From: Candidatus Methanoperedens sp.
Lineage (GTDB): Archaea; Halobacteriota; Methanosarcinia; Methanosarcinales; Methanoperedenaceae
Reading direction: 5' to 3'
Length of the DNA: 34,812 nucleotides
Assembly: GCA_023249105.1 (NCBI GenBank)
Contig: JAHFDG010000042.1
Location: forward strand, 1 to 34,812
Position numbers and translations under genes: made by a program. Below, in pieces: positions 1 through 34,812 of the stretch (its first letter is position 1; every line of letters begins with the position of its first letter). A model generated the notes under the pieces. That model was given only the letters and a program-made list of their open reading frames with translations. It was not told the DNA's origin and made no database searches.

Positions 1-60
1 AATGCAGCCTGAATCAATCTTAGGACGCTTTTTTAAGGTTTTTGGATGGTGAGATAAAAG

Positions 61-195
61 ATGAACGAAAGAAAGAATATTGCTGAAAAAATTCAGCGAA
101 AAAATATCCGGACTCTACAAGGCATAATCCAAACCACGAAATATATGCCTCACGAAAAGCAGAAGAAAATGGATTTATATGCTTTATCACATTAA
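61..195 (+). CDS. Small hypothetical ORF (44 aa)
   Basis: An ATG at 61 follows a plausible ribosome binding site (GGTGAG about 8 nt upstream), with an in-frame stop just before it. The 44-residue product is basic and lysine/glutamine-rich, with no membrane segment or motif I recognise. It ends 9 nt before the MgtC-like gene, so the two could be co-transcribed. The window edge is close, so upstream context is missing. It may be a real small protein or chance. Confidence 0.3.
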   Translation: MNERKNIAEKIQRKNIRTLQGIIQTTKYMPHEKQKKMDLYALSH

Positions 196-204
196 GTCAG
201 TTCG

Positions 205-840
205 ATGGAAATATCAGTAATCTTATCAAGATTAATTATTACATTTGCACTGTCATTAGTTTTCGGTATTGAAAGGCAGAGGTCTCATAAACCCATAGGT
301 TTTGGGGCATTTATTTTTGTATCGGTTGGCGCGTGCGGGCTTGCAATTACCGCAACGGTTCTGGATTTGGAAAATCCTCTTCCGCTATTAGGTGCTATTG
401 TAACGGGAATAGGCTTTTTAGGAGCAGGCGCTTTAATAAAAACCAATGATAAAACATTTGGATTTACTACCGCAGCGAGCATATGGGTTTTTGCAATATT
501 TGGAATAGCCACAGGAGTCGGTGAATATTTTATTGGAATCAGTATATATATTTTGACCTGGATAGTAATTTTCTTCGATAAACTTTTTGAAAAGAAAGGG
601 ATTGGTTATTACCAAAAAAAATTGATTATTAACACAAATAGAATTATTGATGAAAAAGAAATAAAAAACCAATTATTAACAGTCGGCTCTAAGAGGTCAA
701 AATTCATCAGCATTGATGTAGATAAAAAGAATAATAAAATCTCTATAACTTACTTAATAGAGGGGACATCCGAAGAGATATATAAAATCCCTAAAACATT
801 ATTTGAAAAAGATTGGTTTGATTCCTGTAAAATTGAGTGA
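205..840 (+). CDS. MgtC/SapB family membrane protein
   Basis: The 211-residue protein has the MgtC/SapB layout. Four hydrophobic segments fill about residues 5-130, with the family signature GIERQRSHKPIG after the first helix and a glycine-rich GIGFLGAGALIK stretch followed by TTAASIWV. A soluble C-terminal domain of about 80 residues follows, as in MgtC-type proteins, where it resembles an ACT fold. In bacteria the family is linked to survival in low magnesium and to modulation of membrane ATPases or transporters; the archaeal role is not established. It reads towards the oppositely oriented DUF1805 gene. Family assignment is firm, function is not. Confidence 0.85.
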   Translation: MEISVILSRLIITFALSLVFGIERQRSHKPIGFGAFIFVSVGACGLAITATVLDLENPLPLLGAIVTGIGFLGAGALIKTNDKTFGFTTAASIWVFAIFGIATGVGEYFIGISIYILTWIVIFFDKLFEKKGIGYYQKKLIINTNRIIDEKEIKNQLLTVGSKRSKFISIDVDKKNNKISITYLIEGTSEEIYKIPKTLFEKDWFDSCKIE

Positions 841-904
841 GTCTACATTATCCGGCTAATGAAACTCCATACCGCGTTCGTCCTGTTTCATCGTATAATA
901 CTCT

Positions 905-933
905 GCAACTTTGCGCCTCCGCGGTGAAATTTT
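905..933. repeat. Short copy of a GC-rich dispersed intergenic motif
   Basis: In the convergent gap between the MgtC-like and DUF1805 genes lies ACTTTGCGCCTCCGCGGTG followed by AAATTTT. The same core (CTTTGCG...GCGGTG) is the centre of the two long elements at 15274-15401 and 16512-16652. This copy is short and has no visible terminal repeats, so it may be a remnant. Confidence 0.4.
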
Positions 934-936
934 CCA

Positions 937-1224
937 TTAGAACATCTTATTAAGCGCATCTTTTGCAGGCATGCCAACTGTTATGCCCAGGCTTTTTGCC
1001 GCTTGGGAAACGTCCACCGCTTTTGCATTCAACACATCTTCAAAGCTTTTTACACCCGTGACCCTGACAGCCACATCACCGAGTTTATTAGCTATGTCCA
1101 TGTTAAGGTATCCGCACATCACAAAGCCGCATCCAGCCCTGATAACAAGCAGCGGCGCATGTTCCATATCAAACTTCAGACCGAGAACGCTTCCGTTTTC
1201 GAGTTTTATCTGTTCAACAAGCAT
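937..1224 (-). CDS. DUF1805 family protein
   Basis: This 95-residue protein matches the DUF1805 (YunC-like) pattern from end to end: an opening IKLENGSVLGLKFDMEHAPL, then LLVIRAGCGFVMCGYLN with conserved cysteines, then VTGVKSFEDVLNAKA and a C-terminal LGITVGMPAKDAL. These small alpha/beta proteins are common in methanogens and Firmicutes and have no established function. An AT-rich TATA-like stretch near 1250-1260 lies only about 30 nt upstream of the ATG and I see no ribosome binding site, so the transcript may be leaderless. It is divergent from the CDF exporter gene. Confidence 0.85.
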   Translation of the reverse strand: MLVEQIKLENGSVLGLKFDMEHAPLLVIRAGCGFVMCGYLNMDIANKLGDVAVRVTGVKSFEDVLNAKAVDVSQAAKSLGITVGMPAKDALNKMF

Positions 1225-1318
1225 GAATTCTACGTGGCTTTACCGATAGAAATATTTTATCATGGCGCCAAGTAGACCTCGGAGTTAAGTCATAGGACTA
1301 AAGGGACTTACTGAAATC

Positions 1319-2194
1319 ATGGAAAACATAAACAAGAACCTGAAAATCGCCATATTCCTCACAACACTCATCTTTTTCCTGGAATTCGCTGGCGGGATAA
1401 TATCCAACAGCCTTGCCCTTCTCTCTGACTCGGCGCATGTGTTTATGGACGTTGTGGCATTAGTTCTTGCATACGGCGCTATGAAAATATCAGCCCGCCC
1501 GTCCAACAGGAACATGACCTTTGGCTATCACAGGTTTGAGATTTTTGCTGCGTTAATCAATGGGATAACGATTATCGGGATTGCATTTTTTATTTTTTAT
1601 GAAGCTTATGGTAGAATACTAAACCCTCCTGCTGTAAAAGGTACAGAAGTTTTGATTATCGCAACCATTGGTTTAATTGTCAATACATGGGCGGCTTTAA
1701 AATTGCACGGGCATCATGACCTTAATATCCGTGGGGCATACCTCCATGTTATCGGCGATGCCCTTGCGTCCGTAGCAGTTATAGCGGGCGCGGTTGTTAT
1801 CATTTTTACAGGGAACTACATAATAGACCCGCTGCTTAGCATTTTAATAGGCATGATGCTGCTGTACGGGGCGTTTCGGCTTGTTTTCGGTTCTGCCCGC
1901 ATACTCCTTGAGTTTGCGCCCAGGCATGTTGATGCGGATACGCTTTCCAGGGTTATGATGGAAATTGAAGGAGTTAAAGGAGTTCATGATATCCATATCT
2001 GGAGCATTTGCTCTAATATCCATGCTATGAGCGCCCACGTTCTCGTTGACAGGATCCATGTCCAGCAAACAGAGGTTCTAATAAGTAAAATTAGTGAGAT
2101 AGTTAAGGAAAGATTCATGATAGTGCATACCACACTGCAATTTGAATGCGCCGAATGCACCCCGGTGGAGATAGGGCATGAGGAATACCATTAA
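1319..2194 (+). CDS. Cation diffusion facilitator (CDF) family transporter, probably zinc
   Basis: The 291-residue protein has the CDF topology: six membrane segments in about residues 8-200 and a cytoplasmic C-terminal domain. The transport-site residues are visible as HxxxD in TM2 (H40, D44 in SDSAHVFMD) and HxxxD in TM5 (H143, D147 in HVIGDA). This HD-HD site is typical of Zn2+/Co2+/Cd2+ exporters rather than of iron or manganese members. The cytoplasmic part (EIEGVKGVHDIHIWSI) is the usual dimerising metal-sensing domain, and the last residues carry extra Cys/His (CAECTPVEIGHEEYH) that could bind metal. It probably exports metal by proton antiport. Confidence 0.92.
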   Translation: MENINKNLKIAIFLTTLIFFLEFAGGIISNSLALLSDSAHVFMDVVALVLAYGAMKISARPSNRNMTFGYHRFEIFAALINGITIIGIAFFIFYEAYGRILNPPAVKGTEVLIIATIGLIVNTWAALKLHGHHDLNIRGAYLHVIGDALASVAVIAGAVVIIFTGNYIIDPLLSILIGMMLLYGAFRLVFGSARILLEFAPRHVDADTLSRVMMEIEGVKGVHDIHIWSICSNIHAMSAHVLVDRIHVQQTEVLISKISEIVKERFMIVHTTLQFECAECTPVEIGHEEYH

Positions 2195-2200
2195 AAAAAA

Positions 2201-2689
2201 TTAAATCTCTTTGTTCCCATTAAATGCGCTCTTAACGAGCATAACCCCGGACGCTATATCGAATTCTATGGTCCTGCCGTAATTTCCCCCCGTATCGCTT
2301 GCTATAATCGGAAGCTTCATTTCCCCGAGTTTTCCCCTGACGGCTTCAACATTCCTTGCGCCTATCTGCAGGTCCGCCTCTTTGAAGCTGAACATGTTTG
2401 CCCCACCTGCTATCTTGGTTTCAATCCTGTTCTTCACACATCCCTTTTGAAGCATCATCTCAACAGCCTTTTCGATGGCCGTATCCGCAAATTTCAAAGG
2501 ATTGTCTTTATTTCTTGATTCCTCTATAGCGGGAAGTAATATATGGGCAAGACCCCCGAATTTTGCTACCGGGTCACGGAATGAAATCGCCACGCATGAA
2601 CCAAGACCAATGGTTACAAGCACGGCCGGGTTATGAACAACAACAAGGTCTGCAATTCCGACTATAATCTTCTCTTTAACCAAATCCAT
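2201..2689 (-). CDS. cheD: Chemoreceptor glutamine deamidase CheD
   Basis: CheD deamidates glutamines on chemoreceptors and is stimulated by CheC. The 162-residue protein carries the catalytic triad at family spacing: T26, C32 in GLGSCVAISFRD and H49 in GGLAHILLP. The later KIAGGANMF and NVEAVRGKL segments also match the family. It is the last gene of the minus-strand che operon, 86 bp beyond cheC, a larger gap than elsewhere in the operon. A hairpin lies in that gap, so cheD may be expressed less than, or separately from, the genes before it. Confidence 0.95.
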   Translation of the reverse strand: MDLVKEKIIVGIADLVVVHNPAVLVTIGLGSCVAISFRDPVAKFGGLAHILLPAIEESRNKDNPLKFADTAIEKAVEMMLQKGCVKNRIETKIAGGANMFSFKEADLQIGARNVEAVRGKLGEMKLPIIASDTGGNYGRTIEFDIASGVMLVKSAFNGNKEI

Positions 2690-2758
2690 AGTAGGATATA
2701 TATTATTCTTTCATGTAATAAGGTTTACTAATAACTATGATAATAATAATGAATATAT

Positions 2759-2786
2759 CAGGGAAATGATGTTTTTTAATTCCCTG
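2759..2786 (-). terminator. Hairpin at the end of cheC
   Basis: CAGGGAA and TTCCCTG form a perfect 7-bp stem with a 14-nt A/T-rich loop, overlapping the cheC stop codon on the minus strand. It could end or attenuate transcription, or mark RNA processing before cheD. There is no clear U-tract directly after it, so a terminator role is uncertain. Confidence 0.4.
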
Positions 2787-3393
2787 AAATCCTGTTTATG
2801 GCATCCAGTATTTTAGAAAGTGATACAGAATCTGTAAATATGAGTATTTTCCCTTCAATTTTCTCGGTATTTATTGTGAATTCGGTGTTTATAAACAGGA
2901 CATCTTCAACATCCCTGCTCATCATGCATACAATCTGGTTAATTATTGCATCGGCCATATCAAATATATTCAAGGGTGGCGAAAGACCAATTGCTATTCC
3001 CAGGAAATTTGAAAGAGAGGTTATATATGTCCCGCTCATTATGTTTCCCACCTCTTTAAGTACGGATTGATCCATATCATCAAATGTCTCAGTCTCATTT
3101 TCCGTACCAAGAATAAGTTTAATCAGGTACTTCGCGCTTGTTTTCGATAATAAAAGCAGAAGAAACCCTTTGGCATCCCCGGTCAATTCCAGTATTATCC
3201 CTATCACTGGTGCTTCATTATTTACAAGAGCAGGCACTTTTATTAATGGTATTAACTTAAGGTCGGGCAGAGATATCCAGACACGCTTGTTAACCATATG
3301 GGAAAGAGATGTTGTTGCATGCCCTATCCCGATATTCCCGACTTCTTTGAGTGCATCTTTCTGGAATTCTGTAAGTGTTTTTATTTCAGTCAT
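2776..3393 (-). CDS. cheC: CheY-P phosphatase CheC
   Basis: CheC removes phosphate from CheY-P and partners with CheD. The 205-residue protein has both pseudo-symmetric active-site helices: LKEVGNIGIGHATTSLS near residues 14-30 and LKEVGNIMSGTYITSLS near residues 110-127. Each keeps the Glu and Asn of the ExxN signature, so both sites look intact. The start is 2 nt after the cheR stop, implying tight translational coupling. CheC plus CheD is the usual archaeal and Bacillus-type arrangement, in place of CheZ. Confidence 0.95.
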   Translation of the reverse strand: MTEIKTLTEFQKDALKEVGNIGIGHATTSLSHMVNKRVWISLPDLKLIPLIKVPALVNNEAPVIGIILELTGDAKGFLLLLLSKTSAKYLIKLILGTENETETFDDMDQSVLKEVGNIMSGTYITSLSNFLGIAIGLSPPLNIFDMADAIINQIVCMMSRDVEDVLFINTEFTINTEKIEGKILIFTDSVSLSKILDAINRISGN

Positions 3394-3395
3394 TT

Positions 3396-4238
3396 TTAGT
3401 TTACCTTCTTTTGGTATATCCTTTCTTTCAAATCAACGTGTTTAAACAGCTTGCATGACGGCCCGACAAGGGTTTCTGTTTTTCCCATAACAAAATAACC
3501 GCCGTCTTTCAGGGCGTTATAGAAATCAAAATAAAGCTTTTCCTGAAGTTTCTGCTCGAAATATATCGTCACATTTCTGCAAAATATTATGTCAAATCCG
3601 GATTGTTTCGGTCCGGATATCAAATCATGGTTTTTAAAAGTAACCAGGCGGTGAATTTCATCCGTGACCTGATAATTATTATCTTTTTTATTAAAAAAAT
3701 GTGCAAGCCTTTCTTTATTAATTTTTTCAAGCTGCTTTGGATTAAACATACCAAGCCCGGCTTTATTAAGAGAATCCTCGTCAATATCGGTGCCAATGAT
3801 AGAGATATTATATCTTTTGGCTGATATTCCCAGGTATTCGGCCAGCATTATGGCTATGGAATATGGTTCTTCCCCATTCGAGCAGCCTGCGCTCCATACT
3901 TTCAAGGTTCGGTCCTCTCCTTTGGATTTAACCAATTCAGGAAGCACTGTTGTACGAAAAGCTTCGTATGTTTCAGGGTTCCGGAATAATTCCGTAACAT
4001 TGACTGTTAATGTCTCCTTCAATTGTTTCTCTTCTGCAAGGTTTTTCAAAAGGAGCGCCGCATACTCTTTATAAGATTTTGAATTAGTTGCCCTGAGCCT
4101 GACAGCCAATCTCCGTTTCAAATGCGCCTGCTTATATTGCTCACAGTTAAAACCGATTTTTCTCTTAATAATGACTTTTAATTCTGAAAACTCGTTATCA
4201 TCTTCATGAAATGCTAAGATATCAGAAGTATTCATCAT
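3396..4238 (-). CDS. cheR: Chemotaxis protein methyltransferase CheR
   Basis: CheR methylates receptor glutamates using S-adenosylmethionine. In this 280-residue protein an N-terminal helical domain (about 1-85, with HLKRRLAVRLRA) precedes the Rossmann methyltransferase domain. That domain shows KVWSAGCSNGEEPYSIA (SAM loop), IIGTDIDEDSLNKA (acidic ribose-binding residue) and DIIFCRNVTIYF. The start overlaps the cheA stop by four bases (ATGA), so the two are translationally coupled. It works against CheB in adaptation. Confidence 0.96.
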   Translation of the reverse strand: MMNTSDILAFHEDDNEFSELKVIIKRKIGFNCEQYKQAHLKRRLAVRLRATNSKSYKEYAALLLKNLAEEKQLKETLTVNVTELFRNPETYEAFRTTVLPELVKSKGEDRTLKVWSAGCSNGEEPYSIAIMLAEYLGISAKRYNISIIGTDIDEDSLNKAGLGMFNPKQLEKINKERLAHFFNKKDNNYQVTDEIHRLVTFKNHDLISGPKQSGFDIIFCRNVTIYFEQKLQEKLYFDFYNALKDGGYFVMGKTETLVGPSCKLFKHVDLKERIYQKKVN

Positions 4239-6190
4239 AGCAGCGTCACCACATCAAGAATCAATGCCACATTGCCGTCACCCAGTATTGTCGCTCCGGA
4301 AAATCCCTTAACACCTTTGAGAATCCGGTTTTCAAGGTTCTTTAGTATGACTTCCTGCTGGCCGATGACCTGGTCAACTACAAGCCCGATATTGCCTCCA
4401 CCGCGTTCCACGACCACTACGAGAAGGTCCTCCGAACCGTTACTATCAATTCCGAAAAGCTTGCGAAGCCGGACAATAGGAAGGACTTCGCCCCGTATCA
4501 ATATCACTTCTTCGCCTTTTATTGTCTTTATCTGGTCTTTCTTGATAGCCAAATCCCTTACCACATTGGCAATGGGCACGGCATAGACATCGTTGCCTAC
4601 CTTTACCATCAGGGAATGGATGATTGCTACTGTCAAAGGCAATTTGAGAATGATTTTTGTACCCGCCCCTTTCGTAGATTCAAGTTTTATCGAGCCGCCC
4701 ATACTCCCTATTTTGGTTCTCACAACGTCCATCCCGACCCCGCGCCCAGAAACGTCTGTTACCTTATCGGCAGTGCTGAATCCGGGCATGAATGACAGGT
4801 TGATTGCTTCATTATCTGAAAGTTTTGCCGCCTCTTCCTGCGTCACTATTCCTTTCTTCACAGCAGTTTCCCGGAATTTCTGCGGGTCCATCCCTTTACC
4901 GTCATCCGTGGCTTCAATGACCACATGATTTTTCTCGCGCCTGGCAATTAATCTAATCGTTCCCTTCGGGTTCTTACCAGCCTGTTTCCTGACCTCGGGG
5001 GATTCGATACCATGGTCTACGCAGTTGCGGAGGATATGAACAAGGGGGTCTCCGATTTCATCCAGCACGGTACGGTCAAGTTCAATATCGCCGCCTTCCA
5101 GAATCAATTCGACCTCTTTTTCCTCTTTTTTGGCAATGTCCCTTACCATTCTTGGAAAACGGTTGAATATCTGTTCAATCGGCACCATCCTGGATGCCAT
5201 GATTTCTTCCTGCAATTCATTCGTGAGACGGTTAAGACTTGCAAGCGTCTCTTCCAGGACATCCAGTTTATGAACAGTGGCAAGCTGCATCAATCGTATT
5301 TTATTAATAATCAGTTCCCCGACAAGGTTCATCAGCGAATCCAGGCGTTCTATGCTTACACGGACGCTCTGGACACTTTTTATTGCTGTCTTGTTACTAT
5401 CGGGAGCACAGGATTTCTCTTCAACTTTTGCCTTTGCCTGTATTCCTTCATGGGGTTTAATCTCCACTTTTGCAATCTCTGAAATCTTCATTATAGCTTT
5501 TTCTAATTTTGCAACATCTTCTTTAGTCGAAACCACAATCTTGAATTCCCTGTCAAACTTCTCATCCTCAATTTCCTTAATCGAAGGATGCGTTTCAATA
5601 ATCTCCCCGAGCTCTGAAAGATTCCTCATTACAACAGTTGAGCGCGCGGATTTGAGAACACATGATTCATGAAGTGTAACAGTAATATCTAAAATCGTGC
5701 AACCATCTTCGACTTTTTCCTGACCGATGTTATCGGGTTTAGGGCTATTGTTAGTAACATCCGCGGCTGTTGTTTCAGGAGTTTTTACCTGCCCGGTCGT
5801 TTCTGCCGCAGCTTCTCTTTTTGACAGTAATATAATTTTCTTAATCAGTCCGGATATATCATATTGCGAACAGTTTTCAGGGTTTTCCGCCATTTTTTCA
5901 AGCGTGTCCAATCCTTCAAAAAGGATATCGATAGCCGCACTATCAAGTTTCATCTCGTTTTTCCGGACACTGTCCATCAGGTTTTCCATTTCATGGGTGA
6001 GTTCCTTGATATTGGTGTAACCCATAGTTGCAGACATGCCTTTTAGCGTGTGAGCCGCCCTGAACATTACATTAATAGTTTCACTGTTTTCCGGGTCTTT
6101 CTCAAGATTGAGGAGTGCCTCATTCATTGATTGAAGATGTTCCGCGGCTTCAACCGCATACATTTCTTTATATTCCGACATGTCATCCAT
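4235..6190 (-). CDS. cheA: Chemotaxis histidine kinase CheA
   Basis: CheA autophosphorylates and passes phosphate to CheY and CheB. The 651 residues read as an HPt domain with phospho-acceptor H47 in RAAHTLKGMSATMGY, a low-complexity linker (about 120-165), a P2-like segment, the dimerisation helices (VRVSIERLDSLMNLVGELI), the HATPase domain with N-box HILRNCVDHGIE and G-boxes DDGKGMD and GRGVGMDVV, and a C-terminal CheW-like domain ending ILDVVTLL. It begins 10 nt after cheB, with GAGGT as ribosome binding site. No separate cheW lies in the window, so the coupling protein must be encoded elsewhere. Confidence 0.97.
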   Translation of the reverse strand: MDDMSEYKEMYAVEAAEHLQSMNEALLNLEKDPENSETINVMFRAAHTLKGMSATMGYTNIKELTHEMENLMDSVRKNEMKLDSAAIDILFEGLDTLEKMAENPENCSQYDISGLIKKIILLSKREAAAETTGQVKTPETTAADVTNNSPKPDNIGQEKVEDGCTILDITVTLHESCVLKSARSTVVMRNLSELGEIIETHPSIKEIEDEKFDREFKIVVSTKEDVAKLEKAIMKISEIAKVEIKPHEGIQAKAKVEEKSCAPDSNKTAIKSVQSVRVSIERLDSLMNLVGELIINKIRLMQLATVHKLDVLEETLASLNRLTNELQEEIMASRMVPIEQIFNRFPRMVRDIAKKEEKEVELILEGGDIELDRTVLDEIGDPLVHILRNCVDHGIESPEVRKQAGKNPKGTIRLIARREKNHVVIEATDDGKGMDPQKFRETAVKKGIVTQEEAAKLSDNEAINLSFMPGFSTADKVTDVSGRGVGMDVVRTKIGSMGGSIKLESTKGAGTKIILKLPLTVAIIHSLMVKVGNDVYAVPIANVVRDLAIKKDQIKTIKGEEVILIRGEVLPIVRLRKLFGIDSNGSEDLLVVVVERGGGNIGLVVDQVIGQQEVILKNLENRILKGVKGFSGATILGDGNVALILDVVTLL

Positions 6191-6200
6191 TGATATACCT

Positions 6201-7346
6201 CTAAGTAATTTGCGCTATACTCTGCGCTATTTTATTAATTGGTAAAACATAATCTGCCAGTCGTTGTTCTATAACAGACCTTGGCATACCGTAGACCACG
6301 CATGTGGATTCATCCTCGGCAATTACCTTGCCGCCGGCTAATTTGAGTTTCCTGATACCATCTGTACCGTCAGAGCCCATTCCTGTAAGTATAACCCCTA
6401 TGGAGTTTGTCCCATAAATCTGAGCAACTGAATTGAGAAGAACATCAACAGACGGCCTGACCCCCTGGACTTTTTCATTCTTATTAAGCGCGATAACTTC
6501 TTTTGTTTTGCCGTTTATTTCTTCCTGCCTGACAATCATATGGTAATCGCCGGGCGCAATCAGGACAATCCCGGGTCTCACGATATCCCCATCTTCAGCT
6601 TCCCTTACCTTTATCCTTGATTGGCTGTCCAGGCGTTCTGCAAGTGATTTTGTAAATCCGGGAGGCATGTGCTGGACCACAAGAACCGGCGCACCAAGGT
6701 TTGAAGGGAGCAAAGGTATGACCTGCTGCAGGGCTCTTGGTCCGCCTGTAGAAGTGCCGATAATTACTATTTTTTTATTATTTGATTTTTTAGGAGGTTC
6801 AATCGTTTCGGTAAAATCAACCTTATGTGTTTCTTCCCGGGCGGCAGCTTGTGGCTTCTTTCCGGTCTCCTTAACACCTTCCCTCCTGGAAATGCCTGAA
6901 TTATCATTTTTACCGCGTTCCTGGATAAAACCGAGTTTATGAGTTTCAACTTTGGATGCAGCCTTTACTTTTTTTACTATTTCATCCTTTATCTTATCCA
7001 TATCAAGGCTGATATTTCCTGAAGGCTTGAGAATGAAATCCACTGCCCCATATTGAAATGCCGTCATCGTGACATCGGCATGTTTTGATTCCGCCCCGCT
7101 GAGCATTATTACGGGTGTGGGGCATTCGCTCATTATATATCCCAGTGTCGTAAGACCATCAAGAACAGGCATTTCGATGTCCAGGGTAACGACATCAGGT
7201 TTTAATTCTATTACCTTTTCAAACGCTTCCTGCCCGTTTTTTGCTTTGCCAATAACTTCTAAATCCGGGGAAGAAGAAAGAATATCTGTGATGGCCTTGC
7301 GCATGAAAGCTGAGTCATCAACAACCAGTACTCTTATCCTCGACAT
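6201..7346 (-). CDS. cheB: Chemotaxis response regulator methylesterase CheB
   Basis: CheB demethylates (and can deamidate) receptors once phosphorylated by CheA. The 381-residue protein has an N-terminal receiver domain with D10, D11 and phospho-acceptor D56 in TLDIEMPVLDG and the lysine in ILKPSG. A charged linker of about 65 residues follows (about 120-190), then the catalytic domain with S199 in GTSTGG, H226 in VQHMPPGFT and D326 in TGMGSDGTDG. All catalytic residues are present. It lies 9 nt after cheY with an AAGGAA-type ribosome binding site. Confidence 0.97.
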   Translation of the reverse strand: MSRIRVLVVDDSAFMRKAITDILSSSPDLEVIGKAKNGQEAFEKVIELKPDVVTLDIEMPVLDGLTTLGYIMSECPTPVIMLSGAESKHADVTMTAFQYGAVDFILKPSGNISLDMDKIKDEIVKKVKAASKVETHKLGFIQERGKNDNSGISRREGVKETGKKPQAAAREETHKVDFTETIEPPKKSNNKKIVIIGTSTGGPRALQQVIPLLPSNLGAPVLVVQHMPPGFTKSLAERLDSQSRIKVREAEDGDIVRPGIVLIAPGDYHMIVRQEEINGKTKEVIALNKNEKVQGVRPSVDVLLNSVAQIYGTNSIGVILTGMGSDGTDGIRKLKLAGGKVIAEDESTCVVYGMPRSVIEQRLADYVLPINKIAQSIAQIT

Positions 7347-7355
7347 TTAATTCCT

Positions 7356-7715
7356 TTATGATATGTTTTTCGAAACAGTTTCCAGCACTTTTGCAGCATC
7401 AAATGGCTTGATAATAAAATCCCTTGCACCGATTTTGATGGCGTCATTTACAACCGTCTGCTGGCCAATCGAACTGCACATTACGACCTTGGCATTACTA
7501 TCGAATGCTATTATTTGTTTCAGGCATTCGATTCCATCGACATTCGGCATTACAATATCTAAAAATACGAGATTCGGCTTATGCTCTTTATATTTGGCTA
7601 CGCCGTCTGAGCCATCGACCGCCTCCAGTACCTCGTTTCCCGATGGTGCAAGGATTTTCTTGAGCATCATTCGCATGAACGCTGCATCATCAACAAGTAA
7701 TATTTTTCCTGGCAT
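7356..7715 (-). CDS. cheY: Chemotaxis response regulator CheY
   Basis: This is a single-domain 119-residue receiver. D9 and D10 bind metal, D53 in FLDIVMPNVDG is the phospho-acceptor, S81/S82 occupy the Thr/Ser position and K103 in IIKPF is the conserved lysine. In archaea CheY-P reaches the archaellum motor through adaptor proteins, usually CheF and ArlCDE; neither is in this window. It is the first gene of the che operon, with a leader of roughly 70 nt and the shared arl/che promoter block at 7807-7843. Confidence 0.96.
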   Translation of the reverse strand: MPGKILLVDDAAFMRMMLKKILAPSGNEVLEAVDGSDGVAKYKEHKPNLVFLDIVMPNVDGIECLKQIIAFDSNAKVVMCSSIGQQTVVNDAIKIGARDFIIKPFDAAKVLETVSKNIS

Positions 7716-7806
7716 TTTTCCTCCATATTTTAATTAGTATTATTTTTATAAAATTTATTCATATGGTTAATTCCATTTATCCATACAGGGTAAATCTTAT
7801 CCACAT

Positions 7807-7843
7807 AACTATAAACAAAGGTGTGATATTTGTGTGAAATTGG
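7807..7843 (-). promoter_or_regulatory. che operon promoter with the shared arl/che regulatory block
   Basis: Read on the minus strand, this 37-bp block starts CCAATTTCACAC, continues to a second repeat TATCACA eleven bases after the first TTTCACA, and ends in the TATA-like GTTTATA (7816-7810). The same layout occurs upstream of arlB1 at 14086-14122, with 27 of 37 bases identical and no gaps. The TATA box lies about 95 bp from the cheY ATG, against about 93 bp at arlB1. The paired repeats sit where a regulator or TFB would contact the DNA. It fills most of the gap between arlJ and cheY. Confidence 0.65.
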
Positions 7844-7847
7844 GTTC

Positions 7848-9509
7848 TCACATCATTCCCAAAAGAGGAGTTATACCGCGTATGGTCACTTCTGCAGATA
7901 GCGCCGAAATCCATACAAGCCCGACAAAGTGGGTGTAAGTGTTAAAATGGTGCCCGCCGTCGACTATCCTGATAAGCATTGCAGATATTAAAGAATGGCA
8001 AACCATCATGAACATCAGCATAGTGGTCAGTAAAGGAATATTACTGTTGGAAATAGCAGCCATCGATATACCTATATCCATATCGGGGATAGGAACTCTT
8101 GAAAAAAGCTTTGCCAGCATGGCGATTATGGAAACTGCAAGAAACATAGTAGCCGCAATACCTGCCGTCATGCCGTAGAGCACCCCTATAAGGCTTGAAG
8201 CACTGCTGTATCTTAATTTCCTCATCGATACGATATCCATGAAATTCCTGCCGATAATATTCCCTATAATGGCAGGTTTCCCGCCCACGTTCGTGCCTTC
8301 GACAAACATTGTTGCGAACCGTTCAATGAGATTACTTCCCGTACCGGCCGCGAAATGTTCCCATGAACGCATTGTATTGAGCCTTGTTTTCAGTCTTTTG
8401 TAAAGGTTGCTGATATTTTGTGAAAGCGGGCCAAAATCATGAGAAACAAGTTCTTTTAACGATTCAATAATAAGACCGCTTCTTGCTCCTGCCGCGCCTC
8501 CAAGAGAGCGTATAAAAGCACCGAAATTTTCGTCAAACCTTTTGATTTTACCTTCTTCGGTCTGTGCTATGAGCCCTGTGAACAATAACGGCGTTAAAGC
8601 AACTGCGAACATTATCGTGATAGGAAGATGCAAAAATTCTATCAAGATGCCTATTGTGATTAAACAGGCAAGCAATGAAATGGGCATTGACCATTTAATC
8701 CTGCGGTCAGCAACGGTCTCTATTTCAAGTGTATGCCATATCCTGTCGGTTGGTACTTTTGATTTGGCGAATAACACTATAACCAGTTCGGTGACTACGA
8801 AAATTGCTATCGAGCCGCCAAGTAACAATATAGCGTCAAGACCAGTGATAATGGGCATTATTATAGCGAACGCTACAATGAATATAAGAGACATGCACAT
8901 GGAAATGAACATTTCCTTTATCATATCGATGGAATTCAGCGAATCCTTATACATTGTCATAAAATCGTTCATTACCACCGATTGTTCCGAAATGACGAAA
9001 TTTTCAAAATCCTGGCCCGCCTGTACTGAATGCGCCATCCTGTCCAGGAAATCTGAAAACAGGATTGAGGGCGTCCTTTTTGCAATGAACCTGCACGCTA
9101 CCGGGAAACTTATATGCCAGTAATAAATAAGCGCGTATATCCTCCCGGTTTCCCTGGCTAAATAACCATAAGCCTCGTTTTGCGACAACCTGAGCAAAAT
9201 ATCAACCCGTGACATCTGGGACGTGGCAAGAACCCCCATATGCGTGATATAATAATGTATACTATTATTGATTTCTTTTCTTTTCTTTTCAATCTCTGTT
9301 ATTGGATAGATCAAAACCATGGCAACCAGAATAAAAATAATCAGTACAATCAGTATTGCCATAATCCCGGTCATGATAGACGGGAGTGCAATCAATAACA
9401 GAAAAGGAAAAAGAATGGCAAATACAAATGTAGGTATCACGAATTTCTTAAAATAACGTTTCTGCGAGATTCCAAGACAATGGAATATAATCTTCGTATC
9501 CATTCTCAT
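7848..9509 (-). CDS. arlJ: Archaellum membrane platform protein ArlJ (FlaJ)
   Basis: ArlJ is the polytopic membrane core of the archaellum motor, related to the GspF/PilC platform proteins. The 553-residue protein has an N-terminal hydrophobic pair (about 25-75), a first cytoplasmic T2SF domain (about 95-200, including DFLDRMAHSVQAGQDFENF), several membrane segments (about 200-320), a second T2SF domain (about 320-440, with GAFIRSLGGAAGARSG) and further C-terminal membrane helices. The ATG overlaps the arlI stop by four bases. It is the last gene of the arl operon, ending next to the che promoter, so read-through into che is possible. Confidence 0.95.
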   Translation of the reverse strand: MRMDTKIIFHCLGISQKRYFKKFVIPTFVFAILFPFLLLIALPSIMTGIMAILIVLIIFILVAMVLIYPITEIEKKRKEINNSIHYYITHMGVLATSQMSRVDILLRLSQNEAYGYLARETGRIYALIYYWHISFPVACRFIAKRTPSILFSDFLDRMAHSVQAGQDFENFVISEQSVVMNDFMTMYKDSLNSIDMIKEMFISMCMSLIFIVAFAIIMPIITGLDAILLLGGSIAIFVVTELVIVLFAKSKVPTDRIWHTLEIETVADRRIKWSMPISLLACLITIGILIEFLHLPITIMFAVALTPLLFTGLIAQTEEGKIKRFDENFGAFIRSLGGAAGARSGLIIESLKELVSHDFGPLSQNISNLYKRLKTRLNTMRSWEHFAAGTGSNLIERFATMFVEGTNVGGKPAIIGNIIGRNFMDIVSMRKLRYSSASSLIGVLYGMTAGIAATMFLAVSIIAMLAKLFSRVPIPDMDIGISMAAISNSNIPLLTTMLMFMMVCHSLISAMLIRIVDGGHHFNTYTHFVGLVWISALSAEVTIRGITPLLGMM

Positions 9510-11137
9510 ACCTCAAACGGTATGCCGTCAAGACCTTTTGCCTGGTAACCCCAGATGATGTCCCTTACCTTATAATAGTCAAGGATATTCTCCTCAACCA
9601 TCCTGTTGAGTATTTTAGCACGCAATGCAAGCTCATCATATATCATGCGCTTATCGTCATACCCCTGTTTTACTGCTATCTTGTCAAGTATAAAACTGTT
9701 ATTCATGCCCCTGAAGCGATGCCTGTCATTTGTAAAATCCCACTCGAAAACGCCGCGGGTTATCACACCGCCAGCTTCTTCCAGATAACCTTCAATCTCG
9801 TCAACCGAAGTGCATCTTCGCAAATATTTGCCTTTCCTGTATATTGCCTGGAGAATTAAAGCGCAATTGAGGTTATCCGCAAATGTTGGCGGGATATTGA
9901 TTGGTTCACCTGTAAGCCGCTGAAGAAGTTTTCTGACCGATGATGCATGGAACGTGGCAAGAACTGCATGTCCAGTCTGCATTGCCTGGAATGCTACGGC
10001 GCCCTCTTCACCCCTGATTTCACCCACAATGATATAATTAGGTCTTGACCTGAGTGCAACTTTGAGGAGAGTGAATGTATCAACCTGCGATTCCTTAGGT
10101 CCATCCTCCCTGGTTATCAACTGCTGCCAGGCGGCCTGGGGCGGGGCTACTTCTGCCGTGTTCTCTACAGAATACATCTTTGCTTTGCTGCTTATGAACG
10201 GCAATGCTGCGTTGAGCATCGTTGTCTTACCGCTTGCGGTTTCACCGCTGAAAAAGATACTCATCTGGTTTTCAAGCAAAAGCCAGAGGTATGAAGCCAT
10301 GTTCCCGTCGATACTTCCCCACTTGATAAGCTGCGGAATACTGGCAGGAATTTCCATAAATTTTCTCATGGTGAAACTGGAACCCTTCCGGCTTATGTCT
10401 GTGCTGTAAATAGCGTTAATACGCGTGCCGTCCGGGAGGGTTCCGTCGATAATAGGGCGGGCATCGCTTACCGGCCTGCCAATCCGCTCTCCCGTGGTAT
10501 GCAGCCAGCGACTCAGATTTTCCTGTGTGCCAAAGGTCAGGTTGGTGGTAAGCATTCCCATAATCTTGTGTACAATAAAAATGCCGCTAACCCCAATACT
10601 GTGAATATCTTCAAGGTACGGATCCCTTACCACCGGCTCTATTGGTCCCTGGCCTATGATATCCCTGTCAAGAAAATAGGATATTTTATCAAATTCTTCC
10701 TGGTTTAAGGGCACGGCCTTTTCCCCGAGCAGCTTATCAAGAAAACTTGTAGGAGCAAATTTACCTTCGACCTGTATTGAATCATTGAAAAGGGACATCA
10801 TGAGCTTTCTCAACTGTTCTTCGTTTTCAGGAACAATTTCATCTGCCGCTTTTTCAAGGATAGAGTCCATTATCACACGATATTTTTTCTGTTCTTCCAG
10901 AGATAGTACGGGCTCGACTGCGATATACCGTATTTCCCTGGTTGCCTTATCGCCTTTCAGGTGGATAAATATCGGGTCGCCTACAGGATATATTATGGAA
11001 GGGACGGGAATGTCAACGATATCGCGTGGTAATTTTGCAAAGAAATCGGGCATAATCCCACTCTCTTTCTTGCATTTCTCCACATATTCATTCAAATGAG
11101 GGTTTCGTTGAATGGCTTCTTCAAATTTATCATCCAG
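9506..11137 (-). CDS. arlI: Archaellum assembly and rotation ATPase ArlI (FlaI)
   Basis: ArlI is the hexameric type II/IV-secretion ATPase that drives archaellum assembly and rotation. Motifs include Walker A GETASGKTTML, Walker B region NYIIVGEIRGEEGAVAF and the His-box ATFHASS. The start is unusual. A TTG at 11095 gives 529 residues but has no ribosome binding site. The frame stays open upstream to a CTG at 11137, five bases after a strong GAGGTGAT, and adds DDKFEEAIQRNPHL, which reads as a normal family N-terminus (543 residues in all). I use the CTG start; the TTG is the fallback. It lies 14 nt after arlH and overlaps arlJ. Confidence 0.95.
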   Translation of the reverse strand: MDDKFEEAIQRNPHLNEYVEKCKKESGIMPDFFAKLPRDIVDIPVPSIIYPVGDPIFIHLKGDKATREIRYIAVEPVLSLEEQKKYRVIMDSILEKAADEIVPENEEQLRKLMMSLFNDSIQVEGKFAPTSFLDKLLGEKAVPLNQEEFDKISYFLDRDIIGQGPIEPVVRDPYLEDIHSIGVSGIFIVHKIMGMLTTNLTFGTQENLSRWLHTTGERIGRPVSDARPIIDGTLPDGTRINAIYSTDISRKGSSFTMRKFMEIPASIPQLIKWGSIDGNMASYLWLLLENQMSIFFSGETASGKTTMLNAALPFISSKAKMYSVENTAEVAPPQAAWQQLITREDGPKESQVDTFTLLKVALRSRPNYIIVGEIRGEEGAVAFQAMQTGHAVLATFHASSVRKLLQRLTGEPINIPPTFADNLNCALILQAIYRKGKYLRRCTSVDEIEGYLEEAGGVITRGVFEWDFTNDRHRFRGMNNSFILDKIAVKQGYDDKRMIYDELALRAKILNRMVEENILDYYKVRDIIWGYQAKGLDGIPFEV

Positions 11138-11151
11138 AAAATATCACCTCT

Positions 11152-11844
11152 TCAGGAGACTCCGGAAATGTTGATCATTACCCCGCTTTTAGCTTCTACT
11201 TTAAAACCAATCATGGCGCCAACCTGGATTTCAGGACGCGAATATTTATTTATCATAGCCGTCCTTAAAATTTCAGACCCCATCTGGCGCATCTTTATTG
11301 TCATAAGAATCTCCGCAGCATCCTTAAATTCGGTAACTATATTGGGTGGCATTTCAGTGCTATCTATAGTAAGGATTATTGTTTTTTGAACGCCCGACAG
11401 TTTCTTGAAAAATGAAATAAGCTCAAGGCTTTTCTCCTGGTTTATGCTGTACCTGACAAGCGCTGAAAGCGTATCTATTATTATAATATTTTTTTCAAAC
11501 AGTACCTCGGCTCCCATAAGCCGCTGGACGAAATCTATCCTGGGCGTGGATTCCTTAAGCAGTGGAAAGACCGGGATATACAAAAGTTCTCCTTTTAAAA
11601 GCCTTATTCCAATGGGGTAATCCAGCGAGTTCATCTGCCTGATGAAATTCTTCGTGGTCAGTTGGGTAGAAATATACGTGACCGTGTGCTTATTATCCAG
11701 AAGACCGTAAGCGAACCGCTCGCACAGGGCGCTTTTTCCGCTTCCGCTTGGGCCGTCTATCATTATAAGCGAACCCCTGGGGAATCCTCCTCCAAGCATC
11801 TGGTTCAATTCGTCCCTGTCAAGTAAAAATGAATATCCTGCCAT
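11152..11844 (-). CDS. arlH: Archaellum motor RecA-like ATP-binding protein ArlH (FlaH)
   Basis: ArlH is a KaiC/RecA-like protein that binds ATP and forms a ring with ArlI under ArlJ. The 230-residue protein shows Walker A GPSGSGKSALCERF near residue 30 and the Walker B strand IIIIDTLSA near residue 115, with the rest matching the family length. Its ribosome binding site AGGAGGT is supplied by the last two Arg codons and stop codon of arlG, so arlG and arlH are likely translationally coupled. Confidence 0.95.
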   Translation of the reverse strand: MAGYSFLLDRDELNQMLGGGFPRGSLIMIDGPSGSGKSALCERFAYGLLDNKHTVTYISTQLTTKNFIRQMNSLDYPIGIRLLKGELLYIPVFPLLKESTPRIDFVQRLMGAEVLFEKNIIIIDTLSALVRYSINQEKSLELISFFKKLSGVQKTIILTIDSTEMPPNIVTEFKDAAEILMTIKMRQMGSEILRTAMINKYSRPEIQVGAMIGFKVEAKSGVMINISGVS

Positions 11845-11849
11845 ATTTA

Positions 11850-12305
11850 TTACCTCCTGAATTCAAAGCTGTCTTCAATGCCGTTTTCTGTAATCACTCT
11901 GAGGCTGTGGCTTCCAGTGTTAATGATAACCGTAGCATTTATTTGTAAAACATCCCCTGGAATCCACACTGCACCGCCGTTTACGCTGTTTAATATTGTT
12001 TTATTAAGATTGCCGTCCGGAACAAGGCTGCCGTCAATAATAACGTTTATATATTGGGTAGAGAGGTCTTCTTTCCCTGTGTTCTTTACATAAAAAGTAT
12101 AAATCTCGCTGGAATTAGGTATTTTCTCCGGGTCGTTTATTATTATGATGTCAGTCCTCAATTGCTCGGAAAATGTCTTACTGCCCATAGTGGCTGATGT
12201 CGTGATGGACTGGATGTTCAAGAACAGGGCTCCCACAACGCCTAAAGCTATTATCACAGACGTGATGAAAAATATCATTTGAGTTGCTGATGTTCCTGCT
12301 CCCAT
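11850..12305 (-). CDS. arlG: Archaellum stator-like protein ArlG (FlaG)
   Basis: ArlG is an archaellin-like protein outside the membrane that, with ArlF, anchors the motor to the S-layer. An N-terminal hydrophobic helix (about 8-30, ending VVGALFLNI) is followed by LRTDIIIINDPEKIP and the typical beta-rich domain with FYVKNTGKEDLS and IIDGSL. I take the ATG at 12305 (151 residues) because AGGTGA sits six bases before it; a GTG at 12314 would add three residues. Several N-x-S/T sequons suggest possible glycosylation. Confidence 0.88.
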   Translation of the reverse strand: MGAGTSATQMIFFITSVIIALGVVGALFLNIQSITTSATMGSKTFSEQLRTDIIIINDPEKIPNSSEIYTFYVKNTGKEDLSTQYINVIIDGSLVPDGNLNKTILNSVNGGAVWIPGDVLQINATVIINTGSHSLRVITENGIEDSFEFRR

Positions 12306-12314
12306 TAAATTCAC

Positions 12315-12710
12315 CTACGAAACTGCATAATCTGCCGCGCCGTTTGCAGTTATTATTTTCACTCTGCCATTAGTTGCTCCTTGAATGCTGACATTTATGG
12401 AGTTCCTGGGAGTCCATACCCCCTGAGGAGATACTGTAAATGATGTGAAACTCCCATTATGAATCACATTCAATTTGCTCGAATTAAGGGTCGTCGAACC
12501 GTTATTATAAATGGTAATATTACCATCACTCGCCGCCCAATTGGTTATCGTTATTTTAGTGTTCAATTTTTCAATCTGCTGTTCATTAAAATTTTTTTCT
12601 GCCTTAAGCATCCTGTGGTATGACATATCGGCCAGAGGATAAAACATTGCAGCCATATACATAAGGGAGGCAGTGAATATCACCACAACAGCAGAAGTGG
12701 AGAAACCCAT
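12315..12710 (-). CDS. arlF: Archaellum stator-like protein ArlF (FlaF)
   Basis: ArlF is the S-layer-binding partner of ArlG. The 131-residue protein begins MGFSTSAVVVIFTASLMYM, one N-terminal membrane helix as in the family, followed by a linker helix (about 30-50) and a beta-sandwich rich in Asn and Thr with many N-x-S/T sequons. The start has GGAGGG just upstream. It sits between arlB2 and arlG, the expected operon position. The assignment rests on position, length and N-terminus more than on any catalytic motif. Confidence 0.85.
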   Translation of the reverse strand: MGFSTSAVVVIFTASLMYMAAMFYPLADMSYHRMLKAEKNFNEQQIEKLNTKITITNWAASDGNITIYNNGSTTLNSSKLNVIHNGSFTSFTVSPQGVWTPRNSINVSIQGATNGRVKIITANGAADYAVS

Positions 12711-12724
12711 TTAACCCTCCTAAA

Positions 12725-13345
12725 TTATGGATAGAGCTGCACGAATTTGTAAATCCCGAAGGAATTCGGTGTGGTTATCTCAAGGTTTACAGATGAACCA
12801 AGCTCCTGGTTTAATGATAACCAGAATGTTTTCCTTGTTGTGAGTGTAATTCCTGAAATGGCTGCCGGTTTCACGTATAATTTCACAAGGTCACCACTGT
12901 TAAGTACAGGTGTAGTTGGAGTGAAAGAGCTATCTTCATCTCGTACTTTTGCAGCAGTAAAGATGTTTATATTTTCAGTGCCTGTGCTTGAATAGTTCAG
13001 GTCATAATGGTAATCCTGGTCCCATACTGTTACAATCACCTGTCTCAAGTCGATTGAAGATGTGCCAACATCTGGCTTTATCCTGATTTCAAGACCGTTA
13101 TTAAGATCAACCTGACTGGAAGACGACCTGTTCCCGAGAACCTGATCCACGATAATATTGGTGGATATCTGCTGTGTCGCCTCTTTGCTGGTCTTTGAGG
13201 CTTTCTGCTGGAGCGCACCTGTCGTGTATATCAACACCGTAGCTGCAACCGCGGCTACAAGAACCATCGCGATGAATATGATAAGAGTCCCTACGCCAAT
13301 ATCACCGCTCTCATTATTTAAGAGGAATTTCCTGTTTGCTTTCAT
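12725..13345 (-). CDS. arlB2: Archaellin (second copy)
   Basis: Archaellins are the filament subunits of the archaellum. This 206-residue preprotein has a class III signal peptide: the first 14 residues (MKANRKFLLNNESG) should be cut by the prearchaellin peptidase before DIGVGTL. The hydrophobic polymerisation helix IIFIAMVLVAAVAATVLI follows. The remainder is a beta-rich outer domain with sequons such as NRS and NYS. It is closely related to the archaellin just upstream. The weaker ribosome binding site (AAGG) and the hairpin in the preceding gap suggest it is the minor subunit. Confidence 0.95.
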   Translation of the reverse strand: MKANRKFLLNNESGDIGVGTLIIFIAMVLVAAVAATVLIYTTGALQQKASKTSKEATQQISTNIIVDQVLGNRSSSSQVDLNNGLEIRIKPDVGTSSIDLRQVIVTVWDQDYHYDLNYSSTGTENINIFTAAKVRDEDSSFTPTTPVLNSGDLVKLYVKPAAISGITLTTRKTFWLSLNQELGSSVNLEITTPNSFGIYKFVQLYP

Positions 13346-13359
13346 ATTCGTTGCCTTCT

Positions 13360-13394
13360 TTTAAAAAAGAAAAGGTATTCCCCTTTTTCAGGGG
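13360..13394 (-). terminator. Hairpin plus T-run between the two archaellin genes
   Basis: On the minus strand the arlB1 stop codon lies in CCCCTGAAAAAGGGG, a 4-bp G/C stem with a 7-nt loop. Eight bases further is a TTTTCTTTTTT tract, and arlB2 starts about 15 bases later. This looks like a partial terminator or RNA 3'-end stabiliser that would make arlB1 more abundant than the genes after it. Confidence 0.5.
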
Positions 13395-13996
13395 AATAGC
13401 GATACTTTCAATTTTGTTCCATAGGTTGCAGGAGCTACAATATCCTTGATTACCATTGTTCCGGCTTCAGGTATAATCTGGATAGTGCCTCTCTTTCGCA
13501 CATCAAGGTTTTGTCCGGTCTGGCCCAAATCGATTGTGATAATTGCAAGGTCGCCTGATGACAGTACATTGGTTGTGCTTGTCGGGTTTCTTTCCTCGAA
13601 GTAACCGAAATTGGTTGCTGTTGCTACGCCCGAGCTACCTGTGTTAAAGTTTAATGTAGTTGTTTTTGTCTCATTTATATATCTGACAAGTACCTGGTTG
13701 AAGTCAATATCAGAACCGCCTGATGACAGTTCAACAGTTACATTCAGCTTGTTAAGATTTTCAACATTTGTTGCTGACCTCTCACCTACCACTGATGTAA
13801 TTTTCAGGTTGGAAGACACTTCAGTGGTCGCTTCTTTACCTGTCTGCTGTGCTTTTTGCTGCAGAACGCCGGATGTCTGGATTAACACTGCTGCTGCTAC
13901 CGCTGCGACGAGTACCATCGCAATGAAGATAATCAGCGTGCCAATACCGACGTCACCTGCGTCGTTTTTTAATATATTGGTTCTATTTGCTTTCAT
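13388..13996 (-). CDS. arlB1: Archaellin (first, probably major copy)
   Basis: This 202-residue preprotein is the first gene of the arl operon. The class III signal peptide MKANRTNILKNDAG should be cleaved before DVGIGTLIIFIAMV, releasing the hydrophobic helix that forms the filament core. The outer domain is Thr/Ser/Asn-rich with few sequons. Its perfect GGAGG ribosome binding site, first position in the operon and the hairpin directly after it point to high expression. It shares the N-terminus almost exactly with the second archaellin and diverges in the surface-exposed part. Confidence 0.96.
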   Translation of the reverse strand: MKANRTNILKNDAGDVGIGTLIIFIAMVLVAAVAAAVLIQTSGVLQQKAQQTGKEATTEVSSNLKITSVVGERSATNVENLNKLNVTVELSSGGSDIDFNQVLVRYINETKTTTLNFNTGSSGVATATNFGYFEERNPTSTTNVLSSGDLAIITIDLGQTGQNLDVRKRGTIQIIPEAGTMVIKDIVAPATYGTKLKVSLFP

Positions 13997-14085
13997 AACG
14001 CCTCCATTATTTTTTTTTTAATTTCGAAACTCAGGTGGCGTCATTACGCCATTCCTTGCTTCTAACCCAATTTGTGTTTATACGT

Positions 14086-14122
14086 GGATATAAACGGAGT
14101 TGTGAAAAACGTGTGAAATTGG
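14086..14122 (-). promoter_or_regulatory. arl operon promoter with the shared arl/che regulatory block
   Basis: On the minus strand the block begins CCAATTTCACAC, contains two TTTCACA repeats with starts 11 bases apart, and ends in GTTTATA (14095-14089), the probable TATA box. It aligns without gaps to 7807-7843 ahead of cheY. The leader to the arlB1 ATG is about 65 nt. Paired repeats next to the TATA box suggest a regulator or a specialised TFB acting on both operons. Confidence 0.65.
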
Positions 14123-14160
14123 CGAATAAAAGCCCTAAAAGAAGAGAAATAAAAGAGAAA

Positions 14161-14793
14161 TCAGGCAATTAAGACCTTATTATTTTTAAACGAATCTATT
14201 TCCCTGGTTGTTTTTCCGATTTTATCCCTTAAATTATAAAGAAGGAGTTTCGTCCCGGGGTCATTTTCAAGTATCCTGTCAGGATAAAGCTGCCGCATGA
14301 GGATAAATCGTTTCCTGTCTGCAATGCCCTGTTTCAATAATGAGAATACAAGGTATAGGATTTCCTCTTTTCCTTTACAGTTTTTTACAGCTTCGATACA
14401 TTCTCCAAGCAGGCATGGGATTTCCAGCGCATCTTTAACAGCCATTAGGAGACCATCCAGGGTAACAGGTTTCATCAGATAGTCAGATACCATCGAAAGG
14501 CGTAAAAAATCGTCTATATTGGGGGGTTTTGACGTAATGGCCACCACAGGGATTTCCGGTCCTGTTTCTTTTATTTTTTCAATCAATTCCCATCCATCCA
14601 TATCCATGAAATCCATATCCAGAAGAACCATATCAGGCGTTTCTCTTTCCAGTTCCAGTAAACAATCATTTCCTGTATATGCCGTATTAATTATGTACTT
14701 ATCAACGTCCATAAGCAGCATTTCTGCAAAAAGGTCAGCTACATCGGGTTCGCTGTTTACAATAAGTATTGATTTTAACTTTTTCTGCACCAT
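14161..14793 (-). CDS. Degenerate receiver-domain protein next to the archaellin genes
   Basis: From the ATG at 14793 the product is 210 residues; a GTG at 14856 would add 21. Residues 8-120 form a receiver domain with phospho-acceptor D59 (LLDMDFMDMDGWEL), T87 and K108 (YLMKPV). However, the usual acidic metal-binding pair is replaced by N13-S14 in ILIVNSEPD, leaving only E15. Phosphorylation may therefore be altered or lost. The C-terminal ~90 residues are helical and charged (ILYLVFSLLKQGIADRKRF) and match no output domain I know. It lies upstream of arlB1 in the same direction and may regulate motility or link chemotaxis to it; that is inference. Confidence 0.8.
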   Translation of the reverse strand: MVQKKLKSILIVNSEPDVADLFAEMLLMDVDKYIINTAYTGNDCLLELERETPDMVLLDMDFMDMDGWELIEKIKETGPEIPVVAITSKPPNIDDFLRLSMVSDYLMKPVTLDGLLMAVKDALEIPCLLGECIEAVKNCKGKEEILYLVFSLLKQGIADRKRFILMRQLYPDRILENDPGTKLLLYNLRDKIGKTTREIDSFKNNKVLIA

Positions 14794-14856
14794 ATGATTT
14801 AGACTTGAAATCACACAAATATAAGGATTGGTGCGATTAACTTTCACAAATATCAC

Positions 14857-15273
14857 AGCGTAAGTGAGATAGTTGATTTATGATATGAAAAAGGATGCCA
14901 ATCCGGAATTTAACGGTTATACTTTTTTAGCATTAACATTTTTCACCTATTTTGCATGAAGGTTGCCATAGGTAAGATTTGGATTGACTGCATTGGGTTT
15001 TGTTATCATATCTTGATGTTCAATATATTTTTAATACCCGGTGAGATTATTTCCCACACTGGCACTTATTGCGAAAATTAAGGTTTTCTAATGTTTTACA
15101 GCATCAGAAGGCATTATCATTTTTTTCATGAAACGATTTTTTTGGTGCTCATTTTATCTCACTCACCCTTATATTAGTATGAAAGCATTCTAAAGGAAGA
15201 ACCCCCTATAACCGAAATGAACTGCAATTTTACCACCTTTTGCATTCGTTTTTTCGGATGAGGGGGTTATAAA
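14857..15273. other. Intergenic region upstream of the receiver gene
   Basis: I see no convincing gene here. Near 14811-14857 the plus strand holds TCACACAAATAT and TTTCACAAATATCACA, similar to the repeat half of the arl/che promoter block but in the opposite orientation and with different spacing. The rest is AT-rich. CCGAAA near 15210 and TTTCGG near 15252 could form a weak long-range stem. Confidence 0.4.
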
Positions 15274-15401
15274 TATAGTTGAGAACCTGATTTTCTAAAC
15301 ATATCTTGTGAACACTTTGCGCTCTTGGCGCCTTTGCGGTGTGCGATTTTATTCACCGCGGAGCCGCAAAGATAGTTAAAATTGTTTAGTTTTCAACTAT
15401 A
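15274..15401. repeat. 128-bp MITE-like element with terminal inverted repeats (copy 1)
   Basis: The element starts TATAGTTGAGAAC and ends with the complement of TATAGTTGAAAAC, a 13-bp terminal inverted repeat with one mismatch. Inside is a GC-rich hairpin core: CTTTGCGG pairs with CCGCAAAG and GCGGTG with CACCGC around an AT-rich loop. A second copy lies inverted at 16512-16652 and aligns along its whole length. It encodes no protein. It looks like a non-autonomous mobile element, but no clear target duplication is visible. Confidence 0.65.
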
Positions 15402-15479
15402 GATATCGAATTATTGCGAAAAAAAACATTTAGGAAAATTTTTACAAACAATAAATAAAATAAAAAATGGGAAAAATGA

Positions 15480-16148
15480 TTATGCACTAACCAGAACTAC
15501 ATCATTTTGCCCGCGTAATGCATCTCTATTATTATCATCGTTAAATGCCTCATATATCGATTGTGCCGCTTCTTCATGAGTGGAAGCTCCTGATAACAGC
15601 ATGTATATTGACGCAGGATACTGCAATAATTTGACTATTTTCTGGGGGGTTTTGTTATTTGCCAGAAATATTGCTATGAGATTGGCATAAAAACTATTTA
15701 TTTCAGGATCTATTCCTGTAATTTGAATTGAAATATGGTCGCTTTCTCTCCCGATATTCACAGAGACTGGCCAGTTAAGATAGGAAATTTCTTCATTTAT
15801 TGCTTTATTCAGGCTATTTATGTCATAAACATTGATATTATGTGCTGTAAAGAGCTGGACAGCTTCATCAAGCGGTGGAAGATTACACGTCCTGTTTATT
15901 AAAAGCCACCTGAACATTGTGAGAGGGATAGTTACGCCGTATATCCTGTTGCGTGTCTGCTCCATGGCATGGTTCTTTTCTTTAAACATGTCCTTTGCCG
16001 TTTCAAGGCTTCCCATGTTTTCGGTAACAAAACCCGTAAAATCTATTATATCTCTCATCGCCGCAGAAAGGTTACCCTGATGTTTTTTAAGCAATGGGTC
16101 AAGCATCTTCAAATGTGCGTCACTTATAGATACATTTTTTCTTAACAT
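15480..16148 (-). CDS. Hypothetical protein with ribbon-helix-helix-like N-terminus
   Basis: The 222-residue product begins RKNVSISDAHLKMLDPLLKKHQGNLSAAMRDII in outline: a strand followed by two helices, as in ribbon-helix-helix DNA-binding domains of the CopG/antitoxin type. The remaining 170 residues are alpha/beta with no motif I recognise and no membrane segment. Its promoter region holds a nested palindrome (16229-16268), suggesting autoregulation. The gene and the small membrane ORF beyond its promoter are enclosed by two inverted MITE-like elements. A regulator is the best guess. Confidence 0.75.
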   Translation of the reverse strand: MLRKNVSISDAHLKMLDPLLKKHQGNLSAAMRDIIDFTGFVTENMGSLETAKDMFKEKNHAMEQTRNRIYGVTIPLTMFRWLLINRTCNLPPLDEAVQLFTAHNINVYDINSLNKAINEEISYLNWPVSVNIGRESDHISIQITGIDPEINSFYANLIAIFLANNKTPQKIVKLLQYPASIYMLLSGASTHEEAAQSIYEAFNDDNNRDALRGQNDVVLVSA

Positions 16149-16228
16149 ATTTCCACCTTTTTATTTTTGATATCAATGAGATTACAGGATTATTGCCACA
16201 GCCTCTGAGAGGTGTGGACATTCGCCCT

Positions 16229-16268
16229 TATCATCTCATTATGATAATAAGCATCATAATACATGATA
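16229..16268. promoter_or_regulatory. Nested palindrome, probable operator
   Basis: Inner arms ATTATGAT (16238-16245) and ATCATAAT (16253-16260) are perfect inverted repeats seven bases apart. Outer arms TATCAT (16229-16234) and ATGATA (16263-16268) form a second perfect pair. A minus-strand TATA-like TTTTAAATAG at about 16270-16279 lies directly beside it, so a bound protein would cover the promoter of the gene at 15480-16148. A second TATA-like stretch near 16300 faces the small ORF on the plus strand. Confidence 0.6.
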
Positions 16269-16347
16269 CTATTTAAAACTTTCTTCTCTTCCTGAGAAAA
16301 ATATATATGCAAGTTCTGCCACCAATATACTAAAATGAGGTGGAATT

Positions 16348-16506
16348 ATGTGTTGTAGTCAAAAAATGGCAGGTTATATATTGTATGCAATCGGAATAAT
16401 TGGCGGTGTAGAAGGCGCAACTGTTAGGGGTGCATATAGTATTCCCATAAGTGTGGTAGCCTTAATCGTGATTGTAGCGGGAAGCTATTTGATCGACAAG
16501 AAGTAA
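16348..16506 (+). CDS. Small two-helix membrane protein (52 aa)
   Basis: The ATG at 16348 has a strong GAGGTGG ribosome binding site six bases upstream and an AAATATATATG TATA box near 16300, so it looks like a genuine short gene. The peptide starts MCCSQKMAG and has two hydrophobic segments (about residues 9-25 and 31-48) separated by EGATVRGAYS, ending in LIDKK. It has no known family that I can name. It is divergent from the ribbon-helix-helix-like gene across the nested palindrome and may be controlled by it. Confidence 0.65.
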   Translation: MCCSQKMAGYILYAIGIIGGVEGATVRGAYSIPISVVALIVIVAGSYLIDKK

Positions 16507-16511
16507 CAAAT

Positions 16512-16652
16512 TATAGTCAAAAACCAAACACTTTAAACTTATCTTTGCGGCCTTTGCGCCCTTCGCGGTGAATGAAATCAAACACCGCAAAGCACGCGAA
16601 GAACGCAAAGTGTTCATAAAATATGTATTGAAAATTAGGTTCTTAACCATAA
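16512..16652. repeat. 141-bp MITE-like element (copy 2, inverted)
   Basis: On the reverse strand this aligns along its length with 15274-15401: TATGGTTAAGAACC at the outer end, the run TGAACACTTTGCG, the GCGGTG...CACCGC hairpin and a closing TTTGACTATA. It is about 13 bp longer in the centre (an extra GCGCAAAGG-like unit) and more diverged. Together the two copies bracket about 1.1 kb in inverted orientation. Confidence 0.65.
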
Positions 16653-16759
16653 AAAGCCGCTAATTTTTTCCAAAACAGCTTTGATTGCGTAATACGCAAC
16701 TTCTGAATTTTTCCAATAATTTAATTACTCTCCCCGACCATCAGGACAGGGTGATACTT

Positions 16760-17809
16760 ATGAGTGACTTAAAAGACCTTTTGGAACGATTATCCAATGC
16801 CCATGGCGTTTCGGGATATGAAGGAAGCGTCAGGCAGATTATTGAAGATGAAGTAAGACCTTACGTGGATGAGATTAAAACCGATAAAATGGGGAATCTC
16901 ATTACCACAAAAAATGGCGGCTCTCCGAGCGTCATGCTCGCCGCGCATATGGACGAGATAGGGCTTATGGTGAAATACGTTGACGACAAGGGTTTTGCGC
17001 GATTTACCAAGACGGGCGGTTGGTTTGACCAGACGCTCCTTAACCAGAGGATGATACTGCATACGGAAAACGGTATGATTTACGGTGTCCTCGGTTCAAA
17101 ACCCCCTCACGCTATGAAAGAGGAGGACAAGAACAAGGTTGTCAAAGCCGATGATATGTTCATAGACTTTGGCGCAACGAATAAGGAAGATGCAGACAGG
17201 CTTGGCGTAAAAGCAGGCACACCCGTGACCTCGGACACGGAATTCAAATTGCTTGGCAATGATAAGGTTACAGGGAAGGCTTTTGACAACCGTGCAGGCT
17301 GTGTAATGCTTATCGAGGCCCTGCGGCAGATGAAAGGTGTCAAAGCCACTGTTCATGCAGTATTCACAGTCCAGGAGGAGGTAGGATTAAAGGGAGCGAA
17401 AACCTCGGCTTTCGGATTGAATCCCGATGTTGCCCTTGCTACCGATGTTACCATTACAGGAGACCATCCTGGTATTGAGAAAAAAGATTCGGCTATCGAG
17501 ATGGGAAAAGGGCCTTCTGTTACCGTAAGCGATGCCGATGGGCGCGGGATAATCGTCCCTGAGCCGGTATTGAAATGGTTAAAAGAAGCCGCCGAATCAA
17601 ACAGTATACCTTACCAGCTTGAGGTTGGAAGCGGGGGAACCACTGACGCATCCGCAATACACCTGACGCGTGAAGGTATCCCGACCGGGGTTATCAGCAT
17701 GCCGACACGATACATCCATACTCCTGTATCCGTACTGAGCATGAGCGACCTTGAAAAGAGCGCGGAATTAATTGCAAGGGCAGTTGAAATTGTGGATAAG
17801 TTTTTCTAA
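16760..17809 (+). CDS. M42 family metallo-aminopeptidase
   Basis: M42 enzymes are dodecameric (TET-type) aminopeptidases that trim peptides; many are misannotated as endoglucanases. I start at the ATG at 16760, which follows GGGTGAT, giving 349 residues; the open frame continues further up but without family sequence. Metal and catalytic residues are in place: H63 (AAHMDEIGLM), D176 (DNRAG), the E206-E207 pair (QEEVGLKG), D229 (ATDVT) and H320 (RYIHTP). It is cytosolic. It precedes the branched-chain amino acid genes but is separated from them by a hairpin, so it is probably a separate unit. Confidence 0.93.
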   Translation: MSDLKDLLERLSNAHGVSGYEGSVRQIIEDEVRPYVDEIKTDKMGNLITTKNGGSPSVMLAAHMDEIGLMVKYVDDKGFARFTKTGGWFDQTLLNQRMILHTENGMIYGVLGSKPPHAMKEEDKNKVVKADDMFIDFGATNKEDADRLGVKAGTPVTSDTEFKLLGNDKVTGKAFDNRAGCVMLIEALRQMKGVKATVHAVFTVQEEVGLKGAKTSAFGLNPDVALATDVTITGDHPGIEKKDSAIEMGKGPSVTVSDADGRGIIVPEPVLKWLKEAAESNSIPYQLEVGSGGTTDASAIHLTREGIPTGVISMPTRYIHTPVSVLSMSDLEKSAELIARAVEIVDKFF

Positions 17810-17837
17810 TAGGAAGCGTATTTAAAAAGCACTTGAG

Positions 17838-17859
17838 ACCCCGCATTTAATTGCGGGGT
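17838..17859 (+). promoter_or_regulatory. GACCCCGC hairpin in the cimA leader
   Basis: ACCCCGC (17838-17844) and GCGGGGT (17853-17859) form a perfect 7-bp stem with an 8-nt loop, followed by TTTAATAT. A TATA-like TTTAAA (17821-17826) lies just before it. It could be the terminator of the M42 gene or an operator/attenuator of the amino acid genes. A similar GACCCCG palindrome precedes ilvB, favouring a regulatory role. Confidence 0.5.
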
Positions 17860-17877
17860 TTAATATGAACAGAAGGG

Positions 17878-19374
17878 ATTGCTTTATTTAACGATATAAA
17901 AATACTGGACACCACTCTCCGGGACGGCGAACAGACACCCGGAGTTTCACTCACTACTGAAAATAAGCTGTTGATAGCAAAGAAGCTTGACGGCCTGGGT
18001 GTAGATATTATAGAGGCAGGTTCTGCTATTACTTCGGAGGGTGAGCGGGAAGCTATTAAAAAAATAGCGAATGAAGGTTTGAATGCCGAAATATGCAGCT
18101 ACTGCCGTATCCGCAGGGAGGATATCGACAGCGCTCTTGCCTGCGATGTGGATTCCATCCATCTCGTTGTGCCTGTATCTGACCTCCATATCCAGCAAAA
18201 ATTGAAAAAAGACCGCGATACCGTACGCGCGCTTGCGGTTGAAATGACAGAGTATGCAAAATCGCACGGGTTAATCGTGGAATTAAGCGGTGAAGATGCA
18301 TCCCGGGCTGACCTTGATTATCTCAAATCGGTATACAACGCAGGAATCGACGCGGGTGCAGACAGGCTGTGTTTCTGTGATACAGTGGGGATTCTCCTTC
18401 CTGAAAACACGTATGAGATTTTTAGCGACCTTTCACAGCTTCGCGCCCCAATCAGTGTCCACTGCCACAACGATTTCGGGATGGCTACCGCAAATACGAT
18501 ATCGGCACTCCGGGCAGGTGCGCATGAAGCGCATGTCACCATTAATGGCATCGGGGAGCGCGCAGGAAACACCTCGCTTGAAGAAGTTGTCATGGTGCTT
18601 TATTCCCTATATAAGCAAAAAACAAAAATCGATATAAAAGGTTTATACACTACCTCACGACTTGTGAGCAGGTTAAGCGGCGTTCCGGTCGCTCCAAACA
18701 AGGCTATAGTTGGCGGGAACGCTTTCACGCACGAGGCTGGCATCCACGTTCACGGGCTTCTTGCGAATACTGCGACATACGAACCCATCACGCCGGAACT
18801 TGTGGGAAGAGAGCGCCGCATCGTGCTCGGAAAACACGCAGGCAGGAGTTCTGTAGTGCTTGCATTGAAGGAGCTTGGCTTGGCTGCCAACGAAAAGCAG
18901 ATAGATGACATAGTCATAAGGATGAAAGAGCTGGGCGACAAAGGAAAGCGCGTTACAGACGCAGACCTCCAGACCATTGCAGAGACAGTTCTTGGGATTT
19001 ACCAGGAATCCAAGATCAAACTTGAGGAACTTACTGTGGTAGCGGGAAATACTGTGATGCCAACCGCTTCAATAAGGCTGAAGGTTAATGGAAGCCATGT
19101 TGTTGAAGCCGGGGTGGGAACCGGACCTGTTGACGCTGCCATCAATGCATTGAAAAAGGCTTTATCAGGCGTGGCAGACATCCACCTTGACGAATATCAT
19201 GTGGATGCAATAACGGGCGGGACTGACGCACTGGTCGAGGTCTGGGTAAAGCTCAGCAAAGGCGGCAGGACCATTACCGCCAGAGGTGCGCGCACTGATA
19301 TTATAATGGCATCAGTCGAAGCTGTGCTTGAAGGCATAAACAGGCTGATACAGCAGGAACAGAAGAAAAGTTAG
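17878..19374 (+). CDS. cimA: (R)-citramalate synthase / 2-isopropylmalate synthase family
   Basis: The enzyme condenses acetyl-CoA with pyruvate (CimA) or 2-oxoisovalerate (LeuA). The sequence [44 protein letters not shown] and [12 protein letters not shown] match the HMGL-like TIM barrel; H-x-H and the D/R of DTTLRDGEQ are the metal and catalytic residues. The C-terminal ~130 residues (from [11 protein letters not shown]) are the allosteric LeuA dimer domain. Its resemblance to methanogen citramalate synthases favours CimA. The start is abnormal: no ATG, GTG or TTG precedes the conserved N-terminus, so an ATT at 17878 is used here. Deleting one G at 17875-17877 would restore an ATG at 17865. 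The ilvBN genes follow. Confidence 0.93.
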
Positions 19375-19378
19375 GAAA

Positions 19379-19436
19379 TATTTATAAAACATTAATATGT
19401 GTTATGGTAATGAAGTGAGACCCCGTATACGGGGAC
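19379..19436 (+). promoter_or_regulatory. ilvB promoter and GACCCCG palindrome
   Basis: A TATA box TATTTATAAA (19379-19388) lies just after cimA. About 30 bases on is the perfect 14-bp palindrome CCCCGTATACGGGG (19421-19434), inside GAGACCCCG, the same opening as in the cimA leader hairpin. It would sit just after the predicted transcription start, suitable for an operator or a leader hairpin. ilvB follows with a GGAG ribosome binding site. Confidence 0.55.
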
Positions 19437-19446
19437 TGGAGATGTA

Positions 19447-21126
19447 ATGACAAAACAAAAAATGCCAGGTGCAAGAGCGGTCATAGAATCACTTTACTGT
19501 GAAGGAGTCGAGGTATTATTCGGCTATCCCGGCGGACAGGTACTGCCCCTGTACGATGAACTCTATGATGCCAACGTAAGGCACATACTTGTAAGGCACG
19601 AACAGGCAGCCGCGCATGCAGCCGATGGATTCGCAAGAGCCACGGGGAAAGTGGGCGTATGCCTTGCCACTTCAGGGCCGGGCGCAACAAACCTTGTCAC
19701 AGGTATCGCCACTGCCTATATGGATTCCGTACCCATGGTTGCAATAACAGGGCAGGTGCCGCGCTCGCTCATCGGTAACGACGCATTCCAGGAAGCCAAC
19801 ATCACAGGTATAACCCTCCCGATTACGAAACATAATTACCTTGTGCAGGATACCAATGATATCCCCAGAATATTCAAGGAAGCTTTCTATATCGCCAGGA
19901 CGGGCAGACCCGGGCCGGTGCTTATCGATATACCCAAAGATACCCAGATTGAGGCAATCGATTTTGAATACCCGGAAAAAATAGAACTGCGGGGATACAA
20001 ACCCACTTATGCCGGGAACGAACAGCAGGTCAAAAAAGCAGCCTCGCTTATCCTCAAAGCTGAAAAGCCTATATTCTATGTCGGGGGCGGCATCATATTT
20101 TCAAACGCGACCGAAGAGCTGCGCACTCTCGCCGAGGGCATAATGGCGCCTGTCACTACCACTCTCATGGGAATGAGCGCGTTCCCATCAGCCCATCCTC
20201 TCTCAGTAGGGATGCTGGGCATGCACGGAACAAGGTATGCCAATTATGCAATCCAGGAATCTGATTTGATAATAGCGGTCGGAGTGCGCTTTGATGACCG
20301 CGTAACAGGCAAGATTTCAGCATTTGCCCCCAATGCAAAGATAATCCACATTGATATTGACCCTGCTGAGATAGGGAAGAATGTACGCGTTGACGTTCCG
20401 ATAGTCGGGGATGCAAAGAATGTACTGAAAGCCTTACTTAAATTCGTAAAACAGGAGCAGGTCAAAACCGATGCATGGAATAAGAAGATAACTGCATGGA
20501 AAAAAGAATTTCCTCTTACTTATAAGAAGGATAAACTTCTCCGCCCGCAATTCGTGGTTGAACAGATAAGCGAGATATGCCCTGATGCGATTGTAGTCAC
20601 CGAAGTCGGGCAGAACCAGATGTGGGCAGCACAGTTCTTCAATTTCAGGAACCCGCGCACCTTCATCTCAAGCGGCGGGCTTGGCACAATGGGCTACGGG
20701 TTCCCTGCTGCCATGGGAGCAAAGGTCGGAAAACCCGAATCCACTGTCATCGATATCGCCGGGGATGGTTCGTTCCAGATGAATTCCCAGGAGCTTGCTA
20801 CGGTTGTCCAGAACGATATACCTGTGATTGTGGCGATACTGAATAACGGATTCCTCGGCATGGTAAGGCAGTGGCAGGAATTGTTCTTTAACAGGCGCTA
20901 TTCAGAGACCTGTCTTGAGAGCAGCGTTGATTTCGTGAAACTGGCTGAAGCTTACGGTGCGCTGGGACTGCGCGCGACAAAGAAGAGCGATGTGAAGGAT
21001 GTTATCGAGGAAGCTGTGAAATCCGGGCGCCCGACGGTAATTGATTTTGTGGTCGAGAGGGAAGAAAATGTCTCTCCGATGGTTCCTGCCGGCGCAGCTA
21101 TCAATGAAATACTTGACCTGGAGTGA
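19447..21126 (+). CDS. ilvB: Acetolactate synthase large subunit IlvB
   Basis: The enzyme makes acetolactate or acetohydroxybutyrate, the first shared step of valine, leucine and isoleucine synthesis, using thiamine diphosphate, Mg2+ and FAD. The 559-residue protein has the activating glutamate E52 in [13 protein letters not shown], the FAD domain in the middle third and the ThDP-binding motif [12 protein letters not shown]...NN near residue 440. Length and domain order are normal. The small regulatory subunit follows after 5 nt. Upstream cimA supplies 2-oxobutyrate if it is a citramalate synthase, so the three genes form an isoleucine-centred unit. Confidence 0.97.
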
Positions 21127-21131
21127 AATAA

Positions 21132-21632
21132 ATGAAACATACAGTGGCAGTACTTGTTGAAAATAAGCCCGGAGTCCTGACAAGGGTTGCAGGTTTATTC
21201 TCAAGGCGCGGATTTAACATCGAGAGCCTGGCAGTAGGTGTGACCGAGAACGCCGATACTTCGCGCATAACCATTGTTGTCAGCGGTGATGACCATGTTC
21301 TTGAGCAGGTGGAAAAGCAGCTTAACAAGCTTATTGATGTGATAAGGGTCAGCGATATCCCGCCTGATGAATCTGTAAGCAGGGAGCTTGCTCTCATTAA
21401 AGTCGGGGTGGATTCCACCACGCGCGCGGAAGTGATGCAGATAGTGGATGTGTTCAGGGCAAAGATAGTTGATGTGGGCATAAAATCACTTGTGGTCGAG
21501 GTCACGGGCGATGAGAGCAAGATAAAAGCCATGGAGCAATTGCTGCGCCAGTTCGGTATCAGGGAGATGGTGAGGACTGGCAAGATTGCTATGAACCGCG
21601 GGGCGAAGGTTGTGCAGGTGGAGAAGAAATAG
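21132..21632 (+). CDS. ilvN: Acetolactate synthase small (regulatory) subunit IlvN/IlvH
   Basis: This 166-residue protein starts with an ACT domain (HTVAVLVENKPGVLTRVAGLFSRRGF in outline, residues 2-75) that binds valine for feedback inhibition, followed by the conserved ALS small-subunit C-terminal domain (about 80-160, with VDVFRAKIVDVG and QFGIREMVRTGK). It activates and regulates IlvB. It ends the plus-strand amino acid cluster and converges on the HEAT-repeat gene. The 140-bp gap after it has a small CGGTC/GACCG hairpin and a GAGTCC/GGACTC stem. Confidence 0.96.
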   Translation: MKHTVAVLVENKPGVLTRVAGLFSRRGFNIESLAVGVTENADTSRITIVVSGDDHVLEQVEKQLNKLIDVIRVSDIPPDESVSRELALIKVGVDSTTRAEVMQIVDVFRAKIVDVGIKSLVVEVTGDESKIKAMEQLLRQFGIREMVRTGKIAMNRGAKVVQVEKK

Positions 21633-21773
21633 GATTTTTGCGGTCGGTTAGACCGGTCACAAATTGCAGGAATTTTGAGGGAAGGGGGCATGGGAGTGTT
21701 ATATCGCTAATAGAGTCCGGCGTCCCCTATAAACTATGGACTCACGCTCCTCATACTCCTATTAATAACGAAT

Positions 21774-22856
21774 TCAAAAAAAATTATCACGAAGTTCTTT
21801 TTCAATCTCTTCCAGAGCTTCTTTCGCAACTTTCCCAGCATATTCATCCTTCATAGCCTGAATGAGAGGCTCTATTGCTCTTTCATCCCCGATATTTCCA
21901 AGTGCTTGTGCTGCATACGTTCGAACCATCCCTTCTTTATCTTTTAGAGCCTGAATGAGAGGCTCTATTGCTCTTTCATCTCCGATATTTCCAAGTGTCC
22001 ATATTGCGAGATATCGATCTACCCAATCTTCATCTTTTAGAGCTTGAATGAGAGGTTCCACTGCTGGTTCTCCTATTATTCCAAGTGCTCGTGCTGCGTT
22101 AACTTGAACGTTGAAATCTTCATCTTTTAGAGCTTGGATGAGAGGTTCCACTGCTGGTTCTCCGATATTTCCAAGTGCCTCTGCTGCATTAATTCGAACA
22201 TTCTTATCTTTATCTTTTATAGCTTGAATGAGGAGCTCTATTGCTCTTTCAGCTCCTATTTCTGTCTGTAGCATACTGATTTTGATATTGAGTGCCTCTA
22301 TAGTGGATTTTTCCGCAGGTAGTATTATCTCCGTATTCTCTCGAATCACAGTTATTCCTTCTGGTTCGGTCTGCGTTGCAATCATGGCGATGACTTTACC
22401 GGTTCCCAGATAACCAAAATAAGGATGATTTGTCGTGCTCATAACCTGAATTACGTCCCCTTTAACGATTGGACGCTTAGCGATTTGCCATTTGATACTC
22501 TTTACGTCGATCGGAACTTCTTCAATGTTGCTGCCTAACTCTGGACGGTCAAGAACTATTTTCTCTGCTGTTTTAACCCCCTCAGCTTTTTTAATAATTA
22601 CGTTTTCGCCTATACAAACGCCAGCATTTGTTCTGATAAGCCCATCGATCTTTACGGTATTTTGGCTGCGCTCCGGGCTTTCATCTCGCCAAGCTTTTGC
22701 CGCTGTTCGTTTCTTTCCTTTGATTTCTATAATGTCACCTGGTATAAGCTGTAATGACCTCATGGTGTCGGGATGAATGCGTGCGATTCCCCTCCCGGCG
22801 AGTGCCAATTCGGTCGAGGCGACTATCAGTTGCTTTGTTTCCATGTTCATCTCCAT
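21774..22856 (-). CDS. Cdc48/p97 N-domain fused to HEAT repeats (no ATPase)
   Basis: Residues 10-103 are a Cdc48_N double-psi beta-barrel (GRGIARIHPDTM, PGDIIEIKGKKRTAAKAW, IDGLIRTNAGVCIG). Residues 118-182 match the second Cdc48 N subdomain (RPIVKGDVIQV, TEPEGITVIRENTEI). In Cdc48/VAT these modules capture substrates and cofactors and feed two AAA+ rings. Here the ATPase is absent; residues 201-352 are about five 31-residue PBS-lyase-type HEAT repeats (IGEPAVEPLIQALKDED). The product is 360 residues. ATGs at 22856, 22850 and 22844 are all possible; GGAG sits before the last. It is the final gene of a four-gene operon. It probably acts as a protein-binding adaptor; the target is unknown. Confidence 0.85.
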   Translation of the reverse strand: MEMNMETKQLIVASTELALAGRGIARIHPDTMRSLQLIPGDIIEIKGKKRTAAKAWRDESPERSQNTVKIDGLIRTNAGVCIGENVIIKKAEGVKTAEKIVLDRPELGSNIEEVPIDVKSIKWQIAKRPIVKGDVIQVMSTTNHPYFGYLGTGKVIAMIATQTEPEGITVIRENTEIILPAEKSTIEALNIKISMLQTEIGAERAIELLIQAIKDKDKNVRINAAEALGNIGEPAVEPLIQALKDEDFNVQVNAARALGIIGEPAVEPLIQALKDEDWVDRYLAIWTLGNIGDERAIEPLIQALKDKEGMVRTYAAQALGNIGDERAIEPLIQAMKDEYAGKVAKEALEEIEKELRDNFF

Positions 22857-22868
22857 GTAGCGAGGAAA

Positions 22869-23411
22869 TTATACATCATCAACTCTAAATATCGAAATAC
22901 CTAATTTATCACAAGTAGGCTCATTCAACGGACTTGGCTCTTTACATACAATCCCTATTTTAATCTCTTCAAACATCGGGTAATCCTCCTTAAATAAATC
23001 GCTGTAGACAAGAACTTGACCTATTGCCTCATGATTTGGGTCTTTCTTCCCCTCTAAAACCCATGCTCTTTTCCCTATTATACACACATAATCGATGGAT
23101 TGAATTAGATTCGCATAAATTCCGTGTTTTCCACTCCACTCTCTCTTGGTAATTCCTTGATATAAATCATAATCTACCAACCCAAGTTCCTGTTGTTTTC
23201 TTAGTATACGCTTTAAATTTTCCTCTTCCATTCTCTCCTCGGCTCTTTTATAAGATTCAGCTAAGTCAGGCTTATCCATTCCTAATCTATTGAACCCAAC
23301 TGCTATTTCCATAAACCATTCTTTTTTATTTCTTGGTATTTCATTCTCTGGAAGATTCTTCTCTCTGAGCCAATCAAATAACTCCTTATGCGATTTGGAT
23401 TCTTTAGGCAT
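22869..23411 (-). CDS. Putative PD-(D/E)XK nuclease-like protein
   Basis: The 180-residue protein has a C-terminal half that resembles the restriction-endonuclease-like fold: SIDYVCIIGKRAWVLEGKKD gives D107 followed by E120-x-K122, then AIGQVLVYSDLF with Q132 and a final strand-turn-strand (IKIGIVCKEP, LGISIFRVDD). This order of D, ExK and Q/Y helix is typical of PD-(D/E)XK nucleases such as HsdR N-terminal or DUF91-like proteins. The N-terminal half is helical and charged (residues 1-90). It lies 14 nt after the zinc-ribbon gene and 12 nt before the Cdc48N-HEAT gene. The nuclease call is inference from pattern only. Confidence 0.65.
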   Translation of the reverse strand: MPKESKSHKELFDWLREKNLPENEIPRNKKEWFMEIAVGFNRLGMDKPDLAESYKRAEERMEEENLKRILRKQQELGLVDYDLYQGITKREWSGKHGIYANLIQSIDYVCIIGKRAWVLEGKKDPNHEAIGQVLVYSDLFKEDYPMFEEIKIGIVCKEPSPLNEPTCDKLGISIFRVDDV

Positions 23412-23425
23412 ATTTTCTAAGATTT

Positions 23426-23782
23426 TTACTCCTTTCCACGCATCTCTTCAAGTAATAACATGAGATATTCATTATCTTCCATCACCTTTAGAAACTTCAA
23501 GAAACATCTGTGGCATAATTTAGCTCCCTCACTCCATCTCATAGTCTTATGACTCCAATATCCCTTATTGATCTCGATTTTCTCGCCACAAAAATGGCAA
23601 ATCTGATCTTTAGTGTTATCAAAAAACCGATAGCCCCCGTAATGAAGAGCCATGAGAGGATGTGGGTTCAGAGGATCATTTATTTTATGGATCAGCTCTT
23701 TTATTTCATTATCTGATAATTTTTCGCCTTCATCGTACCTAATTTCTAAAGTGGATTTCTTTCTATTTGTAAAAACAACCAT
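23426..23782 (-). CDS. Hypothetical zinc-ribbon protein
   Basis: The 118-residue protein carries two knuckles: C62-x2-C65 (ICHFCGEK) and C90-x2-C93 (LCHRCFLKF), 24 residues apart, which should bind one zinc ion. The N-terminal 55 residues are polar with no motif I know, and the C-terminus is a hydrophobic/acidic helix (EYLMLLLEEM). GAGGAT before its start overlaps the end of the upstream gene, so translation is probably coupled. It belongs to the four-gene operon with the nuclease-like and Cdc48N-HEAT proteins. It may bind nucleic acid or a partner protein. Confidence 0.7.
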   Translation of the reverse strand: MVVFTNRKKSTLEIRYDEGEKLSDNEIKELIHKINDPLNPHPLMALHYGGYRFFDNTKDQICHFCGEKIEINKGYWSHKTMRWSEGAKLCHRCFLKFLKVMEDNEYLMLLLEEMRGKE

Positions 23783-23787
23783 GATTT

Positions 23788-24312
23788 CTAAATATCCTCA
23801 TATAGACGCTTTATTACCCTCATTGCGCTTTTCAGACTTTTTTCATCGTAAATATTTCCCTCCCATTTCCAGCCTGGTAGCTCGCTTTCTTGTTCATTTG
23901 TTGGGCGATAAAGATATACACCATCTTTTCCGGTCGTTACAAGGGTCCTTACAAGGCATAGCGCCTTAGCACCTTTATAGAAAATGGAGTTATTCTTTCT
24001 TTTCTCAATTAGAGGTGTCTCTTTTGGATCTTTTCGGAGTGTGAATGAGACTTCATTTCCGAGGCTTAAAATCTCCTCGAAGAGTTGTAACGCAATTTGT
24101 TTATATTCATCAGCCACCGGGAAGTCAACTGATTCTTTTAGCACTTGTATCGAAGAAGAGTGCAAACCAATGTTATGCGCCTCATAGAAATTTAAAAGCA
24201 TTTCTATGACATCGTTAAATGTTTCTTTCACAGTTCCCAGGTCGCTAAGCCTATTATACGTCTGTTCTCTGATACGTATGGTTTTCTGACTTTCTATTTC
24301 AGTCTCTTTCAT
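23788..24312 (-). CDS. Hypothetical protein with antitoxin-like DNA-binding N-terminus
   Basis: Residues 8-45 (QKTIRIREQTYNRLSDLG then ETFNDVIEMLLNFY) match the short strand-helix-helix of archaeal VapB/RHH-like antitoxins of the type that open with a TIRI strand. The remaining 130 residues are unlike any antitoxin I know and include a long helical part and a Trp-rich segment (ELPGWKWEGNIYDE). It is the first gene of the four-gene minus-strand operon; a TATA-like ATTTATACT lies about 35 bases upstream. It could be the operon's regulator or a DNA-targeting subunit. Confidence 0.65.
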   Translation of the reverse strand: MKETEIESQKTIRIREQTYNRLSDLGTVKETFNDVIEMLLNFYEAHNIGLHSSSIQVLKESVDFPVADEYKQIALQLFEEILSLGNEVSFTLRKDPKETPLIEKRKNNSIFYKGAKALCLVRTLVTTGKDGVYLYRPTNEQESELPGWKWEGNIYDEKSLKSAMRVIKRLYEDI

Positions 24313-24325
24313 AACATATAGTACG

Positions 24326-24350
24326 ATCTAATAGTATAAATCACTTTGTG
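24326..24350 (-). promoter_or_regulatory. Promoter of the Cdc48N-HEAT operon
   Basis: On the minus strand a TATA-like GATTTATACT (about 24333-24342) lies 20-30 bases before the first ATG at 24312, giving a very short leader or a leaderless transcript. No ribosome binding site is visible before that ATG, consistent with this. Confidence 0.45.
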
Positions 24351-24507
24351 TAATTAGGTGATTATGTAGAGTATGGATATTATTTCGTTCAGGCTTCTTG
24401 CGAGCCGATGGTCAAACTAACAGATAAAAATATAAAATGGATAGGCATAAGGGTCAACAATAGGCTTAAGTATTCATCCGCAGATACAAAATATGGGAGG
24501 AAAATGT

Positions 24508-24738
24508 ATGTCAAGAATAAAAATGGAAAAAGAAAAAGTTTCTGAGGAGCTTAAGGATGAGGTGCTCAAGCAATCGGGAGAAGAACATATAAGAAGAGGA
24601 CAGTATGACGCTCTTACGGAATTTTCAAAGTTTTGGGTGAACTTTGATGAACAATTATATCCTCTGCTCGAAGAGCATCGAACTCAAGTAGAAGAAGCTA
24701 TCAGGAGTTGGATAAAGCTTCAGATAGAAAAAAGATGA
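24508..24738 (+). CDS. Small hypothetical acidic/basic helical protein (76 aa)
   Basis: I start at the ATG at 24508 because GGAGG lies seven bases before it; an ATG at 24493 includes that site and would add five residues. The 76-residue product is almost entirely charged helix (KMEKEKVSEELKDEVLKQ, then FDEQLYPLLEEHRTQVEEAI). It has no motif or membrane segment. It is divergent from the Cdc48N-HEAT operon across a 195-bp gap and might be regulated with it. Real gene likely; function unknown. Confidence 0.65.
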   Translation: MSRIKMEKEKVSEELKDEVLKQSGEEHIRRGQYDALTEFSKFWVNFDEQLYPLLEEHRTQVEEAIRSWIKLQIEKR

Positions 24739-24779
24739 GGCGAGATCATGCACTCTTGTATCTTTTCTCTTGTTAAGTC

Positions 24780-24935
24780 ATGGTGAGTAAAACCTATGAT
24801 ATTACTATGGCTACAGAAAATGGTTGGAATTGGCATAACTTGATAGATACTCGTTTAGACCTTAAATTTGCAATTAGAGTAACTGCAAAAAATGCATCTC
24901 CTAAAATGAGGATTGAACTGCATATATTTTTTTAG
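24780..24935 (+). CDS. Doubtful small ORF (51 aa)
   Basis: An ATG at 24780 opens a 51-residue frame (MVSKTYDITMATENGW start, LHIFF end). There is no ribosome binding site and no recognisable motif. It follows the 76-residue gene and could be coupled to it or be chance. Confidence 0.2.
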   Translation: MVSKTYDITMATENGWNWHNLIDTRLDLKFAIRVTAKNASPKMRIELHIFF

Positions 24936-25105
24936 AATAAGCTTTTACCAGCACTCAATGTTTTCCAATATCCTCATTCCACACCTGAGGATGTTTCCGT
25001 ATAAACCCGCTCATCAATCACTTGCACTCATCAATATCCAAATCGACCACAAGAACCCCATACGATTCCTTAAATACCTCTGGCTAACCATTGGTAAATA
25101 CTAAA
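24936..25105 (-). pseudogene. Possible gene remnant with two in-frame stops
   Basis: Read on the minus strand, one frame gives EVFKESYGVLVVDLDIDECK, a TGA, then LMSGFIRKHPQVWNEDIGKH, a TGA, then VLVKAYSKKIYAVQSSF. The composition and hydrophobic pattern look like coding sequence broken by two TGA codons. I cannot name the family. An alternative is that this is non-coding DNA that happens to read well. Confidence 0.3.
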
Positions 25106-25110
25106 AAAAG

Positions 25111-25150
25111 AATGCGGGCAGCGATATTGTTTTATCAGCGCCCGTTTTAT
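25111..25150 (-). terminator. Terminator of the TRAM / CxxC small-gene pair
   Basis: CGGGC and GCCCG with an inner GAT/ATC pair form an imperfect stem. On the minus strand it is followed by a run of seven T (complement of the A-run at 25105-25111), just after the CxxC zinc-ribbon gene. This is a good candidate transcription terminator for that pair. Confidence 0.5.
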
Positions 25151-25155
25151 ATTAT

Positions 25156-25356
25156 TTAAAATCTCTTTGGTCTATGATTCTGGTAACATTCCCTGCAGTA
25201 CACCGGTCTGTCGCCTGATGGCTTAAAGGGTACTTCAGTTTCCTGTTTGCAGTCCGCGCAAGTTGCTTTGAACATCTCTCTTGGACCCATGTGCATATCT
25301 CTTGGACCTGTTGGTCTGAAACCGCCGCCGCGGTTATCTTTTCTTTCAAAACCCAT
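25156..25356 (-). CDS. CxxC-x17-CxxC zinc-ribbon protein
   Basis: The 66-residue protein has a basic, Gly/Arg-rich N-terminus (FERKDNRGGGFRPTGPRD) followed by C33-x2-C36, exactly 17 residues, then C54-x2-C57 (VYCRECYQNH). This is the signature of the CxxC-x17-CxxC zinc-ribbon family, common in archaea and candidate-phylum bacteria. It probably binds zinc and nucleic acid; the RGG-like tail suggests RNA. It lies 23 nt after the TRAM gene with GGAGAGAT as ribosome binding site, so the two are likely one operon and may both act in RNA metabolism. Confidence 0.85.
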   Translation of the reverse strand: MGFERKDNRGGGFRPTGPRDMHMGPREMFKATCADCKQETEVPFKPSGDRPVYCRECYQNHRPKRF

Positions 25357-25379
25357 GTATATCTCTCCGTTTATTTCTT

Positions 25380-25592
25380 CTAATTCTTTTCAGCAAGCGC
25401 TGCAATTGCAAATTTTCGCATTACCCGCTCGATCTTTATCGTTACATTGTCTCCGACTTTTGTGCCTGGCACAAAAATCACTAAACCCTGTATATGTGCT
25501 ATTCCATCTCCTTCTCTGGCAATGCCATCAATTGTGACATCGTGGACACCGCCTTCTGAAACTGGAGAATTTCTATCTTGTTCTGTAAACAT
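25380..25592 (-). CDS. TRAM domain protein (RNA chaperone-like)
   Basis: The 70 residues are a single TRAM domain: VHDVTIDGIAREGDGIAHI, then GLVIFVPGTKVGDNVTIKI and a final VMRKFAIAALAE. This small OB-fold binds RNA; stand-alone TRAM proteins of methanogenic archaea act like cold-shock RNA chaperones. The start has GAGGT about eight bases upstream and an AT-rich TATA-like stretch (TTGATTAAATAA) shortly before. It heads a two-gene unit with the zinc-ribbon gene. Confidence 0.92.
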   Translation of the reverse strand: MFTEQDRNSPVSEGGVHDVTIDGIAREGDGIAHIQGLVIFVPGTKVGDNVTIKIERVMRKFAIAALAEKN

Positions 25593-25790
25593 CTTTTACC
25601 TCTATTTATTTAATCAATATATCTAAAAAAGCAAACACAGAAGGGATATTCCCTGATTCTATTACTTACCTGATAGCTAACTGACAGAATACTAATGCAA
25701 TCTGTTCGTATATATACTTTCTGTAGGGGTTGCCGATGTAGTACCGACCGCCGTTTTGAAAACCGAAGGGCGAGCTTCAATTTTTATCAT

Positions 25791-26315
25791 TTATGTCCCT
25801 TCACAGCAAGGTTCACTTTTTCTTGAAATAAATAGTTTTGAAGCAGCAGTGAGCCCAACTTTAATAATCATGTCCGCTGAGATCACTTCAAATACCTGTC
25901 CTTTCACTTCAACAGTTCTACACTCGTGAGGACCGCAAACATCACAGCAAGGGCTGTGCCCGACCTCTCCCCCAATCCAATCTTCTAATAACCGGTTATT
26001 AATCCAGATTCGATTTGACTGTAAAGGATCTTTTTTGAACTCTGAAACAGGAAGTTCTTCCTTTTCTAACACGATTTCAATTCCTAATGGGGCGAGTGAT
26101 TGCCTGAGGGTGGAAATTGCCTCGTCAAGTTCTTTCTCAGTTAATCCACATCTTGGACATGTTTCTCCCTCAAATATCAATCGTTGCCATTTAATTTTCA
26201 GGATCTTCTTGTTGGTGCTTGCGTCTTGTCCAAAAGTGCTACATCCACAGCCTTTTTGCCTTTGTGTTTTTTCCTTGTTCATTTTATTGTCTTCTTTCGG
26301 GCTTTCTGAAATCAT
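25791..26315 (-). CDS. DUF2703 family protein
   Basis: The 174-residue protein matches DUF2703: KIKWQRLIFEGETCPRCGLTE at about residues 39-59, a mid-section with NRIWINNRLLEDWIG, and a Cys cluster SPCCDVCGPHECRTVEV. It opens with a Cys-rich CGCSTFG and ends EPCCEGT. The many cysteines suggest metal binding or redox/metalloid chemistry, and the fold is probably thioredoxin-like, but no function is established. A GGGGGAT ribosome binding site precedes the ATG. Confidence 0.8.
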   Translation of the reverse strand: MISESPKEDNKMNKEKTQRQKGCGCSTFGQDASTNKKILKIKWQRLIFEGETCPRCGLTEKELDEAISTLRQSLAPLGIEIVLEKEELPVSEFKKDPLQSNRIWINNRLLEDWIGGEVGHSPCCDVCGPHECRTVEVKGQVFEVISADMIIKVGLTAASKLFISRKSEPCCEGT

Positions 26316-26501
26316 TTATATCCCCCAACATAGGCACTAAGTACAAGTAATAGTTTTCAGATAATAAAATTCTTTTGATAAATCACTCAAGATATTCCAA
26401 CGGATGCATGAGAAACGCCTATTATCTTAAGTCACTTATACCCCGTACTTAAAAAAATACACTAGCATGTTAGCGTTTTTGGCCTATAAAGCGTTTTATT
26501 C

Positions 26502-26723
26502 CTAAAAAAAAGCAAGTTTCATCATCATTTTCCCATCAATATACCTTACGGAATATTTTGGGGCCCGGGTCGGGAGTGAAAAATTCTGTTGAAAGCCTGC
26601 GCACTTTATAAAATTTCCTGTTCTTATTTCTGACCAGTTGGTTTGCCGTTGATGATATTCAAAAGAATCATCTTTTACCGATTGTTTTAATTCTTCTTCC
26701 AGTGCGCATTTCACAGTGAACAT
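26502..26723 (-). CDS. Small hypothetical protein (73 aa)
   Basis: The frame gives 73 residues opening with MFTVKCALEEELKQSVKDD and later YSVRYIDGKMMMKL. There is no clear motif or membrane segment and only a weak ribosome binding site. It stands alone between the DUF2703 gene and the structured RNA and could be a real small gene or a fragment. Confidence 0.35.
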   Translation of the reverse strand: MFTVKCALEEELKQSVKDDSFEYHQRQTNWSEIRTGNFIKCAGFQQNFSLPTRAPKYSVRYIDGKMMMKLAFF

Positions 26724-26845
26724 ACCTATTTCATATTAATATCAACAAGATACTTAAGATTTTGTATCTTTTTGGATAAAAAAAAGGTCTGCACTTTCAC
26801 CACCACTTACCTCAAGCATATAAGCCATGGTTTAATTAATAAGAA

Positions 26846-26956
26846 TTAGAGCGCGTGCGTCTGCCCGGAGGATAATCAGTGCGGCCTTCTCAGAGCCGCA
26901 TAAAGACTATCGGGCAGACGCCAAGGGAACGCACTACCGTCCCCGCCGTGCTCTAA
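26846..26956 (+). ncRNA. Candidate structured RNA, about 111 nt, unknown class
   Basis: A closing stem pairs TTAGAGCGC (26846-26854) with GTGCTCTAA (26948-26956), 9 bp with one G-U. Inside, GCGTCTGCCCG (26857-26867) pairs perfectly with CGGGCAGACGC (26911-26921), 11 bp, and carries an apical hairpin TGCGGC/GCCGCA (26880-26885, 26895-26900). A further hairpin, GGGAACG with CGTCCCC (26925-26944), has one mismatch. Together they form a three-way junction. A TATA-like CATATAAG near 26817-26824 lies about 25 bases upstream. It contains GGAGGATAATCAG, identical to the ribosome-binding region of the next gene, followed by GTG and 25 codons. It resembles no RNA class I know. Confidence 0.6.
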
Positions 26957-27051
26957 AAATACCATAGGTTTGCATCTGTATAAACCTTTGGTTTGACTGA
27001 TCAAAACACAAAAATCGCACACTACTGCGACAATAATGGAGGATAATCAGC

Positions 27052-27294
27052 ATGGAACAAGAAGTTGAAAGAAAAGTTGTCTGTGTAACAACGGACGACC
27101 ATAAATATATAGAAGAACTCTATAGAAAAATTACTAAGGAATACAAAGCGCAGGCTGCATTAGCCGGGATAAAGCCAACAATTGGGAAAAAAGGGAAAGG
27201 ACCCAAGGTCAGGCATGTCGTAAGTTTTCTGCGCGAACACGCAGTCTACGGAGATAGAGAAATACAGAAATTTGCAGCCAGATTTGTTAAATAA
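27052..27294 (+). CDS. Hypothetical protein (80 aa), first gene of the SWIM operon
   Basis: The 80-residue product has an acidic start (MEQEVERKVVCVTTDD), a helix (YIEELYRKITKEYKAQA) and a basic turn (TIGKKGKGPKVRHVV), and no family I recognise. The ribosome binding site GGAGG at 27038-27042 is part of a 13-nt segment also found in the RNA upstream. The gene is followed after 14 nt by a 53-residue ORF and then the SWIM protein, so it heads a three-gene operon. A TCGCA/TGCGA mini-hairpin at 27015-27030 lies in its leader. Confidence 0.7.
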   Translation: MEQEVERKVVCVTTDDHKYIEELYRKITKEYKAQAALAGIKPTIGKKGKGPKVRHVVSFLREHAVYGDREIQKFAARFVK

Positions 27295-27308
27295 AAGAGG
27301 AGATGGAC

Positions 27309-27470
27309 ATGCAAAATTTTTCTCAAGAATTGTGCTTGCTTAATGAGTTCTATAACAGGCACAAATCACTCATCGATGCTCTGGCGAAAGATGACGAAAT
27401 GTTCAGAGCGGTAAAAGAAATAGCTGAAACAAAAGATCATGTTGGCTCTTTCGGCATAGAAATGGAGTGA
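27309..27470 (+). CDS. Small hypothetical protein (53 aa) in the SWIM operon
   Basis: An ATG at 27309 follows a strong GAGGAGAT ribosome binding site and gives 53 residues, helical and acidic (LCLLNEFYNRHKSLIDALAK, then MFRAVKEIAETKDH). The stop is four bases before the start of the SWIM gene, so the three genes are tightly packed and probably co-translated. No family is recognised. Good spacing and a strong ribosome binding site argue that it is real. Confidence 0.65.
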   Translation: MQNFSQELCLLNEFYNRHKSLIDALAKDDEMFRAVKEIAETKDHVGSFGIEME

Positions 27471-27474
27471 GAGC

Positions 27475-28650
27475 ATGGCATTGAAAGAACACGTCTTACA
27501 TTATCCTGCACCCTTGCCGATGCCTCTCTCCTGGGTTAACTCGGAACCAATGATGCAGGAGAACGAAAAGCTAGCGGATAAGATGAAATGTGAGATTTAT
27601 CGCACGAAAGAGTTCTCCAATATAGATATCAATGAATATTTTTTGGTTCATGATATAGACACCTATCACATTTTATTTAACCGCGATATAGGTTCCTGCA
27701 GTTGCAAAGGTTTCACCTATAATACCGGCGCAGCAGCTTTGCCTTGCGAGCATCTGATGAAAGTCAGGTCAGTTGAAGCGAGTGGTACAGATATCGATAA
27801 ACTACCAGCGAGCTTATTTGATATGATTAAAGCACTCCAATGCAGGACATACGTCTGCAAGGATTGTGGAGAGCAAACAAATAAGCAGCAGGCTGAGAAG
27901 AGTTTCAATGATTTGGGATATATCACGTGTTCTGACTGCTATAACAAATCAAAAGTGGGTCAGTCAGGCGCAAGAAAGCCTTCTGAAAAAAAGTCAAAAC
28001 ATGAGGAAAAAAAATTACCTGCAAAAAAGGAACCACCAAAGACATCAGGTAAGAAACATTCAGATGCTGAGATTGATGCTCAGATTGAGGAGGCGAAGGC
28101 AGAGAGGTTTTTGCAGCAGCGAGGATCACATTATAAGGTGCAGGGCAAGGAACGACCAAATTCGCACATGATCCAGAAGATTGCGAACAAGCATAGTATC
28201 AGTGTCGAGCTTATAGAAGCAAATCAGACAGATGATTACGCACATGTTGTGGTACGCGGGCATCTGAGCGGGCAATATGTTGATGCTGTGGTGCACCACG
28301 ATTTCGAGACAGAATATCAGCTGAAAGTCATTGAGATTGTGTCCAGGAATCCTGAGATTTTGGACCATTGGGAAGGGACAGAGCCAGTAATCAAGCAGGG
28401 AGCGAAGATAAAGGTAAATGAGAATGGGAGAGACGTTGTTAAGGATGCAAAGTATTTCATCGTCCATGCTCTTTTGTCATTCAAGAAGTTCGCTCTCCGA
28501 GATGGGAGGACAAAAGCTGCAGCCATTGCCGAGTCAATGCTTCTAAATCAGGATTTCAGGGACCCGGAGGAAAAAGATAGCGAGGAAGCGGAAGCCATGT
28601 TTGTCCAGGAGAGTATCGATAACAGGAAGGCGATCAAAGCCACCGCATGA
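27475..28650 (+). CDS. SWIM zinc-finger protein with unknown C-terminal domain
   Basis: Of 391 residues, 50-97 form a SWIM domain, with zinc ligands C75, C77, C91 and H93 (CSCKGF...LPCEHLMKV), a motif that binds DNA or proteins. A second zinc ribbon follows (C128, C131, C152, C155). A Lys-rich linker (160-200) leads to a ~150-residue domain beginning RPNSHMIQKIANKHSISVEL and ending KFALRDGRTKAAAIAESML. That ending recalls the helix of phage and plasmid ssDNA-annealing or repair proteins, but I cannot assign it. It is the last gene of the three-gene operon. A role in DNA metabolism of a mobile element is plausible. Confidence 0.8.
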   Translation: MALKEHVLHYPAPLPMPLSWVNSEPMMQENEKLADKMKCEIYRTKEFSNIDINEYFLVHDIDTYHILFNRDIGSCSCKGFTYNTGAAALPCEHLMKVRSVEASGTDIDKLPASLFDMIKALQCRTYVCKDCGEQTNKQQAEKSFNDLGYITCSDCYNKSKVGQSGARKPSEKKSKHEEKKLPAKKEPPKTSGKKHSDAEIDAQIEEAKAERFLQQRGSHYKVQGKERPNSHMIQKIANKHSISVELIEANQTDDYAHVVVRGHLSGQYVDAVVHHDFETEYQLKVIEIVSRNPEILDHWEGTEPVIKQGAKIKVNENGRDVVKDAKYFIVHALLSFKKFALRDGRTKAAAIAESMLLNQDFRDPEEKDSEEAEAMFVQESIDNRKAIKATA

Positions 28651-28663
28651 ACGTCAGTTCATG
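28646..28663 (+). terminator. Hairpin at the end of the SWIM operon
   Basis: CATGAAC, a 4-nt loop and GTTCATG form a perfect 7-bp stem overlapping the SWIM gene stop codon, followed by GGGTTTGTTTG and, further on, TTTTTT. It is a likely transcription end for the three-gene operon. Confidence 0.55.
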
Positions 28664-28694
28664 TGGGTTTGTTTGTAAGTCCTTTTTTAGTTAG

Positions 28695-28743
28695 AGTTGA
28701 ATTCAATCAATGCTGCCGCAATGCATATTTTGCAAATGGAATC
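28695..28743. repeat. 49-bp direct repeat, left copy
   Basis: This 49-bp sequence begins AGTTGAATTCAATCAATGC and ends TTTGCAAATGGAATC. It matches 29366-29414 at 47 of 49 positions in the same orientation. The two copies flank the PNPOx-like gene. The inner GCAATGCATATTTTGC has palindromic character. Confidence 0.75.
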
Positions 28744-28808
28744 ATAGTAACCTCCCCTGAGTCATTTTCTTAGCCCGTTGCTGAAATAGATATGCTGAAT
28801 TCCTCGAT

Positions 28809-29225
28809 TTATGCTATCCTCTTTTTACCTTCTGCTGGCTTGAGATGATATACTTCTTCTACGCTTACAAGTAGTGCTGCTTTTGGTTTTATCTTCCCAC
28901 CATACCTCTTGTTGATGCGTTCTTTGACATCCTCGAAGTACTTTCCCGTATTCATTATCTCTCCGCTTCCTTTAATCAAGTAGCCATTTGGATATACTGC
29001 ATTTCCAATGGCTACACGGGACCCATTCTTGATATTTGATGCAGTTTTTGACATGAAAGAGATACCGATCAGGAGTTTATCGTTATCTACAGGCTTAACA
29101 AAACAAGCCGGTGCAAGATGAGGCGCACCATCTTCAGTCACAGTGGATACCCAAGTCAGAACTTTTTGTTTATCGCAGTCAGGATTATCAAACATTTTTA
29201 TAACTTCATCAGGCATTGCTACCAT
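28809..29225 (-). CDS. Pyridoxamine 5'-phosphate oxidase-like FMN-binding protein
   Basis: The 138-residue protein has the split-barrel FMN-binding pattern: an opening helix, VLTWVSTVTEDGAPHLAPACF, then LLIGISFMSKTASNIKNGSRVAIG and YLIKGSGEIMNTGKYFEDV. Members bind FMN or F420 and reduce varied substrates or sense flavins; the exact substrate cannot be read from the sequence. GAGGT lies six bases before the ATG. The gene stands alone, between two 49-bp direct repeats, which suggests it may have moved as a unit. Confidence 0.88.
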   Translation of the reverse strand: MVAMPDEVIKMFDNPDCDKQKVLTWVSTVTEDGAPHLAPACFVKPVDNDKLLIGISFMSKTASNIKNGSRVAIGNAVYPNGYLIKGSGEIMNTGKYFEDVKERINKRYGGKIKPKAALLVSVEEVYHLKPAEGKKRIA

Positions 29226-29302
29226 AATTATACCTCATACTATCATCTTTTATCATGATATAAAAGAGTTGTTCTAAACGTAATTATTTACTTTTTTAAG
29301 AT

Positions 29303-29342
29303 GGCGCTGGGACAAGCCCAGACCCGAATAAACCTGCAGCGC
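29303..29342. repeat. GGCGCTGGGACAAGCCCAG element, copy A
   Basis: A short palindromic element: GCGCTG near the start pairs with CAGCGC at the end, and CTGGG pairs with CCCAG around ACAAG. Related copies occur at 29461-29520 and 30170-30209, all within 1 kb. It may encode a small RNA hairpin or be a mobile repeat. Confidence 0.5.
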
Positions 29343-29365
29343 AACGGAAACTATAATAGTATTAT

Positions 29366-29414
29366 AGTTGAATCCAATCAATGCTGGCGCAATGCATATT
29401 TTGCAAATGGAATC
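29366..29414. repeat. 49-bp direct repeat, right copy
   Basis: Second copy of the sequence at 28695-28743, 47 of 49 identical, same orientation, on the other side of the PNPOx-like gene. It is preceded by TATAGTTGAATCC, whose first nine bases equal the end of the MITE-like element at 15274. Confidence 0.75.
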
Positions 29415-29460
29415 GTGCAGTAACCCTCTTGCGTCAGCACTCTTTTATCGTTCATGGGAC

Positions 29461-29520
29461 GGCGCCGGGGTATCGCCCCCAGACGACTCTCTGATAAATG
29501 GCTGGGACAAGCCCAGCGTC
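29461..29520. repeat. GGGACAAGCCCAG element, copies D and C (tandem)
   Basis: GGCGCCGGGGTATCGCCCCC (29461-29480) is followed after CTGATAAATG by GGCTGGGACAAGCCCAGCG (29500-29518). Both are hairpins of the same type as the copy at 29303, here in tandem with an outer GACG/CGTC pairing possible (from 29458). Confidence 0.45.
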
Positions 29521-29647
29521 AGGAATTGATTCTCTTTGTAGGCCGTCCACCGCTGTAAAGATAGTGTACAATTGTCCAATAAATGTAACCACCGACCTGA
29601 TTTAAATAACGAAGGCTGGGGTGAATTGATTCAGGAGTTGATTGAGA

Positions 29648-29794
29648 ATGGCATTTGACATAATGGTAAAGTTTCAGAAAATAGTCGCGCTGTGTGAAAA
29701 ATACATGCACTGCGGATGCATAGATTGCCCGATGCGGAGAGAGGGCGAGAACTGGTGTCCAGTGAATACCGTTCTGCGTGAAACGGTTGTTTAA
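29648..29794 (+). CDS. Small Cys-rich protein (48 aa)
   Basis: The ATG at 29648 has AGGAG about 11 bases upstream. The 48-residue product carries five cysteines (C16, C22, C24, C27, C37) in EKYMHCGCIDCPMRREGENW, a compact metal-binding pattern. The next Cys-rich gene starts 16 bases later. The two probably form an operon of metal-binding peptides, possibly iron-sulfur or zinc. No family is recognised. Confidence 0.6.
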   Translation: MAFDIMVKFQKIVALCEKYMHCGCIDCPMRREGENWCPVNTVLRETVV

Positions 29795-29809
29795 GGCTGG
29801 GTGCGCGAC

Positions 29810-30061
29810 ATGGATTCCTATAGCCTTTTCCTTCTATGCGAAGACCTTCATCTGAAGTGGCTTTACTTCTGGTTCTTTTCAATCCCGGAGCGCTGCCAGA
29901 CCTGTCCATACTGCCAGCAGAATTGCATGCACCTGGAGACGGTTACATACCAGCTGACAGGCCTTACCAGCCATATCTGCGAGTTCGACATGGCGCGTGA
30001 GGACAGATACGAGAGTCCTTGCGTGGGATGCAGGGATAACTGTGCGACTTGTCCCATGTGA
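29810..30061 (+). CDS. Cys-rich protein (83 aa)
   Basis: I start at the ATG at 29810, with GGGTG just upstream; a GTG at 29801 is possible. The 83-residue product has ten cysteines, in two clusters: C29, C32, C35, C39 (RCQTCPYCQQNCMH) and C71, C74, C78, C81 (CVGCRDNCATCPM), plus C10 and C57. The spacing CxxCxxCxxxC resembles [4Fe-4S] or zinc sites but is not a standard ferredoxin. It follows the 48-residue Cys-rich gene. Function unknown; electron transfer or metal storage are guesses. Confidence 0.65.
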   Translation: MDSYSLFLLCEDLHLKWLYFWFFSIPERCQTCPYCQQNCMHLETVTYQLTGLTSHICEFDMAREDRYESPCVGCRDNCATCPM

Positions 30062-30169
30062 ATTCCTATGACGATTGGTTAGTCGTCAGCCACGGCTAAC
30101 CTTCCTCCTTTCTTTTTCTTATTCGTATTGAACCAGGCGCACACCCACCGCTGTTGGCGCGTGAGTGAC

Positions 30170-30209
30170 GGCGATGGGACAAGCCAGGAACAGAATAAAT
30201 GGCGTGCGC
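30170..30209. repeat. GGCGATGGGACAAGCC element, copy B
   Basis: Related to copies A and D/C: GGCGATGGGACAAGCCAGG is followed by AGAATAAATGGCGTGCGC, resembling AATAAACC...GCAGCGC in copy A. A further GGCGCC palindrome follows at about 30212. Confidence 0.4.
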
Positions 30210-30376
30210 ACGGCGCCAGGGGATTTCTTTTACACAGCCGCGCCCATCGCTGTCTGCTCCCGTTATTCTATTTCCCGCTCCTTTTCCCAATTTGCTTGAC
30301 CTATGCCCCAATCTTTTTCCCCTACGCTGATTTTCCTATTTTTACTCGCTTCTTTTTCTTATCGACCACGATTTAA

Positions 30377-30616
30377 GTTGACTATATCCCCCCTTCTGAA
30401 CAATATTTACACCCGACAAAATATACGTGCAGATTTTTTGAGCCCTTAAAGGCGATCTTAGAAAAAGAGTCCCGGCGGGAACTCGCCACATCCTTTAGCC
30501 CGGAACTCAAAGAAACCCCAGCCTTGGTGCCTAATGGCCCCTGTCATGATGTCAAGTGGAACCCCGGAAACGGCATCTATATAGAAGCAGGGGCAATATC
30601 ATCTTGTATCTTATAA
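30377..30616 (+). pseudogene. Open frame without a start codon, possible gene remnant
   Basis: After a TAA the frame stays open for 79 codons and reads FFEPLKAILEKESRRELATS near the middle and NPGNGIYIEAGAISSCIL at the end. There is no ATG, GTG or TTG near the front and no ribosome binding site. It lies in the 650-bp gap between the Cys-rich genes and the nuclease gene, after a pyrimidine-rich stretch (about 30250-30365). It could be the tail of a broken gene; the family is unknown. Confidence 0.25.
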
Positions 30617-30708
30617 ATATTACTAATTATAGTAAACTATTAGATTATTTACTATTTTTAGTAATAAAATTCAGAAGGCAGCATGTCACCTTAAAACATG
30701 CAGGTCAT

Positions 30709-31638
30709 TCAGGCATTGATCTCGATGAACACAGCGCAGTGGTCAGAGGCTTCCGTACCTTTAGGGCCAACGCCAGGGAATCTGGGACCTTTATATGCCT
30801 TTGCATAATCTGCAAGTCCACGGCGCTCGATTTTTGGAAGTATCTTTGGATTTTTCTTTGCCAGCGCTTTTGATAAAAGAATATAATCAAACTGGTTTGT
30901 CTCGTGTTTGCCTTCCCAGTAATGAGTCCACTGCTCATTTTTCGGCAAACGTGCTACAACGTTCTCCACAAGTTTATCGTCGAGAATCGGCTTAAGGCAG
31001 CTGGCATCAGGCGTGTCGTTAAAATCTCCAAGTACGGCAAAATTTGCATTTTTTACATTGCTGCCAAAATGCTCGTTAATAATCTCGGCGACTCTGGTCG
31101 TTTGACGCTCACGTTTCTCCGCTGTTTCCGTCACTCCACCAAGCCTGGATTTGAGGTGATTGATAAACAAGGTCAGGCTTTTATTTCCTTTTTTATCGAG
31201 TAAGATATCTGCTTCAAGGCAGTCGCGGGAGAAAATCTCACCTTTAGCATCTTTATCAAACTGGTGTGTCCTCACTCCACCGATTTCAAGCTTGCTAAGA
31301 ATCCCTACATCGATCTGCCTCATGTCATTTCCATCAATAAGCATAGAATATGGATACTTTCTGTTCAGGTATTTGCTGTTGAACTGCTTCAACGTCTCAA
31401 GGTTCTCCACTTCCTGCAGACATATCACATCAGGATCGTTCTCAAGGATTACGCGAGCTGTGTTCTTCCTCTGCCCCTCGTCAAAAATCTCGAACCCAAG
31501 CATGTTTATTCGCCCACCCTCTTTGATGAATTTAGCTGGATCTACTTTCTTTTTTCCCATGCTCCCCCTTTCCGTTGCAAGGAACTTATAACGAAGGAAC
31601 AGGTTCTCTGTATTGAACGTACCTATTTTGATACCCAT
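30709..31638 (-). CDS. Endonuclease/exonuclease/phosphatase (EEP) family protein
   Basis: The 309-residue protein has the EEP (DNase I/APE-like) active-site residues in order: FNTENL (N), ICLQEVEN (metal-binding E), a central RQIDVGILS, INHLKSRLGG (H), AVLGDFNDTPD (D and N), FDYILLS and the final SDHCAVFIEI (D-H pair). Members are Mg2+-dependent phosphodiesterases or phosphatases acting on nucleic acids or lipids. There is no obvious signal peptide, so it is probably cytosolic. It stands alone; the substrate cannot be read from the sequence. Confidence 0.93.
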   Translation of the reverse strand: MGIKIGTFNTENLFLRYKFLATERGSMGKKKVDPAKFIKEGGRINMLGFEIFDEGQRKNTARVILENDPDVICLQEVENLETLKQFNSKYLNRKYPYSMLIDGNDMRQIDVGILSKLEIGGVRTHQFDKDAKGEIFSRDCLEADILLDKKGNKSLTLFINHLKSRLGGVTETAEKRERQTTRVAEIINEHFGSNVKNANFAVLGDFNDTPDASCLKPILDDKLVENVVARLPKNEQWTHYWEGKHETNQFDYILLSKALAKKNPKILPKIERRGLADYAKAYKGPRFPGVGPKGTEASDHCAVFIEINA

Positions 31639-31829
31639 AGAATAACCACCGAAAGTAAATAAAGACTTAATGATTAATATATCTTTGTATCCTTATTCTG
31701 ATTGCGCTAAAAATGAATCACGAGATTGCAAATAACACAGCTTATATTTTAACTCTCAGCTTAAATAAAACTCTCGCTACTTTTTCCAGCTACGTATGCT
31801 GTTTTAATTTTTCGGGGTTGAAATTTCCT

Positions 31830-32612
31830 CTACATGAAATCTAACATAAATCTCAATTCTTTTACGACCTCCTCAAAATCGGGGAGGTTTTTAGTAAGTC
31901 TTGCAAGCGCGATAGTCCAGAACTTTTTTGCCTCGGAAAGCCTATTCTTGTCAAAGATTAGATCGGGTTTGAACTCGACCCCTGTAATCTGGCATTTCAG
32001 GATAAGAAGTTCTTTGATCTTATCCGGGTTGAACTCTTTTTCTTTCATGAGCCGCCAGACATCGTAATAATCCCGTGCCTTCCCTCTCTGAAGGATGCTG
32101 CGGAGCTTTTCCACCAGGATCTCATTTGGCGAATAAACAAGTACTTCAAATTCCGGAATATCCTCATACTCAGGCTTCACTTTTATCCGCAGGGGTTTTT
32201 CAACCATTTTTTCTTTCAGGGAGATGTCATGAGCGATCTTATTCTTGAATCCGATCGGACCCAGAAACTGGACATCAGCAAAAATAGCATACTCTCTTGC
32301 ATTAAAAGCACTGAACGAATAAGCGATATTGCTTTTCTTGCTGATAGATGAGAAAACATGCTCAAATCCCAGTTTCAAATCTGAAGGATTAACTTCCTGC
32401 ATGATCGTGAAGTCCAGATCCTCAGAAAGACGCCATTCAGGAAAGTAAATTTTCCTTATCGCTGTCCCTCCTTTAAAGATCAGGATATCCCTGAGCTTTG
32501 AGTCCTCCCAGTAAATGCCGCTGAGCAGCCATGTCAGAGCGTAATCCTTTTCCAGGGTCGCCACATTGAAACCTGTCTTTCTGGCTCGCCTTCTTAATTC
32601 ATTTTCATCCAT
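31830..32612 (-). CDS. abiEii: AbiEii-type nucleotidyltransferase toxin
   Basis: AbiEii toxins are MenT-like nucleotidyltransferases that block growth, for example during phage infection. The 260-residue protein has the signature KGGTAIRKIYFPEWRLSEDL with the acidic pair in SEDLDF (about residues 47-68) and the later motif GKARDYYDVWRLM near residue 180. Both are intact, so the toxin should be active. It lies two bases after the antitoxin gene and is probably translationally coupled to it. AbiE systems are type IV toxin-antitoxin pairs. Confidence 0.93.
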   Translation of the reverse strand: MDENELRRRARKTGFNVATLEKDYALTWLLSGIYWEDSKLRDILIFKGGTAIRKIYFPEWRLSEDLDFTIMQEVNPSDLKLGFEHVFSSISKKSNIAYSFSAFNAREYAIFADVQFLGPIGFKNKIAHDISLKEKMVEKPLRIKVKPEYEDIPEFEVLVYSPNEILVEKLRSILQRGKARDYYDVWRLMKEKEFNPDKIKELLILKCQITGVEFKPDLIFDKNRLSEAKKFWTIALARLTKNLPDFEEVVKELRFMLDFM

Positions 32613-32614
32613 TT

Positions 32615-33430
32615 TTAATACCTCATCCAGCCCGTGAGTTCATCCTTCGTCCGGTTTATAATGAGTCCGTATTTTTTAGAATATTCCAGAACTTTCTTTG
32701 GTCCAAGGGGGTCAAGCCACATATACCCCATAAAGTCGCTCAAAGTTTTCTCAGGACATATTCCTTCTGCTAAGCCGAGCAGCTCCAGCGCATAACAAAC
32801 CCTCCTCGTAACCACGCTCACTCCCAGTCTTTCTGAGTACTCAAGCAGCTTTACAAAGTCCAGTTCATTTCTGGCATTCCATACCCCTTTGATAGCTTCA
32901 TCCAGCCCGCCGCAGTATTTTGGATATAACATGCAGTCAACGATAGTTTTCTCCCTTGAAGATATATTGAACGTACCCCTGGCAGCCTTTTCTTCCACAG
33001 TTCCGAAAAATCTCTTTTTTGTCAATGTGACAAATTCGAATCGGGTTTCTCCATAATCCAGATCTCTTTTCCTCTGTGTTGTGGCAACAAAGACAACATT
33101 GGGAACCTGTTCAGTCATGCCCCAATAATTAAGGGCAGTCCAGAAACCGATGTAATAAACATCTATGATAGATGGAACGATTAGATATGGAACCTCAGAC
33201 CATGATCCCTCGTACCCCGCTCTTGCGGGGATCAACAGATATTTTCCTTTTTCTATCTCTTCGATCCTTCCCTTTTTCTTCAAGCGGTACACCACATTCC
33301 AGACAGAGGGAGTGGAGGTTTTAAGAATTCGTTTTGCATCGCTTATTGAAAAGACCGATCTATTCTCCTCTTCTAAAGTGAACAGCAGCCTGAGTTCGTT
33401 CGCTCCTAATTTTATATTTCGTGTAATCAT
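32615..33430 (-). CDS. abiEi: AbiEi-type antitoxin and transcriptional autorepressor
   Basis: The 271-residue protein has an N-terminal winged-helix domain (about 1-70: FSISDAKRILKTSTPSVWNVVYRL), a middle domain with VPYLIVPSIIDVYYIGFWTALNYWG in part, and a C-terminal antitoxin domain. The family neutralises AbiEii without forming a stable complex and represses its own promoter. A 37-bp palindrome covers the start codon, fitting autorepression. A TATA-like CTTATTAATATTTG lies upstream. Gene order (antitoxin first) is normal. Confidence 0.92.
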   Translation of the reverse strand: MITRNIKLGANELRLLFTLEEENRSVFSISDAKRILKTSTPSVWNVVYRLKKKGRIEEIEKGKYLLIPARAGYEGSWSEVPYLIVPSIIDVYYIGFWTALNYWGMTEQVPNVVFVATTQRKRDLDYGETRFEFVTLTKKRFFGTVEEKAARGTFNISSREKTIVDCMLYPKYCGGLDEAIKGVWNARNELDFVKLLEYSERLGVSVVTRRVCYALELLGLAEGICPEKTLSDFMGYMWLDPLGPKKVLEYSKKYGLIINRTKDELTGWMRY

Positions 33431-33458
33431 ACTCTTGTTGAGTGAGAGTATTGTTACA
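33422..33458 (-). promoter_or_regulatory. abiE operator palindrome
   Basis: TGTAATCATACTCT and AGAGTATTGTTACA are inverted repeats: 14-bp arms with two mismatches and a 9-bp spacer. The palindrome overlaps the abiEi ATG (33428-33430) and ends close to the TATA-like sequence. Known AbiEi proteins bind inverted repeats at their own promoter, so this is the likely site. Confidence 0.7.
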
Positions 33459-33611
33459 CAAATATTAATAAGTTTCTATTTGCAGTAAATTCAAGGGAAA
33501 AGGAGATAAACCTCTTGATGTAAAAACTAAACTATACGTATGCCTCTCTTCGACAAGCAAAAAAGCACCCCCTGCATAGCATACTTGCAAACCCCTGCGC
33601 TTCGTTAGTTC

Positions 33612-33647
33612 GGTCGCCAAATACCATCACTGTATTTGCGCTTGACC
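33612..33647 (-). terminator. Hairpin after the winged-helix gene
   Basis: CAAATAC and GTATTTG form a perfect 7-bp stem with a 7-nt loop, extended by a GGTC/GACC pair. It lies about 40 bases after the stop of the minus-strand gene starting at 34062 and may end its transcript. Confidence 0.4.
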
Positions 33648-33684
33648 TGAGTAGCTCTTTAGCATTCCCGTCTTTCTGGCTAAT

Positions 33685-34062
33685 TTAATCTTTACCCAAT
33701 TCCTTCAACCGCTTAATCTTTGCTCGTTCTTCATTAACCGCTGTCTTCTGCTTGTTTTCAAGTTGAGCAACAATATCATTAAAGCCGATTTTGAGCGAGT
33801 ATATCTTAAACGGCCTGCCTTTGCCGGGCTTCTTCTCCTCTCGTTCAGTTATCCAGTCCCGTTCCATCAACTGCTTCGTTGCAATGCTGACTTCAGGCTG
33901 ACGGAGGTTTGCTCCTCTTTCGAGGTCGAGCGATTTGGCTGATTTCACGTTATGAAGATAAGCCAGTGTTATGGCAGCATTTCTGCTCATGCCTAAAGAA
34001 ATAAGAGCATCAGCAATTTCCTCATCCTTTTCATCAAGCTGTTTAATATCAAGAGATTTCAT
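33685..34062 (-). CDS. Winged-helix transcriptional regulator (TrmB/MarR-like)
   Basis: I start at the ATG at 34062 (125 residues), with GGGTGT just upstream; the frame extends further but with no sensible sequence. Residues 10-85 give a winged-helix pattern: ADALISLGMSRNAAITLAYL, then NLRQPEVSIATKQLMERDWI (recognition helix) and a basic wing KKPGKGRPFKIYSL. A Lys/Glu coiled-coil tail follows. It resembles archaeal TrmB-type or MarR-like regulators without a ligand domain. It lies downstream of the small zinc-ribbon gene in the same direction. Confidence 0.82.
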   Translation of the reverse strand: MKSLDIKQLDEKDEEIADALISLGMSRNAAITLAYLHNVKSAKSLDLERGANLRQPEVSIATKQLMERDWITEREEKKPGKGRPFKIYSLKIGFNDIVAQLENKQKTAVNEERAKIKRLKELGKD

Positions 34063-34126
34063 ACACCCATATAATATAGTAAGCATTATTTTAATGTTGT
34101 GATAAGGGAACAGCAAATACTCAGAA

Positions 34127-34351
34127 CTATTTGTTCTCTATGATTTCAGCGATTCGATTTCCACAGAAAATACACTGGAGAAGCTTTGCATTTCCAACCG
34201 TGAAATATTGCATCATGTGACCACATTTTCTACAGAATGACGCCTCACCTTTTGCTTTTATGGTATCTATTGCATGTCTTATAGAACGTAATTGATTGTC
34301 TTGCTCTTTGTCAAGATACATCAGGTCTTCATCACTGAATATTATCGGCAT
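34127..34351 (-). CDS. Small zinc-ribbon protein (74 aa)
   Basis: The protein has an acidic helical N-terminus (FSDEDLMYLDKEQDNQL) and a zinc ribbon formed by C40-x2-C43 (FCRKCGHMM) and C60-x2-C63 (LQCIFCGNR). It is 65 nt upstream of the winged-helix gene in the same direction and may share its transcript. The family is not recognised beyond the ribbon. Confidence 0.7.
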   Translation of the reverse strand: MPIIFSDEDLMYLDKEQDNQLRSIRHAIDTIKAKGEASFCRKCGHMMQYFTVGNAKLLQCIFCGNRIAEIIENK

Positions 34352-34675
34352 TTCTATTCACTCCGGTTTTTCAAGTTGTTAATACAGAACTTAACTTGGC
34401 AACACTGGTAAATATATATCTGTGCGTCTCCGCTTTAAATCAAAACCCCAATAAACTCCAATCGAAACCAATAGAACTTATGGCAAGGTAAATAACCACA
34501 ATTACTATGATAACTGTAATCAAATAATAAAAACCATTCCTGGTATTAACGCTGATGGTTTATACAGTTCATCGTGTGGAGACGGAGAAAACAAAGCTTC
34601 ATGAATCATTTTCAATATTTTTATTATTTCCATGAATCCACATTGAGAAAATTAAAAAAAACTTGTTTCGGAACT
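34352..34675. other. Intergenic region before the probable transposase
   Basis: I see no convincing gene. On the minus strand a short frame without a start codon (about 34460-34545) reads LITVIIVIVVIYLAISSIG, a membrane-helix-like stretch that could be a remnant. The rest is AT-rich. Confidence 0.3.
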
Positions 34676-34715
34676 TATTTTGGAATCATAATACTAGTAT
34701 AACGATTCCAAAATA
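34676..34715. repeat. Perfect 12-bp inverted repeat before the transposase start
   Basis: TATTTTGGAATC (34676-34687) and GATTCCAAAATA (34704-34715) are exact inverted repeats separated by 16 bp that include the palindrome ATACTAGTAT. They lie about 40 bases before the probable transposase ATG, so this may be the end of an insertion sequence or its operator. Confidence 0.55.
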
Positions 34716-34756
34716 GCATAACAATATTTATTAGTAAAGAGCGCTAATATAATAAT

Positions 34757-34812
34757 ATGCCATTTTTAAGCCATCGCTCGAAACTACAATTGACTGAAAA
34801 GGAAATCGAAAA
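34757..34812 (+). CDS. Probable IS630-type transposase, N-terminus only
   Basis: An ATG at 34757 opens a frame that runs off the window: MPFLSHRSKLQLTEKEIEK. The pattern, a short basic lead and then LxLTExE, resembles the start of the helix-turn-helix domain of IS630-family transposases. Only 18 residues are visible, so the call is tentative. The inverted repeat just upstream supports an insertion-sequence edge. Confidence 0.4.
   Translation, partial: MPFLSHRSKLQLTEKEIE

Follow-up and report, generated by a model that had tools for sequence, protein, structure and literature searches.

The N module of Cdc48 and VAT recruits substrates and cofactors to an AAA+ ring, and a locus that carries such a module without a ring raises the question of what the module could do there. 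The window, by which we mean the whole stretch of 34,812 nucleotides that was analyzed, is an entire contig (C6); the genome to which it belongs measures 3.28 Mb and carries genes for methyl-coenzyme M reductase. Positions, strand, and gaps were borne out for the four closely packed minus-strand genes of the preliminary description, which lie at 21774-24312 with spacings of 5, 14, and 12 bp. The features of the locus are as follows.

21633..24944, no strand: variable segment from ilvN to a deaminase remnant, from blastn of the window against two congeners (G059 and G058) and from GC content
21774..22856, minus strand: gene 4 (P0001), 360 aa; Cdc48 Nn and Nc subdomains (~9-180) and five HEAT repeats (~199-350), without an ATPase
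22869..23411, minus strand: gene 3, 180 aa; small PD-(D/E)XK nuclease-like protein
23426..23782, minus strand: gene 2, 118 aa; CxxC...CxxC protein
23788..24312, minus strand: gene 1, 174 aa; RHH/antitoxin-like N terminus and a C-terminal domain without family
24493..24738, plus strand: small divergent ORF, 81 aa, within the variable segment; no family match
24945..25074, minus strand: deaminase gene remnant (cytidine/deoxycytidylate type), matching the intact gene of G059 at its 3' end (85% at the nucleotide level)

The flank at ~16.7-21.6 kb consists of core genes (M42 peptidase, LeuA-type, IlvB, and IlvN). By blastn, the four-gene segment is absent from G059, where the deaminase gene directly follows ilvN; the window retains 130 bp of the deaminase gene, and the four-gene segment sits between ilvN and this remnant. 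Another gene stands after ilvN in G058 (blastn), and the GC content of the variable segment is 36-42%, compared with 47-52% in the ilv genes. The spot after ilvN is a variable accessory spot. An AbiEii/AbiEi toxin-antitoxin pair was located at 31830-33430 in the right part of the contig, several kb from the four genes. These four would probably be co-transcribed as an operon, with gene 1 first and gene 4 last, and a putative TATA-like sequence, TTTATACT, could be read ~28 nt upstream of the gene 1 ATG.

For gene 4, the fusion that had been described, of both Cdc48 N subdomains to around five HEAT repeats without an ATPase, was recovered with matches over the Pfam cut-offs, to CDC48_N at residues 9-92 (E = 3.6e-25) and CDC48_2 at residues 119-180 (E = 1.8e-6). 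A search of PDB sequences matched the N part to VAT-N (1cz4, E = 3.5e-7). No AAA domain was found by Pfam in the 360 aa, and the HEAT repeats follow directly after the N module. Five full-length Cdc48 genes are present in this genome, the nearest of which shares only ~50% identity with the N part; because the N part is no closer than this to any Cdc48, an assembly chimera was ruled out as the origin of the gene. A phage origin of the fusion was also considered and rejected, as no match was found in phage records or viral contigs. In a tree, the N module was placed within the clade formed by the Cdc48 proteins of its genus (support 98/97), from within which it appears to originate, although its branch of 2.78, against a median tip of 0.068, makes this long-branch placement uncertain. 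Such a branch is as expected after release from the AAA ring. Gene 4 keeps 40 of the 65 columns that are near-invariant in 40 Cdc48 orthologs (61 of the 65 lie before residue 183, the end of the N module). Changes affect roughly a third of these columns, among them the K14/A15/P17/D19 stretch before the GRGI motif, and for this reason partner binding by the N module may be altered.

The remainder of gene 4 (residues 199-350) matched HEAT_2/HEAT_PBS with E = 3e-44, with units beginning at 202, 233, 263, 293, and 324, and the PDB sequence search matched these repeats to MTH187 and to designed alphaRep HEAT proteins. Pairwise dS among units 1-4 is 0.15-0.47, and these first four units are young. 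Pairwise comparison of these units shows a difference in 28 of 30 cases at five positions, versus 32 of 126 at the remaining 21, a concentration that only 1.5e-5 of all five-position sets match; as the five positions were picked after viewing the alignment, with alphaRep as the guide, this value is not a clean probability. The five correspond to positions 18, 19, 22, 23, and 26 of alphaRep, the variable positions that carry target contacts in solved complexes (PMC3754942). Variation at these positions is typical of the natural repeat family, which points to a working scaffold type and to no special event.

Other N modules that lack the motor were also searched for. Neither a second N+HEAT fusion nor an ortholog of gene 4 turned up among 186 genomes of the order or 393 of the phylum, and with no ortholog for measuring selection, the protein could be a one-species novelty. 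Across 60 diverse genomes, all CDC48_N matches listed over cut-off lay in frames of at least 700 aa, with three exceptions: gene 4 itself, a 203-aa protein encoded on contig C44 of this genome, which joins a CDC48_N-like barrel to a zinc ribbon and lacks an Nc match, and a 100-aa Nn-only protein in G255. Several further short or weak matches were rejected as free N modules; among short frames of congeners, two are contig ends (G058:C112 and G050:C50) and two are frame-broken full-length Cdc48 genes (G042:C250 and G042:C110), and a weak match in G245 is a barrel that opens a 503-aa enzyme resembling AMP phosphorylase, as read from its sequence. Bare Nn-Nc proteins are encoded on two haloarchaeal plasmids (174 and 187 aa). 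A parallel in design is P0005 of the congener G043, a 461-aa protein with CDC48_N (2.6e-15), CDC48_2 (6e-8), and TPRs, encoded in an accessory region near HsdS/DUF3800. Its homolog in a further congener, G063 (54-57% identity, dN/dS ~0.15), is under purifying selection and has lost the Nn subdomain; a NOV_C nuclease-like ORF lies upstream of it and a DEDDh exonuclease downstream, with an ORF that is CHAT-like from its motifs beginning 34 bp after it (weak PADLOC BovA match, E = 3.4e-5). The N modules of P0005 and gene 4 are ~33% identical and P0005 is closer to several Cdc48 proteins, so the two are probably separate inventions. These N+TPR relatives indicate that a motor-less N fusion is not a single accident. 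No described ATPase-free Cdc48-N fusion was found in the open-access literature searched, which does not prove that none exists.

The reading that fits best is that gene 4 encodes an ATPase-free Cdc48-type adaptor or decoy, a plausible proposal that we put forward tentatively, with both its partners and its mode of action argued by analogy. Cofactors of p97 share a docking site in the Nn-Nc cleft (PMC5389986). On the proposed mechanism, a copy of the genus's own Cdc48 N module would have been duplicated without the ring and joined to the young alphaRep-type HEAT array. The array would hold a specific protein as its client, with the N module presenting a Cdc48-type docking surface to the partners of Cdc48, such that the fusion could either bring these partners to the client or keep them off Cdc48 hexamers, with no unfolding by the gene 4 product itself. 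Gene 4 stands last in the probable operon, and the genes ahead of it would encode a regulator of the RHH type, a zinc-finger protein, and a PD-(D/E)XK nuclease that is mobile. A free adaptor that binds the partners of Cdc48 had been suggested in the preliminary description, and that suggestion is strengthened by the parallel N+TPR fusion in the genus, which itself suggests a free-standing Cdc48-like adaptor.

One alternative is that gene 4 is a non-functional or transitional chimera, in which a chance event joined a Cdc48 N fragment to a HEAT gene and the product is now drifting. The restriction to one species, the very long N-module branch, and the loss of a third of the invariant columns would all be accounted for in this way, and the alternative retains its standing because there is no ortholog for measuring selection. 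We nevertheless consider it unlikely, as the 360-codon frame is intact, 40 of the 65 invariant columns are kept, the changes among the HEAT units are non-random and cluster at ligand positions, and an independent N+TPR protein in the genus is under purifying selection.

The adaptor reading leaves the part played by the three neighboring genes to be considered. The N terminus of gene 1 matched DUF7557 over the Pfam cut-off (E = 2.8e-6) and VAPB_antitox under it (E = 7e-5), and from this RHH/antitoxin-like N terminus the protein is a probable regulator. DUF5655 was tried as its C-terminal domain and gave no match, and a single-sequence AF2 model was uninformative (pLDDT 39). No PIN-domain toxin, as in VapBC, was found beside gene 1 by a domain search of its neighbors. 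A homolog in the congener G057 is 63% identical (dN/dS ~0.23); the other relatives (35-43%) are solitary and occupy housekeeping positions that recur within a single other family, with one more in G459, and solitary copies were counted in about eight genomes.

Genes 2 and 3 both stood up to the characters first assigned to them. The two CxxC pairs of gene 2 (C62xxC65...C90xxC93) are present and are kept in three homologs, and a GYW..M..S.G.K.C..CF motif together with the cysteines is invariant in four proteins of the family; the protein is probably zinc-binding. Homologs with 43-49% identity occur in G445 and G484, and the one in G445 lies directly upstream of a ResIII/DEAD helicase gene with a 4-bp overlap. 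Gene 3 had no sequence match to any known family. The residues D107...E120xK122...Q132 are invariant in five homologs, and an AF2 model built from five sequences (pLDDT 69.5; core segments mostly 80-93) has the PD-(D/E)XK core, for which the top Foldseek matches were to NucS/EndoMS (E = 6e-4 to 9e-4), ahead of AF1548, VC1899, Can2, Card1, Bax1, and McrC. The low TM-scores of the model are attributable to a poorly modeled flanking insert. On the model, gene 3 has a PD-(D/E)XK core fold together with the catalytic signature, and its nuclease activity is a prediction. Relatives of gene 3 were found in Archaeoglobales, Methanosarcinaceae, Thermoplasmatota, and Archaeoglobi. A lone copy in G283, which belongs to a different family within the phylum, is 70% identical (dN/dS ~0.18) and is flanked by a dihydroorotate dehydrogenase/reductase pair and valS, as read from the sequence; in two relatives (L081 and L010), an unrelated helical protein precedes the gene 3 homolog.

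Considered at the outset as a possible conserved neighborhood, the four genes never co-occur elsewhere, and their relatives are separate and mostly solitary: all four together were found nowhere else in 238 genomes of the order and class or in an even sample of 393 of the phylum, nor did the neighborhood appear in GTDB contigs, viral contigs, or plasmids. The sole recurring combination is that of genes 1 and 3, as a decayed remnant in G057, where ~64 bp separate the gene 1 homolog from the opening 23 codons of gene 3 (86% nucleotide identity), after which the reading frame breaks off; no gene 2 lies between them, and gene 4 is absent. This remnant indicates that genes 1 and 3 have traveled together, and genes 2 and 4 look like separate additions to the locus. 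No PADLOC model fits genes 1-3.

These data bear on the suggestion that the four genes are a dedicated defense or DNA-processing system, in which the RHH protein would regulate, genes 2 and 3 would act on nucleic acid, and gene 4 would serve as a scaffold. Such a system would be in keeping with the tight co-directional spacing, the nuclease fold of gene 3, and the location in a variable AT-rich spot several kb from an AbiE toxin-antitoxin pair, as well as with the truncated nuclease gene behind the RHH gene in G057, the position of gene 2 homologs upstream of the helicase in G445, and the proximity of the N+TPR relatives to HsdS/DUF3800 in G043 or to NOV_C, DEDDh, and CHAT-like ORFs in G063. 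It is not likely, however, given that no co-occurrence was seen in the 238 and 393 genomes or the GTDB contig scan, that nuclease and RHH homologs are mostly solitary and in some cases beside housekeeping genes, that PADLOC has no model for genes 1-3, and that the G057 pair stands ~64 bp apart without the zinc-finger gene between. The neighbors of gene 4 look locally assembled rather than parts of an obligate system, and a defense role is only hinted at by the variable island, the AbiE pair several kb away, and the neighbors of the N+TPR relatives.

A narrower proposal treats genes 1 and 3 as a toxin-antitoxin-like pair accompanied by genes 2 and 4 as mere passengers, and draws on the linkage seen again in G057 and on the VapB-like N terminus of gene 1. 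Against it, the nuclease is solitary in G283 and other genomes and the RHH protein in about eight; because both are found alone, neither needs the other, and we judge the pair to be rather improbable. The double-psi barrel fold is put to wide use, including with other ligands, and the C44 protein of the same genome, with its barrel, zinc ribbon, and no Nc match, could be such a case; a repurposing of the gene 4 barrel away from Cdc48, e.g. to nucleic acid or small-molecule binding, is nonetheless highly improbable, given that Nn and Nc are both present in Cdc48 order with ~50% Cdc48-specific identity.

Returning to the adaptor or decoy reading, a generalization may be ventured, one that we hold with considerable doubt. 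The genus may repeatedly build motor-less Cdc48 adaptors in accessory islands (N + HEAT here, N + TPR in two congeners), which would make up a rapidly evolving layer for redirecting or blocking the partners of Cdc48 during conflict with mobile elements, a counterpart in logic to Ufd1. We are not aware of any adaptor or cofactor that has been described for archaeal Cdc48/VAT, and an N module freed from its motor and carried on a ligand-specific scaffold would be a direct tool for finding archaeal N-domain partners. The N+HEAT protein would also allow one to test for more than one origin of motor-less N modules of the Ufd1 kind.

Among known systems, the core fold and D...ExK...Q signature of gene 3 are shared with NucS/EndoMS, AF1548, VC1899, Can2, and Card1; gene 3 differs from nucleases of the NucS/EndoMS type in its small size (180 aa), N-terminal HxxL...NLP...W region, and helical insert. 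The PADLOC system HEAT_CxxC_PD-DEXK has the same three ingredients by name, and the gene 4 HEAT repeats match one of its models (E = 2.8e-6), but this HEAT match is generic and genes 2 and 3 match none of the models (E <= 1). The repeats of gene 4 match alphaRep and MTH187 strongly and have identical variable positions, with the difference that they are naturally fused to a Cdc48 N module. Compared with Cdc48/VAT/p97, gene 4 has the Nn double-psi barrel and Nc in the same order, with ~50% identity to the Cdc48 proteins of its genus, but it has HEAT repeats in place of the D1/D2 ATPase domains, and ring formation is not possible. The UT3 domain of Ufd1 has a Cdc48-N-type fold, which gene 4 shares, likewise without an ATPase; a cofactor role for gene 4 is predicted by this analogy. 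Ufd1 is an ATPase-free cofactor of Cdc48, and its UT3 domain binds ubiquitin (PMC5559722). Gene 4 differs from it in having a HEAT array and not the Ufd1 tail and SHP motif, in being separately derived from archaeal Cdc48, and in showing no UFD1 match among its best 25 Pfam matches at E <= 1. P0005 of G043 resembles gene 4 in carrying an alpha-helical repeat scaffold behind an ATPase-free Nn-Nc module and in its location within an accessory region; it has TPRs and not HEAT repeats, its N part (~33% identical) is no close sister, and its neighbors are different. What is new is therefore not the gene cassette itself but the architecture class, a motor-less Cdc48 N module combined with a repeat scaffold.

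Cdc48 N modules that lack a motor were observed beyond the Cdc48 N-HEAT fusion encoded by gene 4 (locus excerpts, L, carry their own coordinates). A second case in the same genome, on contig C44 (45970-46209; L007), is a CDC48_N-like barrel with a C-terminal zinc ribbon, of about 195-203 aa. Haloarchaeal plasmids encode the Nn-Nc module by itself, in proteins of 174 and 187 aa (L079:4956-5480 and L080:4935-5498), both annotated as hypothetical; a PIN/AbrB pair and a recombinase lie close to one of the two genes. The Nn barrel only was seen in a 100-aa protein of genome G255 (L166:1584-1886; CDC48_N E 1e-25). In a Cdc48 gene (G005:C12, L038:734-2821), a long coiled-coil stretch in a different frame seems to break up the D1 region, and may be an insertion element.

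For the gene-3 nuclease, a shorter relative of 136 aa, the second in the same genome (C21:11414-11548; L011), shares the D...ExK...EAIGQ motif. In Archaeoglobales and Methanosarcinaceae, a gene for a helical protein lies 5' of the gene-3-type nuclease (L081:5467-5988, L010:2471-2959), and the two possibly form a conserved two-gene nuclease unit. A gene-2-like CxxC protein of 272 aa (G445:C97, L117:6937-9416) is encoded with a 4 bp overlap with a ResIII/DEAD helicase gene, its possible partner. Gene-1-type RHH proteins are retained as lone genes in one archaeal family (L119, L120, L124-L126, L128), where apparent cobyrinate synthase, sugar-phosphate/pyrimidine or chelatase genes are neighbours.

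Within the AT-rich portion of the window lies one further pair:

31830-33430, AbiEii toxin/AbiEi antitoxin pair (E 5e-32; 4e-10)

A second Cdc48 fusion without an ATPase in the genus, Nn+Nc+TPR of 461 aa, is encoded in congener G043 (C86:36881-38263; L163:2382-3767), in a neighbourhood that also holds a DUF1186/SEC-C protein, DUF3800 and part of an HsdS. Its homologue in congener G063 (C52; L175:949-3255) is missing Nn. Upstream of it lies a NOV_C nuclease-like ORF, and downstream come a CHAT-like ORF, which matches BovA weakly, and then a DEDDh exonuclease; this gene group could represent a small conflict system.
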